A stretch of DNA of 64,000 bases, taken from Actinotalea caeni (lineage in GTDB: Bacteria > Actinomycetota > Actinomycetes > Actinomycetales > Beutenbergiaceae). The stretch lies in the NCBI RefSeq assembly GCF_009733795.1, contig NZ_WNXX01000017.1, positions 1-64,000 of the forward strand, given 5' to 3'. Numbering within the stretch: position 1 is the stretch's first letter; each line of letters starts with the position of its first letter. The notes below the pieces were generated by a model, which was given only the letters and a program-made list of their open reading frames with translations, was not told the DNA's origin and ran no database searches. The position numbers and the translations under genes were made by a program. Shown here piece after piece: positions 1 through 64,000 of this stretch.

Positions 1-189
1 CCGCGCCGGTCGACCCGGCCGACCGGCCGCGCCGGCCGACCCGCGCTGCCGGCTCACACCGCGCGCCGGTGTGCCGCGTGCCGCGGCCCCGCGCCGCGAG
101 TCTCCTGACCCCGTGACGGCCGGCCGCTACCCTCGTCAGCGCAGGGCGGCGCCGAACCGCGGCACCGACACTCACATCTAGGAGGCCCG
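1..189. other. Upstream region without a recognisable gene
   Basis: This edge of the window is extremely GC-rich with short CGGCCGAC/GCGCCGG repeats that can fold into several hairpins. I see no coding region with family similarity. The last 80 bases are the leader of mscL. Confidence 0.5.
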
Positions 190-606
190 GTGATCAAGGG
201 GTTCAAGGACTTCATCATGCGAGGCAACGTGGTCGAGCTGGCGATCGCGGTCGTCATCGGTACCGCGTTCGCCGCAGTCGTCGACACGTTCGTGTCGTCG
301 ATCGTCACGCCGATCCTCAACGTGTTCGGCTCGCCGGACACCGGCGGCTGGGGCATCGACCTGCGCGCCGGTGACACCGTCGACGGCGTCAACCCGACGC
401 TCATCGACCTCGGCGCGATCGTCAACGCCCTGATCGTCTTCCTCATCACGGCGGCGGTCGTCTACTTCGCCTTCGTCGTCCCGATGAACAAGTTCACGGA
501 GATGCAGAAGAAGCGCAAGGGCATCCAGGAGGGCGTCCCGGAGCCGACCGACACCGAGCTGCTCACCGAGATCCGCGACCTGCTCAAGGCGCAGCGGCAG
601 GCCTGA
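190..606 (+). CDS. mscL: Large-conductance mechanosensitive channel MscL
   Basis: MscL forms a homopentameric membrane pore that opens under membrane tension during hypo-osmotic shock. The 138-residue product has the usual family length and layout: an N-terminal amphipathic segment starting MIKGFKDFIMRGNVVELA, TM1 at about residues 15-45, a periplasmic loop of about 30 residues, TM2 at about 72-97, and a charged C-terminal helix. The GTG start is supported by AGGAGG at 180-185, five bases upstream. A weak promoter candidate is TGACCC at 106-111 with TACCCT at 128-133. The gene converges on the SAF-domain gene, and a GC-rich hairpin lies between them. Confidence 0.96.
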   Translation: MIKGFKDFIMRGNVVELAIAVVIGTAFAAVVDTFVSSIVTPILNVFGSPDTGGWGIDLRAGDTVDGVNPTLIDLGAIVNALIVFLITAAVVYFAFVVPMNKFTEMQKKRKGIQEGVPEPTDTELLTEIRDLLKAQRQA

Positions 607-629
607 CCGCCCCCGCCGCTCCCGAGCCC

Positions 630-658
630 GGCCCGGGTGCCCTGCGGGGCCCCGGGCC
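630..658. terminator. Candidate bidirectional terminator hairpin
   Basis: GGCCCGGG (630-637) and CCCGGGCC (651-658) form an 8-bp stem with a 13-base loop between the convergent mscL and SAF-domain genes. There is no clear U tract, which is usual for actinobacterial hairpin terminators. Confidence 0.45.
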
Positions 659-720
659 GTCGTGCGTCCAGGGAGGGGCGGGCGCCCTGCGGGGCGTCGC
701 ACGTCCCGGCGGCGGATGGA

Positions 721-1416
721 TCAGGGAGGCTCGGAACTCACGCCGTCGTCGGTCGCGGCGGGCGGGAGGTCCGACGTGCCCGCCGCCCCGGACAGCACCG
801 CACGGAACGGGCCGAACCCGCTGGCTCCGGTGAGGGCGCCGGCGTCGCCGGGCCGCACCGCCACCACCACGGTCTCGACCGTGGCTGCCGCGCCGCCGCC
901 CAGCCAGGAGGACGTGCCCGCCTCGGCCTCGTGCCGCGCCAGCACCAGCGCTCCCGCCGTCACGAGCCTGGCCTCCTCGGTGCGGCCCCCGGTGTCGGCG
1001 GCCGCGAGGTAGAGGTCGAGCCGGTCGCCGACGCGCAGCAGGTCGGCCAGCACCGGGTCGGCCAGCACGACCGGCGTCACCACCCAGCCCGGCGGCGCCG
1101 CCTCGGGCAGCCCGGGGCCCAGCAGCATCGTCGGCACCACCGGCAGGCCCTCCGGGACGCCGATCGTGAGTCTCGAGCCGATGACGTCGGCCGCCGTCAC
1201 ACCGGTGCGCGGAGCCGCGGGCAACCGCTCGACCCGCACGTCGGTCTCGGCGACCGTGGTGCCTGCGGGCAGGTCACGGGCCGCGACGACGACCGGGACC
1301 GTCGGAGGCGGTACCGGCCGGAGCTGGCCGAGCACCACCCACACGGCGACGGCGAGGCAGACCGCGACCACGAGCCACCGGGTGCGCCACAGCAGCGTGC
1401 GCAGACGACGAGACAT
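721..1416 (-). CDS. SAF-domain (CpaB/RcpC-like) membrane-anchored protein
   Basis: The protein has 231 residues: a basic N-terminus, one membrane segment at about 11-30, then a SAF domain (about 40-105, with VVVAARDLPAGTTVAETDV) and a CpaB/RcpC-like remainder. CpaB proteins help assemble Flp/tad pili, but isolated SAF proteins of this size are common in actinomycetes without a pilus locus beside them, and no tad genes are visible here. A role in pilus assembly is therefore only a possibility. It lies between mscL and the FmdB gene, an order I recall from other actinomycetes. A secreted or envelope location is inferred from the membrane anchor. Confidence 0.75.
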   Translation of the reverse strand: MSRRLRTLLWRTRWLVVAVCLAVAVWVVLGQLRPVPPPTVPVVVAARDLPAGTTVAETDVRVERLPAAPRTGVTAADVIGSRLTIGVPEGLPVVPTMLLGPGLPEAAPPGWVVTPVVLADPVLADLLRVGDRLDLYLAAADTGGRTEEARLVTAGALVLARHEAEAGTSSWLGGGAAATVETVVVAVRPGDAGALTGASGFGPFRAVLSGAAGTSDLPPAATDDGVSSEPP

Positions 1417-1522
1417 GCGGCGACGCTAGGGCCGCCGCCCGGGGCGTGCCGGTGCGCCCGGAGGGGTGCTGTGGACGACGGTGCAGCACCGCGACCCTGT
1501 GGACGACGCGGCGCGCGGGGGC

Positions 1523-1888
1523 TCAGGAGCCGGAGGCCGCCTTGCCGGAGGAGCCGGTGGTCGAGGACGGGCTGCTGCTCGAGGACGAGCCGGAGCCCGA
1601 CGAGCCGGAGCCCGACGAGCCGGAGGTCGACGAGCCGGAGGTCGACGAGCCCGACGAGCTCGAGCCGGAGCTCGACGAGCTCGAGGAGGAGCTGTCGGAG
1701 GAGGCCGAGCTGGAGCGGGAGTCGGTGCGGTAGAAGCCCGACCCCTTGAACACGACGCCGACGCTGCCGTACTCCTTGCGCAGGGTCCCTGCGCACTCGG
1801 GGCACTCCGTCAGCGCGGCGTCGGAGAACGACTGATAGAGCTCGAAGCGGTGCCCGCAGGAGGTGCAGGCGTAGGCATAGGTCGGCAC
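1523..1888 (-). CDS. FmdB-type zinc-ribbon protein with Ser/Gly tail
   Basis: The first 50 residues are a CxxC...CxxC zinc ribbon of the FmdB/putative regulatory protein family (Cys8, Cys11, Cys29, Cys32, starting MPTYAYACTSCGHRFE). Residues from about 55 to 121 are an almost pure Ser/Gly low-complexity tail, clearly disordered. The GTG at 1888-1886 is preferred over an in-frame start 24 bases further up because the family begins at MPTYxYxC. The tail is encoded by tandem GAC-GAG-CCG-like units (seen on the plus strand), so its length may vary between strains. The function of this family is unknown beyond metal binding. Confidence 0.85.
   Translation of the reverse strand: MPTYAYACTSCGHRFELYQSFSDAALTECPECAGTLRKEYGSVGVVFKGSGFYRTDSRSSSASSDSSSSSSSSSGSSSSGSSTSGSSTSGSSGSGSSGSGSSSSSSPSSTTGSSGKAASGS
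1583..1692. repeat. Imperfect tandem repeats encoding the FmdB Ser/Gly tail
   Basis: On the plus strand the segment is built from short units of the form GACGAGCCGGAG with variants. They encode Ser-Ser-Gly-Ser blocks on the minus strand. The pattern suggests slippage-prone DNA. Confidence 0.7.
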
Positions 1889-1923
1889 GAGTGGCGATTG
1901 TACGTCGCGCACCCGGGGGCGGT

Positions 1924-1929
1924 TAGTCT
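1924..1929 (+). promoter_or_regulatory. -10 box of the acylase gene (leaderless type)
   Basis: TAGTCT ends six bases before the GTG start at 1936, and there is no Shine-Dalgarno. Leaderless transcription is inferred. Confidence 0.5.
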
Positions 1930-1935
1930 CGGGAC

Positions 1936-4644
1936 GTGTCGAAGATGTCCTGGTGGCGCCGGATCGCGATCGCTGTGGCGGCGGTCCTCGTCGTCGTCCT
2001 CGTCGGGGGCGCCATCACGCTGTTCTCCATCTCGCGCAGGGCGCTGCCGGACACCGGCGGCGAGTTCCGCGTCGAGGGTCTGCAGGGCGAGGTCCAGGTG
2101 GTGCGCGACGAGCGGGGCGTGCCGCAGATCTACGCGACCACCACGCACGACCTGTTCATGGCGCAGGGCTACGTGCACGCGCAGGACCGCTTCTTCGAGA
2201 TGGACCTGCGCCGCCACATCACCGCGGGCCGGCTGTCGGAGCTCGTCGGCGAGGCCGGCCTGAGCACCGACCGCGTCATCCGCACCCTCGGCTGGCGTCA
2301 CGTCGCCGAGCAGGAGTGGGCGCTGCTGTCGCAGGAGACGCGCACCTACCTGCAGTCCTACGCCGACGGCGTCAACGCCTACATCGCCTCCCGCGCCCCG
2401 AGCCAGCTGGCGCTGGAGTACACGATCCTCGACATGCAGTCCGCGGTCCCCGAGATCGAGCCGTGGGACCCGATCGACTCGCTCGCCTGGCTCAAGGCGA
2501 TGGCGTGGGACCTGCTCGGCAACTACGACGAGGAGCTGGGTCGCGCGGCCGTCTACGGGCAGGCGCAGGGGTACGGCGACGACGTCGCGCTCGACATGGT
2601 GCGCACGATCTTCCCGGCGTACCCGACCGAGCGGAACCTGCCGATCCTCACCACGCCGGAGCTGCTGGCCGCCAACGCCGAGCTCGAGGCGACCGAGCAG
2701 GCGGAGGCCGGCCCCGGCGCCTCGGACGACACGACCGCCACGCCCGGACCGCAGGGCCCGTCCCCCGACGCCGCGCTGCTCGCCCACGAGGCTCTCGCCG
2801 GCGCGGCAGCCGCCCTGGCCGCCGTCCCGCACCTGCTGGGCGAGGGGGACGGCATCGGGTCGAACAGCTGGGTCGTCTCGGGCGAGCACACGGCCTCGGG
2901 GCTGCCGCTGCTGGCGAACGACCCCCACCTCGGCATCTCGCAGCCGGGCATCTGGTACCAGAACGGCCTCCACTGCCGCGAGGTCGGGCCGGACTGCCCG
3001 TTCGACGTCGCCGGCTTCAGCTTCTCGGGGCTGCCCGGTGTCGTCATCGGTCACAACGCCGAGCTGGGCTGGGGCTTCACCAACATGGGCTCCGACGCCG
3101 TGGACCTGTTCATGGAGCGGGTCTACCCCGACGACACCTACCTGTACGACGGCGAGCGGCTCCCGCTGACCGTGCGGCAGGAGGTGATCGAGGTCAACGG
3201 CGGCTCGCCCGTGACGATCGAGGTCGCCGCGACCGAGCACGGCCCGATCGTCTCCGACGTCATCGGCGGCGTCCGGGGGGCGACCCAGGGCCCCGACCAC
3301 GAGGACCAGCCGCCGGGCGGTGTGAGCGGCTTCTCGGTCTCGATGCAGTGGACCGCGCTGCAGCCGGGCCGGACCGCCGACGCGATCTTCCTCCTCAACA
3401 CCGCCACGGACGCCGCCGACGTCGCCGCGGCCGCCGCCGCGTTCGAGGTGCCGACCCAGAACATCGTGTTCGCGACGACGTCGGGCGACATCGGCTACCA
3501 GGCACCGGGGTCGATCCCGGTGCGGGCCGACGTGCCCGGCTCCCCGGTGCCCACCGACGGCTCCTGGCCGCGACCGGGCTGGGACTCCCGCTACGACTGG
3601 CAGGGCTACGTCGACGCCGCCGACATGCCGCGCGCGCTCAACCCGCCGGAGGGCTTCATCGTCGCGGCCAACCAGGCCGTGCAGGCGCCGGGGACCGAGC
3701 CGTTCCTCACCGTCGACTACGACTACGGCTACCGGTCGCAGGCGATCCGCGACGCCCTGGAGGCGCGGATCGCGGACGGCGGCGAGCTCACGGTCGCGGA
3801 CATGAACGAGATCCAGCTGATCGACGCGAACCCGTACGCCGAACTGCTGGTGCCCGTGCTGCTCGAGATCCCGGTCAAGGACCCGTTCACCGGCGAGGAC
3901 GACGCCTTCACGCAGGAGGCGGTCGACCTGCTGGCCGACTGGGACATGCGCAACGACGTCGACTCGGCCGCGGCCGCCTACTTCTCGGCCGTGTGGGCGA
4001 ACCTGCTGCGGCTGACGTTCTGGGACCAGATGCCGGCGGAGCACCGGCCCTCGGGCGGTTCGCAGTGGCTCGAGGCGGTCCGTGCGCTGCTGGAGGACGA
4101 CGAGAGCCCCTGGTGGGACGACCGGGCGACGATCAACGTCGTCGAGCAGCGCGACCAGGTGCTCGCGGAGGCGCTGCGTGCGGCCCGTACCCAGCTGACG
4201 GTGCTGCTCGGCAAGGACCCCTCGGACTGGCGGTGGGGCGCGCTGCACGTCGCGGCACCGCAGCACCAGGTGCTGGGCGGCGAGACCGTGCCGGGCGCGA
4301 TCCGCAGCATCGTCAACCCGCACCAGGTCGGCGTCGCCGGCGGCAGCTCGATCGTCAACGCCAACGGGTGGGACGCCTCCGCCTGGGAGCTGGTCGACGG
4401 GGAGCCGACCTACCCGATCTTCACCGTGACGGCGGTGCCGTCGATGCGGATGGTGCTCGACCTCTCCGACTGGGACGCCTCGACCTGGGTGCAGCTCACC
4501 GGCAACTCCGGGCACCCGCTGTCGCAGCACTACGCCGACCAGCTGCACGCGTGGGCCGCGGGCGAGACCTACCCGTGGCCGTTCGGCGCGGAGGCGGTCG
4601 AGAAGGCCGGGCGGAGCACGCTGACGCTGCTGCCGAGGAGCTGA
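1936..4644 (+). CDS. Penicillin acylase family Ntn-hydrolase, membrane anchored
   Basis: This 902-residue S45-family Ntn-hydrolase is translated as a precursor that cleaves itself into two chains. An N-terminal hydrophobic segment (about 9-32) acts as signal or anchor, so the enzyme works outside the membrane. The alpha region holds the family block with YVHAQDRFFEMDLRR (about 75-90). The predicted cleavage is before Ser309 in GIGSNSWVVSGEHTASG, which supplies the N-terminal nucleophile, followed by LLANDPHLG. Later blocks include GWGFTNMGSDAVDLF and the C-terminal GNSGHPLSQHYADQL. Family members hydrolyse amides such as penicillins, acyl-homoserine lactones or other N-acyl compounds. The substrate cannot be told from sequence. 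It is transcribed alone, divergent from the FmdB gene. Confidence 0.93.
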   Translation: MSKMSWWRRIAIAVAAVLVVVLVGGAITLFSISRRALPDTGGEFRVEGLQGEVQVVRDERGVPQIYATTTHDLFMAQGYVHAQDRFFEMDLRRHITAGRLSELVGEAGLSTDRVIRTLGWRHVAEQEWALLSQETRTYLQSYADGVNAYIASRAPSQLALEYTILDMQSAVPEIEPWDPIDSLAWLKAMAWDLLGNYDEELGRAAVYGQAQGYGDDVALDMVRTIFPAYPTERNLPILTTPELLAANAELEATEQAEAGPGASDDTTATPGPQGPSPDAALLAHEALAGAAAALAAVPHLLGEGDGIGSNSWVVSGEHTASGLPLLANDPHLGISQPGIWYQNGLHCREVGPDCPFDVAGFSFSGLPGVVIGHNAELGWGFTNMGSDAVDLFMERVYPDDTYLYDGERLPLTVRQEVIEVNGGSPVTIEVAATEHGPIVSDVIGGVRGATQGPDHEDQPPGGVSGFSVSMQWTALQPGRTADAIFLLNTATDAADVAAAAAAFEVPTQNIVFATTSGDIGYQAPGSIPVRADVPGSPVPTDGSWPRPGWDSRYDWQGYVDAADMPRALNPPEGFIVAANQAVQAPGTEPFLTVDYDYGYRSQAIRDALEARIADGGELTVADMNEIQLIDANPYAELLVPVLLEIPVKDPFTGEDDAFTQEAVDLLADWDMRNDVDSAAAAYFSAVWANLLRLTFWDQMPAEHRPSGGSQWLEAVRALLEDDESPWWDDRATINVVEQRDQVLAEALRAARTQLTVLLGKDPSDWRWGALHVAAPQHQVLGGETVPGAIRSIVNPHQVGVAGGSSIVNANGWDASAWELVDGEPTYPIFTVTAVPSMRMVLDLSDWDASTWVQLTGNSGHPLSQHYADQLHAWAAGETYPWPFGAEAVEKAGRSTLTLLPRS

Positions 4645-4647
4645 GGC

Positions 4648-5271
4648 TCACTCCTCGCCGACGAACCACCAGCCGTCGGGGGTGAGGACGCCGTCGACCA
4701 CCTTGTCGTGGTCGGCGCGGGGCAGCGGAGCGTCGCTCACCTCGTCGGCGAACACGATCGCCACCACCGGTGCGTCCGGGCGGCGATGCACGAGCACGCG
4801 GTCGTACCAGCCACCGCCCTGACCGAGCCGCACCCCGGTGCGGTCGACGGCGAGCGCGGGAACGAACACGACGTCGGCGCGCTGCAGGGCGGTGACGCCG
4901 AGTCCGGGACCGGCGGGGTCCGGCGGGCGACCGGGCGCGCGCACCTCGAGCGGCTCGCCCGCGCGGTGCAGCGCCCAGTCGCGCGACAGCCCGGGGCCCA
5001 GCATGGGCAGCAGCACGTCGATGTCGCGCTCGTGCAGGTGGTCCATGAGCGGCTGGGTGGGCGGCTCGGTGGGGCGGGCGGCGTACACGGCGACGCACCC
5101 GGCGTCGGCGACGATGTCGCTCGCGTGCCGGGCGATGGCGGCACCGGCCTCGGTGCGCTCGCGAGAGCTGCGACCGTGCCGGTGGGCGCGGACCGCCTCG
5201 CGCAGCTGCTGCTTGGCGTCCTCGGTGTCGAGGGTCGGCTCGGTCACGACCAGGGACGACACCGACCACAT
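4648..5271 (-). CDS. 5-formyltetrahydrofolate cyclo-ligase
   Basis: This cytosolic enzyme uses ATP to convert 5-formyl-THF to 5,10-methenyl-THF and so returns a storage folate to the one-carbon pool. The 207-residue product shows the family layout: an N-terminal helix with Lys/Arg residues for substrate binding (AKQQLREAVRA), and the diagnostic C-terminal loop GQGGGWYDR. The ATG at 5271 is preferred over one 45 bases upstream because a GGTGGGA Shine-Dalgarno precedes it. It ends three bases after the acylase gene, convergently. In many actinomycetes galU and a molybdopterin gene lie divergently next to it, but here the RimJ gene follows directly. Confidence 0.9.
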   Translation of the reverse strand: MWSVSSLVVTEPTLDTEDAKQQLREAVRAHRHGRSSRERTEAGAAIARHASDIVADAGCVAVYAARPTEPPTQPLMDHLHERDIDVLLPMLGPGLSRDWALHRAGEPLEVRAPGRPPDPAGPGLGVTALQRADVVFVPALAVDRTGVRLGQGGGWYDRVLVHRRPDAPVVAIVFADEVSDAPLPRADHDKVVDGVLTPDGWWFVGEE

Positions 5272-5375
5272 GACTCCCACCTTCCCGCACGACGGGCCCG
5301 TCGCGCTACTCGGCACCCCGAGGAGCCGCGCATCAAGACGACGAGACGGGGAGGCACCGGGCAGCGGCGCGGCCC

Positions 5376-5381
5376 TACAGT
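5376..5381 (+). promoter_or_regulatory. -10 box of the RimJ-like gene (leaderless type)
   Basis: TACAGT ends six bases before the GTG at 5388. No ribosome-binding site is visible between them. Confidence 0.5.
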
Positions 5382-5387
5382 TCTCGC

Positions 5388-5969
5388 GTGGAGCTGACCG
5401 ACGGCGTCGTGCGACTGCGGCCGCTGCGCCGCCGCGACGCCGCCGCGTGGGAGCGGCTGCGTCGCGAGAACCACCACTGGCTGTCCCGGTGGGAGGCGAC
5501 CGCGCCCTCGCTCGAGGGCCGCCGTCCGACGTTCGCGCAGTACGTGCGCGACCAGGCCCGCGCGGCCCGGCGGGGGACGGGGTACAGCTTCGGCGTCGAG
5601 GTCGACGGCGAGCTGGTGGGGCACGTCACGGTCTCGTCGGTCACGCTCGGGTCGCTGCGTGGCTGTGCGATCGGCTACTGGATCGGGGAGCGCTGGGCCG
5701 GTCGTGGCTACATCCCGCGGGCGGTCGCGCTGGTGACGGACTTCTGCTTCTTCGAGCTCGGTCTGCACCGGGTGGAGATCAACATCCGTCCGGAGAACGC
5801 GGCGAGCCTGCGCGTCGTCGAGAAGCTGGGGTTCCGCGACGAGGGGCTGCGGGAGCGGTACCTGCACATCGACGGCGCGTGGTGCGACCACCGCACGTTC
5901 GCACTGACGAGCGAGGAGGTCGGCGACGGCCTGGTCGCCGCCCTCGCGAGGAGCCTCGAGAGGGGCTGA
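5388..5969 (+). CDS. RimJ/RimL-like GNAT N-acetyltransferase
   Basis: The 193-residue protein is a GNAT-fold acetyltransferase of the ribosomal-protein-alanine type. Visible family signatures are LRPLRRRDAAAWERLR at the N-terminus, YWIGERWAGRGYIPRAV (motif A, acetyl-CoA pyrophosphate binding) at about 87-103, the motif-B-like LHRVEINIRPENAASLRVVEKLGF at about 124-147, and a C-terminal YLHIDGAW. It probably acetylates the N-terminus of a protein (S5 by analogy), but GNAT substrates cannot be assigned reliably. The GTG start sits just after a good -10 box. Confidence 0.88.
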   Translation: MELTDGVVRLRPLRRRDAAAWERLRRENHHWLSRWEATAPSLEGRRPTFAQYVRDQARAARRGTGYSFGVEVDGELVGHVTVSSVTLGSLRGCAIGYWIGERWAGRGYIPRAVALVTDFCFFELGLHRVEINIRPENAASLRVVEKLGFRDEGLRERYLHIDGAWCDHRTFALTSEEVGDGLVAALARSLERG

Positions 5970-6038
5970 CGGGAGTCAGAGCCCGACACGCCGACGTCGT
6001 GCCCGGGAACCTGCCGACGGCGGACCTACCGTCATGAC

Positions 6039-6950
6039 GTGGGCGATCTCGCGGGCTGGGTGCTGCTGGGCATCGTCGTCCTCGTGCTCGCCTACATCCT
6101 TCCTGTCGCGATCCGGTCGCGGCAGGTCGTCGTCGACTCCCGCGTGGACGACCGCTACTCGGGCGACCTGCGGGTCGTCGCGACGGCCGGTCACCGTCCG
6201 GTCGCGACCCCAGGTTCCACCCGCGTGCTGGTGCACCAGCGGCTGAACGAGGAGCACCCCATGAAGTCCCAGGCCGATCGTCTGCTCGCGGCGTCGGACG
6301 CCCGGCGTCTCGCCGCTGCCCGGGCGGCGCGCGCAGCCGCGTCGAGCAGCCGCGCCGCCGCGGCGCGTCGCCGGCTGCTGCTCACCGTCGTGGTCGCCGG
6401 GCTGACGGTGGCCGGGTGGGTGGGCTGGGGCCTGCTCAGCTGGCCGATGCTCGCGGGCATCGTCCCGGCGGTCGCGCTCGTCGGGGTGATCGCGCTCGGT
6501 CGTCGTGCGGCCGCGCTGGGTGCCGCCGCCGACGCCCGGTGGGAGCGCGAGATCGCGCAGATCACCGCGCAGGCGCACCGCCGCAGCGCGTCGAAGGTCC
6601 GCGCGAGCGGGCGGCCGCGGCTGCGTGTCGACGTCGACCCCACGACGCTCGTGACCGACGCGGCGCCGGCGCCGGAGAAGCCGGCCGAGACCCCCTCGGA
6701 GCCTGCGTCCTGGACGCCGGTGCCGGTGCCGCCGCCGGCGTACACGCTCAAGCAGAGCGCGCCGCGCCGCCAGGTGTCGCCGCTGGTCATGGACGCGCCG
6801 ACCGAGCGCATGGACCCGGTCGCCGAGCCCGCACCGGGGGCGGCGCCGGCGGAGGAGCGCAGCGCCGAGCCCGCGGCCGAGACCACCACGCCGGTCGCCC
6901 CCGCCATGGACGTGCAGGCGGTGCTGGCCCGCCGTCGCGCCGCCGGCTGA
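6039..6950 (+). CDS. Membrane protein of unknown function
   Basis: I do not recognise a named family. The 303-residue protein has a hydrophobic N-terminal helix (about 4-25), a basic Ala/Arg-rich stretch (about 85-112), two further membrane segments (about 113-130 and 136-155), and a long cytoplasmic Pro/Ala/Glu-rich C-terminal half that looks disordered. It follows the RimJ-like gene in the same direction with a 69-base gap; I recall a membrane protein in that position in related actinomycetes. The GTG start (MGDLAGWVLLGIVV) is chosen because it starts the first membrane helix. Function unknown. Confidence 0.6.
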   Translation: MGDLAGWVLLGIVVLVLAYILPVAIRSRQVVVDSRVDDRYSGDLRVVATAGHRPVATPGSTRVLVHQRLNEEHPMKSQADRLLAASDARRLAAARAARAAASSSRAAAARRRLLLTVVVAGLTVAGWVGWGLLSWPMLAGIVPAVALVGVIALGRRAAALGAAADARWEREIAQITAQAHRRSASKVRASGRPRLRVDVDPTTLVTDAAPAPEKPAETPSEPASWTPVPVPPPAYTLKQSAPRRQVSPLVMDAPTERMDPVAEPAPGAAPAEERSAEPAAETTTPVAPAMDVQAVLARRRAAG

Positions 6951-6957
6951 CGCGGCG

Positions 6958-6986
6958 TCGAACCACGGCGCACCAGGTGCTATTCT
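6958..6986 (+). promoter_or_regulatory. Promoter candidate for tRNA-Ala
   Basis: TCGAAC (6958-6963) and TATTCT (6981-6986) are 17 bases apart, and the tRNA begins 12 bases later. Confidence 0.5.
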
Positions 6987-6998
6987 GGACGCCGACCT

Positions 6999-7071
6999 GG
7001 GGCTATGGCGCAGTTGGTAGCGCGTCTCGTTCGCAATGAGAAGGTCGGGGGTTCGAGTCCCCCTAGCTCCA
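6999..7071 (+). tRNA. tRNA-Ala (anticodon CGC)
   Basis: A full 73-base cloverleaf: 7-bp acceptor stem with the G3-U70 pair that marks alanine tRNAs, 4-bp D stem, anticodon loop TTCGCAA with CGC at positions 34-36, 5-bp T stem closed around TTCGAGT, and discriminator A. The CCA end is not encoded. A strong terminator hairpin follows within 10 bases. Confidence 0.96.
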
Positions 7072-7079
7072 CAGGACAG

Positions 7080-7111
7080 AAGGACCCCCGCCGGTTCCGG
7101 CGGGGGTCCTT
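7080..7111 (+). terminator. Terminator of tRNA-Ala
   Basis: A perfect 15-bp inverted repeat (arms 7080-7094 and 7097-7111) that would fold as an 11-13-bp hairpin with a small loop, ending in TCCTT. It lies 9 bases after the tRNA. Confidence 0.85.
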
Positions 7112-7137
7112 CCGCGTCTCTCGGGCTGTGCTTCCTC

Positions 7138-7209
7138 GCCGAGTTCGCACCGTCCCGCCGAGTTCGCACCGTGCACGGTCCGAACTCGGCACGACGGTGC
7201 GAACTCGGC
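7138..7209. repeat. Nested palindrome of four 16-base units
   Basis: Units at 7138-7153 and 7157-7172 read GCCGAGTTCGCACCGT. Units at 7175-7190 and 7194-7209 are its reverse complement (the third with one mismatch). Unit starts are 19 bases apart on both sides, so the whole 72-bp block is one near-perfect palindrome centred at 7173/7174. It sits between the tRNA-Ala terminator and the convergent PPOX gene. Confidence 0.9.
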
Positions 7210-7247
7210 GGAGTGTGCGCCGGGTGGCGCTGGGCGGCAGAGGGCGG

Positions 7248-7739
7248 TCAGCCGCGGCCGGCCTTGGCCTCCATGAGCTCCTCGACCGCCTGCGGGATCG
7301 TGGTCTCGAAGTCGAGCAGCTTCGCCCAGGTGGGTGTGACGCGGATGACGACCATCTGGTCGTAGAGGCCTCGGACACCGGCCTCCCACTCGGCATACTG
7401 CTCCGGCGTCATGAAGGTCTCGCCGCCCTCGAGATAGCCCTCCGGCGGGCCGTCGACGGTCTCGAGGTCGACGACGCCGCGCAGGAGCAGCACCTTGGGC
7501 GGGAACGCGTTGGTGTCGATCGTGATCGCCACGGTCGGCTTGGCGCGCAGCGCTGCGACCTTCGGTGCGTTCGTGGCGGTCGCCATCGTGATCCGGCCGT
7601 CCTCGAGCCAGAACCCGATCGGCACGACGCGTGGGTCGCCGTCGAGGCCGTCGTAGGCGAGCCGCAGCGGGTCGGTGCTGTGGAGGAGCTGCTGGGCGTA
7701 GGGCTTGGCGAGGACCTCGGCGATCTTCTGCTGGTTCAT
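7248..7739 (-). CDS. PPOX-class (pyridoxamine oxidase fold) flavin/F420-binding protein
   Basis: The 163-residue product has the split-barrel fold of pyridoxamine-5'-phosphate-oxidase-like proteins: ...DPRVVPIGFWLEDGRITMATATNAPKVAAL... matches the cofactor-binding strand pair and the K/R-containing turn of this superfamily. Members use FMN, F420 or haem. This one resembles the small actinobacterial PPOX proteins whose substrates are mostly unknown. The ATG at 7739 is preceded by GAGGGAG; a longer reading frame extends 60 bases upstream but has no such site. Single gene. Confidence 0.75.
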   Translation of the reverse strand: MNQQKIAEVLAKPYAQQLLHSTDPLRLAYDGLDGDPRVVPIGFWLEDGRITMATATNAPKVAALRAKPTVAITIDTNAFPPKVLLLRGVVDLETVDGPPEGYLEGGETFMTPEQYAEWEAGVRGLYDQMVVIRVTPTWAKLLDFETTIPQAVEELMEAKAGRG

Positions 7740-7954
7740 GTCTGCTCCCTCGATCGGTGTGCTCACGCGGGGACGGAGCCGCCCCGCCGGTCCCGACATC
7801 GTCGCACGAAATCGAACACTTGTGTACGAGTTACGTACTCGGGCTCACGCGGCCGCCCATGACGGCGGTGCACGCCGAGGCAGCGGCCCGACGGCGTCGC
7901 TTCCCGGGGGGCGGGAGCCCGCCAGCGGCGTCGGCCACCTCGCCGCCGACGGCC

Positions 7955-7960
7955 TAGCCT
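7955..7960 (+). promoter_or_regulatory. -10 box of mtr (leaderless type)
   Basis: TAGCCT ends six bases before the ATG at 7967. Confidence 0.5.
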
Positions 7961-7966
7961 GACCGC

Positions 7967-9382
7967 ATGCCGCACCACGACCTCGTCATCATCGGCACCG
8001 GCTCGGGCAACTCGCTGATCACACCCGACCTGGAGGGCCTGGACATCGCGATCGTCGAGGAGGGCCGGTTCGGCGGCACCTGCCTCAACGTCGGCTGCAT
8101 CCCCACGAAGATGCTTGTGGTGCCGGCCGACCGCGTCGTCGAGGCCGCCGACGCCGCCCGGCTGGGCGTCACGTTCGCGCCGCCCCACGTCGACTGGCCG
8201 GCGATCCGCGACCGCGTGTTCGGGCGCATCGACCCGATCGCGACCGGGGGCGAGGCCTACCGGCGCTCGCAGGACTTCGTGACGGTCTACGACCAGCACG
8301 CCGAGTTCGTCGGCGAGCGCACGCTGCGGCTGGCGGACGGCACCGAGGTCAGCGGCGACCACGTCGTCGTCGCGGCCGGCTCCCGTGCGCAGGGGCTGCC
8401 GGTGCCGGGGCTCGAGCACCCCGACCCGGCCCGTGGCCTGCACACCTCCGACACGATCATGCGCATCGACGCGCTGCCGCCCCGGATGCTGGTGCTCGGC
8501 GGCGGGTACGTCGCGTGCGAGCTCGCGCACGTGTTCTCGGCCTACGGCGTCGCGATCACCCAGGTGCAGCGCTCCGACGTGCTGCTCACGCGGGAGGAGC
8601 GCACCGTCTCCGAGGCCTGCACCGCGGCCGCGCGCCGCCGCTACGACCTGCACACCTCCACGACGGTCACGGCCGCCGAGCACGTCGACGGCGTCTGGCG
8701 GGTGTCGGTGCTCGGTGCCGACGACCGCACCGAGGTGCTGGAGGCCGAGATGGTGCTGCTCGCCGTCGGTCGCGTCCCGAACGGCGACCGGCTCGCCGTC
8801 GAGCGCGGCGGGATGGAGGTCGACGAGCACGGCTACGTCGTCGTCGACGACCACCAGCGCACGACGGCGCCCGGCACCTGGGCGCTCGGCGACGTCTGCT
8901 CCCACTGGCAGCTCAAGCACGTGGCCAACCACGAGGCCCGGGTGGTCGCGCACAACCTCGAGGTCACCCTCGGCCGGCGGGACGGGCAGCTGCAGCGCGC
9001 CGACCACCGCTTCGTGCCGCACGCCGTCTTCGGTCACCCGCAGGTCGCGTCGTTCGGCCCGACGCAGCAGCAGCTCGCCGCGTCGGGCACCGCGTTCGTC
9101 ACCCACACCCAGCGCTACGGCGACGTCGCGTACGGCTGGGCGCTGGAGGACCTCGACGGCTTCGTCACGGTGCACGCCACCCCGGAGGGGCAGGTGCTCG
9201 CCGCGCACTGCGTGGGGGCGATGTCGTCGAGCATCGTGCAGACGCTCGTGCACGCGGCCAGCTTCGGGCAGCCGGCGCACGAGGTCGCGCGCGGCCAGTA
9301 CTGGATCCACCCCGCGCTCGCCGAGGTCGTCGAGAACGCGCTGCTGGGGCTGCCGACGTCGGAGGCGCGCGGCAGCATGTGA
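7967..9382 (+). CDS. mtr: Mycothione reductase
   Basis: Mtr keeps mycothiol reduced: it uses NADPH and FAD to reduce mycothiol disulfide (mycothione) in the cytoplasm. The 471-residue protein is a class I pyridine-nucleotide-disulfide oxidoreductase: FAD-binding GTGSGN at about 10-15, redox disulfide in GGTCLNVGCIPTKM (about 37-50), NADPH-binding GGGYVACE (about 177-184), FAD-binding ALGDV near 308, and the C-terminal dimerisation domain with HPxLAEVVENALLG carrying the catalytic His. The spacing and the SGNSLI N-terminus match mycothione reductases rather than lipoamide dehydrogenases. The downstream MmcQ-like and glycosyltransferase genes follow closely and are probably cotranscribed. Confidence 0.9.
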   Translation: MPHHDLVIIGTGSGNSLITPDLEGLDIAIVEEGRFGGTCLNVGCIPTKMLVVPADRVVEAADAARLGVTFAPPHVDWPAIRDRVFGRIDPIATGGEAYRRSQDFVTVYDQHAEFVGERTLRLADGTEVSGDHVVVAAGSRAQGLPVPGLEHPDPARGLHTSDTIMRIDALPPRMLVLGGGYVACELAHVFSAYGVAITQVQRSDVLLTREERTVSEACTAAARRRYDLHTSTTVTAAEHVDGVWRVSVLGADDRTEVLEAEMVLLAVGRVPNGDRLAVERGGMEVDEHGYVVVDDHQRTTAPGTWALGDVCSHWQLKHVANHEARVVAHNLEVTLGRRDGQLQRADHRFVPHAVFGHPQVASFGPTQQQLAASGTAFVTHTQRYGDVAYGWALEDLDGFVTVHATPEGQVLAAHCVGAMSSSIVQTLVHAASFGQPAHEVARGQYWIHPALAEVVENALLGLPTSEARGSM

Positions 9383-9385
9383 CGC

Positions 9386-9751
9386 ATGAGCACGCCACGC
9401 CCGGACGTCCCCGAGGAGATGCTCGAGCGCCTCGACGCGATCCTCGCCGACCTGCCCGAGACCTACCGCGAGGACGCGTGGGTCGGGCAGCGCTGGCGGG
9501 TCGGGACCGCCACGGTCGTCCACGTGTTCGGTGGCGAGGACCAGCTGTTCCGGATCGTGTTCCGGGGCGAGCCCGACGAGGTCGCCGCCTTCGAGCACCT
9601 CGGGCCGCCCTACTTCCGGGCGGGCTGGGGCGAGAACGTCATCGGGATGGTCGTCGACGAGACGACGGACTGGGCGGAGGTCGCCGAGCTCGTCACCGAC
9701 TCCTACCGCATCCAGGCGCCCGCTCGGCTGGCCGAGAGGCTGGTGACATGA
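9386..9751 (+). CDS. MmcQ/YjbR family protein
   Basis: This 121-residue protein matches the MmcQ/YjbR fold, a double-wing DNA-binding-like domain (ETYREDAWVGQRWRVGTATVVHVF..., ...LGPPYFRAGWGENVIGMVV...). Its molecular function is not established. It starts three bases after the mtr stop, and its own TGA overlaps the ATG of the next gene (ATGA), so translational coupling is likely across the three genes. Confidence 0.78.
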   Translation: MSTPRPDVPEEMLERLDAILADLPETYREDAWVGQRWRVGTATVVHVFGGEDQLFRIVFRGEPDEVAAFEHLGPPYFRAGWGENVIGMVVDETTDWAEVAELVTDSYRIQAPARLAERLVT

Positions 9752-10977
9752 GCCGTTACCTCCTCGCGCTCACCGACGCCGGCGGCACCGTGCCGCCCGA
9801 GCTGGGCGTCGCGCGCCGGCTGCGCTCCCGGGGCCACCGCGTCACCGTGCTGTGCGACGCCTCGATGGCGGCCGCCGCGGAGCGCACGGGCGCCGACGTG
9901 CGGACCTGGTCGGTCGCGGTCGCACCGTTCGAGGACTGGCGGCTGCGCTCGCCCACCGCGCTCGCGCGGGGCATGGCTGAGGCGATGATCGCGGGCCCCG
10001 CGGCCGGGCACGCGCGCGACACCGCGGCCGCGGTGGCCGAGGTGTCGCCGGACGCCGTCGTCGCCTCGTTCGTCGCGGTCGGCGCGATGATCGCCGCCGA
10101 GGCGGCCGGGCTGCCCTACGCCGTCCTCGTCCCGAACGTGTACTCGCTGCCGGCGCCAGGGCTGCCGCCGTTCGGGCTGGGGCTGCCGCCCGCGCGGGGC
10201 GCGCCGGGCAGGCTCAGGGACCGGGTGCTGTCCGACGCGAGCACGCGCATGCTCGGTCGCTACGCGCTCGAGCCGCTCGACGGCGTCCGCCGCGAGCACG
10301 GGCTCCCGCCGCTGGCGAGCGTGTGAGGTCAGCACCAGCGCGCGCAGCGGCAGCTCGTGCTCACCGCGGCCGCGTTCGACCTGCCGGGCGAGCTGCCCGG
10401 GACCGCGCGCTACGTCGGGCCCGTCCTCGACGACCCGGACTGGGCCGCCGGCGAGGCGTGGACCCCGCCGCCGGGGGAGGGGCCGCTGGTGCTCGTCGCG
10501 ATGTCCTCGACGTTCCAGGACCACGTCGCGTGCCTGCAGCGGGTCGCCGACGCGCTGGCGCAGGCGGGCGTGCGCGGCGTCGTCACCACCGGACCCGCCG
10601 TCCCGCCCGGTGCGGTGCGCGGCAGCGACCGCGTGCAGGTCCTGGCCGCGGCGCCGCACGCCGAGGTGCTGCCGCACGCCGCCGCGGTCGTCACGCACGG
10701 TGGGCACGGCACGGTGATGAAGGCGCTCGCGGCGGGGCTGCCGCTGGTCGTGCTCCCGCACGGTCGCGACCAGGCCGACAACGCGCGACGGGTCGCGCTG
10801 CGCGACGCCGGTGTCACGCTGTCGCGGCGTGCCTCGGCTGCGCGGATCGCCCGCGCCGTCCGTCGGGTGCTCGACGACGGCCGGTACCGCGACGCCGCCG
10901 CGCGCCTCGGCGAGGCGATCCGCGCCGAGGCCGCGACCGACACGCTCGAGGTCGAGCTGGAGAGCCTGGTCGGCTGA
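9748..10977 (+). pseudogene. MGT/UGT-type glycosyltransferase interrupted by an in-frame TGA
   Basis: The two halves together read as one GT1-family, UDP-glucuronosyl/macrolide-type glycosyltransferase of about 409 codons. The N-terminal domain begins MSRYLLALTDAGGTVPPELG; the C-terminal donor domain carries VTHGGHGTVMKALAAGLPLVVLPHGRDQADNARRV. Both halves are in the same frame, and the only break is a TGA at 10324-10326, between ...GLPPLASV and GQHQRAQRQLVLTAAAFD. This is therefore a nonsense change, not a frameshift. No good start or ribosome site precedes the second half. It could be a true pseudogene, a sequencing error or, less likely, read-through. The gene overlaps the MmcQ stop by four bases. 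Confidence 0.8.
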
Positions 10978-10980
10978 TCC

Positions 10981-12015
10981 TCAGGCGGGCGCGATCCCGC
11001 CCGGCAGCGGGGTGGCCTCCTGCGGCACCCGCTCCTCGGGGCGCGGCGGTGGCGGCGGCGTGCCGTCGCCCCACGGGCGGCCGCCGAGCTCCTCGCGGCC
11101 GTGCGGCTCCAGCCACCCGGACAGGTCCGGCCCCTTCGGGACGATGCCGTTCGGGTTGATGTCGGTGTGCACCTCGTAGTAGTGCGACTTGATCTGGAGG
11201 AAGTCGACGGTGTCGCCGAACCCGGGCGTGGTGAACAGGTCGCGTGCGTAGGCCCACAGGGCCGGCATCTCGGTGAGCCGGTTGCGGCTGCACTTGAAGT
11301 GCCCGTGGTAGACCGGGTCGAACCTGACCAGCGTGGTGAACAGCCGCACGTCGGCCTCGGTGATCGTCTCGCCCATGAGGTAGCGGCGGTCGGTCAGCCG
11401 CTCCTCCAACCAGTCCAGCGCGGCGAACAGCCGGTCGTAGGCGGCGTCGTACGCCTCCTGGGAGCCGGCGAACCCGCACCGGTAGACGCCGTTGTTGACC
11501 TCGGTGTAGATGCGCCGCATCACCTCGTCCATCTCCTCGCGCAGCGGCTCGGGGTAGAGGTCCGGCGCGCCCTCGCGGTGGTGGTCGACCCACTCGCTGC
11601 TCATGTCGAGGGTGATCTGCGCGAAGTCGTTGGTGACGACGGCACCGCTGGGGACGTCGACGATCGCGGGCACGGTGATGCCCTTCGGGTAGCCGGGGAC
11701 GCGGCGGTAGTAGGCCTCGGCGAGCCAGTGGATGCCGAGCACGGGGTCGAGCCCGTCGGGGTCGAGGTCGAACGTCCACGACCGCATGTCGTGCGTCGGC
11801 CCGCAGAACGCGATCGAGATGGCGTCCTCGAGCCCGAGCAGCCGCCGCACGATGATCGTGCGGTTCGCCCACGGGCACGCGCGTGCCACGACGAGCCGGT
11901 AGCGGCCCGGCTCGACGGGCCAGCCGTCGGCGGCGTCGCGGGTGATGCGGGACTCGATGTAGGAGGTGTCCCGCGTGTACTCCTGACCGGGAAGGACGTA
12001 GCCGCTGCTTGCCAT
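10981..12015 (-). CDS. Glutathionyl-hydroquinone reductase / Xi-class GST homologue
   Basis: The 344-residue protein has the YqjG/Xi-class layout: an N-terminal thioredoxin-like domain with the catalytic CPWA motif (Cys48 in RACPWANRTIIVR), then a mostly helical C-terminal domain with ...VYRCGFAGSQEAYDAAYDRLF... and ...TEADVRLFTTLVRFDPVYHGHFKCS.... In proteobacteria these enzymes remove glutathione from glutathionyl-hydroquinones. Mycothiol producers usually lack glutathione, so the physiological thiol here is probably different (mycothiol is an inference; mtr is nearby). It has a Pro-rich C-terminal tail. The gene converges on the glycosyltransferase with a three-base gap. Confidence 0.85.
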   Translation of the reverse strand: MASSGYVLPGQEYTRDTSYIESRITRDAADGWPVEPGRYRLVVARACPWANRTIIVRRLLGLEDAISIAFCGPTHDMRSWTFDLDPDGLDPVLGIHWLAEAYYRRVPGYPKGITVPAIVDVPSGAVVTNDFAQITLDMSSEWVDHHREGAPDLYPEPLREEMDEVMRRIYTEVNNGVYRCGFAGSQEAYDAAYDRLFAALDWLEERLTDRRYLMGETITEADVRLFTTLVRFDPVYHGHFKCSRNRLTEMPALWAYARDLFTTPGFGDTVDFLQIKSHYYEVHTDINPNGIVPKGPDLSGWLEPHGREELGGRPWGDGTPPPPPRPEERVPQEATPLPGGIAPA

Positions 12016-12227
12016 GCCGTCAGGCTACGGGCGCAGGCGACCCCACGGCACCTGCCGTGCAGGGGTCGAGGACCGCTCGTCGGGAGCGTGCGGCCCGGCA
12101 CCTCGTCGACGCGGCGCCTGTCGGTCCGGCGGCGCCGGTGGTCCCTCGCCCGCGCCCGGCGTCCGACTCCGCGGCGCGCCGGACCGCCGTCCCGCGGCGG
12201 ACGGCGAGCGCGCAGGAGGATGGTGCC

Positions 12228-13547
12228 GTGAGCCTCCCGCTGATCCCCGCTCCCGCCCGCCTCGACCTGCTCGACGGCGAGCCGTACGAGGTACCGCACG
12301 ACTACTGGACCGCCGGCGCCGGCCCCGAGACCGGCGACGTGCGCTACAGCCTCGAGGTGTCGGCCGAGGGCGGGTTCGAGATCGCCCCGCAGGGCCCGGG
12401 CGGCGACGAGGCCGCGACCGCCACCGTCGTGCAGCTCGTCGAGCTCACGCAGCGGCGTGTGCCTGCGCTGCGCATCGAGGACGCGCCGCGGTACGCGTGG
12501 CGCGGGCTGATGATCGACGTCGCGCGCCACTTCTTCGGCCCCGGCACGCTGCGCAAGGTCATCGACCTCGCGGCGCTCTACAAGCTCAACGTGCTGCACC
12601 TGCACCTCACCGACGACCAGGGCTGGCGCTACGAGGTGCCGAACCGCCCCGAGCTCACCGAGGTGTCGGGCGCGACCGCCGTCGGCGGCTCGGCGGGCGG
12701 CTTCCTCAGCGCGGCCGAGCTCGCCGACCTCACCGCCTACGCCGCCGAGCGTGGCGTCACCGTCGTCGGCGAGATCGACCTGCCGGGTCACACCGGCGCC
12801 GCGCTGCACGCGGTGCCCGGCCTCAATGTCGAGGGCGTCGCGCGCGAGGCCTACACCGGCACCGACGTCGGGCACTCGACCCTGCGGCTCGACCTGCCCG
12901 AGACCGCCGCGTTCCTCGAGGACGCCGTCGGCGCGCTCGTGGCGCAGACCGTCGGCGAGTTCGTGCATGTCGGGGGCGACGAGGTGCGGCTGCTCACACG
13001 CGAGGAGTACCTGGCGTTCGTGCAGCACGTCGAGGCGCTCGTGCTGCGGCTCGGCAAGCGGCCCGTGTTCTGGCAGGAGGCCGCGCCCGCGCTGCAGGAC
13101 ACCCGCTCGGTCGTGCAGCTGTGGGACTCCAACGCCGACCCCGCCGAGGTGGTGGCGGCCGCACGGCGCGGCCACCAGGTGATCCTCAGCCCGGGCAACC
13201 GCACCTACCTCGACATGAAGTACGACGCCGGCACCCGGCTCGGGCTGGACTGGGCGGGCTACGTCGACGTCCGCGACAGCTACGACTGGGACCCGGCCAC
13301 GCTGGTCGAGGGGCTCCCGCCGGAGTCGATCCTCGGGGTCGAGGCCGCGCTGTGGACCGAGACGATCGAGACCGAGGACGACCTCTTCGCGATGCTGCTG
13401 CCGCGACTGCCCGCCGTCGCCGAGGTCGCCTGGTCGGCGCCCGAGGTGCGCGACTGGGAGGCGTTCGCCGAGGACCTCGAGGCGCACGTCGCGCTGTGGC
13501 AGGCGCGTGGTCTCGCTCACACACCCCGTCCGCTGACCGGGACCTGA
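12228..13547 (+). CDS. GH20 family beta-N-acetylhexosaminidase, no signal peptide
   Basis: GH20 enzymes remove terminal GlcNAc/GalNAc by substrate-assisted catalysis. The 439-residue product contains the N-terminal GH20b-like domain (about 1-85) and the catalytic barrel: WRGLMIDVARHFF (about 91-103), HLHLTDDQGWRYE (about 124-136), GEIDLPGHTGA (about 181-191) and the catalytic Asp251-Glu252 pair in HVGGDEV. Trp-containing ends of the barrel (LWDSNADP, EAALWTETI) are present. The GTG at 12228 has AGGAGG eight bases upstream; upstream in-frame codons encode only Arg/Pro-rich noise. No secretion signal is visible, so a cytoplasmic role such as muropeptide or chitobiose recycling is plausible. Confidence 0.9.
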   Translation: MSLPLIPAPARLDLLDGEPYEVPHDYWTAGAGPETGDVRYSLEVSAEGGFEIAPQGPGGDEAATATVVQLVELTQRRVPALRIEDAPRYAWRGLMIDVARHFFGPGTLRKVIDLAALYKLNVLHLHLTDDQGWRYEVPNRPELTEVSGATAVGGSAGGFLSAAELADLTAYAAERGVTVVGEIDLPGHTGAALHAVPGLNVEGVAREAYTGTDVGHSTLRLDLPETAAFLEDAVGALVAQTVGEFVHVGGDEVRLLTREEYLAFVQHVEALVLRLGKRPVFWQEAAPALQDTRSVVQLWDSNADPAEVVAAARRGHQVILSPGNRTYLDMKYDAGTRLGLDWAGYVDVRDSYDWDPATLVEGLPPESILGVEAALWTETIETEDDLFAMLLPRLPAVAEVAWSAPEVRDWEAFAEDLEAHVALWQARGLAHTPRPLTGT

Positions 13548-13582
13548 GCCTCCTGGCGCGTCGGCGGCCCCCGGGCATGCCC

Positions 13583-13588
13583 TAGCCT
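13583..13588 (+). promoter_or_regulatory. -10 box of the aldo-keto reductase gene (leaderless type)
   Basis: TAGCCT ends seven bases before the GTG at 13596. Confidence 0.5.
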
Positions 13589-13595
13589 GCTGCGC

Positions 13596-14453
13596 GTGAC
13601 TTCTACCTTGATCGCCCCCGAGCTGGCACTGCACGACGGCACGACGATCCCGCAGCTGGGCTTCGGCGTCTGGCAGGTCCCCGACGACGAGGCGCAGCCC
13701 GCCGTCGAGGAGGCGCTCCGGGTCGGCTACCGGCTGATCGACACCGCCGCGATCTATGGCAACGAGCGTGGCGTCGGCCGCGCGATCGCCGCCTCCGGGC
13801 TGCCGCGCGAGGACGTGTACCTCACGACCAAGCTGTGGAACGCCGACCAGGGGTACGACTCGGCGATGCGCGCCTACGAGAAGTCCCTCGCGCGGCTGGG
13901 CGTCGACCAGGTCGACCTCTACCTCATCCACTGGGCCGCGCCGCCGCTGGACCGCTACGTCGACGCCTGGAAGGCGCTCGTCGCCCTTCAGGAGCAGGGC
14001 GCCGTCCGGTCGATCGGTGTCTCGAACTTCCACGCCCCGCACCTGCAGCGCATCATCGACGCCACCGGCGTGGTCCCCGTGGTCAACCAGGTCGAGTGCC
14101 ACCCGTACCTGCAGATCGAGCAGCTGCGTGCGTGGAACAGCGCCCACCAGATCGCGACCGAGGCGTGGTCGCCGCTGGGCTCCGGCAAGGGCCTGCTCGA
14201 CGACCCGGTGCTCGCCGAGATCGCCGAGCGTCGCGAGGCGACGCCGGCCCAGGTCGTGCTGGCCTGGCACATCGCGCAGGGCAACGTCGTGATCCCGAAG
14301 TCGGTGACGCCGTCGCGCATCGCCGAGAACTGGGCGGCCCTCGGCGTGCACCTGGAGCCGGAGGACATCGACGCGATCGAGGCGCTGGAGCGCGGCGAGC
14401 GCACCGGCGGCGACCCCGACACCGCCGCCTTCGCGAGCCCGACCCCCGAGTGA
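13596..14453 (+). CDS. Aldo-keto reductase (2,5-diketo-D-gluconate reductase-like)
   Basis: The 285-residue protein is an NADPH-dependent aldo-keto reductase of the AKR5 type. The catalytic tetrad is complete: Asp49, Tyr54 (DTAAIYGNE), Lys79 (TTKLWN) and His112 (YLIHW). The family signatures SIGVSNF, NQVECHPYLQ and IPKSVTPSRIAENW (cofactor phosphate binding) are present at their usual places. The substrate is not predictable beyond small carbonyl compounds. It ends before a perfect hairpin shared with the convergent mannosyltransferase gene. Confidence 0.93.
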   Translation: MTSTLIAPELALHDGTTIPQLGFGVWQVPDDEAQPAVEEALRVGYRLIDTAAIYGNERGVGRAIAASGLPREDVYLTTKLWNADQGYDSAMRAYEKSLARLGVDQVDLYLIHWAAPPLDRYVDAWKALVALQEQGAVRSIGVSNFHAPHLQRIIDATGVVPVVNQVECHPYLQIEQLRAWNSAHQIATEAWSPLGSGKGLLDDPVLAEIAERREATPAQVVLAWHIAQGNVVIPKSVTPSRIAENWAALGVHLEPEDIDAIEALERGERTGGDPDTAAFASPTPE

Positions 14454-14482
14454 CGACGGGCGGGCCCTGCACCCGCCCCGCC

Positions 14483-14521
14483 GCTGCTGCCGTCCTGGGT
14501 CAGACCCAGGACGGCAGCAGC
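14483..14521. terminator. Bidirectional terminator overlapping the end of the mannosyltransferase gene
   Basis: A perfect 18-bp inverted repeat (14483-14500 and 14504-14521) with a three-base loop. One arm codes for the last residues (LLPSWV) of the leftward mannosyltransferase, and the loop holds its stop codon. Confidence 0.85.
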
Positions 14522-16395
14522 ATGTGCAGCCGCCAGAACCAGTACGGCACCCACTGCCCGGTCCAGATCGGCCAGTAGAACGCCGACACCAGCAGCGCGG
14601 CCACCACGAGCGCGGCCGCGGCCCAGATGCCCGGTCGGCGCTCGCGCAGCGGTACCGAGCGCGGCCCCACCAGCTCGCCGATCCCGTAGGTGAGCGCGAG
14701 CACGACGTACGGCACGAACGCGACCGCGTAGAACGTGAAGATCGTGCGGTGGGAGTAGGCGAACCACGGCAGGTAGCCGCCCGCGTAGCCGGCGAGGATC
14801 GCCCAGGCCCGCCAGTCGTGCCGCCGGAACGCCGCCCACAGCACCAGCAGCAGCGCGAACGCGGCGCCCCACCAGATCACCGGGTTGCCGACCGAGAGGA
14901 TCGCGCCCGCGCAGCGATCGGCGCCGCACGTCTGCCACGCGCCGTCGGTCTCCTCGACCGAGCGCCACGCGAACGACGTCGGCCGGAGCTGGATCAGCCA
15001 GCCCGCCGGGTGCGACTGGTAGGTGTGCTCGCTCGTGAGGTTGTTGTGGAAGTCCCACATCCGCAGGTGGTACTCCCACCAGGAGTTCAGCCAGTCCGGC
15101 ATCCACGGACGCTCGGGCTGCTCGGCCGCCGCGTTGGTGGTCGCCGCCCACTGCCGCATGTAGCCGTCGGTGGTCGCCCACCACGGCAGCCACGTGAGCA
15201 CGTAGGTGAGGGCCGCGACCGGGACCGTGAGCAGGAAGGCGGGCACGCCGTCGCGCAGCGCGCCCGCGCCGACCCAGTAGCGGACCCCGACGGCGCGGCG
15301 CGCCGCGATCGTCCACGCCACCACCAGCAGCCCGAACGCGGCGAGGAAGTAGATGCCGGACCACTTGACGCCGCAGGCGAGCCCGAGCGCCACGCCCGCG
15401 ACCAGCAGCCACGGGCGGAACCCGACACGCGGCCCCCACGGGTCGTCGTAGCGGCCCTCCTCGGCGAGCTCGACGGCGGCCGCCGCGGCCAGCCGGCGCC
15501 GGTAGGAGTCGCGGTCGACCAGCACCGCCACGAACGCGACCAGGGCCCAGAACGACAGGAAGACGTCGAGGATCGAGATCCGGGACATCACGAGGTGGTT
15601 GCCGTCGATCGCCAGCAGCAGGCCGGCGGTCGCGCCGAGCGTCGTCGAGGCGAACAACCGACGCGCGGCACGCACGAGCAGCAGCACCGACAGCGCGCCG
15701 ACGACGGCGGCCGCGACACGCCACGACACCGGGTCGTTCGGGCCGAGCAGCCGCATCCCGGCGGCGATCATCCACTTGCCGACCGCGGGGTGGACGACGT
15801 AGTCGGCCTCGGTGCTGAGCTGGGAGTAGTCGCCGGCGGCGAACCGCTCGTTGGGCTGCCGGCTCTCGTCGCCGACCTCGTACTCGACCCAGTCGCCCTC
15901 GTAGCCGAGCTGCAGCAGCGACAGCGCCTGCTTGACGTAGTAGGTCTCGTCGAACACGAGTCGTCCGGGGCGTCCCAGGTACAGCAGCCGCAGCACCGCC
16001 GCGACCGCCGTGACGAGCAGGGTGACGACCCAGCCGGTGACGGCGGAGCCCGGCACCGGTCGCACGAGCCGGGACAGCAGGTCGGTCTCGATCTGCGTCC
16101 GGGTGCGCCCGGCGGTGACGACCGCCGGCGCCGCGAGCCGCTGCCGCAACGAGCCGAGGAGGTCCCGGGGGCGGCGCGGGGCGCTGGTGCGCGTGTGGCG
16201 GCTGACGCCGACGCGGCGGCGCACGGGGGGCGAGGCGGTCGCCTCGGGGGTCGTGGTCACGTCGGTCGCGAGACCGGTGTCGGTGCGCGTGCTCGGCGCG
16301 CCCGCGGCGGTTGCTCCCGCGCTCCCGCCGCCGTCGGGTTGCGGGGCCCACGCCTCGTCGGGGGACGCACGCACGTCGTCGTCGGCTCCCCTCAC
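14500..16395 (-). CDS. pmt: PMT-family protein O-mannosyltransferase (GT39)
   Basis: This integral membrane enzyme transfers mannose from polyprenyl-phosphate-mannose to secreted proteins as they are exported. The product of about 631 residues has a disordered N-terminal cytoplasmic region, about eleven hydrophobic helices, and the GT39 catalytic Asp-Glu in the first external loop (RLVFDETYYVKQA). Other family blocks are VHPAVGKWMIAAGM, SRISILDVFLSFW and KWSGIYFLAAFG. The C-terminal four-helix part matches bacterial Pmt (YxPWFxYSHRTIFTFYAV...). The GTG at 16395 is chosen because the minus-strand -10 box TACACT lies seven bases upstream; further upstream the frame runs into the neighbouring terminator. 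It often sits next to rsmI in actinomycetes; here one gene (DoxX) separates them. Confidence 0.92.
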   Translation of the reverse strand: MRGADDDVRASPDEAWAPQPDGGGSAGATAAGAPSTRTDTGLATDVTTTPEATASPPVRRRVGVSRHTRTSAPRRPRDLLGSLRQRLAAPAVVTAGRTRTQIETDLLSRLVRPVPGSAVTGWVVTLLVTAVAAVLRLLYLGRPGRLVFDETYYVKQALSLLQLGYEGDWVEYEVGDESRQPNERFAAGDYSQLSTEADYVVHPAVGKWMIAAGMRLLGPNDPVSWRVAAAVVGALSVLLLVRAARRLFASTTLGATAGLLLAIDGNHLVMSRISILDVFLSFWALVAFVAVLVDRDSYRRRLAAAAAVELAEEGRYDDPWGPRVGFRPWLLVAGVALGLACGVKWSGIYFLAAFGLLVVAWTIAARRAVGVRYWVGAGALRDGVPAFLLTVPVAALTYVLTWLPWWATTDGYMRQWAATTNAAAEQPERPWMPDWLNSWWEYHLRMWDFHNNLTSEHTYQSHPAGWLIQLRPTSFAWRSVEETDGAWQTCGADRCAGAILSVGNPVIWWGAAFALLLVLWAAFRRHDWRAWAILAGYAGGYLPWFAYSHRTIFTFYAVAFVPYVVLALTYGIGELVGPRSVPLRERRPGIWAAAALVVAALLVSAFYWPIWTGQWVPYWFWRLHMLLPSWV

Positions 16396-16402
16396 GGCCA
16401 CG

Positions 16403-16408
16403 AGTGTA
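16403..16408 (-). promoter_or_regulatory. -10 box of pmt (leaderless type)
   Basis: TACACT on the minus strand ends seven bases before the GTG at 16395. It decides the start codon among three in-frame GTGs. Confidence 0.5.
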
Positions 16409-16439
16409 GGTGGCGGTCGCGGCCGCGGCCTGGCACCGA

Positions 16440-16473
16440 CGAGCCCCCGGCACCTGTGGGTACCGGGGGCTCG
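16440..16473 (-). terminator. Terminator of the DoxX gene
   Basis: An 11-bp stem (CGAGCCCCCGG with CCGGGGGCTCG) and a 12-base loop start 11 bases after the DoxX stop codon. Confidence 0.75.
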
Positions 16474-16483
16474 GGAGGCAGGG

Positions 16484-17059
16484 TCAGCGGAGCCAGGGGT
16501 GCTTGCGGACGACGTCCTGGTGCGCCCACCAGCGGCCGAGGCCCCACGTGTCACCGGCGAGCGTGACCGCCGCGATGACGAGGAGCAGGCCCTCGACCCA
16601 GTGGGAGTCGAGGATCGGGTTGGTGGCCGACTCGCCGATCCACGGCAGCGCCACCAGGTACATGAACGCCATGAGCAGCGCGCCGCCGACGGCCGCGATC
16701 CGCAGGCCGGCGCCGGCGATCATCGCGACGCCGATGCCGAGCAGACCCAGCATGAACAGCACGTCCCCGACGGGGTTGGCGAACGTGGACTGGAAGAACC
16801 CCGCGAGCGGCTGCGCCGGGTCGAGGTTGTTGAGGTAGCCCTGCGCGGGGGTGCCGCCGTTGATCCAGGCGCGCTCCGCGGGGGTGGAGAAGCCGAGCCC
16901 GAACGTCTTGTCCAGGAACGGCCAGAGGAAGAAGAAGCCGATGACGATCCGCGAGACCGCTAGCACCTTCCGGGCGAGCGGGCTGGTGACGACCGACTCC
17001 TGAGTGACGACCGCGGCGGAGGTGGTGACCTCGGCCTGCGCGGTGCGGGTGGTGCTCAT
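16484..17059 (-). CDS. DoxX-family membrane protein
   Basis: The 191-residue protein has a short polar N-terminus and four membrane segments (about 31-50, 97-115, 118-137 and 153-170), with RIVIGFFFLWPFLDK at the start of the first helix, typical of DoxX. Large extracytoplasmic loops follow helix 1. DoxX proteins include thiosulfate:quinone oxidoreductase subunits and the actinobacterial SseA/SodA-associated redox complex, but many have unknown roles. An AAGGACC ribosome site precedes the ATG. Its upstream gap to rsmI holds two small hairpins and a repeat cluster. Confidence 0.8.
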   Translation of the reverse strand: MSTTRTAQAEVTTSAAVVTQESVVTSPLARKVLAVSRIVIGFFFLWPFLDKTFGLGFSTPAERAWINGGTPAQGYLNNLDPAQPLAGFFQSTFANPVGDVLFMLGLLGIGVAMIAGAGLRIAAVGGALLMAFMYLVALPWIGESATNPILDSHWVEGLLLVIAAVTLAGDTWGLGRWWAHQDVVRKHPWLR

Positions 17060-17141
17060 TGTCTGGTCCTTGTCAGGTGATGGGATGGTGCTTGGATCGA
17101 GCGCTCATGACCATTGTTGGGCGCCACGACCGCCCCCGCTC

Positions 17142-17179
17142 GGGACGGAGGTCCCCCCGTCCCTGGGACCTCGGTCCCA
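17142..17179. repeat. Two adjacent small hairpins upstream of DoxX
   Basis: GGGACGG (17142-17148) pairs with CCGTCCC (17157-17163), and TGGGACC (17164-17170) pairs with GGTCCCA (17173-17179). They lie in the divergent gap between the DoxX gene and rsmI, just before the 20-base repeat cluster. Confidence 0.6.
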
Positions 17180-17190
17180 ACCGACCCCGC

Positions 17191-17278
17191 TGTCAACCCG
17201 CTTCTGCCCCCTCGGACGGTTTCAACCCACTTCTGCCCCGGCGCGATCGGCGGCGTCGGGGGCAGGAGTGGGTTGAAA
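17191..17278. repeat. Intergenic 20-base repeat, cluster A (3 copies)
   Basis: Copies at 17191-17210 (TGTCAACCCGCTTCTGCCCC) and 17220-17239 (TTTCAACCCACTTCTGCCCC) are direct. A copy at 17259-17278 is inverted. The second and third form a 22-bp hairpin with one mismatch and a loop of about 18 bases. The same unit recurs at 56101-56331. Confidence 0.9.
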
Positions 17279-17355
17279 CCGGCCCGTGAGACCGGTGACG
17301 GCGAGGACCGCTCCGCACCCGGGTCCCGACCCGCGGCACCTGGCAGACTCACGGC

Positions 17356-18264
17356 GTGGACACCTCAGGCGCCGTCGTGCTCGCGGGCACCCCCATCGGG
17401 GACGCCGAGGACGCCCCGCCGCGGCTGCTGCGGCTGCTCGCCGAGGCCGACGTCGTCGCGGCCGAGGACACCCGGCGGCTGCGAGCGCTCGTCGCGCGGC
17501 TGGGCGTGACGCCGTCCGGCCGCGTGGTCAGCTACCACGAGCACAACGAGGCCGCCCGGGCGTCCGAGCTGGTCGAGGCGGCGCTCGCGGGCCAGACCGT
17601 GCTCGTCGTCAGCGACGCCGGGATGCCCGGCGTCTCCGACCCGGGCTACCGGGTGGTCCGCGCCGCGGTCGACGCGGGCGTGCGGGTGACCGCGGTCCCT
17701 GGTCCGAGCGCCGTCCTCGTCGCGCTCGCGCTCTCCGGGCTCCCGACCGACCGGTTCTGCTTCGAGGGGTTCCTGCCGCGCAAGCCCGCCGAGCGCCGGC
17801 GTGCGCTCGCGGCGCTGGTGACCGAGCCGCGCACGGCCGTGCTGTTCGAGTCCACGCACCGGATCGCGGACACGCTGGCCGACATGGCGCAGGTGCTGGG
17901 ACCGGACCGGGCCGCCGCCGTCTGCCGCGAGCTGACCAAGACGTACGAGGAGGTGCGCCGCGGCACCCTCGCCGAGCTCGCCGCCTGGGCCGCCGACGGC
18001 GTGCGGGGCGAGATCACCGTCGTCGTCGCCGGTGCGCCGCCCGTGCCGGCGTCGACCGACGACCTGCTCGCCGAGGTGCTCGACCGGGTCGCGGACGGCG
18101 AGCGGCTCAAGGAGGCCACCGCCGCCGTCGCGGAGCGGACCGGTGCCAGCCGGCGCGAGCTCTACGAGGCCGCGCTCGCGGCGCGCGACGCCGCACCGGG
18201 TGACCCGAGTCATCTGGGTCATCCGGGTTATCGTGGCGCGACCTCGCGGAAGGAGGGCCGGTGA
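17356..18264 (+). CDS. rsmI: 16S rRNA (cytidine-1402-2'-O)-methyltransferase RsmI
   Basis: RsmI is a tetrapyrrole-methylase-fold enzyme that 2'-O-methylates C1402 in the decoding centre of the 30S subunit. The 302-residue product shows VVLAGTPIGDAEDAPPR at the N-terminus, AEDTRRLRAL, SYHEHNE, VVSDAGMPGVSDPGYRVV (SAM region) and VPGPSAVLVALALSGLP, all diagnostic. The GTG start follows a CAGACT box by six bases, suggesting a leaderless mRNA. The C-terminal end carries short SHLGHPGY repeats. The TGA overlaps the next gene. In most actinomycetes metG follows soon after; here about 8.5 kb intervene. Confidence 0.94.
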   Translation: MDTSGAVVLAGTPIGDAEDAPPRLLRLLAEADVVAAEDTRRLRALVARLGVTPSGRVVSYHEHNEAARASELVEAALAGQTVLVVSDAGMPGVSDPGYRVVRAAVDAGVRVTAVPGPSAVLVALALSGLPTDRFCFEGFLPRKPAERRRALAALVTEPRTAVLFESTHRIADTLADMAQVLGPDRAAAVCRELTKTYEEVRRGTLAELAAWAADGVRGEITVVVAGAPPVPASTDDLLAEVLDRVADGERLKEATAAVAERTGASRRELYEAALAARDAAPGDPSHLGHPGYRGATSRKEGR

Positions 18265-18686
18265 TGGCGGTCAACCGCAACCTCGTGCGCACCGTGATGA
18301 CGATCGTCGGGACCGCCGGCCCCGTCGTCGCGACGTACCTGCGCGAGCACCCCGAGATCGCCCAGGAGGTCCAGGCGACGGTCACCAAGCTGCTGCGGCG
18401 CCGCTCCTCCGGGCCGGCCGGCATGCGGCAGACGATCGAGGTGCTGCGCGAACAGGTCGCCTACCTGGCCGACAGCGCCGACGACGGCACCGAGGCCGCC
18501 CGCGCCCAGGACTGGTCGCGGCGGCTGGACAACCTCGACCACGCGGTCGCGATGCTGCACGACACGGCCAGCCGCCGCGAGGTCAAGGTCGTGCGGCAGC
18601 GGCTGCACGCGCTCCGCGGCGAGATCCTCGCCGCGTTCGTGGCCGAGCAGGCGGACGACGCCGAGCAGCGACGCCTCGGTCGGTGA
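18264..18686 (+). CDS. Conserved hypothetical protein downstream of rsmI
   Basis: I do not recognise a family. The 140-residue protein is soluble or peripherally membrane-bound, with a weakly hydrophobic stretch (about 8-26), Arg-rich segments and predicted long helices (REQVAYLADSADDG..., DNLDHAVAMLHDTASRREVKVVRQRLHALRGEI), probably a helical bundle or coiled coil. The ATG at 18264 is preferred to the GTG three bases upstream because the AAGGAGGG site then has a normal spacing. Its stop lies only 6 bases before the IS481 target site, so its normal downstream context has been lost. Confidence 0.6.
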   Translation: MAVNRNLVRTVMTIVGTAGPVVATYLREHPEIAQEVQATVTKLLRRRSSGPAGMRQTIEVLREQVAYLADSADDGTEAARAQDWSRRLDNLDHAVAMLHDTASRREVKVVRQRLHALRGEILAAFVAEQADDAEQRRLGR

Positions 18687-18698
18687 TCGTTCGCTAGT

Positions 18699-19722
18699 TG
18701 TTGCGTCTCATGAGGTTGGTGACGCTGGGGGTGTGAGGAAGGGGTAGGTCCCCGGCGGCAGGATGGAAGTACCTCTACGACCGTTCTGCTTGAAGGACCT
18801 ACCCCTCGATGAGTCACGCTAACGCTCCGTTGACCCCTGCTGGTCGGCTTCGTCTGATCCAGCGCTGCCAGCACCGCCCGATCGCTCACGTGGCCGCCGA
18901 GGCAGGGATCTCGCGGGCCTGCCTGTCCAAGTGGACGGCCCGCTACGACGCCGACGGCGAAGAGGGCTTGATCGATCGCTCCAGCACGCCGTTCGCTCGC
19001 CCGACCCAGCTTGCTCCGGCGGTGGTGGATCTGATCGAGACCTGGCGCCGGGAACACAAGTGGACCGCCCGGCAGATCGCCCGCGAGCTGGGCGCTGCCG
19101 GGCACCAGGCCTCTGTCGCGACGGTGGGCCGCTGGCTGGTGCGGTTGGGCATCAACCGGCGCAAGGACCTGGACCCTGACGGCTCCTCCAACCGGGAGGT
19201 CGGAACCATCACCACCCGCTTCCCTGGTCATATGGTGCACCTGGATGTGAAGAAGGTCGGCCGCATCCCCGATGGTGGCGGCTGGCGCGCCCACGGCCAT
19301 GGCAGCGCTCAGCACAAGAAGTCCAGGGCTGCCAAGAGAGCTGGCGCCCGCGCCGGGTACGTGTACCTGCACTCGATCATCGACGGCTACTCCCGCCTGG
19401 CCTACACCGAAGCCCTGCCCGATGAGAAGGCAGCCACCACGATCGCCTTCTATGCCCGCGCCCGGGCGTTCTTCGCCGCGCACGGCATCACCCGGATCGT
19501 GCGCGTGATCACCGACAACGGCTCCAACTACCGCGCCCGCGACTTCACCCGGACCGTCCTGGCGACAGCCTCCCGGCACCAACGCACCCGCCCCTACACA
19601 CCCCGCCACAACGGCAAGGTCGAGCGCTACCAGCGCATCCTGGCCGAAGAGCTGCTCTACGCCCACGCCTGGAACAGCGAAGCCGAACGAGCCGCCGCCA
19701 TCACCGTCTGGAACATCCACTA
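18699..19722 (+). mobile_element. IS481-family element, right end missing
   Basis: The left end TGTTGCGTCTCATGAGG starts at 18699, directly after GCTAGT (18693-18698), which fits the NCTAGN target preference known for IS481. The transposase gene begins 110 bases in. The right end is absent because ISL3 sequence begins at about 19723. Confidence 0.7.
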
Positions 19723-19723
19723 G
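18809..19723 (+). pseudogene. IS481-family transposase, C-terminally truncated
   Basis: The 304-residue product has an N-terminal helix-turn-helix region (HVAAEAGISRACLSKWTARY) and an rve-type DDE core that is still intact: Asp146 (HLDVKK), Asp236 (ITDNGSN) and Glu272 (GKVERYQR). IS481 transposases normally run on after WNIH with an NxHRPH-type segment for roughly 20-30 more residues; here TAG follows at once. The stop is created by the joint with ISL3 sequence. Loss of the C-terminus and of the right terminal repeat should make the element immobile. Confidence 0.8.
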
Positions 19724-20871
19724 AAGTAGGCCAGGACGTCGGCGGCGCGCTTCTTCAGGGTGCGCCCCAGGGTTCGGACCTCGTGGAGCGCGGCGGGAAC
19801 GCCGGCGCTCAGTGAGGTGATGAGTTCGGTCATGAGTGCTCGGCCGGTCGCGCGGTCCGGGGCGCGGTAGGCGGTGATCATCTGCTGGTAGACGCCCCAG
19901 GTGGCCTCGACCTGGACGTGCTCCTCGACAGCGAATAGCGCCTTGAGCCGGGACTGCTGCTTGTCGGTGAGCAGCTCGGCGCCGGTGTGCAGGGTGCGAC
20001 GGGCGCGGTAGAGCGGATCGGCAGCCCGTCCTCGGTGGCCGTGGAGCTCTTGCTGGACGCGGCGGCGGCAGCGGTCCATCGCGTCGCCGGCCAGGCGCAC
20101 GACGTGGAAGGGATCCATCACCGCCACGGCCTTGGGCAGTTCCTCGGTGGTGGCGGTCTTGAACCCGGTGAAGCCGTCCATCGCCACCACCTCCACGCCC
20201 TGGCGCCAGGTCTCGCCGCGATCCTTCAGCCACTGCTTGAAGGCTTGCTTGGATCGGCCCGGGACCATGTCCAGCAGCCGCGAAGGGCCAGTTCCCTCGC
20301 GGATCGGGGTGAGGTCGATGATGACGGTGACGTACTTGTCCCCGCGGCGGGTGTGGCGCCACACGTGCTCATCGACGCCCACGACCCTCACGCCGTCGAA
20401 CCGGTCCGGATCGCTGATGAGCAGGCGCCTGCCCTCGGCCAGGACCGCGGCGTTCGCGGTGTTCCACGACACGCGCAGGCCCTCGGCCAGGCGCGCGACC
20501 GTCAGGTGCTGGCACACGATCGCCTCCAGGGCCCAGCGCAGCCCGCCGCGGGAGATCGCCGCCCGCGGTTCGGCCGCTGCGGTGGTGTCCTGACGCCACA
20601 CGTGCCCGCACCCGGTGCACCGGTAGCGGCGCACGGTGATCAGCAGCGTGGTGGGGCGCCAGCCCAGCGGCTCGTGCGCCAGCTGCCGGGTGACGGTGTC
20701 GCGCGGCACGCCCTCGCAGCCGCACCGTCGACACCACTCGTCGGCCGCAGTGACTCGGCAGGCGAGCACCGCGCGGTCGGGCTCGAGCAGCTGGCCGATG
20801 ACCTCCAAGCCGAGGTCGTCCAGGCGGGCGAACGTGGTCAGGTCAGGGCGCGTGAAGGTAGCCTCGAGCAT
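19720..20871 (-). pseudogene. ISL3-family transposase, C-terminally truncated
   Basis: The 383-residue product contains the ISL3 N-terminal zinc finger (Cys47, Cys50, Cys85, Cys88), the helix-turn-helix HLTVARLAEGLRVSWNTAN, and the DDE_Tnp_ISL3 domain (VVGVDEHVWRH with Asp167, VVAMDGFTGFK with Asp232, MDPFHVVRLAGDAMDRCRRR). It stops at ...RAADVLAYF. Full-length relatives continue for about 40-50 residues, which include the third acidic residue of the catalytic set. The TAG stop lies in the fusion joint shared with the IS481 remnant, so both transposases were cut by the same event. Confidence 0.82.
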
Positions 20872-20981
20872 GTCGAGGTCTTTCGGGTGGCTGGCGTAGG
20901 AACCTCCATCATCGGAAGACCTCGACCTCTACCCAGCGGCCGACGCACCCACTACCTCTACACCCTCATCTGCGAAGAGCC
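19723..20981 (-). mobile_element. ISL3-family element, one end missing
   Basis: The transposase 5' side is complete and ends in GCGAAGAGCC (20972-20981), which reads GGCTCTTCGC on the minus strand, an end sequence I associate with actinobacterial ISL3 elements. The other end and the last part of the gene are missing at the IS481 joint. Confidence 0.65.
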
Positions 20982-21061
20982 GCCAGATCAGACCGTCACA
21001 GTGGAGCCAGACCAACCTGCCAGAGTCACGAGGGACGCCGCCGAGGCGAACGGTCTCGGAC
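20982..21061. other. Short unassigned segment between ISL3 end and lipoprotein gene
   Basis: The 80 bases hold no gene. They are the 3' flank of the leftward lipoprotein gene. No 8-bp duplication can be tested because the partner end of ISL3 is gone. Confidence 0.4.
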
Positions 21062-21451
21062 TCAGCCCTCTGGGAACTCCAGGCAAGACAGTTCGCCCCA
21101 GACGGGAGAGACGGCAAGGATCTCGTCTCCGTCGGGGCTGATCTCCCAGACGACTGCGTCGAAGGTGTCGGCCGTCGGAATTGCGCAGACGTCCAATGGG
21201 TACTCGTCTGAGGGCACGGGTTCGGCGAGTTCGATGACGACGAACCAGTCGTCGCGTGCCCCCGTGACGGGTTCGCGCGCTTCTCCCTCACGCCACGCCT
21301 GCGGAAACCGGTCATCGCCGCGCGCAGTTTCTTCGGCGCGTTCTCCCGGAGAGGAGGGCGTAGGAGCGCATGCGGCCAGGGTCGCCGCTGCCAGCGCAGC
21401 GACTGCCACCATTGACGGCCAGGAACGGTGACCTTTCATCGGAGCGCTCAT
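21062..21451 (-). CDS. Putative small lipoprotein
   Basis: I do not recognise a family. The 129-residue product begins MSAPMKGHRSWPSM and has a hydrophobic signal ending in the lipobox LAAC (Cys28), followed by a Ser/Glu-rich linker and a compact acidic domain (DDWFVVIELAEPVPSDEYPLDVC...). It should be lipidated and held on the outer face of the membrane. The ATG at 21451 overlaps the TGA of the S1-protease gene (ATGA), which indicates translational coupling to it; a second ATG four codons in is possible. An anchored partner or inhibitor of the coupled protease is conceivable, but nothing in the sequence proves it. Confidence 0.6.
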   Translation of the reverse strand: MSAPMKGHRSWPSMVAVAALAAATLAACAPTPSSPGERAEETARGDDRFPQAWREGEAREPVTGARDDWFVVIELAEPVPSDEYPLDVCAIPTADTFDAVVWEISPDGDEILAVSPVWGELSCLEFPEG

Positions 21452-21785
21452 GTCGTCAGGATCCATCCTGAGGGGATCTGGTAGGTGATCGACGCGACGA
21501 TGCAGTTTCCGGCATTGCTCCCGCTGGCGACCTTGCCCGAGGTGAGGCCAACTGCGTTGCTGAATTGGAACCACGGGCCGCCGCTGTCGCCGTTGTTGCA
21601 CAGGGTGCCAGATCCGCTGTTCATGTCGCTGCGTCGACCGCGGAGGGCCCGTCGTCGGCTGGGCTCGCGTCGTCGTCGTTGTCGGCGTGCGCCGGCGACA
21701 GGCTCCCCATGACAAGGGCTGCCGCAACCGCCAGATACACTGTTGGCTGGCGAAACGTCTTGAACGTGCGATGGGTTGGCGGCAC
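21448..21785 (-). pseudogene. Secreted S1 (trypsin-like) serine protease with internal deletion
   Basis: The gene starts at GTG 21785 with an AGGGGGAGG site and encodes a signal peptide (hydrophobic YLAVAAALVMGSLSPAHA, then DNDDDASPADDG). After about 54 codons this frame stops. The other frame continues as DMNSGSGTLCNNGDSGGPWF, the catalytic-serine block of S1 proteases, followed by ...GKVASGSNAGNC... and the C-terminal strand. The segments carrying the catalytic His and Asp are absent, so an out-of-frame deletion of roughly 100-150 codons has occurred. The TGA overlaps the lipoprotein ATG. The promoter and ribosome site look intact, so the short product and the lipoprotein may still be expressed. 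Confidence 0.72.
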
Positions 21786-21827
21786 CTTGAGCCTCCCCCT
21801 AGTGGCATCTACGTTGATGCAAGCGCG

Positions 21828-21856
21828 AGTCTAATCATCGCTTCTGAGAGAAGCAA
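21828..21856 (-). promoter_or_regulatory. Promoter of the protease-lipoprotein pair
   Basis: On the minus strand TTGCTT (21856-21851) and TAGACT (21833-21828) are exactly 17 bases apart, 43 bases upstream of the GTG. It is one of the best sigma-70-type promoters in the window. The IS5 remnant ends 20 bases upstream of it. Confidence 0.6.
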
Positions 21857-21876
21857 CAACTTTCCGGCGCGCCTAG

Positions 21877-22587
21877 GGCGTGTTGGTAAAGCCCGTCATC
21901 GTGTCCAGATGAGGGTCGCGGCGAGGGTGAGTCCGGCGAGATAGGCCCGGGCGGTCTTGTCGTAGCGGGTCGCGATTCCGCGCCACTGCTTGAGCTTGTT
22001 GAAGCAGCGCTCGACGACGTTGCGACCCTTGTAGGCCTCGGCGTCGAAGGTGCGTGGCCGGCCGCCCCGGGATCCGCGGCGAGCGCGTCCGGCCTTCTGG
22101 TCATCGCGTTCGGGGATGGTGACCTTGATCCCGCGGCCGGTGAGGTAGCGACGGTTCGCCGCGGAGGTGTAGGCCTTATCGGCCAACACGCGGTCGGGTC
22201 GGCTCCGGGGGCGTCCTGGCCTGCCGTCTCGGACGTTGATGGTGTCGAGCACGCTGTTGAAGTAGGTGGTGTCCGCAGCGTTCCCACCGGTCAGCACCAA
22301 CCCCAGCGGCCTGCCCACGGCGTCTGTCGCGAGGTGGATCTTGCAGGTCACACCGCCACGAGAGCGGCCGATCGCATGGTCAGGCGGCTCGGGATCGCCG
22401 CTGCGAACGAAGGGATTCGTGTAACTCGACCCAGCCCCCTGTGTCCCTGGGAAGGGTGGCGCCGTGCTGGTGGACGCGGGTGATGGTGGAGTCCACCGAG
22501 ACCGTCCACTCCACCTCGCCCCTGGCTGCTGCCGCGCCCTGAACGGTGGCCAGCAGCCGCGCCCAGGTGCCGTCGGTCGACACCAAC
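21877..22587 (-). mobile_element. IS5-family (IS427-like) element, 5' part missing
   Basis: One end (GGGCGTGTTGGTAAAGCC from 21877) abuts CTAG at 21873-21876, a usual target for this group. The other end and the first third of the transposase gene are absent: recognisable transposase sequence begins at about 22586. Confidence 0.7.
21896..22586 (-). pseudogene. IS5-family transposase remnant, N-terminally truncated and frameshifted
   Basis: Recognisable sequence starts STDGTWARLLATVQGAAAARG, continues through the first catalytic Asp (VDSTITRVHQH) to GGWVELHE, then jumps frame to NPFVRSGDPEPPDHAIGRSRGG, VLADKAYTSAANRRYL (second Asp) and RNVVERCFNKLKQWRGIATRYDK (Glu), ending ATLIWTR. About 80-90 N-terminal residues typical of IS427-group transposases are missing. 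Some IS427 elements use programmed frameshifting, but with the N-terminus lost this copy cannot be functional. Confidence 0.82.
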
Positions 22588-22640
22588 CCCCAGCCTCACG
22601 ACTCCGAACCGGCGTCACCAACGTCATGAGCCAGAACAGC

Positions 22641-22646
22641 TAGTCT
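22641..22646 (+). promoter_or_regulatory. -10 box of the 170-residue membrane protein gene (leaderless type)
   Basis: TAGTCT ends seven bases before the ATG at 22654, about 55 bases after the IS5 remnant. Confidence 0.5.
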
Positions 22647-22653
22647 CCCCGAC

Positions 22654-23166
22654 ATGATCATCTGGCGGGGGTGGGGGATCGTGGCGCTGCCGTTGGTGGC
22701 GCTCCTGGTGTTCGGGCTCGGGACGCTGATCTCGACGGGGCTGCTGGGGCACGACGCGCTCGAGGGCGTCGGCGCCGGCATCGGGCTGCTCGTCGCGGCA
22801 CCGGTGACGTGGCTCCTCGGGCGGTGGCTGAACCAGCGCAGCGCCGAGAAGGCCGCGGACCGGTACGTGGCCGCGCGGCAGCCGGAGCTGCACCAGCAGG
22901 TGCACCAGGCCGCCGAGAACCAGACGCTGCGCGACCTGCAGGGTCTGTCGCAGGAGGACCTGCAGATGCGCTGGCACGACGCCTACGCGCGCAACCGCGG
23001 CCAGCTCGAGGGCGTCGCGGTGCAGCAGCTGGCCTCCGAGCGCGAGGAGGTCCGACGCCGCCTGCGCAACCAGAACTCGCTGTTCTTCATCCCGGTGCAG
23101 TGGCTGTGGGTGCCGCTGGCCGCGGGCGGGGTGCTCGCGCTCACCGGAGGCCTCGCCGGCTCCTGA
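22654..23166 (+). CDS. Membrane protein of unknown function
   Basis: I do not recognise a family. The 170-residue protein has two N-terminal membrane helices (about 8-29 and 38-59), a helical cytoplasmic region rich in Gln/Glu/Arg (about 64-140, likely coiled coil: ...LHQQVHQAAENQTLRDLQGLSQEDLQMRW...), and a third membrane helix near the C-terminus (about 147-167). It directly follows the IS scar and keeps its own promoter, so it looks like ancestral sequence. It converges on the nicotinamidase gene with a one-base gap. Confidence 0.6.
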   Translation: MIIWRGWGIVALPLVALLVFGLGTLISTGLLGHDALEGVGAGIGLLVAAPVTWLLGRWLNQRSAEKAADRYVAARQPELHQQVHQAAENQTLRDLQGLSQEDLQMRWHDAYARNRGQLEGVAVQQLASEREEVRRRLRNQNSLFFIPVQWLWVPLAAGGVLALTGGLAGS

Positions 23167-23167
23167 G

Positions 23168-23764
23168 TCAGGCCGAGGGCTCCAGCAGCACGCCCGCGGC
23201 CGCCATCTCCTCGCGCGCCCTGGCCCCCTGCTCGGGCGTCACCGGCACCGTGAGGTCGGTGAGCACGCGGACGCGCAGGCCCAGCGCGGCGGCGTCGAGC
23301 GCGGTCTGCTTGACGCAGTGCGACTCCGCGATGCCCACGACGTCGACCTCGGTGATGCCGCGTGCCGCCAGCAGGTCGGCGAGCGGCCGGCCCGCGACGT
23401 CGACACCCTCGAACCCGGAGTAGGCGGCCTCGTAGCGGCCCTTCTTGACGCTGATGTCGGGGGCCAGGTCGGCCAGCGCCGGGTGCAGCTCGGCCTCGTC
23501 GGTGCCGGCCACGCCGTGCGGCGGCCAGGTGTCGACGAAGTCGGGCTCGTCGGAGAAGTGCTCGCCCGGGTCGATGTGCCAGTCCTGCGTGGTGACGACG
23601 GCGTCGTAGTCGGACCGGTGCGCGGCCGCGTAGCCGGCGACCCGCTCGGCGACGGCGTTGCCGCCCTCGACGGCGAGCGCGCCGCCCTCGCAGAACGTCG
23701 GCTGCACGTCGACGACGAGGAGCGCGCGGCGTGCGTCGCGGTCGTGGTGGGCGGTCTGCGTCAT
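23168..23764 (-). CDS. pncA: Nicotinamidase (isochorismatase fold)
   Basis: PncA hydrolyses nicotinamide to nicotinate and feeds NAD salvage. The 198-residue product has the catalytic triad Asp19 (LVVDVQPTF), Lys107 or Lys108 (ISVKKGRYEAAY) and Cys150 (IAESHCVKQTA), and the metal ligands Asp61-x-His63 with His69 (TTQDWHIDPGEHF), all at family spacing. The same enzyme type activates pyrazinamide in mycobacteria. The ATG at 23764 follows a GAGAAT box closely and may be leaderless. With the NrtR/NadABC cluster at 49-56 kb the cell has both salvage and de novo routes to NAD. Confidence 0.92.
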   Translation of the reverse strand: MTQTAHHDRDARRALLVVDVQPTFCEGGALAVEGGNAVAERVAGYAAAHRSDYDAVVTTQDWHIDPGEHFSDEPDFVDTWPPHGVAGTDEAELHPALADLAPDISVKKGRYEAAYSGFEGVDVAGRPLADLLAARGITEVDVVGIAESHCVKQTALDAAALGLRVRVLTDLTVPVTPEQGARAREEMAAAGVLLEPSA

Positions 23765-23890
23765 GGCTCCATTCTCGCTGTCCCGGCCGTCGTCGTCCAC
23801 GCGTGTGCACGGCGCCATGCCGGGGTCGCCCCGTGTCTCGACACGCCGTCGCACCGCGGACACGGCTGCGACCCGACGGCGTGGCGCGAG

Positions 23891-23896
23891 TAGCCT
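23891..23896 (+). promoter_or_regulatory. -10 box of alaC (leaderless type)
   Basis: TAGCCT ends seven bases before the ATG at 23904. Confidence 0.5.
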
Positions 23897-23903
23897 CGCC
23901 GTC

Positions 23904-25088
23904 ATGGAGTTCCGCCGCATCGACGGCCTGCCGCCGTACGTCTTCACCATCATCGACGGTCTCAAGCTCGAGGCCCGTCGAGCCGGTCGCGACGTCGTCG
24001 ACCTCGGGTTCGGCAACCCGGACCTGCCGAGCCCGCAGATCGCGGTCGACAAGCTGGCCGAGGCGGCCCAGAACACCCGCAACCACCGGTACTCCTCCTC
24101 GCGCGGCATCCCCAACCTGCGCCTCGCCGTGGCGAACCTGTACCAGCGGCGGTTCGGCGTCACGCTCGACCCCGAGCACGAGGTGCTCGCGACCATCGGC
24201 GCCAAGGAGGGGTTCAGCCACCTCATGTGGGTGCTGCTGTCCGCCGGCGACAGCGCGATCGTGCCGACGCCCAGCTACCCGATCCACATCTGGGGCCCGT
24301 ACTTCGCCGGTGCCGACGCCCGGCAGGTCCCGATCGGCGACGGCACCGACGGCGCCGGCTACATCGACCGCGTCATGGAGGCGTGGGACCTCGGGTGGCC
24401 GAAGCCGCGCGTCGTCGTGCTGAGCTTCCCGCACAACCCGACCACCTCGACCGTCGAGCTCGCCGACATGCAGCGGCTCGTCGACTGGGCGCGTGAGCGC
24501 GAGGTCGTGCTCGTCCACGACCTCGCCTACGCCGACATGTGCTTCGACGGCTGGCAGCCGCCGTCGATCATGCAGTGCGAGGGCGCCACCGAGGTGGCGG
24601 TCGAGCTGTACTCGATGACCAAGTCGTTCTCGATGGCCGGGTGGCGCGTGGCGTTCCTCGTCGGGCGACGCGACGTCATCAAGGCGCTCGCGCAGCTGAA
24701 GTCCTACCTGGACTACGGCACCTTCCAGCCGATCCAGATCGCGGCGACCGTGACGCTCAACGAGGCGACCGACTACCCCGCGGAGCTGTCGGCCGTCTAC
24801 GAGTCCCGGCGCGACGCGCTCTACGAGGGCCTGCAGCGCATCGGGTGGGACATCCTCAAGCCGCGCGGCACGATGTTCGCGTGGGCGCGGATCCCCGAGG
24901 CCTACGACGACATGGACTCGATCGAGTTCGCGACGCACCTGGTGAACGCGTGCGACGTCGCGGTCTCGCCGGGTGTCGGCTTCGGCCCGGGCGGCGAGAG
25001 GTTCGTGCGCTTCGCGCTCATCGAGAACGAGCAGCGGATCGGGCAGGCGGTGCGCAACCTCAAGCGCGGCCTGACCCGGCTCGCGTGA
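23904..25088 (+). CDS. alaC: AlaC-type PLP-dependent aminotransferase
   Basis: This class I/II fold-type I aminotransferase of 394 residues closely follows the AlaC pattern: FRRIDGLPPYVFTIIDGLK at the start, FGNPDLPSPQI, YSSSRGIPNLRLAVANLY, ATIGAKEGFSHLMW, VPTPSYPIHIWG and the PLP-lysine block SMTKSFSMAGWRVAF. AlaC makes alanine from pyruvate and glutamate; related enzymes act on LL-diaminopimelate or other amino donors, so the exact substrate is inferred. The ATG is chosen because it matches the family start and has a -10 box seven bases upstream. The following folP2-like gene starts 16 bases after the stop. Confidence 0.85.
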   Translation: MEFRRIDGLPPYVFTIIDGLKLEARRAGRDVVDLGFGNPDLPSPQIAVDKLAEAAQNTRNHRYSSSRGIPNLRLAVANLYQRRFGVTLDPEHEVLATIGAKEGFSHLMWVLLSAGDSAIVPTPSYPIHIWGPYFAGADARQVPIGDGTDGAGYIDRVMEAWDLGWPKPRVVVLSFPHNPTTSTVELADMQRLVDWAREREVVLVHDLAYADMCFDGWQPPSIMQCEGATEVAVELYSMTKSFSMAGWRVAFLVGRRDVIKALAQLKSYLDYGTFQPIQIAATVTLNEATDYPAELSAVYESRRDALYEGLQRIGWDILKPRGTMFAWARIPEAYDDMDSIEFATHLVNACDVAVSPGVGFGPGGERFVRFALIENEQRIGQAVRNLKRGLTRLA

Positions 25089-25104
25089 CCGGCAGGCTGC
25101 GCCG

Positions 25105-26031
25105 GTGACGACGGTCCCGCCCGCGGTCGCCGCGCTGACGCCGCGGCGCATCGGTGCGCGCACCTTCGACTTCGCGCGCCGCTGCGCGGTGATGGCGGTC
25201 GTCAACCGGACGCCGGACTCCTTCTTCGACCGCGGCGCCACGTTCGCGCTCGAGCGCGCCGTCGAGCACGCGCTGCGCGCGGTCGACGACGGCGCGGACT
25301 GGGTCGACGTCGGCGGCCTGCCGTTCTCGCCGGACACCCCGGAGGTGTCGGTCGCCGAGGAGATCGACCGGGTGCTGCCGGTCGTCGAGGCGATCCGGTC
25401 CCGCTCCGACGTCGTGATCTCGGTCGACACCTACCGGCCCGAGGTCGCCGAGGCGGTGCTCGACGGCGGCGCCGACGTCATCAACGACGTCATGGGGCTG
25501 CGGGTGCCGGGGCTGGTCGAGGTCCTCGCCGACCGCGGCGCGACCGTGGTCGTCGCGCACTCGCGCGCCGAGCCGCACCAGCACCTGCGGGCACCGCGCT
25601 ACGACGACGTGGTGGCCGACGTCGTCGCCTACCTCGAGGACCGGGTCGCGGCCGCGGTGGCCGCCGGCGTGGCCGAGGAGGCGATCGTCATCGACCCCGG
25701 CCACGACCTCAACAAGAACACCCTGCACTCGCTCGAGCTGACGCGCCGGCTCGAGGAGGTGGCCGCGATCGGGCTGCCGCTGCTCGTGGCGCTGTCGAAC
25801 AAGGACTTCGTCGGCGAGACGCTCGACCGTCCGCAGGGCGAGCGGCTGCCGGGCTCGCTCGCGGCCGCCGCCCTGTGCGTCGAGCGCGGTGCACGCGTTC
25901 TCCGCGTGCACCAGGTGCGCGAGACCGTCGACGTGGTGCGGATGACCGAGGCGGTGCTCGGGCTGCGCGAGCCCGCCTACCTGCGGCACAACATCGACAC
26001 GGCCACCGACGACCCGCGGTCGAACGGGTGA
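25105..26031 (+). CDS. folP2: Dihydropteroate synthase-like protein (FolP2 type)
   Basis: The 308-residue TIM-barrel protein is of the dihydropteroate synthase family: VMAVVNRTPDSFFDRG (pterin-binding start), VDVGGLPF, ISVDTYRPEVAEAVLDGGADVINDV, and the late block VLRVHQVRETVDVVRM. The MAVVNRTPDSF(F/Y)DRGATF signature is that of the second actinobacterial paralogue, FolP2. For mycobacterial FolP2 reports describe no dihydropteroate synthase activity, so a folate role should not be assumed. A canonical folP with a folate operon is not in the window. It lies between alaC and a RibD-like reductase, all in one direction with 4-16-base gaps. Confidence 0.82.
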   Translation: MTTVPPAVAALTPRRIGARTFDFARRCAVMAVVNRTPDSFFDRGATFALERAVEHALRAVDDGADWVDVGGLPFSPDTPEVSVAEEIDRVLPVVEAIRSRSDVVISVDTYRPEVAEAVLDGGADVINDVMGLRVPGLVEVLADRGATVVVAHSRAEPHQHLRAPRYDDVVADVVAYLEDRVAAAVAAGVAEEAIVIDPGHDLNKNTLHSLELTRRLEEVAAIGLPLLVALSNKDFVGETLDRPQGERLPGSLAAAALCVERGARVLRVHQVRETVDVVRMTEAVLGLREPAYLRHNIDTATDDPRSNG

Positions 26032-26035
26032 TCGC

Positions 26036-26737
26036 GTGTTCGACGTCGAGACCCTGATCGAGCGGTACGCGGTGCCCGACCGCGCGCGGCCGCACCTGCG
26101 CGTGAGCTTCGTCAGCAGCCTCGACGGCGCGGCGTGGCTCGACGGCCGCTCCGGGCCGCTCAACGACGAGTGGGACCAGCAGGTGTTCGCGACGCTGCGG
26201 CGGCTCTCCGACGCCGTGCTGGTCGGTGCCGGCACCGTGCGCATCGAGGGCTACGACGGCCTCACGCTCGACGAGGAGTCGCAGCGCTGGCGGGTCGAGC
26301 ACGGCCTGCCGCCGCACGCGCGGCTGGCGATCGTGTCGCACGCGCTCGACCTCGACCCGACCGCGGCGGTGTTCACCGAGGCGCCGGTGCGGCCGCTGGT
26401 CGTCACGCACGCGACCGCCCCCGCCGCGCGGCGCGAGGCGCTCGCGCAGGTCGCCGACGTGCTGGTGCACGGCGAGCGCTCGGTCGACCTGCCGGCCGCG
26501 GTCGCCGACCTCGCGGCCCGGGGGATGCCGCAGGTGCTGTGCGAGGGCGGGCCGACGCTGCTCGGTGCGCTCGTCGCGGCGGACGCCGTCGACGAGCTCG
26601 ACCTGACGATCAGCCCGGTGCTGGTCTCGGGCACCGCGGCGCGGATCGCGCACGGCCCGCAGCGCCTGGTGCCGATGCGGATGGTGCACGCGCTGCCGGG
26701 CGGCCCGATGCTGTTCCTGCGCTACGTGCGCGCCTGA
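26036..26737 (+). CDS. RibD C-terminal-domain (DHFR-fold) pyrimidine reductase-like protein
   Basis: The 233-residue protein has the RibD_C/DHFR-like fold: RPHLRVSFVSSLDGAAWLDGRSGPLN at the start, DAVLVGAGTVRIEGYDGL for NADPH binding, VLCEGGPTLLGALVAADAVDELDLTISPVLVSG near the C-terminus. In riboflavin synthesis this domain reduces the ribose chain of the uracil intermediate, but it lacks the N-terminal deaminase domain and is not beside other rib genes. Its role with the folP2-like gene is unknown. The GTG start lies five bases after the folP2 stop. Confidence 0.8.
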   Translation: MFDVETLIERYAVPDRARPHLRVSFVSSLDGAAWLDGRSGPLNDEWDQQVFATLRRLSDAVLVGAGTVRIEGYDGLTLDEESQRWRVEHGLPPHARLAIVSHALDLDPTAAVFTEAPVRPLVVTHATAPAARREALAQVADVLVHGERSVDLPAAVADLAARGMPQVLCEGGPTLLGALVAADAVDELDLTISPVLVSGTAARIAHGPQRLVPMRMVHALPGGPMLFLRYVRA

Positions 26738-26802
26738 GCAGCGCGCACGCCCGCATCGAGAGCCTGGGCGCCCGCGCGACGTCACCAGCCACGACGCGTC
26801 GG

Positions 26803-26808
26803 TAGGCT
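26803..26808 (+). promoter_or_regulatory. -10 box of metG
   Basis: TAGGCT ends ten bases before the ATG at 26819. Transcription would start within a few bases of the start codon. Confidence 0.45.
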
Positions 26809-26818
26809 TCGCCGCATC

Positions 26819-28375
26819 ATGACCTCACCTGGCACCGACGGCGAGCGGCCGCCGTTCTACATCACCACCGCGATCGCCTACCCCAACGCGAACCCGCACA
26901 TGGGCACGGCGTACGAGTACGTCTCGACGGACGTGCTCGCGCGGTTCAAGCGCCTCGACGGCTACGACGTCCGGTTCCTCACCGGCACCGACGAGCACGG
27001 CATCAAGATGATGCAGGCCGCCCAGCGCGCGGGTGTGGAGCCGGCCGAGTTCGCGCGCGGCAACTCCGACAAGTTCGAGGCGATGCAGCGCGGCCTGGGG
27101 ATCACGTTCGACCGGTTCATCCGGACCACCGACCCCGACCACATCGAGGCCAGCCAGGCGATCTGGCGCGCGATGGAGGCCAATGGCGACATCTACCTCG
27201 GCAGCTACTCCGGCTGGTACTCGGTGCGCGACGAGGCGTACTACACCGAGGACGAGACCGAGGTGCGCGAGGACGGCGTCCGGGTGGCGTCGGCGTCCGG
27301 CACCGAGGTGTCGTGGACGGAGGAGCCCAGCTACTTCTTCCGGCTCTCGGCGTACCAGGACCGCCTGCTCGCGCTGTACGAGGAGCACCCGGAGTTCGTC
27401 GGGCCCGACGTGCGCCGCAACGAGGTCGCCTCGTTCGTCCGCTCCGGGCTGCGCGACCTGTCGATCTCGCGCTCGACGTTCGACTGGGGCGTGCCCGTGC
27501 CGGGCGACCCGGCGCACGTCATGTACGTGTGGGTCGACGCGCTCACCAACTACCTCACCGGTGTCGGCTACCCCGACGTCGACAGCGAGCGGTTCCGCCG
27601 CTACTGGCCGGCCGACGTCCACATCATCGGCAAGGACATCATCCGGTTCCACGCCGTCTACTGGCCCGCGTTCCTCATGAGCGCCGGCATCGAGCTGCCC
27701 AGGCGTGTGTTCGCGCACGGGTTCCTGTTCGACCGCGGCAAGAAGATGAGCAAGTCCGACGGCACGGCGATCGACCCGCTCGCGTTCGCCGAGACCTACG
27801 GGCTCGACCAGATGCGCTACTTCCTGTGCCGGGAGTTCACCTACGGCCAGGACGGCAGCTACAGCCACGAGGCCGTGGTCACCCGCATCAACGCCGACCT
27901 CGCCAACGAGCTCGGCAACCTCGCGCAGCGCTCGCTGAGCATGGTCGCGAAGAACCTCGGCGGCGTCGTGCCGACGCCTGGCGAGCTCACCCAGGAGGAC
28001 CGTGCGCTGCTGGGCCGGCTCGAGCCGCTGCTCGAGGAGTCCCGCACGCACATCGACGGCCAGCAGATCAGCGTCTACCTCGAGGGCCTCTGGGCGGTGC
28101 TGGGGGAGACCAACCGGTACTTCTCGGCGCAGCAGCCGTGGGTGCTCCGCACGAGCGACCCCGAGCGGATGGCGACCGTGCTGTCCGTGACGCTCGAGGT
28201 CGTGCGGACGGTCGCGACGCTCGTGCAGCCCGTGATGCCGACGGCGGCCGGCCGGCTGCTCACCCAGCTCGGCCTGGCCGAGGAGGTGCCGTTCGCGACG
28301 CTCGCGACGCCGCTCGCGCCCGGCACGCCGCTGCCCGCGCCGTCCGGGGTGTTCCCGCGCTACGTCGAGGAGTGA
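26819..28375 (+). CDS. metG: Methionyl-tRNA synthetase
   Basis: MetG charges tRNA-Met for initiation and elongation. The 518-residue product is the short form without the C-terminal tRNA-binding extension: the HIGH-type motif is NPHMGT (25-30), the zinc-knuckle region lacks paired CxxC cysteines, WVDALTNYLTGVGYP marks the methionine pocket, and KKMSKS spans about 308-313. The length and TTAIAYPNANPHMGTAYEYV match mycobacterial MetG. It has its own promoter and is followed by tatD, the usual actinobacterial order. Confidence 0.96.
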   Translation: MTSPGTDGERPPFYITTAIAYPNANPHMGTAYEYVSTDVLARFKRLDGYDVRFLTGTDEHGIKMMQAAQRAGVEPAEFARGNSDKFEAMQRGLGITFDRFIRTTDPDHIEASQAIWRAMEANGDIYLGSYSGWYSVRDEAYYTEDETEVREDGVRVASASGTEVSWTEEPSYFFRLSAYQDRLLALYEEHPEFVGPDVRRNEVASFVRSGLRDLSISRSTFDWGVPVPGDPAHVMYVWVDALTNYLTGVGYPDVDSERFRRYWPADVHIIGKDIIRFHAVYWPAFLMSAGIELPRRVFAHGFLFDRGKKMSKSDGTAIDPLAFAETYGLDQMRYFLCREFTYGQDGSYSHEAVVTRINADLANELGNLAQRSLSMVAKNLGGVVPTPGELTQEDRALLGRLEPLLEESRTHIDGQQISVYLEGLWAVLGETNRYFSAQQPWVLRTSDPERMATVLSVTLEVVRTVATLVQPVMPTAAGRLLTQLGLAEEVPFATLATPLAPGTPLPAPSGVFPRYVEE

Positions 28376-28460
28376 CCGCGCGGTGCCGTCCGGCCCGCTC
28401 GCAGCGGGTGGTGCCGGTGCACGGGCCGTCGGGCCCGGTCGTCGAGAGGAAGGTGTGAGC

Positions 28461-29366
28461 GTGGCGCGCAGGCGAGGGGAGTGGCCGCCGGACCCGGAGC
28501 CGTTGCCGGTGCCGGTCATCGACGACCACACCCACCTGGAGTCGATCCCGCACGTGCTCGACGACGGTGTGCCCGACCCGGGCATGACCGGTCAGCTCGA
28601 CCGTGCGGCGGCGGTCGGTGTCGAGGCGGTCGTCCAGATCGGCTGCGACCTCGACTCCGCGCGCGTGAGCGTGGCCTGGGCGCACGAGGACCCGCGCGTC
28701 GTCGCGGGCGTGGCGATCCACCCGAACGAGGCGGTGCTGCACGCCGGCGTGCGCGAGGTCGCGCCCGACGGTCTGCCGCCGCAGCCGCTCGACCGGCACG
28801 CGACGTCGCTGGACGACGCGCTCGCGGTCGTCGCCGAGCTGGCCAGGGACCCGCGGGTGCGCACGATCGGCGAGACCGGCCTGGACTTCTTCCGCGCCGG
28901 TGAGCGGGGCCGACAGGTGCAGCGGGAGTCGTTCCGCGCGCACGTGGCGCTCGCGAAGGAGCTCGGGCTCCCGCTGCAGATCCACGACCGCGACGCCCAC
29001 CGCGAGGTGCTGGAGGTGCTGGCGCGCGACGGCGCCCCCGAGGTCACGGTCTTCCACTGCTTCTCCGCCGACGCCGAGATCGCCGCGGAGTGCGTCGCCC
29101 GCGGCTACCTGCTGTCGTTCGCGGGTCCGGTGACGTTCGCGAGCGCCGAGGACGTGCGTGCCGCGGCCCGCGTCGTGCCGGCCGAGCAGCTGCTGGTCGA
29201 GACCGACGCGCCCTACCTCACGCCCGCGCCGCACCGCGGTGCGCCGAACGCGCCGTACCTGCTGCCGCTCACGGTCCGGCGGCTGGCCGAGGTCCGCGGC
29301 GACGACCTGGCGGGGCTGTGCGCCCGGCTGCACGCCAACGCGACCCGGGTCTACGGCCCCTGGTGA
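28461..29366 (+). CDS. tatD: TatD-family metal-dependent hydrolase (3'-5' DNase)
   Basis: TatD enzymes are cytosolic metal-dependent nucleases with an amidohydrolase TIM barrel. The product of about 301 residues carries the metal site HxH in IDDHTHLES, Glu in IGETGLDFFR, His in LPLQIHDRDAH, His in VFHCFSADAEIA, and Asp in LLVETDAPYLTP, with the family end PNAPYLLPLTVRRLAEVRG. The GTG at 28461 is chosen because AGGAAGG lies seven bases upstream; an earlier GTG at 28455 is too close to that site. It follows metG by 85 bases. An isolated 15-base repeat sits just after its stop. Confidence 0.9.
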   Translation: MARRRGEWPPDPEPLPVPVIDDHTHLESIPHVLDDGVPDPGMTGQLDRAAAVGVEAVVQIGCDLDSARVSVAWAHEDPRVVAGVAIHPNEAVLHAGVREVAPDGLPPQPLDRHATSLDDALAVVAELARDPRVRTIGETGLDFFRAGERGRQVQRESFRAHVALAKELGLPLQIHDRDAHREVLEVLARDGAPEVTVFHCFSADAEIAAECVARGYLLSFAGPVTFASAEDVRAAARVVPAEQLLVETDAPYLTPAPHRGAPNAPYLLPLTVRRLAEVRGDDLAGLCARLHANATRVYGPW

Positions 29367-29370
29367 GCTT

Positions 29371-29385
29371 GTGAAGGACCTGTGA
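29371..29385 (+). promoter_or_regulatory. 15-base element GTGAAGGACCTGTGA, copy 1
   Basis: The element holds two GTGA half-sites 11 bases apart. An exact reverse-complement copy lies at 30605-30619, after the next gene. Both copies are about 40 bases upstream of a GTNAC direct repeat. Confidence 0.5.
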
Positions 29386-29413
29386 ACAGGCCTGGTCGTC
29401 GGCTTCCAGGATG

Positions 29414-29429
29414 GTCACGGATCGGTTAC
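29414..29429 (+). promoter_or_regulatory. MtrA-like box upstream of the first G5 gene
   Basis: GTCAC-GGATCG-GTTAC is a direct repeat of GTNAC with a six-base spacer, which resembles binding sites described for the actinobacterial cell-wall response regulator MtrA. It is 64 bases before the GTG start at 29493. Confidence 0.5.
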
Positions 29430-29492
29430 GGTGCCCAGGTCGGTCTGCGTGGACCGGCTTCCCTCGACCGAGACGAAGGACACCTCCCTCCA

Positions 29493-30584
29493 GTGCCCTC
29501 CGAACCCGGGAGCGTCCCGAGCGACCGCTCCGAGTCCCGCCGCGAGCGGCGCAGCCACCGCGCCGACGCGCCCGCGGTGCAGCTGCCCCGTCCCGTGCGC
29601 TACGCCCTCGGCGTGGCGGTGCTGGTGCTCGCGCTCGTGGGCTCGCTGTCGTTCGCCGGTCTCGGCGGCGCGTCGCCGTCCGCCGAGGACGCACGCGCCG
29701 ACGTGGCCGGCCTCGCCGGTCGCGAGGACGTCTGGGCGCAGGTCTCGCGCGGCGACATGGTCCGCGAGCCGCTCATCCTGGAGGCGGGCGAGGCGGTCGA
29801 CTTCACCGTGACCGTCGACGGCCGCACGGTCGACCTCACGACCACGAGCACGACGATCCTCGCCGACGCCCTCGTCGACGCCGGCATCGTGGTCGAGCTC
29901 GACGACGTGGTGTCCGCCCCGATGGGCGAGCCGCCGGCCGACGGCGCCGAGATCGTCGTCGAGCGCGTCGGCACGCACATCGAGACCGAGGTCGAGGAGC
30001 TGCCGTTCAGGACCGTCGAGCGCAAGACGTCGCAGCTGCCGAGCGGCACCACGCGCGTCGAGACCGAGGGCGTCGAGGGCTCCCGCGTCACGACCTACCG
30101 GACCACCTACGCCGACGGCGAGGTCCTCGACCGCCAGCAGCTGACCTCGGTGGTCGCGGCCCAGCCCGTCGACGAGGTCGTCCTCGTCGGCACCGGGACG
30201 GTCTCCGCCGGCTCCTCGGGCTCCTCCGGCTCGGGCTCCTCCGGCTCCGGCGGTTCCACCCCGCAGCCGGTCACCTACTCCGGCGGCAACCCGCGCGCGA
30301 TCGCGCAGGAGATGCTCGCGGCCTACGGCTGGGGCTCCGACCAGTGGAGCTGCCTCGACCGGCTCTGGCAGCGCGAGAGCAACTGGAACCCCTACGCGCA
30401 GAACCCCAGCTCGGGGGCGTACGGCATCCCGCAGGCGCTGCCCGGCTCCAAGATGGCCACCGCGGGTGCCGACTGGCGCACCAACCCCGCCACCCAGATC
30501 GCCTGGGGCCTCAGCTACATCAAGGGCCGGTACGGCTCACCCTGCGGCGCGTGGGCGCACAGCCAGTCGGTCGGGTGGTACTAG
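29493..30584 (+). CDS. Secreted DUF348/G5-domain protein with lysozyme-like C-terminal domain
   Basis: The product of about 363 residues has an N-terminal membrane/signal segment (about 33-52: YALGVAVLVLALVGSLSFAG), a DUF348-type domain (about 95-160), a G5 domain (VEELPFRTVERKTSQLPSGT..., about 165-240), a Ser/Gly linker, and a C-terminal transglycosylase-like domain. In this last domain Glu295 (LWQRESNWNP) is the likely catalytic acid, followed by YGIPQALPGSKM. Such proteins cut or remodel peptidoglycan outside the cell. The GTG at 29493 is preferred over one at 29382, which would put the MtrA-like box inside the gene. It is a paralogue of the adjacent rpfB. Confidence 0.82.
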   Translation: MPSEPGSVPSDRSESRRERRSHRADAPAVQLPRPVRYALGVAVLVLALVGSLSFAGLGGASPSAEDARADVAGLAGREDVWAQVSRGDMVREPLILEAGEAVDFTVTVDGRTVDLTTTSTTILADALVDAGIVVELDDVVSAPMGEPPADGAEIVVERVGTHIETEVEELPFRTVERKTSQLPSGTTRVETEGVEGSRVTTYRTTYADGEVLDRQQLTSVVAAQPVDEVVLVGTGTVSAGSSGSSGSGSSGSGGSTPQPVTYSGGNPRAIAQEMLAAYGWGSDQWSCLDRLWQRESNWNPYAQNPSSGAYGIPQALPGSKMATAGADWRTNPATQIAWGLSYIKGRYGSPCGAWAHSQSVGWY

Positions 30585-30604
30585 CCGGGGGGCGGTCCGC
30601 ACCC

Positions 30605-30619
30605 TCACAGGTCCTTCAC
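30605..30619 (-). promoter_or_regulatory. 15-base element GTGAAGGACCTGTGA, copy 2 (inverted)
   Basis: Exact reverse complement of the element at 29371-29385. It lies 38 bases before the second GTNAC direct repeat. Together the two copies flank the first G5 gene. Confidence 0.5.
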
Positions 30620-30656
30620 GGGCACAGTGAGGTCTCCCACCCACGCTTGGCGGGAG

Positions 30657-30672
30657 ATCACGATTCGGTTAC
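30657..30672 (+). promoter_or_regulatory. MtrA-like box upstream of rpfB
   Basis: ATCAC-GATTCG-GTTAC repeats the arrangement seen before the first G5 gene. The shared core TCG-GTTACGGTG is identical. It is 95 bases before the start of rpfB. Confidence 0.5.
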
Positions 30673-30766
30673 GGTGGCGAGCGGCCCATGAGCCCAGCGC
30701 GGCGAGCCGAGGTCGTCGTACCTGCCCGCGCTGCACCGCAGCGAGACCGTCACCAGGGAGTCTCGC

Positions 30767-32071
30767 GTGATCGCCAGGACCCCAGACGTGAACACACCTG
30801 ACCCGCGCCAGGACGAGACCGCCGTCGTCGACCCGCCCGCCGTCGAGGAGACCCCCACCGACGCGACCGAGGTCGTCGACCCGCCCGCCGAGACCGAGAC
30901 GCCCGACGAGAAGCACCGGGCGCCGCGCCGCCGCGCGCTGGCCGCGCTCGGTGTCGCCGCCGCGCTCGCGCTCGGCGGCGCGGTCGCCGCCGGCGCCGCC
31001 CACAAGGACGTCCAGATCGACCTCGACGGCAGCACCGTCGACGTCGGCACCTTCGCCGGCAGCGTCGGCAGCGTGCTCGCCGCCGAGGGCATCGAGGTCG
31101 GCGAGCACGACCTCGTGGTGCCCGGCGTCGACGAGCCCCTCGCCGACGGCGCCGAGATCGTCGTGCGCACCGCCGAGCAGGTCGAGGTCGAGGTCGACGG
31201 TCGCTCGACCGTCGTCTGGACGATCGGCGACACCGCCGCCCAGACCCTCGCCGAGGTCGCCGCGAGCGGCCGCGAGGCCGTGATGACGGCGTCGCGCAGC
31301 GAGGGCCGCCTCGCTCTCGACATGCCGCTGGTCGCGCACGGCCCGGTCACCTTCGTCGTCGACGGCGAGAGCCGCTCGCTCGAGGTCGACGGCGTCGCGG
31401 ACCTCAGCACCGCGCTGCTGCGCGCCGAGATCGAGGTCGGCGAGCACGACACCGTGACCGTGACGACCGGGGCCGACGGCCAGCCGGTGGTGACCGTCAC
31501 CCGCGTCGCGAGCGAGGAGACCACCCGCACCGAGGCGCTGCCGTTCGAGACCGTCGAGCGCGGTACCGACGACCTCTACAAGGGCGAGCGCCGCGTCGTC
31601 GACGAGGGTCGCGAGGGTGCGCGCACCTATACCTACCTCGAGTACACCGTGGACGGCGAGGTGGCCTCCAGCCAGCTCGTCCGCGTCGAGGTGACCCGTC
31701 AGCCCCAGGACCGCGTCGTCGAGTACGGCACCGCGCAGCGCCCGGCCCCCACGCCGAGGCCCACGACCACGAGCAGCGGCTCCAGCAGCTCCAGCAGCTC
31801 CAGCAGCGGCGGTGGCGGCGGTGGCGCCGTCTCGGGTGACGTGTGGGCCGCGCTCGCGCAGTGCGAGTCCGGCGGCAACCCGACCACGAACACCGGCAAC
31901 GGCTACTACGGCCTGTACCAGTTCTCGCTGCCGACCTGGCAGGCGGTCGGCGGCACCGGGCTGCCGTCGGAGGCCAGCGCCGCCGAGCAGACCCAGCGCG
32001 CCCAGATCCTGCAGGCGCGGTCGGGCTGGGGCCAGTGGCCTGCGTGCTCGGCGAAGCTCGGGCTGCGCTGA
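30767..32071 (+). CDS. rpfB: Resuscitation-promoting factor RpfB
   Basis: RpfB is a secreted or membrane-anchored muralytic enzyme that helps dormant cells resume growth and works in peptidoglycan turnover. The 434-residue product has a Pro/Glu-rich cytoplasmic N-terminus, one membrane segment (about 57-78), two to three DUF348 repeats (about 80-225), a G5 domain ([19 protein letters not shown]..., about 245-325), a Ser-rich linker and the Rpf catalytic domain (about 355-434) with Glu367 in [11 protein letters not shown] and the [18 protein letters not shown] block. Two Cys for the domain disulfide are present. AGGGAG lies seven bases before the GTG. rpfB-ksgA-ispE is the standard actinobacterial order. 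Confidence 0.95.
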
Positions 32072-32095
32072 CCGGCCGGACCCGCAGCCGCGTGC

Positions 32096-32126
32096 GCCGC
32101 GGCGGTGGCGGTGCCACCGCCGCGGC
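32096..32126 (+). terminator. Hairpin between rpfB and ksgA
   Basis: A perfect 14-bp stem (32096-32109 with 32113-32126) and three-base loop, 25 bases after the rpfB stop and ahead of the ksgA ribosome site. It may end or attenuate rpfB transcription. Confidence 0.65.
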
Positions 32127-32150
32127 CCACGGATGTGGGAGGCTCACCCG

Positions 32151-33047
32151 GTGACCCACGAGCACCCGGGTGAGGCCGCACAGGGCCTCCTCACGCCCGT
32201 GGACGTGCGCACGCTCGCCGAGCACCTCGGGGTGCGCCCCACCAAGGCGCTCGGCCAGAACTTCGTCATCGACGGCGGGACGATCCGCCGCATCGTCCGC
32301 GCGGCCGGCGTGGCCGCCGAGGACCACGTCCTCGAGATCGGCCCCGGGCTGGGGTCGCTGACGCTCGGCCTGCTGGCCACCGGCGCCGACGTCGTGGCCG
32401 TCGAGATCGACGAGCGGCTCGCGACGGCGCTGCCGGGCACGGTCGCCCGCGTGGCGCCCGAGGTCGCGCCACGGCTCGCGGTGGTCCACGCCGACGCGAT
32501 GGACCTCACCGGCGTCCTCGACCGGGTCGGGCACCCCACCCGGCTGGTCGCCAACCTTCCCTACAACGTCGCCGTCCCGGTGCTGCTGCACGTGCTGCAG
32601 GTGCTGCCGTCGGTGACGTCGGCGCTCGTCATGGTGCAGGCCGAGGTCGCCGACCGGCTGGTCGCGCCGCCCGGCTCGCGCACGTACGGCGTGCCGTCGG
32701 CGAAGGCGGCCTGGTACGCCGACGCGCGGCGTGCCGGATCGGTCGGCCGGTCGGTGTTCTGGCCGGTGCCGAACGTCGACTCCGCGCTCGTGCGGCTCGA
32801 CCGCCGGCAGCCCCCGACGACGACCGCCACGCGCGAGGCGACGTTCGCCGTCGTCGACGCGGCGTTCGCGCAGCGGCGCAAGACGCTGCGGGCGGCCCTC
32901 GCCGGGTGGGCGGGGTCCGCGGACCGCGCCGAGCGTGTGCTGCGCGCCGCGGGCATCGACCCCACGCTGCGGGGCGAGCGCCTCGACATCACCGCGTTCG
33001 CCGCGATCGCGGAGGCCGCCGCGGCCGAGGCGGGGAGCGAGGCGTGA
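32151..33047 (+). CDS. rsmA: 16S rRNA dimethyladenosine transferase KsgA/RsmA
   Basis: KsgA dimethylates two adjacent adenosines near the 3' end of 16S rRNA and acts as a late 30S assembly checkpoint. The 298-residue product shows [11 protein letters not shown] (about 31-41), the SAM motif [12 protein letters not shown] (60-71), AVEIDERL, and the catalytic NLPYNV (135-140). The C-terminal part ([12 protein letters not shown], ...[20 protein letters not shown]) is typical. GGGAGG lies eight bases before the GTG at 32151. Its TGA overlaps the ispE start (GTGA). Confidence 0.95.
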
Positions 33048-33973
33048 GCCACCCGCCGCACGCCGTGCACGTGCGCGCGCCGGGCAAGATCAACATCGCG
33101 CTGCGCGTCGGCTCGCCCCGCCCGGACGGCTACCACCCGCTGGCGACCGTGTTCCAGGCCGTGAGCCTGTACGAGGACGTCGTGGCCGAGCCGGCCCCCG
33201 ACATCTCCGTGACGGTCACCGGCCGGCACGCCGCGCAGGTGCCCACGGACCGTTCCAACCTGGCGTGGCGGGCGGCGAAGCTGCTCGCCGACGCCACCGG
33301 CACCGACACCGGCGTCCGACTGCACGTCACCAAGGGCGTACCCACAGCCGGCGGGATGGGCGGCGGCTCGGCCGACGCAGCCGCGACGCTGCTCGCCTGC
33401 GACCTGCTCTGGGGCACCGGGCTCGCGCGCGAGGAGCTGGGCGAGCTGGCCGCCGAGCTCGGCGCCGACGTGCCGTTCGCGCTCACGGGGCACACCGCCG
33501 TCGGCGTCGGGCGTGGTGACGTGCTGACCCCGGCGCTGGCGCGCGGACGGTTCGCGTGGGTGCTGGCGCTGTCGGACCGCGGGCTGTCGACGCCGTCGGT
33601 CTTCCGTGCCTGGGACGCGCTGCACCCGGACCCGGTGCCGTCACCCGTGCTCGACCCGGACCTCATGAGCGCACTGGTCGCCGCCGACCCTCGCACGCTC
33701 GCGCGGCACCTCGTCAACGACCTCCAGCAGGCCGCGCTCGAGCTGCGCCCCGACCTCGGTGACGTGCTCGAGGTGATGGCCGGGACGCCCGCGCTGGGCA
33801 CGATCGTGTCCGGCAGCGGCCCGACCGTGGCGGCGCTCGCGAGCGGACCGGGCGACGCGGCGCGGATCGCCGAGGCGGTCACCGCGGCAGAGGTGGCCTC
33901 GGAGGTGCTGGTCGTGACCGGGCCGGTGCAGGGGGCCCGGCTGCTCGAGCACGTGCGCGGCGACGACGACTGA
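33044..33973 (+). CDS. ispE: 4-diphosphocytidyl-2-C-methyl-D-erythritol kinase
   Basis: IspE phosphorylates CDP-methylerythritol in the MEP route to isoprenoids. The 309-residue GHMP kinase has [14 protein letters not shown] (Lys15) near the start, the ATP-binding GHMP motif [17 protein letters not shown] (100-116), the catalytic Asp142 in LGADVPFAL, and the C-terminal [12 protein letters not shown] loop. It overlaps ksgA by four bases, so the two are translationally coupled. Confidence 0.95.
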
Positions 33974-33997
33974 GACGCAGGGCCGGGCGCCCACGGC

Positions 33998-34489
33998 TCA
34001 GGAGCGGTCGAACGGCTCCATGAGCGTGCGCAGGGCGTCGGTCAGGGCGGCGCGGGTGCCGCCGTCGAGGTCGGCCAGCAGCGTGCTCTCGCGGTCCAGC
34101 AGGTCCGACATCGCCGCGTCGACCGCCTCCGCGCCCGGCGCGGTGAGCCGGACGACGACGACGCGCCGGTCCTTCGGGTCGCCGTGCCGCTCGACCAGCC
34201 CGGCCGCGACCAGCCGGTCGATGCGGTTGGTCATCGTCCCGGAGGACACCAGCGTCTGCGACATCAGCACGCCCGGCGTCAGCTCGTAGGGCGCCCCGGC
34301 GCGCCGCAGCGCCGAGAGCACGTCGAACGCCCACGGCTCCAGGCCGCGCGAGGCGAACGCGGCGCGGCGGGCGAGCTCGAGGTGCCGGGCCAGACGCGAG
34401 ATGCGCGAGAAGACGTGCAGCGGCTCGGGGTCGAGGTCCGGCCGCTCCCTGCGCCAGGCGGCGACGATCCTGTCGACCTCGTCCTCCAT
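33998..34489 (-). CDS. MarR-family transcriptional regulator
   Basis: The 163-residue winged-helix protein has the MarR layout: FSRISRLARHLELARRAAFASRGLEPWAFDVLSALRR, then LTPGVLMSQTLVSSGTMTNRIDRLVAAGLVERHGDPKDRRVVVVRLTAPG, which is the recognition helix plus wing with the DxR basic residues. Effector and targets are unknown. It is divergent from the adjacent 212-residue gene; the 84-base gap contains the palindrome GCACCGGTGC (34509-34518), a possible operator. Confidence 0.88.
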   Translation of the reverse strand: MEDEVDRIVAAWRRERPDLDPEPLHVFSRISRLARHLELARRAAFASRGLEPWAFDVLSALRRAGAPYELTPGVLMSQTLVSSGTMTNRIDRLVAAGLVERHGDPKDRRVVVVRLTAPGAEAVDAAMSDLLDRESTLLADLDGGTRAALTDALRTLMEPFDRS

Positions 34490-34573
34490 GGGGGTGAGGG
34501 TACGGGACGCACCGGTGCCGGACCCCCGCGCGGCCGGTGGCGTGGCGGCGGGCGGAGGAGGCATGGTGGAGCC

Positions 34574-35212
34574 ATGGGGCTGGTCAGCGAGGCGTTCTAC
34601 GACGGTGACGAGCAGACGGGGGTGCTGCTGCGCGACAGCAGGGCCGAGGAGCTGGCGACGTTCGTGGCGTTCCGGCTCGACGACGGCCAGGTCTACCGGG
34701 CCGAGCAGGTGACCGCGCTCGGGGCGGAGCCGACGGCCTGGACGTCGTTCCGCTTCGTGGAGACGCTGTCGGGCACGGTGACCACGGGCGTCCGCGAGGA
34801 CGGCCGGGTGGTGCTCGACGGCGCCGTCCTCGACGGCGACGTGGTGCCCTCCTACCTCGGGTGGCGTGTGCTGTGCGACCTGGCGAGCCGCGGTGGCGAC
34901 CGGGTGGCGTTCCGCCAGGTCGACGAGCACGGCGACCGCGAGGTGCACGACGCCCAGCTGGTCGCGCGGGTCCCCGAGGAGGTCACGCTGCCGGGCGCCG
35001 ACGGCGTCGAGCTCGCGCACCGCTACGACATGCTCCTCGACGGCCGGCCCTACACCTCGTTCTGGTGGGACGGCCGCGCGGTCGTCGCGAGCGACTGGAC
35101 CGCGGGCGCCATGTCGGTGCTCGTGCCGGACCTGGAGGCCGCGCTCGCCGGCTGCCCGGTGCTCGCCGCCGAGGCCGCGCGGGCCTGGGTCGCGGGTCGG
35201 CACCTGGCCTGA
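34574..35212 (+). CDS. Hypothetical protein divergent from a MarR regulator
   Basis: I do not recognise a family. The 212-residue soluble protein (MGLVSEAFYDGDEQTGVLLRD...) is rich in acidic residues and beta-type segments, with no signal peptide or membrane helix. Trp-rich YTSFWWDGRAVVASDW near the C-terminus may form a pocket. It is transcribed away from the MarR gene, so it is a candidate target of that regulator. Confidence 0.55.
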   Translation: MGLVSEAFYDGDEQTGVLLRDSRAEELATFVAFRLDDGQVYRAEQVTALGAEPTAWTSFRFVETLSGTVTTGVREDGRVVLDGAVLDGDVVPSYLGWRVLCDLASRGGDRVAFRQVDEHGDREVHDAQLVARVPEEVTLPGADGVELAHRYDMLLDGRPYTSFWWDGRAVVASDWTAGAMSVLVPDLEAALAGCPVLAAEAARAWVAGRHLA

Positions 35213-35236
35213 GGTCGCGCCCCCGCCGCCGGGTGC

Positions 35237-35887
35237 TCAGTCCTGCGGGTCGGTGCGGGTGCGCCACGCTCGGGACAGCTGTGGGTCCGGCTCGATGCCG
35301 CGCAGCCCGTTCCACGCGAGGTTGACGAGGTGCGCCGCGACCTCAGCCTTGCCGGGCGAGCGCGCCTCGAGCCACCACTGCCCCGTCAGCGCGATCATCC
35401 CGACGAGCATCTGGGCGTACATCGGCGCGTGCTCGGCGTCGAACCCCTGCCGCGTGAACTGCGCGGCGAGGATGTGCTCGACCTGGCTGGCGACGTCGCC
35501 GATGAGGGACGAGAAGGTGCCGGTGGCCTGTGCGACGGGGGAGTCCCGCACGAGGATCCGGAAGCCGTCGGTGTTCTCCTCGATGTAGTCCAGCAGCGCG
35601 AACGCCGCCGCCTCGACCGTCACCTTGGGGTGCCCGCCGCGCGACAGGGCGGCCGAGAGCGAACCGAGCAGCGCGTCGACCTCACGGTCGACGATGACGG
35701 CGTAGAGGCCCTCCTTGCCGCCGAAGTGCTCGTACACGACCGGCTTGGACACCTTCGCGCGCGCCGCGATCTCCTCGACGCTCGTCGCGTCGAAGCCCTT
35801 CTCGGCGAAGAGCGAGCGGCCGATCGTCAGCAGCTGCTCACGGCGCTGCTGCCCGGTCATCCGGTGCCGTCGGGGGGTCTCGCTCAC
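35237..35887 (-). CDS. TetR-family transcriptional regulator
   Basis: The 216-residue protein begins with a typical TetR helix-turn-helix (QQRREQLLTIGRSLFAEKGFDATSVEEIAARAKVSKPVVYEHFGGKEGLYAVIVDRE), followed by a helical ligand-binding domain. Ligand and targets are unknown. A TetR gene of this type often lies near glmU in actinomycetes. It ends 24 bases from the convergent 212-residue gene and may be read with the upstream DinB-fold gene 70 bases away. Confidence 0.88.
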   Translation of the reverse strand: MSETPRRHRMTGQQRREQLLTIGRSLFAEKGFDATSVEEIAARAKVSKPVVYEHFGGKEGLYAVIVDREVDALLGSLSAALSRGGHPKVTVEAAAFALLDYIEENTDGFRILVRDSPVAQATGTFSSLIGDVASQVEHILAAQFTRQGFDAEHAPMYAQMLVGMIALTGQWWLEARSPGKAEVAAHLVNLAWNGLRGIEPDPQLSRAWRTRTDPQD

Positions 35888-35957
35888 GCCGCCATCATGC
35901 CGCAGCGCACCACCGGCCCCGCCCCGCCCGTCGCGCGCGCGGGCCGTGCGGCAGCCG

Positions 35958-36710
35958 TCAGGGCGTCAGACCGGCGGAGAGCACCGTGGCGAGCGAGTCG
36001 GGGTCGCCGGTGACGCGCAGCGCGGGGGAGTCCAGGTCGGCGCGGCCCCAGACGAGCAGCGCCAGGTCGCGCGCGGGACCGGCGAGCACGCAGCTGCCCG
36101 TCGCGTCGTCGGCCGCGAGGAAGGGCACCTCGGCCCCGGTCTCGTCGGGGACCGCGGTCACGCGCACCGGCGGCGCGGCCACGCGGCCCAGCCGGACCTG
36201 GCGCGGGTGCATGACGGTCGCGACCTCGTCGAGGCAGTCGAGCCAGGCCTCGGGGCCGGGCTCGTACGGCTCGCCGAGCGCGGTGCGCAGGTCCCACAGG
36301 TGCACGAGCGTCTCCAGCGCCTGCCGCCGGTGCCAGAACCGCACGGTGCCGCGCTGCTGCTCGCGCGGCACCCCGTCGTCGAGCAGCGTCCAGGCGCGTG
36401 CGTCGGGGTCGAGCTCGGCGAGCGTGGCGCGCAGCTCCGCCGCGCACTCGGCGTAGAGCACCGGCAGGTCGAAGGGGCCGCGACCGAGCGGCGTCTCGCG
36501 ACGCCGTCGTGCCTGGGCCGCCGCCCAGTGGTGCACCCGCGCCAGGTGGACGACGAGGTTGCTCACGCGCCAGCGGCCGCACCAGGGCACGCGCACCGTC
36601 GGGTCGGCCACCTCGACCGTGCGCAGGAACGCGTCCTGGCGGTCCGCGAGCGCTGCGAGGTGGTCGAGGTGGTCGAGGTGGTCCAGACCACCCTGTGTGC
36701 TCTCGGTCAC
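35958..36710 (-). CDS. DinB-fold mycothiol-dependent (maleylpyruvate isomerase-like) protein
   Basis: The 250-residue protein matches the actinobacterial TIGR03083/MDMPI family: an N-terminal DinB-like four-helix bundle with metal-binding histidines (VVHLARVHHW, then WHRRQALETLVHLWDLRTALG) and a smaller C-terminal domain. Family members include mycothiol-dependent maleylpyruvate isomerase; most have unknown substrates and use mycothiol. It has an unusual LDHLDHLDHL run near the N-terminus, encoded by repeats of GGTCGAGGT on the plus strand. The GTG at 36710 follows no clear ribosome site. Confidence 0.78.
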   Translation of the reverse strand: MTESTQGGLDHLDHLDHLAALADRQDAFLRTVEVADPTVRVPWCGRWRVSNLVVHLARVHHWAAAQARRRRETPLGRGPFDLPVLYAECAAELRATLAELDPDARAWTLLDDGVPREQQRGTVRFWHRRQALETLVHLWDLRTALGEPYEPGPEAWLDCLDEVATVMHPRQVRLGRVAAPPVRVTAVPDETGAEVPFLAADDATGSCVLAGPARDLALLVWGRADLDSPALRVTGDPDSLATVLSAGLTP

Positions 36711-36829
36711 GCCGCGACGATAACCAGCGGCTGCGACACCCGGCGGGCGAGCCGTGCGCACACCGCGACGTGCCGGCCGGTGCGAGGCGCGTCGACGCCC
36801 GGGGCGCGGCGCCCCGACGCCGTTCCTGG

Positions 36830-36835
36830 CAGACT
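36830..36835 (+). promoter_or_regulatory. -10 box of tRNA-Gln
   Basis: CAGACT lies 11 bases upstream of the tRNA. Confidence 0.4.
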
Positions 36836-36846
36836 GACCCCCGCCA

Positions 36847-36918
36847 TCCGCCCTGGTGTAACGGCAGCACTCCGGCCTTTGGAGCCGTGCGGTCCAGGTT
36901 CGAATCCTGGGGGCGGAG
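36847..36918 (+). tRNA. tRNA-Gln (anticodon TTG)
   Basis: A 72-base cloverleaf: acceptor stem TCCGCCC/GGGCGGA, short D loop, anticodon loop CTTTGGA with TTG at 34-36, T loop TTCGAAT and discriminator G. The outermost anticodon-stem pair is a C-T mismatch. The CCA end is not encoded. It precedes glmU, the usual actinobacterial position. Confidence 0.93.
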
Positions 36919-36945
36919 CGTGCTCGGGCGTCACGAGCGCCGCGT

Positions 36946-36951
36946 TACAGT
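36946..36951 (+). promoter_or_regulatory. -10 box of glmU (leaderless type)
   Basis: TACAGT ends six bases before the GTG at 36958. Confidence 0.5.
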
Positions 36952-36957
36952 GGCCCG

Positions 36958-38451
36958 GTGACCAGCCCCGCCGCCGTCATCGTCCTCGCCGCGGGCGCCG
37001 GTACCCGGATGAAGTCCGCGACGCCGAAGGTCCTCCACCGCATCGGCGGCCGCACCCTGCTGGGTCACGTGCTCGCCACCGCGCGCGCCCTCGACCCCGC
37101 GCACCTCGTCACGGTCGTGCGCCACGAGCGCGAGGCGGTCGCCGCCCACGTCGCCGAGGTGGACCCGGCCGCGCTGATCGCCGACCAGGACGACGTCCCG
37201 GGCACCGGCCGCGCCGTGCAGTGCGCCCTCGAGGCGCTGGAGGCCGCGACCGGCGCGCCCTGCGAGGGCGCCGTCGTCGTGCTCGCCGGGGACGTGCCAC
37301 TGCTCGACGCTGGCACGCTGGCCGCGCTGCTGGAGGCCCACGAGGCCGACGGCAACGCGGTGACCGCGCTGTCCACGCTCGTCGAGGACCCGACCGGCTA
37401 CGGCCGCGTCGTGCGCGGCCCGGACGGCGAGGTCACCGGCGTCGTCGAGCACAAGGACGCCACCCCCGAGCAGCTCGCGATCAACGAGATCAACGCCTCG
37501 GTGTACGTCTTCGACGGGGCCGCGCTGCGCGAGGGGCTCAGCGGCGTCGACCGCGACAACGCGCAGGGCGAGGTCTACCTGACCGACGTGCTCGCGCTCG
37601 CGCGCCGCGCGGGTCGCCGCGTCGCCGCCCTCGTCGCGGAGGACTCGATCGTCGTCGAGGGCGTCAACGACCGCACCCAGCTGGCGACGCTCGGCGCCGA
37701 GCTCAACCGCCGCACGCTGACCCGCTGGATGCTCGAGGGCGTCACGGTCGTCGACCCCGCGACCACGTGGGTCGACGTCGAGGTCGAGCTCGCGCCCGAC
37801 GTCACGCTGCTGCCCGGCACCCAGCTGCACGGTGCCACCACGGTGGCGACCGGCGCTGTCATCGGCCCGGACACCACGCTGACCGACGTCGAGGTGGGGG
37901 AGGGCGCGACCGTCGCCCGCACCCACGGCAGCCTGGCGATCGTCGGCGCCGGCGCCAGCGTCGGACCGTTCTCCTACCTGCGGCCCGGCACCGTGCTCGG
38001 CGCCCAGGGCAAGATCGGCGCCTACGTCGAGACCAAGAACGCCGAGATCGGCGCCGGGTCCAAGGTGCCGCACCTGTCCTACATCGGTGACGCGACGATC
38101 GGCGAGCACACCAACGTCGGTGCCGCGAGCGTCACCCTGAACTACGACGGCACGAACAAGCACCGCACGACGATCGGCTCCTACGTACGGATCGGTGGCG
38201 ACACGATGATGGTCGCCCCGGTCACGGTGGGCGACGGCGCCTACACCGGCGCCGGCGCCGTCCTGCGCCGCGACGTGCCACCGGGTGCGCTGGCGGTGAC
38301 CACCGGCTCCCAGCGCAACATCGAGGGCTGGGTGGCGAGCCGGTTCCCGGACAGCGCCGCGGCCCGCGCCGCCGCTGCCGCGCAGCCGACAGACGAGCAG
38401 CCGCCCGCACCGACGGGCGACGCGGAGCCGACCGACGGGGACCCCTCATGA
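36958..38451 (+). CDS. glmU: Bifunctional GlmU (GlcN-1-P acetyltransferase / GlcNAc-1-P uridyltransferase)
   Basis: GlmU makes UDP-GlcNAc for peptidoglycan, mycothiol and other glycans. The 497-residue product has the uridyltransferase domain with VLAAGAGTRMKSATPKVLH (about 9-27) and VVLAGDVPLLD, then a left-handed beta-helix acetyltransferase domain (about 260-460) with hexapeptide repeats and the catalytic region KNAEIGAGSKVPHLSYIGDATIGEHTNVGAAS. A Pro/Glu/Ala-rich tail of about 30 residues ends the protein. Its TGA overlaps the ATG of prs. Confidence 0.96.
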   Translation: MTSPAAVIVLAAGAGTRMKSATPKVLHRIGGRTLLGHVLATARALDPAHLVTVVRHEREAVAAHVAEVDPAALIADQDDVPGTGRAVQCALEALEAATGAPCEGAVVVLAGDVPLLDAGTLAALLEAHEADGNAVTALSTLVEDPTGYGRVVRGPDGEVTGVVEHKDATPEQLAINEINASVYVFDGAALREGLSGVDRDNAQGEVYLTDVLALARRAGRRVAALVAEDSIVVEGVNDRTQLATLGAELNRRTLTRWMLEGVTVVDPATTWVDVEVELAPDVTLLPGTQLHGATTVATGAVIGPDTTLTDVEVGEGATVARTHGSLAIVGAGASVGPFSYLRPGTVLGAQGKIGAYVETKNAEIGAGSKVPHLSYIGDATIGEHTNVGAASVTLNYDGTNKHRTTIGSYVRIGGDTMMVAPVTVGDGAYTGAGAVLRRDVPPGALAVTTGSQRNIEGWVASRFPDSAAARAAAAAQPTDEQPPAPTGDAEPTDGDPS

Positions 38452-39431
38452 GCACCGGTATCACCAACCTCGGCGAGAAGCGTCTCGTCCTCGTCAGCGG
38501 CCGCGCGCACCCGCAGCTCGCGCACGACGTCGCCGCCGAGCTCGGCATCGACGTCGTGCCGACGACGGCGTACGACTTCGCGAACGGCGAGATCTACGTG
38601 CGCTACGCCGAGAGCGTCCGCGGTGCCGAGGCGTTCGTGCTGCAGTCCCACACCGCGCCGATCAACCAGTGGATCATGGAGCAGCTGCTCATGGTCGACG
38701 CGCTCAAGCGGGCGTCGGTCAACTCGATCACCGCGGTGCTGCCGTTCTACGGCTACGCGCGGCAGGACAAGAAGCACCGCGGCCGCGAGCCGATCTCGGC
38801 ACGCCTGATGGCCGACATGTTCGCCACCGCGGGTGCCGACCGGCTGATGAGCGTCGACCTGCACGCCGCGCAGACGCAGGGCTTCTTCGACGGCCCGGTC
38901 GACCACCTGTGGGCGATGCCGATCCTCACCGACTACGTGCGCTCGCGGGTCGACCTCGACAACGTCACGGTCGTCTCGCCCGACGCCGGCCGCATCCGGG
39001 TCGCCGAGCAGTGGGCCGCCAAGCTCGGCGGCTGCCCGCTGGCGTTCGTCCACAAGACCCGCGACATCTCCCGCCCCAACCAGGCCAAGGCCAACCGCGT
39101 GGTCGGCGAGGTCGAGGGCCGCGAGTGCGTGCTCGTCGACGACCTCATCGACACCGGCGGCACGATCGCCGAGGCGGTCAAGGTGCTGCTGGCCGACGGC
39201 GCCAGCTCGGTCGTCGTCGTCGCGACCCACGGCGTGCTCTCCGACCCGGCGTCCTCGCGGCTGCAGGAGTGCGGGGCGCGCGAGGTCGTCGTGACCGACA
39301 CGCTGCCGATCCCGCAGGAGAAGCAGTTCCCCACCCTGACGGTGCTGTCGATCGCACCGCTGATCGCGCGCGCGATCCGCGAGGTGTTCGACGACGGCTC
39401 GGTCACCAGCCTGTTCGACGGGAACTCCTAG
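38448..39431 (+). CDS. prs: Ribose-phosphate pyrophosphokinase
   Basis: Prs makes PRPP from ribose-5-phosphate and ATP for nucleotides, NAD, His and Trp. The 327-residue product has LVSGRAHPQLAHDVAAELG, PYGYARQDKKHRGREPISA-type catalytic flexible loop (about 99-118), the DLHAAQTQGFF metal site (137-147) and the PRPP loop VLVDDLIDTGGT (228-239). It overlaps glmU by four bases and shares its transcript. Confidence 0.96.
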   Translation: MSTGITNLGEKRLVLVSGRAHPQLAHDVAAELGIDVVPTTAYDFANGEIYVRYAESVRGAEAFVLQSHTAPINQWIMEQLLMVDALKRASVNSITAVLPFYGYARQDKKHRGREPISARLMADMFATAGADRLMSVDLHAAQTQGFFDGPVDHLWAMPILTDYVRSRVDLDNVTVVSPDAGRIRVAEQWAAKLGGCPLAFVHKTRDISRPNQAKANRVVGEVEGRECVLVDDLIDTGGTIAEAVKVLLADGASSVVVVATHGVLSDPASSRLQECGAREVVVTDTLPIPQEKQFPTLTVLSIAPLIARAIREVFDDGSVTSLFDGNS

Positions 39432-39450
39432 GCACCACGAGGGAGCAGCC

Positions 39451-40089
39451 ATGCACGGTCACGAGGGCGTCACCGTCACGGGTTCGGCGTCGGTCGACGT
39501 CGAGCCGGACATCGTCGTCGCCGACATGGGCGTCGATGTGCGCGACGACGACGTCTCGACCGCGCTCCGCGCTGCCGAGGCCGCGCTGGAGGAGATGCGC
39601 GCCGCGCTGCTGTCGCGCGGCGTCGAGCGGCCGGACATGCGGACGGCGCAGACCTCGATCTGGCGGCAGGACCGCACCGACGACAGCGGGGCCGTCGTCG
39701 GCACCACCGTGCACGTGCGCCTCGGGCTGCAGGTGACGCTGCGCGACACCGCCACGGCCGGCGAGCTCGTGCACGCCGCGCTCGCGGCCGCGGGTCCGGT
39801 CGCGCAGATGAACGGCCTGTCGTTCGCCGTCTCCGACGCGACGTCGGCCCTCGCGCAGGCGCGCGACGCGGCGTTCGACGAGGCGCTGGCCGCCGCGCAG
39901 CGCTACGCCGCGAGGGCCGGCCGCGTCCTCGGTCAGGTGGTCGCGGTGGTCGAGGAGCCCAGCGGCGGCCCCGTGCTGCCCCGCGCCCTCAAGGCAGGCG
40001 CGGAGATGGCGCTCGCGTCGCTGCCGGTCGAGCCGGGCGTCCAGGCGGTCTCGGCCTCGGTGCGGGTCACCTGGTCGTTCGCGGGCTGA
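39451..40089 (+). CDS. SIMPL-domain (DUF541) protein
   Basis: The 212-residue protein matches the SIMPL/DUF541 family: VTVTGSASVDVEPDIVVADMGVDV at the start, repeated beta-alpha units in the middle, and ARAGRVLGQVVAVVEEPSGGP near the end. No signal peptide is seen, although many relatives are exported. Family roles are poorly known. A GAGGGAG site precedes the ATG and the gene lies 19 bases after prs, so it may be on the same transcript. Confidence 0.78.
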   Translation: MHGHEGVTVTGSASVDVEPDIVVADMGVDVRDDDVSTALRAAEAALEEMRAALLSRGVERPDMRTAQTSIWRQDRTDDSGAVVGTTVHVRLGLQVTLRDTATAGELVHAALAAAGPVAQMNGLSFAVSDATSALAQARDAAFDEALAAAQRYAARAGRVLGQVVAVVEEPSGGPVLPRALKAGAEMALASLPVEPGVQAVSASVRVTWSFAG

Positions 40090-40119
40090 GCGTGCCCCAC
40101 CCGACCGGTCCGGCGTCGC

Positions 40120-41586
40120 TCAGCGCGGCGCGGACCCCGGCGGTCGCTGCCCGGGCGCGACGGCACCCCACCGGGCCGCCGCACGGGCGAGCCCGGCCGC
40201 GTCGTCCCCGCCGGGGTCCTGCTGCCAGGCGAGGTAGCCGTCGGGTCGCACGAGGACGGCGGGCGCGGCGGGGTCGGTCTCGACCGTCCGCACGACGGCG
40301 GCGGGATGGTGAGCGGCGAGCAGCCGCTGCGGCGCGGCGAGCACGAACCGCGCCGGCGACAGCGGCAGGTCGGTGCCGCCGCGGTGCGCGCGGGACCCGA
40401 CCGCCCGATGGCTGCCCGCGGGCGCCGGGTAGCGCAGCCCGACGCCGCTGACCCGGCCGACGAGCGCGGCCCGGACCCTCGGCAGGGAGGTCGCCGTCCG
40501 GATCGCGACGTCGCGCATCGCCCTGGTGACGGGGTCGCGGCGCAGCGCCGCGCGGATGAGGCCGCCACTGACCCGCAGCACCTGCGCACCGATCGGCTGC
40601 CGCTCGTCGTGGTAGGTGTCGAGCAGGTCGTCGCGGGCGCGCCCGTCGAGCACGGCCGCGAGCTTCCACGAGAGGTTGGCGGCGTCCTGCAGGCCGGTGT
40701 TCATCCCCATGCCGCCGGCGGGGGAGTGCACGTGCGCGGCGTCGCCGGCGAGCAGCGCCCTCCCGACGCGGTAGCGGCGGACCTGCCGCTCGTCGCTGTG
40801 GAAGCGTGACGTCCAGCGCGTCTCGCCCATCCCGAGGTCGGTGCCGAGCACGCGTTGGACGACGTCACGGACCTCCGCGAGCGAGACCGGTTCGTCGACG
40901 TCGGGCTCGCGGCGGGCGTCGCGGGCGATGACGCGGTACCAGCCGTCGCCGAAGGGGGCGACGAACACGAAGCCCTCCTGGTTGCCGCGTGCGGTCAGCA
41001 CGTCGGGCGGCGGGGACCCGAGCCGGACGTCGGCGAGCACGAGCGACCGGATCACCGACTCGCCCGGGAAGTCGAGGCCGAGCGCGTCCCGCACGCGCGA
41101 TCGGTGCCCGTCGGTGCCGACGACGTAGGCCGCCTCGGTGACCGTGGTGCCGCCGTCCTGGTCGACGCCGCTCAGCCGGACGCCGTCGTCGTCCTGCGTG
41201 AGATCGGTCACGGTGACGCCCTCGACGAGGCGGGCACCGTGGTCGAGCGCACGCTCGAGCAGCAGGCGTTCGACGTGGTGCTGCGGCGTCACGAGCACGA
41301 ACGGGAACGGGCTGTCGAGACCCGTGAGCGGGAGGGTCGCGCTCCCGAAGAGCTGGAGGCGGTCCACGGGCTGGCCGGTGGCGACGAGGGCCTCGGCGAG
41401 GCCGCGGACCCGCAGGTGCTCCAGGGTGCGCGCGTGCACCGCGAACGCGCGTGTGAGGTTCGAGCGCCCGAACCGCTTCTCGAGCACCAGCACGTCCGCA
41501 CCGGCCTCGGCCAGGTCGCCGGCGAGCAACAGACCGGTCGGCCCCGCCCCGACGACGACGACGTCCGCACCGGCCCCCGGGCTCAC
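40120..41586 (-). CDS. FAD-dependent aromatic-type monooxygenase (rifampicin monooxygenase-like)
   Basis: The 488-residue class A flavoprotein monooxygenase has VVVVGAGPTGLLLAGDLA (FAD ADP site, about 8-25), the DG motif GTDGHRSRVRDALG (about 158-171), and GRALLAGDAAHVHSPAGGMGMNTGLQDAANLSWKLAAV (about 285-322). The C-terminal thioredoxin-like domain ends in AVLVRPDGYLAWQ. This matches the TfdB/PheA/Rox group, whose members hydroxylate phenols, polyketides or rifampicin. Substrate and any resistance role are inferred only. It stands alone, convergent with the SIMPL gene. Confidence 0.85.
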   Translation of the reverse strand: MSPGAGADVVVVGAGPTGLLLAGDLAEAGADVLVLEKRFGRSNLTRAFAVHARTLEHLRVRGLAEALVATGQPVDRLQLFGSATLPLTGLDSPFPFVLVTPQHHVERLLLERALDHGARLVEGVTVTDLTQDDDGVRLSGVDQDGGTTVTEAAYVVGTDGHRSRVRDALGLDFPGESVIRSLVLADVRLGSPPPDVLTARGNQEGFVFVAPFGDGWYRVIARDARREPDVDEPVSLAEVRDVVQRVLGTDLGMGETRWTSRFHSDERQVRRYRVGRALLAGDAAHVHSPAGGMGMNTGLQDAANLSWKLAAVLDGRARDDLLDTYHDERQPIGAQVLRVSGGLIRAALRRDPVTRAMRDVAIRTATSLPRVRAALVGRVSGVGLRYPAPAGSHRAVGSRAHRGGTDLPLSPARFVLAAPQRLLAAHHPAAVVRTVETDPAAPAVLVRPDGYLAWQQDPGGDDAAGLARAAARWGAVAPGQRPPGSAPR

Positions 41587-41656
41587 GACCTCACCTCGTG
41601 CACCTGCTCGACGCTACGGCCCGTCCCCGGGCTCCGTCCAGGGCTCCGACCTCGGG

Positions 41657-41662
41657 TATGCT
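41657..41662 (+). promoter_or_regulatory. Candidate -10 box of the L25 gene
   Basis: TATGCT would give a leader of about 165 bases before the ATG at 41834. No clear -35 or known leader RNA motif is visible in it. Confidence 0.3.
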
Positions 41663-41833
41663 GGCCCGCGTTGCCTCGGCGAGGGACGTCGGACGGCCGT
41701 GCCACTCGGCCGCCGCGTGATCCTACGCACCGACAGTCCGTGATCGACGTGGTGGGGCGCTCGCGTGAGCGCTGTCCGCCCGGTGTCCCGCGTCGAGGAG
41801 CACCCGTTCTCCCCACGACGAAAGCGCACTCCC

Positions 41834-42493
41834 ATGGCTGACAACACCACGCTCGCCGCCACCGTCCGCACCGAGTTCGGCAAGGGCGCCGCCCGCCGCA
41901 CCCGCCGCGCGGGCCAGATCCCCGCGGTCCTCTACGGGCACGGCTCCGACCCGATCCACCTCGCGCTCCCGGGCCACGACACGTTCCTCGCGCTCAAGGG
42001 CAACGCGAACGCGCTGCTCACGCTCGAGTTCGACGGCCGCTCGGAGCTCGCGCTCACCAAGGACGTGCAGCGCGACCCGGTGAAGCGCACCATCGACCAC
42101 GTCGACCTCGTCATCGTGCGTCGCGGCGAGAAGGTCGTCGTCGACATCCCCGTCCACGTCGAGGGCGAGTCCGCGCCCGGCACGATCCACACGGTCGAGT
42201 CGCAGACCCTGTCGGTGCGCGCCGAGGCCACGCACATCCCGGAGGCGCTCACCGTCTCGATCGAGGGCCTCACCGAGGCCGACGACGTCCGCGCCGCCTC
42301 GGTGCCGCTGCCCGACGGCGTCGAGCTCGAGACCGACGGCGACACCGTCGTCGTCTCGATCACGGTCCCGCGCGCGAGCGCCGACGACCTCGAGGCCGAC
42401 GAGGCCTCCGCCGCCGCGGGCGCCTCGGCGGGCGAGGCCGGCGAGGCCGCTGCGGAGAACGACGGCTCGGAGTCCGGCTCCGACGAGTCCTGA
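41834..42493 (+). CDS. rplY: 50S ribosomal protein L25 (CTC family)
   Basis: L25/Ctc binds 5S rRNA in the large subunit. The 219-residue product is the long general-stress form: an N-terminal 5S-binding domain (about 5-95, [31 protein letters not shown]) and a C-terminal beta domain (about 100-185), then an acidic Ala/Glu tail. The ATG at 41834 is the family start; an in-frame upstream extension is not conserved. The leader of up to 170 bases could allow regulation. pth follows 14 bases later, the normal pair. Confidence 0.94.
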
Positions 42494-42507
42494 CCCGGGT
42501 CTCGTCC

Positions 42508-43107
42508 ATGGCCGACGGTGCACACCTCGTCGTCGGGCTCGGGAACCCGGGCCCGGCGTACGCGGGCAACCGTCACAACGTCGGCCACATGGTGCTCGAC
42601 GTGCTCGCCCGGGACGTCCCGGGCGGGTTCGTCAACCACAAGGCGCGCGCCCAGGTGCTCGACGGCCGGCTGGGCGTCGGGCCGGGCGGCGCGCCCGGGC
42701 CGCGGGTCGTGCTCGCGCGGCCCAGCACCTACATGAACCTCTCGGGCGGCCCGGTCGCCGCCCTGCTGCGCTTCTACGACATCCCGGTCGAGCGCCTGGT
42801 CGTCGTGCACGACGAGCTCGACCTGCCGTTCGGCACGCTCCGCCTCAAGCGCGGCGGCGGCGAGGGCGGTCACAACGGGCTCAAGTCGATCAGCGCTGCG
42901 ATCGGCTCGCGCGACTACATGCGGCTGCGTGTCGGCATCGGCCGCCCGCCCGGCCGCCAGGACCCGGCGGACTACGTGCTGCGCGACTTCGCGGTCGCCG
43001 AGCGGGCCGATCTCGCCGTCATCCTCGAGGAGGCGGCCGACGGCGTGCGCGACCTCGTCGAGAACGGCCTGGTGCTCGCCCAGGACCGGCTGCACGCCCC
43101 GCGCTGA
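42508..43107 (+). CDS. pth: Peptidyl-tRNA hydrolase
   Basis: Pth recycles tRNA from peptidyl-tRNA that falls off ribosomes. The 199-residue product has [20 protein letters not shown] with Asn21 and catalytic His23, [41 protein letters not shown] (Asp102) and [11 protein letters not shown]. Length and motifs are standard. Likely cotranscribed with the L25 gene. Confidence 0.96.
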
Positions 43108-43266
43108 GCCCGCACCCGCCGGGTGGGCCGACGTGACCCGTGCCACCGGGTCCGTCGTCGGCGACCCCGTAGACTTGACGCCCTACCCGCAGCCGTCTGC
43201 CGCGCACCCCCTGCGACCGGCGGATGTGGGCTCGTCGTGCTGCCCACCGGCCGAACCGAGGAGCTC

Positions 43267-46949
<3,683 letters not shown>

Positions 46950-46950
<1 letters not shown>

Positions 46951-46988
46951 CGTCCGCAGGCCGGCGTCCGCAGGCCGCGAGCGGACGT
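46950..46988. terminator. Hairpin between mfd and the MFS gene
   Basis: ACGTCCGC (46950-46957) pairs with GCGGACGT (46981-46988), with a direct repeat CGTCCGCAGGCC inside the loop. It lies between two convergent genes. Confidence 0.45.
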
Positions 46989-46990
46989 GG

Positions 46991-48448
46991 TCAGGTGGTC
47001 GCGGCGCTGCGCCGCCCGCGGCGCTCGACGACCATCTCGTCGGTCATGTCCTCGAGCTCCTTGCCCTTGGTCTCGGGGATCTTGAGGAGCACGAAGACGA
47101 ACGACAGCAGCGCGAACACCGCGTAGAAGCCGTAGGCGAAGGTGAGCCCGATCTCGGCGAAGGCGGGGAACGTCGTCGAGATGAAGAAGTTCGACAACCA
47201 CTGCGCGGCCGCGGCCACCGCGAGCGCCCAGGCGCGGATCGAGTTCGGGAACATCTCGCCGAGCAGCACCCACACCAACGGGCCCCAGCTGACGCCGAAG
47301 GCGATGACGAAGACGTTCGCGCACACGAGCGCGATCGTCGACCAGGGCGCGGCGAGCTCGGCGGTGGAGCTGCCGTCGTCGGCGGTGACGATCGTGGCGT
47401 TGGCGAACGCGACCGCCATCAGGCCGAGCGAGACCACCATGCCGGCGGAGCCGGCGAGCAGCATCGGACGACGACCCACCCGGTCGACGAGCAGGATCGC
47501 GACGATCGTCACGACGATGTTCGTCACGGAGGTGATCACGGTGATCGTCAGCGCGTCGGACTCCTCGAAACCGACCGACCGCCACAGCGTCGTCGAGTAG
47601 TAGAAGATCACGTTGATCCCGACGAACTGCTGGAACATGGACAGCAGGATCCCGAGCCAGACGATCGGCTTGAGCCCGAGCCGACGCCCCCGCAGGTCGC
47701 CGAGCCGCTGCTGGCGCTCCTCGCCGAGCGAGGTGCGGATCTGCTCGATCTTGAGGTTGACGTCGGTCTCGCCGGTGAAGTCGAGCAGCACCTGCGAGGC
47801 CTTGTCGACCTTGCCGCGCGCGACCAGGAACCGTGGCGACTCCGGCAGCCGCAGCGCCATCACCCCGTAGACGATCGCCGGCACGGCCTCGGCCATGAAC
47901 ATCCAGCGCCACGCCTCCCGGCCCAGCCAGAGCTCGTTGGCGGCGCTGCCCGCGCTGCTGGCGAGCCAGGCGTCGGAGAGCAGGGCGACGAAGATGCCGG
48001 TGACGATCGCGAGCTGCTGCAGCGAGGCCAATCTGCCGCGCACCCGGGCGGGGGAGACCTCGGCGATGTAGGCGGGCGCGATGACCGACGCCGCGCCCAC
48101 GCCGAGCCCGCCGACCACCCGCCACACGATGAGGTCGATCACGCCGAACGCGAGCCCGGACCCGATCGAGGACATCAGGAACAGCACGGCCGCGATCAGC
48201 ATCACCGGGATGCGCCCGAGCTTGTTGGCCAGCCCGCCGGCGAACCAGGCGCCGACGACGCAGCCGAGCAGCGCCGAGGAGACCGCGAAACCGGACAGCC
48301 CGGCCCCGAGCGAGAACTGGTCGGTCAGCGCGTCGACCGCGCCGTTGATGACCGCGGTGTCGAAGCCGAACAGGAAGCCGCCGAGCGCGGCAGCGATGCA
48401 GATGCCGATGACGCGGGCGTTGAGCCTGGGTGGTGCGGACGCCTCCAT
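46991..48448 (-). CDS. Sugar-porter MFS transporter
   Basis: The 485-residue protein has twelve membrane helices and the sugar-porter signatures: GGFLFGFDTAVINGA in helix 1, GRIPVMLIAA after helix 2, the helix-5 motif IAEVSPARVRGRLASLQQL, PESPRFLVARGK before the central loop, QQFVGINVIFYYSTTLW in helix 7, DRVGRRPMLLAG, and PETKGKELE at the C-terminus. It most likely imports a hexose, pentose or inositol by proton symport; no catabolic genes lie next to it to narrow the substrate. Confidence 0.92.
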   Translation of the reverse strand: MEASAPPRLNARVIGICIAAALGGFLFGFDTAVINGAVDALTDQFSLGAGLSGFAVSSALLGCVVGAWFAGGLANKLGRIPVMLIAAVLFLMSSIGSGLAFGVIDLIVWRVVGGLGVGAASVIAPAYIAEVSPARVRGRLASLQQLAIVTGIFVALLSDAWLASSAGSAANELWLGREAWRWMFMAEAVPAIVYGVMALRLPESPRFLVARGKVDKASQVLLDFTGETDVNLKIEQIRTSLGEERQQRLGDLRGRRLGLKPIVWLGILLSMFQQFVGINVIFYYSTTLWRSVGFEESDALTITVITSVTNIVVTIVAILLVDRVGRRPMLLAGSAGMVVSLGLMAVAFANATIVTADDGSSTAELAAPWSTIALVCANVFVIAFGVSWGPLVWVLLGEMFPNSIRAWALAVAAAAQWLSNFFISTTFPAFAEIGLTFAYGFYAVFALLSFVFVLLKIPETKGKELEDMTDEMVVERRGRRSAATT

Positions 48449-48580
48449 GCCGATCCCTTCCCCCGGGCGAGGACCGGGCAGGCCCGTCGCAGCTGGTACG
48501 ACGAACCTAGCCCCGGACCCGCCCGGGGGCGCCGAGAACGCCCACCACCGGCCGCACGAGACCTCGCCGCCGGTGCCGGG

Positions 48581-49084
48581 TCAGCGGGACGCGACCTCGC
48601 GCACGAACATCCGGCAGCGCTCCTGCAGCCCGGCGATGCGGTCCGCGACCAGCAGGTCACGGATCTCGGCGACGCCGCTGCCGGCCTCGGCCGACGTCGG
48701 AGGACGACGGGCATTGGTCGAGCAGCGGAAGTCGGCGCAGATCAGGGTGCCGATCGAGTCGCCGCGGCGACCGGCGGGACCGGCCCGGCGCGCGGTGAGG
48801 AGCGTGACGTCGTCGGTCTCGACGACGTCCTCGCACCAGGCGCACATCGCGCGCCGGCGCGGCCCGCTGCCGCGGTCGGCGACGCGGAGCACGATACCGG
48901 TCGGGACGTCGTCGATCTCGACGACGACGTAGGCGACCAGCGGCGCCTTGCGGTCGCGCCAGCCGAGGTACTCCAGCCGGTCCCAGCGGACGGCGGAGAG
49001 GTCGGGCAGGGTGGCCTGCGCGACCTCGCGACGGGTGGCGTTGACGAACGACGCCCGGATCTGGGCGTCGGTGAGCGGGGTCAT
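48581..49084 (-). CDS. FBP-domain (elongation factor G-binding) protein
   Basis: The 167-residue protein matches the FBP family: helical N-terminal half (LTDAQIRASFVNATRREVAQATLPDL...) and a C-terminal treble-clef zinc finger with MCAWCEDVV and LICADFRCSTN supplying four Cys. Related FusB/FBP proteins bind EF-G, and in staphylococci they free it from fusidic acid. In actinomycetes the role is presumably in translation, not resistance. The ATG at 49084 follows GAAGGA at a longer than usual spacing. Confidence 0.85.
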   Translation of the reverse strand: MTPLTDAQIRASFVNATRREVAQATLPDLSAVRWDRLEYLGWRDRKAPLVAYVVVEIDDVPTGIVLRVADRGSGPRRRAMCAWCEDVVETDDVTLLTARRAGPAGRRGDSIGTLICADFRCSTNARRPPTSAEAGSGVAEIRDLLVADRIAGLQERCRMFVREVASR

Positions 49085-49392
49085 GACAGAGGTGTCCTTC
49101 GTGCGTGGGGTCGGGGTCGACGGGACCCGCCCGCACGCCGACGCACGGCACGCCGGGACGACGCGTGCGCACGCTGTCGCGTGCGCGAGGAGAGCTGCGG
49201 TCAGCGGGGACGGGTGGCAGGAGCGACCGCTGAGCAGGCCTGTCCGGCCACCCCGCTCCCTGCGGCGACACCCATCGCTGCTCCTCGCTGTCCGACCCGC
49301 GGCGCGGACACGCACGCGGTCACCGACCACGCTACCCAGGCCGCTGCGGCGTGGTCGAGGCGATTTGAGCGTGACACGGGCCACTCGGGTCG
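49085..49392. other. 308-base gap: leader of the FBP gene
   Basis: I see no gene here. A minus-strand promoter candidate consists of TCGACC and TAGCGT (at 49334-49329), 18 bases apart, which would give the FBP gene a leader of about 240 bases. The leader contains the short inverted repeat GCGTGCGCACGC and several GC hairpins but no known riboswitch pattern. Confidence 0.35.
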
Positions 49393-49968
49393 CTAGCGCG
49401 CCGCGACCGAGACCAGCTGACCCTTGCCGAGCGGCACCAGCGCCGTCGCCCAGCCGGGCTCGGCCCGCAGCAGCTCGGCGAGCGGAGCGACCTGCTCGAC
49501 GTGCGAGACCGCGTTGTCGACGACGAGCGAGCCGCCCGGCCGCAGTGCGGTGCGGATCGCGGGCCACCACCCGGCGTAGCGACTGCGCTCGGCGTCGAGG
49601 AAGAGCAGGTCGACCGAGCCGGGCGGGCACGCGCCCAGCCAGGCGCCGCCGTCGGCGGTCACGAGCTCGGCCGTCACGCCCGCGCGGTCGAGGTTGCCGC
49701 GGGCCTCGGTCTGGTCGGCGACGTCGACCGACGTCAGCCGGCCGCCCGTGCGCCCGACGGCGTCCGCCAGCCAGATCGTCGAGTAGCCGTTCGAGGTGCC
49801 GATCTCCACGACCCTGGTCGCCGCGACCGCCTGGACGTGCCACCACAGCCACGCGGCGGCGTCGGGCTCGAGGTTGCGGCGTCTGCGCTGCCGGTCGGGC
49901 TCGTGCTCGTCGAGCCGGCGACCCTCGTCGTGCAGGTCGGTCAGGAAGCGGCGGAGCGTGGCATCCAT
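49393..49968 (-). CDS. SAM-dependent O-methyltransferase (COMT/class I)
   Basis: The 191-residue Rossmann-fold protein has VVEIGTSNGYSTIWLADAVG (motif I), VDVADQTEARGNLDRAGVTAEL, LLFLDAERSRYAGWW (catalytic metal region) and GGSLVVDNAVSH, as in small methyltransferase_24/OMT_3 proteins. Its substrate is unknown. It is the last gene of the nad run, 22 bases after the cysteine desulfurase, so it may be cotranscribed. Confidence 0.82.
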   Translation of the reverse strand: MDATLRRFLTDLHDEGRRLDEHEPDRQRRRRNLEPDAAAWLWWHVQAVAATRVVEIGTSNGYSTIWLADAVGRTGGRLTSVDVADQTEARGNLDRAGVTAELVTADGGAWLGACPPGSVDLLFLDAERSRYAGWWPAIRTALRPGGSLVVDNAVSHVEQVAPLAELLRAEPGWATALVPLGKGQLVSVAAR

Positions 49969-49990
49969 CCCGTTCGATCCTGCCACGGCC

Positions 49991-51127
49991 TCACACCAGC
50001 AGTGCGGACACCGCCTCGACCAGCGCGGACGCCGCCGCGCGGGCCTGCTCGGCGGTGGTGTCGCGCCCGAGGGTGAGCCGCACCGCGGTCTGGGCGACCT
50101 CCGGGTCGATGCCGAGCGCCAGCAGCACGTGCGAGGGCTCGTCGCGACCGGCGGCGCACGCCGAGCCGGAGGAGACCAGCACGCCGCGCCGCTCCAGCTC
50201 CAGCAGCACGGCCTCGCCGCTGGTGCCCGGGAAGCAGAACGACGCGTGGTGCGGGAGCCGGGACGTCGCCGAGCCGGTGAGCACCGCCGTCGGCAGCGCG
50301 GCGCGCACGCTCGCGACCAGCTCGTCCCGCACAACCGCGAGCGCGGCCGCGCGCTCGCCGCGCTCGGCCTCGGCCAGCTCGAGCGCGACCGCCAGCGCCA
50401 CCGCGCCGGCCACGTTCTCGGTCCCGGACCGGCGCCCACGCTCCTGCCCGCCGCCGTGCAGCACCGGCTCGACGGCGAGCCGGCCGCGCAGGTAGACGGC
50501 GCCCACCCCCTTGGGTGCGCCGACCTTGTGCCCGGAGATGCTCAGCGCGTCCACACCGAGCGCGCCGACGTCCAGCGGCAGCCACCCGGCCGCCTGCACC
50601 GCGTCGGTGTGCACGAGCACACCCTGCTCGCGCGCCACCGCGGTCAGCGCGGCGACGTCCTGCACGGTGCCGACCTCGTTGTTGGCGTAGCCGACGCTCA
50701 CCAGCGTGCTCCCCGGGTGCACGGCCGCCGCGAGCCGCTCGGGCGCGAGCGCGCCGTCGCCGTCGACACCGAGCACCTCGCTGGTGAAGCCGTGCAGCCG
50801 GGCCAGCGCGTCCACCGAGGCGAGCACCGCCTCGTGCTCGACGGCGGTCGTCAGCACGTGCCGGTCCCGGGGCTGCCCGAGCGCCAGCCCCTTGATCGCC
50901 AGGTTCGCGCCCTCCGTGCCCCCCGAGGTGAAGACGACCTCGCTCACCCGGCAGCCCAGCACCGCCGCCACGCGGGCCCGCGCGTCGGCGAGCGCGGCCG
51001 CCGCCCGCTGGCCGAGCTCGTGGCGGCTCGAGGGGTTGCCGAACTCGCCGGTCAGGTAGGGCCAGGCGGCCTCGAGGGCCTCGCGGCGCACCGGGCCGGT
51101 GGCGGCGGTGTCGAGGTAGAGGGTCAT
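49991..51127 (-). CDS. Cysteine desulfurase (NifS/IscS type)
   Basis: This PLP enzyme takes sulfur from cysteine for Fe-S cluster assembly. The 378-residue product has the PLP-binding HK201 in SISGHKVGAPKG, FTSGGTEGANLAIKG, HTDAVQAAG, GGGQERGRRSGTENV, and the active-site Cys324 in SSGSACAAG. Its start overlaps the nadC stop (ATGA), and it is in the same run as nadA. That strongly suggests it serves the 4Fe-4S cluster of quinolinate synthase, as nadB-linked desulfurases do elsewhere. Confidence 0.93.
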   Translation of the reverse strand: MTLYLDTAATGPVRREALEAAWPYLTGEFGNPSSRHELGQRAAAALADARARVAAVLGCRVSEVVFTSGGTEGANLAIKGLALGQPRDRHVLTTAVEHEAVLASVDALARLHGFTSEVLGVDGDGALAPERLAAAVHPGSTLVSVGYANNEVGTVQDVAALTAVAREQGVLVHTDAVQAAGWLPLDVGALGVDALSISGHKVGAPKGVGAVYLRGRLAVEPVLHGGGQERGRRSGTENVAGAVALAVALELAEAERGERAAALAVVRDELVASVRAALPTAVLTGSATSRLPHHASFCFPGTSGEAVLLELERRGVLVSSGSACAAGRDEPSHVLLALGIDPEVAQTAVRLTLGRDTTAEQARAAASALVEAVSALLV

Positions 51128-51984
51128 CGCACCTCGATGTCGAGCCCGAGGTCGAGCGAGCCGGCGCTGTGGGTGAGCGCGCCGACGCTGATGACGTCGA
51201 CGCCGGTCTCCGCGATCGCGCGCACCGTGTCGAGCCGGACGTTGCCGCTGGCCTCGACGACCGCCCGGCCGGCGACGAGCGCCGCTCCCTCGCGCAGCTC
51301 GTCGAGCGTGAAGTTGTCGAGCATGACGACGTCGACACCCGCGGCGAGCACCGGCTCCAGCTGGTCGAGGCGGTCGACCTCGACCTCGATGCGCACCGTG
51401 TGGGGCACGCGCTCGCGCGCGGCCCGCAGCGCCTCGGTGACGTCCAGCCCGGAGGCGAGCAGCACCGCCAGGTGGTTGTCCTTGACCATGACGGCGTCCG
51501 ACAGGCCGAAGCGGTGGTTGTGACCACCGCCCGCCCGGACCGCGTGACGCTCCAGCAGCCGCAGCCCCGGGGTGGTCTTGCGGGTGTCGGCGATCCGCAC
51601 CCCGGTGCCGGCGACGGCGGCCACGTAGCGCGACGTCGTGGTGGCCACGCCGCTGAGCCGCTGCGCGAAGTTGAGCGCGACCCGCTCCGCCTGCAGCACC
51701 GCGGCGGCCGGGCCGCTCACGCGTGCCAGGACCGCTCCGCCGTCGAAGGTCGCGCCGTCGTCGACCAGCAGGTCGACCACGGTGGTCGGGTCGGTCAGGC
51801 GGAAGGCCGCGGCGACCGCGGCGCCGCCCGCGAAGGTGCCGGGCTCGCGCGCGACGAGCTCCGCGGTCGCGGTCGCGGTCGTGGGCACGAGCGCCTGGCA
51901 GGTGAGGTCGCCCCAGGGGGCGTCCTCGCGCAGCGCCTGCCCGACGACGTCGGCGACGGCGGCCTGGTCGAGCACGCCGGTCAC
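51124..51984 (-). CDS. nadC: Nicotinate-nucleotide pyrophosphorylase (carboxylating)
   Basis: NadC converts quinolinate and PRPP to nicotinate mononucleotide, the third step of de novo NAD synthesis. The 286-residue product has EDAPWGDLTCQALVP at the start, VALNFAQRLSGVATTTSRYV, the quinolinate-binding IADTRKTTPGLRLLERHAVRAGGGHNHRFGLSDAVMVKDNHL, EVEVDRLDQL, and VMLDNF near the end. The GTG at 51984 overlaps the TGA of the SRPBCC gene. Confidence 0.95.
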   Translation of the reverse strand: MTGVLDQAAVADVVGQALREDAPWGDLTCQALVPTTATATAELVAREPGTFAGGAAVAAAFRLTDPTTVVDLLVDDGATFDGGAVLARVSGPAAAVLQAERVALNFAQRLSGVATTTSRYVAAVAGTGVRIADTRKTTPGLRLLERHAVRAGGGHNHRFGLSDAVMVKDNHLAVLLASGLDVTEALRAARERVPHTVRIEVEVDRLDQLEPVLAAGVDVVMLDNFTLDELREGAALVAGRAVVEASGNVRLDTVRAIAETGVDVISVGALTHSAGSLDLGLDIEVR

Positions 51985-52430
51985 GCGCCCTCGGCCAGGG
52001 CGGCGAGCCGCTCGATCGAGGCGAGCAGGCGCTCGCTCGTCGTCGCGCGGGCGTGCGCGAGCCTCGTGGGGTCGGTGAGGTTCGTCCAGTCGTAGGTGTG
52101 GCGCACCAGCGTGCCGTCGGCGACGGGCTCGAGCTCCCAGCGCCACAGGTGGCCGCGGGGCTCCTCGCCGGGCACGTTCGGCAGCCACGCGACGCGGCGG
52201 CCCTCGACGAGCTCGACGACGGTGTTCTCGCGCGTCGCGCCGTTCGTCAGCGTCATCGTGAACACGTCGCCCACGGCGCGGACGCGCTGGCCCGGAGCGG
52301 CCGTGGCGAGGTTGTCGTTGCCGTCCCACTCCGGCTGCCGGGCGGGGTCGGCGATCAGCTCCCAGATCGTCTCGGCGGGCGCGTGCACGACGCGCTCGGC
52401 CGTGGCGACGCGGGTCTCGGTCTCGCTCAT
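51981..52430 (-). CDS. SRPBCC (START-like polyketide cyclase fold) protein
   Basis: The 149-residue protein has the SRPBCC helix-grip fold: ATAERVVHAPAETIWELIADPARQPEWDG at the start and HLWRWELEPVADGTLVRHTYDWTNLTD in the second half. Such proteins bind small hydrophobic ligands; many have no assigned role. AGGAGG precedes the ATG. It sits between nadB and nadC and overlaps nadC by four bases, so it is produced with the NAD enzymes. Why is not known. Confidence 0.82.
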   Translation of the reverse strand: MSETETRVATAERVVHAPAETIWELIADPARQPEWDGNDNLATAAPGQRVRAVGDVFTMTLTNGATRENTVVELVEGRRVAWLPNVPGEEPRGHLWRWELEPVADGTLVRHTYDWTNLTDPTRLAHARATTSERLLASIERLAALAEGA

Positions 52431-52468
52431 CGGTCCTCCTCGTGAGGCGTGTGCCTCGGGTCGGCGGG

Positions 52469-53998
52469 TCAGCGGGTTGCCGCGGCGAGCTGCGGCGTGC
52501 GGGCGGTGGCGGGGTCGTCGGAGCGGTGGTGGGCTCCGACCGAGCGCGGGCGGTCCGCCGCGGCGCGTGCGCACGCCCGCGCGAGCAGCAGCAGGTTCGC
52601 GTCCTCGTGGGAGGCGCGGTCGGTCGCGGCCGGCGCGCTCGCCGCCCAGGCGTCGAGGGTGGCGACCGCGGCGGCGAGGCCCTCGCCGTCGCGCACCAGC
52701 CCGACGGCGTCCCACATCAGCTGCTGCAGCGCGGCGCGGGTGAAGGGGACGCTCGTCGCGAGGGCAGGCGCCGCCGGGGTGTCGGCGAGCACCGTCCCGG
52801 GCAGCGACCCCGGTGTCGGCCAGGAGTCGAGGTCGCCGAGGGCGCGGGCGGCCCGGTCGGCGAACACCGCTCCCTCCAGCAGCGAGTTCGACGCCAGCCG
52901 GTTCGCGCCGTGCACGCCGGTGCGCGCGCACTCGCCGATCGCGAGCAGCCCGGGCACGCTCGTGCGGCCCCAGAGGTCGGTCGCGACGCCGCCCATCCAG
53001 TAGTGCGCGGCCGGGGTCACCGGGACCGGCTCGGCGGCCCAGTCGAGGCCGGCGGCGCGCACCGCGGCGTCGATGCTGGGGAAGCGTGCCGCGAGGAACT
53101 CCGCGCCGAGGGCGGTCGCGTCCAGCACCACCGGGACGCCGCCCTGCCGATCCATCTCGGCGAACACCGCGCGGGCGACGACGTCGCGCGGGGCCAGCTC
53201 GGCGCCGTCGACGTCGGCCATGAAGCGCTCGCCCGCGGCGTTGCGCAGCACCGCTCCCTCGCCGCGCACCGCCTCGGAGACCAGGAAGTTGCCGGGCAGT
53301 GCGAGCGTCGTCGGGTGGAACTGGTACAGCTCGACGTCCGCGAGACGGGCGCCGGCACGCGCGGCGCACGCGACGCCGTCCCCGGTCGCCGCCGCCGGGT
53401 TGGAGGTGAACGGGTAGAGCTGGCCGGCACCGCCGGTCGCGAGCACGACGGCGTCGGCGTCGAGAAGGACGCGGGCACCGCCGTCGAGCTCGACCTCGGC
53501 GCCGACGACCCGCGTGCCTGGTCCGGCCTCGGTGCGCAGCGCGAGCAGGAACGCGTGCTCGTGCACCGCGACGTCGCGCTCGCGCAGCCGCGCCACCAGC
53601 GCCGAGGAGATCGCCGCCCCGGTCGCGTCGCCGCCGGCGTGCAGGATGCGCGGGAACGAGTGCGCCGCCTCCAGCCCGTGCGCGAGCTCGCCGTCGTGGG
53701 TGTCGAACGCGACGCCGAGATCGATGAGCTCCCGGATGCGGTCGGGACCCTCGGCGCACAGCACGCGCACCGCCTCCGGGTCGCACAGCCCCGCGCCTGC
53801 GGCGAGGGTGTCGGAGACGTGCGAGGCGACCGAGTCGTCCGGGAACAGCGCCGCCGCGACCCCGCCCTGCGCGTACCGGGTGTTCGACTGCCCCAGCTCG
53901 CCCTTGGTCACGACCGTGACCTCGTGCCCGGCCGCCACCGCGTCGAGCGCGAGCGACAGCCCCGCGATGCCCGACCCGACGACGAGCACCCGGCTCAT
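52469..53998 (-). CDS. nadB: L-aspartate oxidase
   Basis: NadB oxidises aspartate to iminoaspartate, the first step of de novo NAD synthesis. The 509-residue flavoprotein has VLVVGSGIAGLSLALDA (FAD), the RYAQGGVAAALFPDDS loop, AHSFPRILHAGGDATG, ELYQFHPTTLALP, the substrate-binding MGGVATDLWGRTSVPGLLAIGECARTGVHGANRLASNSLLEG block and a helical C-terminal region. Its ATG overlaps the nadA stop (ATGA). Confidence 0.95.
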   Translation of the reverse strand: MSRVLVVGSGIAGLSLALDAVAAGHEVTVVTKGELGQSNTRYAQGGVAAALFPDDSVASHVSDTLAAGAGLCDPEAVRVLCAEGPDRIRELIDLGVAFDTHDGELAHGLEAAHSFPRILHAGGDATGAAISSALVARLRERDVAVHEHAFLLALRTEAGPGTRVVGAEVELDGGARVLLDADAVVLATGGAGQLYPFTSNPAAATGDGVACAARAGARLADVELYQFHPTTLALPGNFLVSEAVRGEGAVLRNAAGERFMADVDGAELAPRDVVARAVFAEMDRQGGVPVVLDATALGAEFLAARFPSIDAAVRAAGLDWAAEPVPVTPAAHYWMGGVATDLWGRTSVPGLLAIGECARTGVHGANRLASNSLLEGAVFADRAARALGDLDSWPTPGSLPGTVLADTPAAPALATSVPFTRAALQQLMWDAVGLVRDGEGLAAAVATLDAWAASAPAATDRASHEDANLLLLARACARAAADRPRSVGAHHRSDDPATARTPQLAAATR

Positions 53999-55299
53999 CG
54001 CGCGGCTCCCACCGCCGGCTGCGGCCTCGCCTCGAGCATGCGCTCGAGGGCGACCCGCGCGTACGCGGTCACGTCGTCGGGGACGGCGACCTGGTTGAGG
54101 ACCTCGCCGTCGGCGAGCGCCTCGAGCACCCAGGCGAGGTAGCCGGGGTGGATCCGGTACATCGTCGAGCACGGGCACACGACGGGGTCGAGGCAGAAGA
54201 TCGTGTGCTGGGGGTGCTGCGCCGCGAGCCGCTGCACGAGGTTGATCTCCGTGCCGATCGCGAACGTCGTCGGCTCGGTCGCGCCCTCGATCGCGCGCCG
54301 GATGTAGTCGGTCGAGCCCGACTCGTCGGCCGCGTCGACCACCGGCATCGGGCACTCGGGGTGCACGATGACCCGCACGCCGGGGTGCTCGGCGCGCGCC
54401 TGCTCGATCTGGGCGACCGTGAACCGCTTGTGCACCGAGCAGAACCCGTGCCACAGCAGCACGCGGGCGTCGTGGAGGGTGTCCTCGTCGTTCCCACCGA
54501 GCGGCTTGTTGGGGTTCCACGTCGGCATCTGCTCCAGTGGCACACCCATGGCCTTGGCGGTGTTGCGGCCCAGGTGCTGGTCCGGGAAGAACAGCACCCG
54601 CTGGCCGCGCGCGAACGCCCACTCCAGCACGGTCGCGGCGTTGGAGGAGGTGCAGACGATGCCGCCGTGGCGGCCGCAGAACGCCTTGAGCGCGGCGGAG
54701 GAGTTCATGTACGTCACCGGGATGACCGGGACCCGGCCCTGCGCGTCCGGCTCGGTGCCGTAGAGGTCGACGAGCTGCTCCCAGCACTCCTCGACCTGGT
54801 CGAGGTTCGCCATGTCGGCCATCGAGCAACCGGCGGCGAGGTTGGGCAGGATCACGCGCTGGTGCGGGCCGGAGAGCATGTCCGCCGTCTCGGCCATGAA
54901 GTGCACGCCGCAGAACACGATCGTCGAGGCGTCCGGGTGCTCCTTGGTGGCCTGCGCGAGCTGGTAGGAGTCGCCGACGTAGTCGGCGTAGGTGATGACC
55001 TCGTCGCGCTGGTAGAAGTGGCCGAGCACGACGACGTCGTCGGCCAGCCGCTCGCGCGCGGCCCGGATCCAGGCGTCGAGCTGCTCGGGCGAGGCGTCGC
55101 GGTAGCGCTGCGGGAGGGTGCCCTGGCGCGGCGAGCCGATCGGGAGCGGGTCGGCCTGCGAGGCGCCGGGACCGTATCCGAACGTGCGGGCGTCGTACTC
55201 CCAGGGCCCCTGCGGGAGGTCGGAGCTGCACGTGCTGCCGGGGGTCGTGCCGGCGGCGATGCTGCGGATGCGCAGGTCGACCGAGGCGGTGCTGGTCAT
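53995..55299 (-). CDS. nadA: Quinolinate synthase
   Basis: NadA condenses iminoaspartate with dihydroxyacetone phosphate to quinolinate on a 4Fe-4S cluster. The 434-residue product has VVLGHFYQRDEVI, CGVHFMAETADMLS, LPNLAAGCSMAD (Cys158), GGIVCTSSNA (Cys216), FFPDQHLGRNTA, HPECPMPVVDAAD, GTEINLV and the CPCS pair (Cys375/Cys377), so cluster ligands are present. It is the long actinobacterial form with an N-terminal extension of about 60 residues. AGGAG lies seven bases before the ATG, and the nrtR stop is only nine bases upstream. Confidence 0.96.
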   Translation of the reverse strand: MTSTASVDLRIRSIAAGTTPGSTCSSDLPQGPWEYDARTFGYGPGASQADPLPIGSPRQGTLPQRYRDASPEQLDAWIRAARERLADDVVVLGHFYQRDEVITYADYVGDSYQLAQATKEHPDASTIVFCGVHFMAETADMLSGPHQRVILPNLAAGCSMADMANLDQVEECWEQLVDLYGTEPDAQGRVPVIPVTYMNSSAALKAFCGRHGGIVCTSSNAATVLEWAFARGQRVLFFPDQHLGRNTAKAMGVPLEQMPTWNPNKPLGGNDEDTLHDARVLLWHGFCSVHKRFTVAQIEQARAEHPGVRVIVHPECPMPVVDAADESGSTDYIRRAIEGATEPTTFAIGTEINLVQRLAAQHPQHTIFCLDPVVCPCSTMYRIHPGYLAWVLEALADGEVLNQVAVPDDVTAYARVALERMLEARPQPAVGAAR

Positions 55300-55308
55300 G
55301 GTGGGCTC

Positions 55309-55986
55309 CTAGCTCCGGATCGGGCCGAGGTCGACCGGTTCGACCTCGGCGTTGTAGCGGTAGAGGCGCGCGGGGCGGTGGGCGCCGCCGGTGCGCATCT
55401 GGTCGGTGGGGACGACGGCGCCGTCGGCCTCGACCTGCCGCCGGAAGTTCGCGGGGTCGAGCCGGGTCTGCCGCACGATCTCGTGCACCTCGCGCAGCTC
55501 GCGCAGGGTGAATGTCTCGCCGAGGAGGTTGTGGGCGATACGGCTGTAGGAGACCTTGGTGCGCAGCCGCCACAGCGCGTACTCGACGACGAGGTTGTGG
55601 TCGAACGCCAGCCGCGGCAGGTCGTCGGCAGGCAGCCAGCGCACGTTCTGCCGTGGTGCCGCGGAGCCGACCTCGTCGGCGCGCACGAGCGCCCAGTAGA
55701 CGACCGAGACGACGCGGCGGCCGTCGGGGGAGCGGTCCGGGTCGCCGAAGGTGTACATCTGCTCGAGGTAGGCCGGCTCGAGACCGGTGGTGTCGGCGAG
55801 CGTGCGGCGGGCGGCGTCCTCGAGGCTCTCGTCGCCGAGCGGCCCGCCCGGCAGCGCCCACATGCCGTCGTAGGGCTCGCGGGTGCGCACGACAAGCGGC
55901 AGCGACAGCACCGGCCGCTCGGCGGAGCCCTCGCGGCGCAGCGCGAAGATCACCGTCGAGACGGCGACCTCGGGTGCTGCGGTCAT
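55309..55986 (-). CDS. nrtR: NrtR: Nudix-domain transcriptional regulator of NAD synthesis
   Basis: NrtR senses ADP-ribose-type NAD metabolites through a Nudix-like domain and represses NAD genes. The 225-residue product has an N-terminal Nudix fold (TREPYDGMWALPGGPLGDESLEDAARRTLADTTGL, a degenerate Nudix box as expected for a non-hydrolase) and a C-terminal winged-helix domain (YSRIAHNLLGETFTLRELREVHEIVRQTRLDPANFRRQVEADGAVV). The ATG at 55986 has AAGGAG eight bases upstream, which rejects the TTG 21 bases further up. It is the first gene of the nadABC run and has palindromes just upstream. Confidence 0.93.
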   Translation of the reverse strand: MTAAPEVAVSTVIFALRREGSAERPVLSLPLVVRTREPYDGMWALPGGPLGDESLEDAARRTLADTTGLEPAYLEQMYTFGDPDRSPDGRRVVSVVYWALVRADEVGSAAPRQNVRWLPADDLPRLAFDHNLVVEYALWRLRTKVSYSRIAHNLLGETFTLRELREVHEIVRQTRLDPANFRRQVEADGAVVPTDQMRTGGAHRPARLYRYNAEVEPVDLGPIRS

Positions 55987-56001
55987 CGCCGGACTCCTTA
56001 G

Positions 56002-56014
56002 GGTCAATGTGACC
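56002..56014. promoter_or_regulatory. Candidate NrtR operator 1
   Basis: GGTCA-ATG-TGACC is a perfect 5-bp palindrome with a three-base centre, 16 bases upstream of the nrtR ATG. It fits NrtR sites, which centre on GTCA...TGAC. Confidence 0.55.
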
Positions 56015-56031
56015 TGAACTCTGCGATCACC

Positions 56032-56050
56032 TTAGTGTCGGCATGACTAG
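56032..56050. promoter_or_regulatory. Candidate NrtR operator 2
   Basis: TTAGTGTCGGCATGACTAG is an imperfect palindrome (TAGT...ACTA with GTC...GAC) 30 bases from operator 1. Confidence 0.4.
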
Positions 56051-56100
56051 AACCGCAACACCCGCTCACGATGCGGGTATCCACCACTCTTCCCGCACAG

Positions 56101-56331
56101 GTTTCAGCCCACTTCTGCCCCTCCGCCGGTTCAACCGCTTCTGCGCGGTCCGGTGCCCCTCGTCCCCGTTCCTGGCCCGCCGTCGGACAAGGTCGATTCG
56201 GGCGTCGGCTCGTGTACGACCGGAGTTGGTGCTGGTGCCCGCTCGGGCGGGGGCGGAAGCGGGTCGAAACCTCGGGAGGGGGCAGGAGTGGGTTGAAACC
56301 TCGGGAGGAGGGGGGCAGGAGTGGGTTGAAA
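56101..56331. repeat. Intergenic 20-base repeat, cluster B (about 5 copies)
   Basis: Forward copies: 56101-56121 (GTTTCAGCCCACTTCTGCCCC) and a degenerate one at 56128-56147. Inverted copies: 56250-56270 (diverged), 56279-56298 and 56312-56331, both reading GGGGCAGGAGTGGGTTGAAA and identical to the inverted copy at 17259-17278. The last three are direct repeats 29 and 33 bases apart, linked by CCTCGGGAGG. The cluster fills the divergent gap between nrtR and the lipoprotein gene. Confidence 0.92.
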
Positions 56332-56351
56332 GCGGGAGGGTGCGGGGGCCG

Positions 56352-56357
56352 TACCAT
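56352..56357 (+). promoter_or_regulatory. -10 box of the lipoprotein gene (leaderless type)
   Basis: TACCAT ends six bases before the GTG at 56364. Confidence 0.5.
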
Positions 56358-56363
56358 GTCCGG

Positions 56364-56912
56364 GTGGCTCGACTCGCATCTCGTCTGACGCACCGTGTCC
56401 TCGCCCCGCTCGCGGGGCTCGCGCTCGCCGGAGCGCTCATGACGGCGTGCGCGCCCGCCCCGGGCGCAGCCGCGACCGTCGACGGCCGGCCGGTCGGGGA
56501 GAACGCGGTCGCGACCGTGGTCGACGAGCTGGCGCCGTACTTCGGCGGCCAGCTGACGCCGACCGACGCGCTGCGCCTGCTCATCACGGCGCCGACCTAC
56601 ATCGACGTCGCCGCCGAGGCGGGTGTCGGCCTGTCCGAGCAGGACGCGGAAGAGGTGCTGCTCTCGCTCAACGAGTCGGTCGGCTCCGAGCGCACCGAGT
56701 TCAGCGACGCCTCGCTGAGCGTGGTGCGCCGCGTGGTCGCCGAGACGACGTTCGCCAGCTCCGAGGAGGGTGCCGAGCTCGCCGACGAGGCCGCGCAGCG
56801 CGTCGCGGACCTCGACGTCACCGTGAGCCCGCGCTACGGCGAGTGGGACGGCTCCGCCGTCTCCTTCAGCTTCCCCGAGTGGATCGAGCAGCCGGCGCCC
56901 GAAGCCGCGTGA
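56364..56912 (+). CDS. SurA-N-like putative lipoprotein
   Basis: The 182-residue protein has a basic N-terminus, a hydrophobic signal (about 10-25) and a lipobox ending ALMTAC, then ATVDGRPVGENAVATVVDELAPYFGG and helical segments resembling the N-terminal domain of SurA/peptidyl-prolyl isomerase lipoproteins, but no parvulin domain. It should be anchored outside the membrane; a chaperone-like role is inferred from the fold only. The GTG follows a -10 box by six bases. Its TGA overlaps the mazG start (GTGA), the usual actinobacterial neighbour. Confidence 0.75.
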   Translation: MARLASRLTHRVLAPLAGLALAGALMTACAPAPGAAATVDGRPVGENAVATVVDELAPYFGGQLTPTDALRLLITAPTYIDVAAEAGVGLSEQDAEEVLLSLNESVGSERTEFSDASLSVVRRVVAETTFASSEEGAELADEAAQRVADLDVTVSPRYGEWDGSAVSFSFPEWIEQPAPEAA

Positions 56913-57598
56913 CCGAGCGGTCCGAGCCGGTCGGGGCGGCGCTGCTGGAGGCGGTCGCCGTCATGGACCGGCTGCGCTCCCCGGGCGGCTGCCCGTGGGA
57001 CGCCGAGCAGACCCACGCCTCCCTCGCGCCGTACGCGATCGAGGAGGCTCACGAGGTCGCCGAGGCCGCGGAGGCCGGTGACGCCGAGGCCCTCGCCGAG
57101 GAGCTGGGCGACCTGCTGCTGCAGGTGCTCTTCCACGCCCGTGTCGCGAGCGAGCGCGGCTCCGACGACCCGCAGCCGGGCTTCGACATCGACGACGTCG
57201 CCCGCGGCCTGGTCGCCAAGCTCGTGCGGCGCCACCCGCACGTGTTCGACGACGCCGCCGAGCTCACGGCCGCGCAGGTGCACCAGCAGTGGGACGCGAT
57301 CAAGGCGGCCGAGAAGCGCGAGCGCACCCACCCGCTCGACGGCATCCCGGTCTCGCTCCCGGCGCTCGCGCGCGCCCAGAAGTCGGTCGGTCGGCTCCGC
57401 AAGGCCGGTGTCGCGCCGTCGAGCATCGTCGAGCCCCTCGGCGATCTCGAGGGCGACGTCGGGACCGACGACGCCGAGCGGCGGATCGGGGAGCGGCTGC
57501 TCGCCGTCGTGGCCGAGGCCGACGCCGCGGGCGTCGACGCCGAGGCGGCCCTGCGCAGCGCCGTCCGCGCCCTGCACGAGCGCCACCGGACCGCGTGA
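56909..57598 (+). CDS. mazG: MazG nucleoside triphosphate pyrophosphohydrolase
   Basis: MazG hydrolyses NTPs, including damaged dNTPs, to NMPs and PPi. The 229-residue product has the MazG signature RLRSPGGCPWDAEQTHASLAPYAIEEAHEVAEA and EELGDLLLQVLFHARVA (the EExxE...ExxD metal site), then a second helical region with KLVRRHPHVFDDA and QWDAIKAAEK. It is a single-catalytic-domain form. The GTG at 56909 overlaps the lipoprotein stop. Confidence 0.93.
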   Translation: MTERSEPVGAALLEAVAVMDRLRSPGGCPWDAEQTHASLAPYAIEEAHEVAEAAEAGDAEALAEELGDLLLQVLFHARVASERGSDDPQPGFDIDDVARGLVAKLVRRHPHVFDDAAELTAAQVHQQWDAIKAAEKRERTHPLDGIPVSLPALARAQKSVGRLRKAGVAPSSIVEPLGDLEGDVGTDDAERRIGERLLAVVAEADAAGVDAEAALRSAVRALHERHRTA

Positions 57599-58990
<1,392 letters not shown>

Positions 58991-59012
58991 CCGGCCGAGA
59001 ACCGCCGTGCGT

Positions 59013-59044
59013 GCAGCCCCGGGACGTCCACGTCCCGGGGCTGC
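59013..59044 (+). terminator. Terminator of eno
   Basis: A perfect 15-bp stem (59013-59027 with 59030-59044), 22 bases after the stop codon. Confidence 0.85.
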
Positions 59045-59066
59045 GCCCGTCTTCTGAGGAGGATCG

Positions 59067-60092
59067 ATGACCAGGACCGTCGTCATCGGAGCGACCGGCC
59101 ACATCGGGACCTACCTCGTGCCGCGGCTCGTCGCCGCGGGCCACGAGGTGGTCGCGGTGAGCCGCGGCAGCTCCGAGCCGTACCAGCCGCACCCGGCGTG
59201 GGACGCCGTCGAGCGGCTCGTCCTCGACCGGGAGGCGCTCGAGGCAGCGGGCGAGCTCGGCGAGCGGATCGCCGCGACGCGGCCCGACGTCGTCGTCGAC
59301 CTGATCTGCTTCACGCCTGCCAGCAACGAGCAGCTGGTGACGGCGCTCGCCGCCGCCGGCGGCGACCCCCACCTCGTGCACATCGGCACGATCTGGACCC
59401 ACGGCCACGCGACCGCGGTGCCGGTCACCGAGGACACCCCGCGCGAGCCGGTCGGACGCTACGGCACCGACAAGCTGGCGATCGAGCGCGCCCTGCTGGG
59501 CGAGGACGGCCGGGTGCGGGCGACCGTGCTCCACCCCGGACACATCGTCGGCGCCGGCTGGTGGCCGCTCAACCCGGCCGGCCACTTCTCGCCCTCCGCG
59601 TTCGAGATCCTCGCGCGCGGCGAGGAGCTGGCGCTGCCGAACTTCGGGCTCGAGACCGTGCACCACGTGCACGCCGACGACATCGCCGCCCTCGTGATGG
59701 CAGCGCTCGCCCGGCCCGAGGCATCGGTCGGCGAGGCGTTCCACGCCGTCTCGCCGCAGGCGCTCACGCTGCGCGGCTACGCCGAGGGGATGGCGCGCTG
59801 GTTCGGGCACGAGCCGCGGCTGCGGTTCGCGCCGTTCGAGCAGTGGGCGGCCGAGCAGCGTCCCGAGGACGCCGCGGCCACCTTCGAGCACATCTCGCGC
59901 AGCCCGAGCTGCTCGATGGCCAAGGCCGAGCGGCTGCTCGGGTTCGTGCCGCGGTTCGGCTCGCTCGCGGCGGTCCAGGACGCGCTGGCCTGGCAGGTGG
60001 CGCAGGGTGCGCTCGACGTCGAGGCCGCGGCACCGGGCAGTCCTGCCCGCGACGCGCGCCCGCCCGCCTCACCCGGTTCGCCGCTCACCTGA
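59067..60092 (+). CDS. NAD-dependent epimerase/dehydratase (extended SDR)
   Basis: The 341-residue Rossmann-fold protein has the dinucleotide motif VIGATGHIGTYL (about 6-17), a catalytic YxxxK in GRYGTDKLAIERAL, and VLHPGHIVGAGWWPLNPAG plus HVHADDIAALVMAAL typical of extended SDRs acting on nucleotide sugars. The substrate is unknown. GAGGAGG precedes the ATG. It sits between eno and the ftsB/divIC gene, where most actinomycetes have no gene, so it may be a local insertion. Confidence 0.83.
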   Translation: MTRTVVIGATGHIGTYLVPRLVAAGHEVVAVSRGSSEPYQPHPAWDAVERLVLDREALEAAGELGERIAATRPDVVVDLICFTPASNEQLVTALAAAGGDPHLVHIGTIWTHGHATAVPVTEDTPREPVGRYGTDKLAIERALLGEDGRVRATVLHPGHIVGAGWWPLNPAGHFSPSAFEILARGEELALPNFGLETVHHVHADDIAALVMAALARPEASVGEAFHAVSPQALTLRGYAEGMARWFGHEPRLRFAPFEQWAAEQRPEDAAATFEHISRSPSCSMAKAERLLGFVPRFGSLAAVQDALAWQVAQGALDVEAAAPGSPARDARPPASPGSPLT

Positions 60093-60106
60093 GGGAACAT
60101 GGGTCG

Positions 60107-60679
60107 GTGAGCTCCCGTCGTCCTGCCGCGCCCCGAGCCGCAGCCGCACGCTCCGCTGCCGCCACGGCGGCGCGCCGGCCCCCGCGCCCCGCGCGACCGG
60201 GCGCACGGCCCGGGAGCGCCGCGAGCAGCCGCGCCACCACGCGCCGCAGCCAGCCCGCACGACCCGTGGTCGAGCAGCCGGAGGAGCCGCGCCAGGTCAC
60301 CGTGCGCGCCGTGATGCTGTTCGTCGTCATCCTCGTGGCGTTCGTCGTGCTCGCGCCGACGATGCGCGGCTACCTCGTGCAGCAGGAGCAGCTGCGCGAG
60401 CTCAACGACGCGATCGCCGCCTCCCGGGAGCGCACCGCGGCGCTGGAGAGCGCGATCGAGCGGTGGAGCGACGAGCAGTACGTGCAGTCGCAGGCGCGCG
60501 ACAGGCTCGGCTTCGTCATGCCGGGGGAGACGCCCTTCGTCGTCGTCGACCCCGAGACCGTCACCGGCGAGGAGGTCGCCGCCGACGGCGAGGACGGCCC
60601 GGTCACGATGCCCCGCACGGGCCCCTGGTACCTGACCGTGTGGGACTCGGTCCAGGTCGCCGGCGAGGTCGGCGACTGA
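60107..60679 (+). CDS. FtsB/DivIC septum-formation initiator
   Basis: FtsB/DivIC is a small bitopic protein of the FtsQLB divisome complex. The 190-residue product has an Ala/Arg/Pro-rich cytoplasmic N-terminus of about 60 residues, one membrane helix (about 66-87), a coiled coil (QQEQLRELNDAIAASRERTAALESAIERW) and the conserved YVQSQARDRLGFVMPGETPFVVVD. An acidic tail follows. The DUF501 gene overlaps its stop (TGATG). Confidence 0.9.
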   Translation: MSSRRPAAPRAAAARSAAATAARRPPRPARPGARPGSAASSRATTRRSQPARPVVEQPEEPRQVTVRAVMLFVVILVAFVVLAPTMRGYLVQQEQLRELNDAIAASRERTAALESAIERWSDEQYVQSQARDRLGFVMPGETPFVVVDPETVTGEEVAADGEDGPVTMPRTGPWYLTVWDSVQVAGEVGD

Positions 60680-61167
60680 TGCCGCAGGTCAGCGAGCAGG
60701 ACCTCGCGGTCGTCGCCGAGCAGCTGGGTCGCCCGCCGCGCGGGGTCGTGGAGGTCGCCGCGCGCTGCGTGTGCGGCCGCCCGCTCGTGGTGCGCACGGC
60801 GCCCCGGCTCGAGGACGGCACCCCGTTCCCGACCACCTTCTACCTCACGTGCCCGCCCGCCGTCGCGGCGGTGAGCACGCTCGAGGCGAGCGGTGCGATG
60901 AAGGAGATGACGGCGCGGGTCGCCGACGACGCCGACCTCGCCGCCGCCTACCGCGCCGCCCACGAGGACTACCTGCGCCGCCGCGCCGAGCTCGGCGAGG
61001 TGCCCGAGATCGAGGGCATCAGTGCCGGCGGCATGCCGGATCGCGTCAAGTGCCTGCACGTGCTCGTCGCGCACTCCCTGGCCGTCGGGCCGGGCGTCAA
61101 TCCGTTCGGGGACGAGGCGCTCGAGCGCATCCGCGACACCTGGCGCCCCGACCGCTGCACCTGCTGA
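60679..61167 (+). CDS. DUF501-family protein
   Basis: The 162-residue protein matches DUF501: CVCGRPLVVRTAPRLEDGTPFPTTFYLTCP near the start, GISAGGMPDRVKCLHVLVAHSLAVGPGVNPFGDEAL, and a Cys-x-Cys end. The conserved Cys and His residues suggest metal binding. Function unknown. It sits in the conserved actinobacterial order ftsB/divIC-DUF501-ppx and is translationally coupled to the divisome gene. Confidence 0.9.
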   Translation: MPQVSEQDLAVVAEQLGRPPRGVVEVAARCVCGRPLVVRTAPRLEDGTPFPTTFYLTCPPAVAAVSTLEASGAMKEMTARVADDADLAAAYRAAHEDYLRRRAELGEVPEIEGISAGGMPDRVKCLHVLVAHSLAVGPGVNPFGDEALERIRDTWRPDRCTC

Positions 61168-61227
61168 GCGGCTCGGGCGCCGGTCCGAGGTGCGAGGCGT
61201 ACCGCGAGAGGTGCGAGAGTAGGGCCC

Positions 61228-62193
61228 GTGACACGCGTGGCAGCCATCGACTGCGGGACCAACTCGATCCGACTCCTCGTCGCTGACGCCACGACCGGGC
61301 CGGACGGAGCCGCGGAGCTCAGCGACGTCGTCCGCCTCATGGAGGTCGTGCGGCTCGGCCAGGGCGTCGACCGCACGGGTGAGCTCGCGCCCGAGGCGCT
61401 CGAGCGCACGCTGGCGGCGACCGACACCTACGCCGCGCTGTGCGAGGAGCACGGCGTCGAGGCGGTCCGGTTCGTGGCGACGTCGGCGACGCGCGACGCC
61501 CGCAACCGCGACGTGTTCGTCGACGGGGTCCGCGAGCGGCTCGGCGTCGAGCCCGAGGTCATCTCGGGCACCGAGGAGGCGGCGCTGAGCTTCGCCGGTG
61601 CCGTGCGTGCGCTCGCGCCCGAGGACGGCCCGGCGCTCGTCGTCGACATCGGCGGCGGGTCCACCGAGCTCGTCCTCGGCGACGTCGGCCCGACCGCCGG
61701 CCCGCCGACCGCCTCGACGTCGCTGGACATGGGCTGCGTGCGGATGACCGAGCGGCACCTCGCCACCGACCCGCCCACCGCCGAGGAGATCGCCGCGGCC
61801 GAGCGCGACGTGCGCGACGCGCTCGAGTCCGGCGCCGCCGTCGTCCCGCTCGGCGGGGTGCGCACGCTCGTCGGCGTCGCCGGCTCGGTGACGACCGTGA
61901 CCGCCCATGCGCTGCACCTCGACCGTTACCGCCCCGAGGCGATCAACGGCGCCAGGCTGCCGGTCGCCGACGTCCTCGCCGCGTGCGAGGAGCTGCTGCA
62001 CGCCACGCGCGCCGAGCGCGCCGCGCTGCCCTACATGCACCCGGGGCGTGTCGACGTCATCGGGGCGGGCGCGCTCGTCTGGGCCGAGGTGGTGCGCCGG
62101 GTGGCGGCCGACAGCGGCATCGACACCGTCGTCGCGAGCGAGCACGACATCCTCGACGGCATCGCGCTGTCGGTGCTGGGCCGGCTCGCCTGA
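61228..62193 (+). CDS. ppx: Exopolyphosphatase/GppA-family phosphatase
   Basis: The 321-residue protein is a two-domain actin-fold Ppx/GppA phosphatase, which releases phosphate from polyphosphate or hydrolyses pppGpp. Diagnostic motifs: VAAIDCGTNSIRLLVAD (phosphate loop 1), FVATSATRDARNRDVFVDGV, VISGTEEAALSF and VVDIGGGSTELVLG (phosphate loop 2), GVAGSVTTVTAHAL and the C-terminal GRVDVIGAGALVWAEV. It is the short actinobacterial form without the HD-like domain. Confidence 0.93.
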   Translation: MTRVAAIDCGTNSIRLLVADATTGPDGAAELSDVVRLMEVVRLGQGVDRTGELAPEALERTLAATDTYAALCEEHGVEAVRFVATSATRDARNRDVFVDGVRERLGVEPEVISGTEEAALSFAGAVRALAPEDGPALVVDIGGGSTELVLGDVGPTAGPPTASTSLDMGCVRMTERHLATDPPTAEEIAAAERDVRDALESGAAVVPLGGVRTLVGVAGSVTTVTAHALHLDRYRPEAINGARLPVADVLAACEELLHATRAERAALPYMHPGRVDVIGAGALVWAEVVRRVAADSGIDTVVASEHDILDGIALSVLGRLA

Positions 62194-62194
62194 C

Positions 62195-62863
62195 TCAGTC
62201 GCCGAGATCCTCGTAGACGAAGGCGGGGATCGCGTCCGCGACCTGGGCGAGGAGGGTGGCCCGTCGCAGCACCTCGTCCGCGGCGGGGACGCCGGGCCGG
62301 ACGCTGATCAGGTGGTCGCCGATCGCCTGCACCGTCGCGTCGTCGGGCAGCTGCTGCACGAGGGCGATCACCCGCGGCGTGAGCACGGCGTGGGCGTGCC
62401 GGTCGTCGTCGGTGCGGATGTCGCGCGCCTGGTTGAACGCGCTCGACTCGACGTCGACGTGCGAGGCGGTGACGCCGTCGCCGACCACGTTGATGGTCGG
62501 CAGCGACCCCGGCAGTCGCACCGCCACGAGCGAGTGGGCGATCCCGGAGGTCGTCGAGCGCGCGCGCCACGCACCGCGGGTGGTCGCCCAGCCGCGGCCG
62601 TCGGTGCGAGCCGCGAGGGCCTCGCGTCCCTCGGTCCGCCACCGCACCACCCCGCTCGCTCGCCTGACGAGCCCGGTCAGCCCCAGCCGCCGCAGCAGCT
62701 CCGGCCCGGGCGGGCCAGCCGCGAACGGGGCCCGCCCGGCGACGATGTCGGTGTCCGCCGAGGAGCCGCTCGCCCGGCGCGCGAGGACGACCGCTGCGAC
62801 CACCGCGACGAGCGCACCCCCGACAGCGACCACGAGCACGGGGACCAGCCATGTCGTCTGCAT
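62195..62863 (-). CDS. Hypothetical membrane-anchored protein
   Basis: I do not recognise a family. The 222-residue protein has one N-terminal membrane helix (about 5-28) followed by a soluble domain (about 95-215) that starts with a beta-rich part (SLVAVRLPGSLPTINVVGDGVTAS) and ends in helices. It converges on ppx with a one-base gap. Confidence 0.55.
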   Translation of the reverse strand: MQTTWLVPVLVVAVGGALVAVVAAVVLARRASGSSADTDIVAGRAPFAAGPPGPELLRRLGLTGLVRRASGVVRWRTEGREALAARTDGRGWATTRGAWRARSTTSGIAHSLVAVRLPGSLPTINVVGDGVTASHVDVESSAFNQARDIRTDDDRHAHAVLTPRVIALVQQLPDDATVQAIGDHLISVRPGVPAADEVLRRATLLAQVADAIPAFVYEDLGD

Positions 62864-62925
62864 GGGTCACGATCGTGCCATGCGCGGTCGTCGCTGCCGG
62901 GGGTGCAGGGATCGTCGAGGACGTC

Positions 62926-64000
62926 CTACTCGAGCCAGATGTAGCGCGCGATCAGCAGCGCGGCGAGGAGGTACAGCAGCCAGCTGCTCTCCTTGAACCG
63001 GCCGGTGAAGACCTTGATCAGGGCGTAGGAGATGATGCCGAACGAGACGCCGTTCGCGATCGAGTACGTGAACGGCATCGTCACGATCGTGAGGAACGCC
63101 GGCACACCCTCGGAGACGTCGCTCCAGTCGATCCCCTTGACGCCCTCCATCATGAGCGCACCGACGAGGATGAGGGCCGGCGACGTCGCCGCGCTCGGCA
63201 CCGCGCCGACCAGCGGCCAGAAGAACATCGCCACGACGAACAGACCACCGGTGGTGACCGCCGTCAGGCCGGACCGGCCGCCCTCCTCGACACCGGCCGC
63301 GGACTCGACGTACGCCGTCGTCGTCGAGGTGCCCATCGCGGCGCCGAAGATGGCGGCGAGGCCGTCCATCGAGAACAGCGTCTTGGCGCGTGGCATGTCG
63401 CCCTTCTCGTCGATGAAGCCTGCACGGTGCGCCAGGCCGGTCAGCGTGCCGGTCGCGTCGAAGAAGTCGACGACGAAGAACGTGAGGATCACGGTGATCG
63501 CCGAGGTGACCAGCATGCCGGGGCTCACGTCGAGGTGGCCCGGGTTGAACAGCCCGCCGAAGTCCATCTGGAAGGCGAGGTCGCCGGGCCAGAACGGCAG
63601 CGCGACGATGCCGTCGCCGAAACCCGCGAACGGCACCAGGTTGTCGCCGTCGACGTAGACCGCCAGCCGGAAGACGATCGCGATCGCGGTCGTGGCGAGG
63701 ATGCCCCACAGGATCGCGCCGGTGACCTTGAGCTTCATGAGGATCGCCGTGATGACGAGGCCGAGCAGCGCCAGCCACACGGTGGGCGAGCCGAAGTCGC
63801 CGAGCGCGACGGCCGTGGCGTCGTTCGCGACGACGATGCCCGCGTTCTTCATGCCGATCAGCGCCAGGAACGCGCCGATGCCCGCGGTGATGGCGAGCTT
63901 GAGCGACATCGGCAGCGCCTGCACGATCGCCTTGCGGGCGCCGATGACGCTGAGGACGACGAACAGCACGCCCGAGATGAACACCGCGGCCAGCGCCTGC
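62926..64000 (-). CDS. NCS2-family nucleobase permease (AzgA/PbuG type), 5' part outside the window
   Basis: The visible C-terminal part of about 358 residues belongs to the adenine/guanine/hypoxanthine proton symporters. It shows IGARKAIVQALPMSLKLAITAGIGAFLALIG, FVVDFFDATGTLTGLAHRAG, MGTSTTTAYVESAAGVEEGGRSGLTAV and PFTYSIANGVSFGIISY, all typical, with about eight membrane helices. The frame stays open to base 64000, so the N-terminal helices lie beyond the edge. It most likely imports hypoxanthine, guanine or adenine. Confidence 0.93.
   Translation of the reverse strand, partial: QALAAVFISGVLFVVLSVIGARKAIVQALPMSLKLAITAGIGAFLALIGMKNAGIVVANDATAVALGDFGSPTVWLALLGLVITAILMKLKVTGAILWGILATTAIAIVFRLAVYVDGDNLVPFAGFGDGIVALPFWPGDLAFQMDFGGLFNPGHLDVSPGMLVTSAITVILTFFVVDFFDATGTLTGLAHRAGFIDEKGDMPRAKTLFSMDGLAAIFGAAMGTSTTTAYVESAAGVEEGGRSGLTAVTTGGLFVVAMFFWPLVGAVPSAATSPALILVGALMMEGVKGIDWSDVSEGVPAFLTIVTMPFTYSIANGVSFGIISYALIKVFTGRFKESSWLLYLLAALLIARYIWLE

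Follow-up and report, generated by a model that had tools for sequence, protein, structure and literature searches.

A tandem array of short repeats fills the gap between nrtR and a lipoprotein gene in the 64,000-nucleotide stretch of DNA analysed here (the window; G+C, 73.7%), raising the question of whether such an array is kept for what it does to nearby genes or landed there as one copy of a dispersed element. We consider it likely that the array is an insertion of a REP-like, non-autonomous intergenic repeat whose driver is a nuclease combining an AbiEi-HTH with a Vsr-like DUF559 domain.

Repeat copies between nrtR and the lipoprotein gene

The array spans 56102-56331 and comprises about five copies, two on the minus strand, one of them degenerate, and three on the plus strand. 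The pattern scan located an inverted core copy at 56102..56119 (-; GGCAGAAGTGGGCTGAAA, 1 mismatch) and plus-strand copies at 56252..56269 (GGCGGAAGCGGGTCGAAA), 56281..56298 and 56314..56331, the latter two identical to the consensus; the degenerate inverted copy at ~56129..56145 (-), in which CCGCTTCTGC replaces CCCACTTCTGC, was missed by the scan and read by eye. The outermost plus-strand copy is followed by GC where inner copies usually have CC. A sequence-only reading of this DNA had described about five copies, three of them direct at 29- and 33-base steps and joined by a linker, and scan and inspection bear this out in full, with starts at 56252, 56281 and 56314, steps of 29 and 33, and the linker CCTCGGGAGG. 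It had also placed these copies in one family with a second cluster, termed A, and the scan indeed finds the same core there, in two inverted copies at 17191..17208 and 17220..17237 (-) and a direct copy at 17261..17278 (+). Across the 64 kb scanned, seven core matches occur at no more than 3 mismatches vs 0.05 expected by chance. The left copies of cluster B (the nrtR array) are inverted relative to the right copies, an arrangement typical of the family. An Rfam covariance-model search of the window returned two tRNAs only at the gathering score and left the repeats unmatched. Another inverted cluster lies at 7138-7209, adjoining a tRNA at 6999-7071, with GGTGCGAACTCGGC twice on each strand; this sequence is absent from the 35 host loci described below and from 256 kb of Pseudactinotalea suaedae, and the cluster is possibly a further repeat of this kind.

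Cluster B is flanked on the left by nrtR (NUDIX and NrtR_WHD domains; -, 55309..56007, or 55309-55986 according to the codon-usage gene caller) and on the right by the lipoprotein gene (+, 56364..56912), which starts with GTG and has homologues in all 10 of the 10 family genomes searched. The array had been said to end 20 bases before a -10 box, and its last base, 56331, does lie 20 nt before TACCAT (+, 56352..56357), with the GTG start 7 nt beyond. The box itself is a more divided matter: a consensus promoter scan of the nrtR/lipoprotein gap found no match, TACCAT included, and P. suaedae and P. terrae, which lack an array in this gap, both have TAC[CG]AT at the corresponding position. Because of this conservation in two array-less species, TACCAT and the GTG start plausibly form a leaderless promoter. 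It is possible that the array influences this promoter, an effect better seen as a by-product of where the copy landed.

The repeat family in the host genome

A genome-wide census, which the earlier reading had proposed, covered the 4,001,341 bases (49 contigs) of the host assembly and found 128 copies of the 18-base core at no more than 2 mismatches, 64 on each strand, and 0 copies of the same pattern read backward. Among the matches listed, 35 stretches cover 100 of the 128 copies, and within these stretches 155 copies are found at no more than 4 mismatches. Same-strand steps there are exactly 29 in 72 of 94 cases, and the strand changes from minus to plus 21 times and from plus to minus twice; the order is reversed at two sites (L034 and L054), and seven sites (L033, L035, L039, L042, L046, L062 and L063) have a single orientation. 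The unit is thus 29 bp long and consists of a conserved 23-bp site, GGGGGCAGAAGTGGGTTGAAACC, and 6 variable bp: over the 72 units spaced by 29, conservation covers positions 1-20 and 27-29 (commonest base at least 71%), and the six positions between them vary (at most 54%). Units run head to tail, and a typical element is made of two inverted arrays with the G-rich strand outwards. Spacers are 80% alike inside an array vs 60% between clusters. The variable part of 6 bp, the inverted order and the similarity of spacers within an array rule out a CRISPR array.

The outermost units differ from the inner ones. The two bases after the unit are CC in 20 of 48 outermost vs 78 of 95 inner host units (p 2.4e-6), and the same holds for the type i repeats of P. 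suaedae introduced below (8 of 21 outermost vs 30 of 36 inner units, p 0.001), as a defined element end would give. Inspection for a target-site duplication found none. Copies of the host motif at one locus (L057) are accompanied, at ~3060-3140 and beyond 3250, by another inverted motif built around AACTCGTACG/AGCTCGTACGGTGCACGCTACGAG.

Placement relative to genes

The 35 host sites scored, drawn from the matches listed, fall into 10 convergent, 21 tandem and 4 divergent gaps. Gene borders were taken from our own codon-usage gene caller; in these statistics L045 is counted twice and L044 left out, four of the 35 consist of one copy only, and at L064 the copy overlaps a gene predicted by the caller. 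Arrays hug stop codons: 26 of 41 sides that face a 3' end start 0-5 bp from the stop codon, vs a mean of 12.2 and a maximum of 20 in 10,000 trials of uniform placement in the same gaps, and among the 29 sides next to a gene's 5' end the count within 6 bp is 0. For the family as a whole, the promoter reading is not borne out. The sequence-only reading had assigned the clusters to divergent promoter gaps, which is accurate for A and B and fails as a family rule, since only 4 of 35 sites are divergent; both clusters in the window are exceptional divergent cases, which explains why its author saw promoters.

Sister species carry other motifs

The two sister genomes, P. suaedae KACC 17839 (G001) and P. 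terrae KACC 16542 (G002), contain no copy of the host motif at 1 mismatch or fewer. A two-copy pattern of the motif is absent from 23 other genomes of the family and has 0 matches in GTDB r220 contigs, among which the host's own genome may be left out; among 197 other genomes of the order, the motif occurs once each in four and its backward control once each in two. When k-mers were counted without bias over 256 kb of P. suaedae, other repeats emerged, type i (GGACGGAATCGTGTTGAAACC) and type ii (GGTCGAAAGTGCGTTGAAATC). Type i is found in P. suaedae and type ii in both sisters, as inverted arrays with a 28-bp period; in the 20 loci read, these arrays mostly begin just behind stop codons, and the nine tandem pairs in P. 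terrae all belong to type ii. Both sisters thus share the array architecture of the host genome, but with different motifs. A combined type i and ii pattern matched 40 stretches of GTDB contigs, 34 of them from Pseudactinotalea, and a looser tail pattern run on 396 genomes of the order was frequent only in that genus (36, 57 and 9 matches), with one or two matches in eight other genomes and one each in three for the backward control.

The orthologous gaps of both sisters have neither cluster A nor cluster B, and that of P. suaedae has no copy corresponding to L050. The family therefore turns over. A tandem repeat of another kind occurs in P. terrae (C8, L101, ~15028-15406, minus strand), where six copies of a 72-bp unit carry CCGCCCCGTGGCCGCTCA.

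A nuclease gene enclosed by arrays

One of the two largest host sets among the matches listed, with 10 copies, is L045, where left and right arrays 1.1 kb apart enclose a gene of 327 aa (G000:C22:100719-101699). Since its product probably cuts DNA, the enclosure of this gene by the repeats suggests that they are spread through the genome by the protein, which we regard as probably the cognate protein of the host repeats. In P. suaedae, a homologue has type i arrays on both sides, with five copies on one and three to four on the other; its neighbours, which we take to be priA and a beta-galactosidase gene, differ from those in L045. A second P. suaedae driver gene sits between type ii arrays, and arrays of a new motif, here termed type iii, enclose a second host driver (C45:29746); these last two genes share one locus, at which driver and motif have both changed between the species, the drivers being 56% identical and the neighbours 79% and 74%. 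In another genus (G120 and G106), driver genes lie between inverted copies of GTAGCCANATCGACGTNNGATTTC. In all 6 of the 6 closest loci (two in the host, two in P. suaedae, G120 and G106), the gene is therefore inside inverted arrays. A TAG in the second host driver, at query position 299, falls past the conserved domain and is taken as the end of that gene; for six other drivers with reported stops, none was seen inside the aligned part.

If these genes drive the repeats, a motif read from the flanks of a gene should be found throughout its host genome, and it is for both type iii and GTAGCCANATCGACGTNNGATTTC. Type iii, whose motif was derived from gene flanks alone, occurs 119 times in the host genome, 3 times in P. 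suaedae and 0 times in P. terrae, and its backward control gave 0. A search for the GTAGCCANATCGACGTNNGATTTC flank motif gave 19 copies in G120, of which 4 stand at the gene, and 25 in G106, of which 3 do, vs 0, 0, 1, 1, 5 and 10 in six congeners with no driver at E 1e-20; the motif is absent from the three Pseudactinotalea genomes, and its backward control gave 0 in every genome. The congener with 10 copies (G190) had no driver at this threshold among the first five candidates scored per genome, and P. terrae keeps a few type ii arrays although its best driver match is a distant one (E 5e-10, 29% identity). Loss of the driver would explain both cases, and so would a weaker coupling. Type iii constitutes a second repeat family of the host (e.g., C8:73057-73334), with no copy in the window.

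Profile searches match the host driver to AbiEi_4 and to DUF559/REase_MTES_1575. Alignment A1 holds 18 of 29 drivers (left out were seven with reported stops, three with stops in the chosen frame and one near-duplicate); MTES_1575, a Vsr-like REase, is matched by all 18 at E<=0.01, DUF559 by 17 of 18 and AbiEi_4 by 10 of 18. At the curated cut-off of the DUF559 and MTES_1575 models, the host driver passes DUF559 only. The PADLOC AbiEi models match 4 of 4 drivers tested, and an NCBIfam search of four drivers gave 0 matches. Residues E196, D228 and D241 are invariant among the aligned drivers, and E239 is nearly so. The nuclease part matches the structures 3hrl ("Endonuclease-Like Protein", E 8.1e-11) and 3r3p ("Mobile intron protein", E 4.6e-4), the latter presumably I-Bth0305I. 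MTES_1575 is described as having a Vsr REase fold (PMC3710099), and AbiEi-family proteins are described as binding 23-bp repeats set in inverted order (PMC7319586). These three features, namely binding of inverted 23-bp sites by AbiEi relatives, the nuclease matches and the conserved acidic residues, are why we propose recognition, nicking or cutting, and repair-dependent copying.

Proposed mechanism and alternative explanations

We observe the association of gene and repeat, and we infer binding, cutting and mobilisation. The HTH half of the driver would bind the 23-bp units, and the nuclease half would nick or cut at or beside them. Repair or replication from the break could then copy array segments within the locus, by which an array would grow, and the same copying may also carry segments to new intergenic places. 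Copies would survive mostly just behind stop codons, where they are presumably least harmful. Once transcribed, inverted arrays may form hairpins in the mRNA and act as terminators or stabilisers, and since a gap filled by such arrays folds as one long hairpin, a secondary role in termination is plausible. The driver could also be a passenger of the repeats, or the adjoining arrays could be its own operators.

It is unlikely that the arrays are instead binding sites of a transcription factor acting on nearby promoters. The 23-bp unit length and the inverted order do resemble AbiEi operators as described in PMC7319586, clusters A and B do lie in divergent gaps, and cluster B ends 20 nt before a -10-like box that the sister species keep; yet regulatory sites would sit poorly with a family that is divergent at so few sites and avoids 5' ends, with the absence of clusters A, B and L050 from the orthologous gaps compared, and with the lack of a match in the promoter scan of the very gap concerned. 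The preference for 3' ends would fit arrays that are bidirectional terminators or mRNA 3' stabilisers maintained for that function, a reading that we hold to be quite unlikely. A convergent gap filled by arrays folds into a single long hairpin (z -11.5), cluster B folds with z -3.9, and by inspection transcripts entering from a neighbouring gene read the C-rich, G-poor strand, like a Rho-loading site. Seven single-orientation sites, four sites in divergent gaps and the change of motif between sister species argue against such maintenance, which also leaves the tie to the nuclease gene unexplained; termination may be a secondary use.

Growth by slippage and recombination alone, with the nuclease gene as a chance neighbour, would account for the greater similarity of spacers within an array than between clusters (0.80 vs 0.60), as local duplication gives. 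Such growth cannot put the same core at ~35 separate places, and chance is hard to reconcile with a driver inside its own motif in every one of the closest loci and with two flank-read motifs that proved to be genome-wide, so we regard this explanation as very improbable. Carriage as phage or plasmid cargo was rejected: plasmid and phage searches with the driver gave no match at 1e-10, and the core occurs in 9 viral stretches with one match each. A REP-like repeat dispersed by the AbiEi-HTH/DUF559 nuclease thus remains our preferred explanation of the nrtR array.

Comparison with known systems

The only enzymes known to us to be dedicated to REP-like repeats are those of the RAYT type. Like REP/BIME elements and RAYT genes as portrayed in PMC2817692 and PMC3733652, the present system has repeats that are species-specific, intergenic, present in tens to hundreds of copies, frequently inverted and located behind genes, in convergent or tandem gaps. 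In both, a nuclease gene lies between two inverted copies of a repeat that abounds in its genome, the gene evolves faster than its neighbours, and repeat abundance tracks the gene. RAYT genes are reported to evolve rapidly (PMC2817692), and REPs to adjoin 3' ends in convergent gaps (PMC3733652); in the host genome, 31 of 35 sites are non-divergent and the 3'-facing sides cluster within 6 bp of stop codons, as counted above. The enzymes, however, are unrelated in kind, theirs being a Y1 HUH transposase and the driver here an AbiEi-HTH joined to a Vsr-like DUF559 nuclease; the Y1 transposase model PF01797 has 0 matches in the host genome, while 5 of 14 control genomes match it. Pseudactinotalea units also differ in forming tandem arrays of 28/29 bp, and four of these units fold no better than shuffles, unlike a palindromic stem-loop. 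By inspection, no GTAG/GTGG or CGTC head stands at the start of the host, type i, type ii or type iii units; the motif of the other genus (G120/G106) begins with GTAG. Our host is an actinobacterium, whereas the 2010 study (PMC2817692) reported RAYT-REP pairs only from gammaproteobacteria and the word "Actinobacteria" is absent from the main text of the 2013 survey (PMC3733652). The system works alike but fails three defining features (Y1 transposase, palindrome and head), and we have therefore not filed it under REP/RAYT.

Two further systems resemble single domains of the driver. Autoregulation by AbiEi/Rv2827c antitoxins involves a related wHTH (AbiEi_4 and the PADLOC AbiEi models) and 23-bp repeats in inverted sets (PMC7319586), matching the 23-bp conserved part of the unit here; unlike those antitoxins, the driver has a nuclease as its second domain, and its repeats are genome-wide instead of being confined to its own promoter. 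The Vsr-like nucleases, which include EDxHD homing endonucleases such as I-Bth0305I, resemble the driver through the matches of its nuclease part to 3hrl and 3r3p. A homing endonuclease gene is copied into one cognate site, whereas here many short arrays without a gene are dispersed.

Related genes across the order

A homologue at E <=1e-20 is present in 27 of 396 genomes of the order, with the first five candidates per genome scored; 30 of the 39 driver matches had loci, and L166 was left out of the flank test. Judged against 451 control ORFs, 12 of 29 loci (5 of the six closest and 7 of the remaining 23) exceed the 99th percentile for resemblance between the two flanks of the gene, and 16 of 29 exceed the 95th; in a first flank test, no alignment was obtained for L173, L183 and L186, and L184 proved too short. 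Strong palindromes, some found by eye, stand on both sides of several of these order-level driver genes, and the repeats beside two related genes of other families form strong hairpins (L209, z -10.8; L216, z -8.7). Motif sampling in 400 kb each of three genomes yielded 6 matches in 2 clusters for G218, 2 sites for G241 and 1 match for one of three patterns for G267, with 1 match of the G218 pattern in P. suaedae; some patterns had no matches in the G218, G241 and G267 stretches. Sampling in these three genomes gives supportive but thin backing to the tie between driver and repeat.

On balance, we favour the broader reading that AbiEi-HTH/Vsr-like DUF559 nucleases of actinobacteria disperse REP-like repeats of their own and constitute an undescribed mobile class, in which HTH and repeat would diverge together and give each species its own repeats; these would take the form of tandem arrays in Pseudactinotalea and of palindromes in other families. 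A literature search of open-access articles, judged by title and the beginning of the abstract, found no tie of DUF559, MTES_1575 or AbiEi-DUF559 proteins to genomic repeats. If the reading is correct, a second, unrelated class of enzymes bears the same genomic signature as the RAYTs, and systems of driver plus repeat arose more than once; REPs with a CGTC head apparently have no dedicated enzyme, according to the 2013 survey (PMC3733652). It would also suggest a function for DUF559, a domain of unknown function, and explain the species-specific repeats of high-GC actinobacteria, which are easily mistaken for operators. Since the motif to be expected can be read off from each driver, assays of binding and cutting would put the idea to a direct test.

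Two observations on driver genes and their relatives stand apart from this argument. A DnaA-box-like sequence, T[GTA]TCCACA, occurs on the sense strand upstream of 16 of 29 drivers and downstream of 0 of 29 (e.g., L045 at ~3230-3275, L190 and L191), with a background of 0.0013 per stretch in host loci. More distant DUF559 genes of P. terrae, the host and P. suaedae (L195, L196, L197 and L198) appear by eye to lie beside repeats of their own, such as CAACCGGTTG and ATTCTGCCC; among weaker DUF559 relatives, 1 of 10 exceeded the threshold of the earlier flank test, a formal test that is weak for such relatives.
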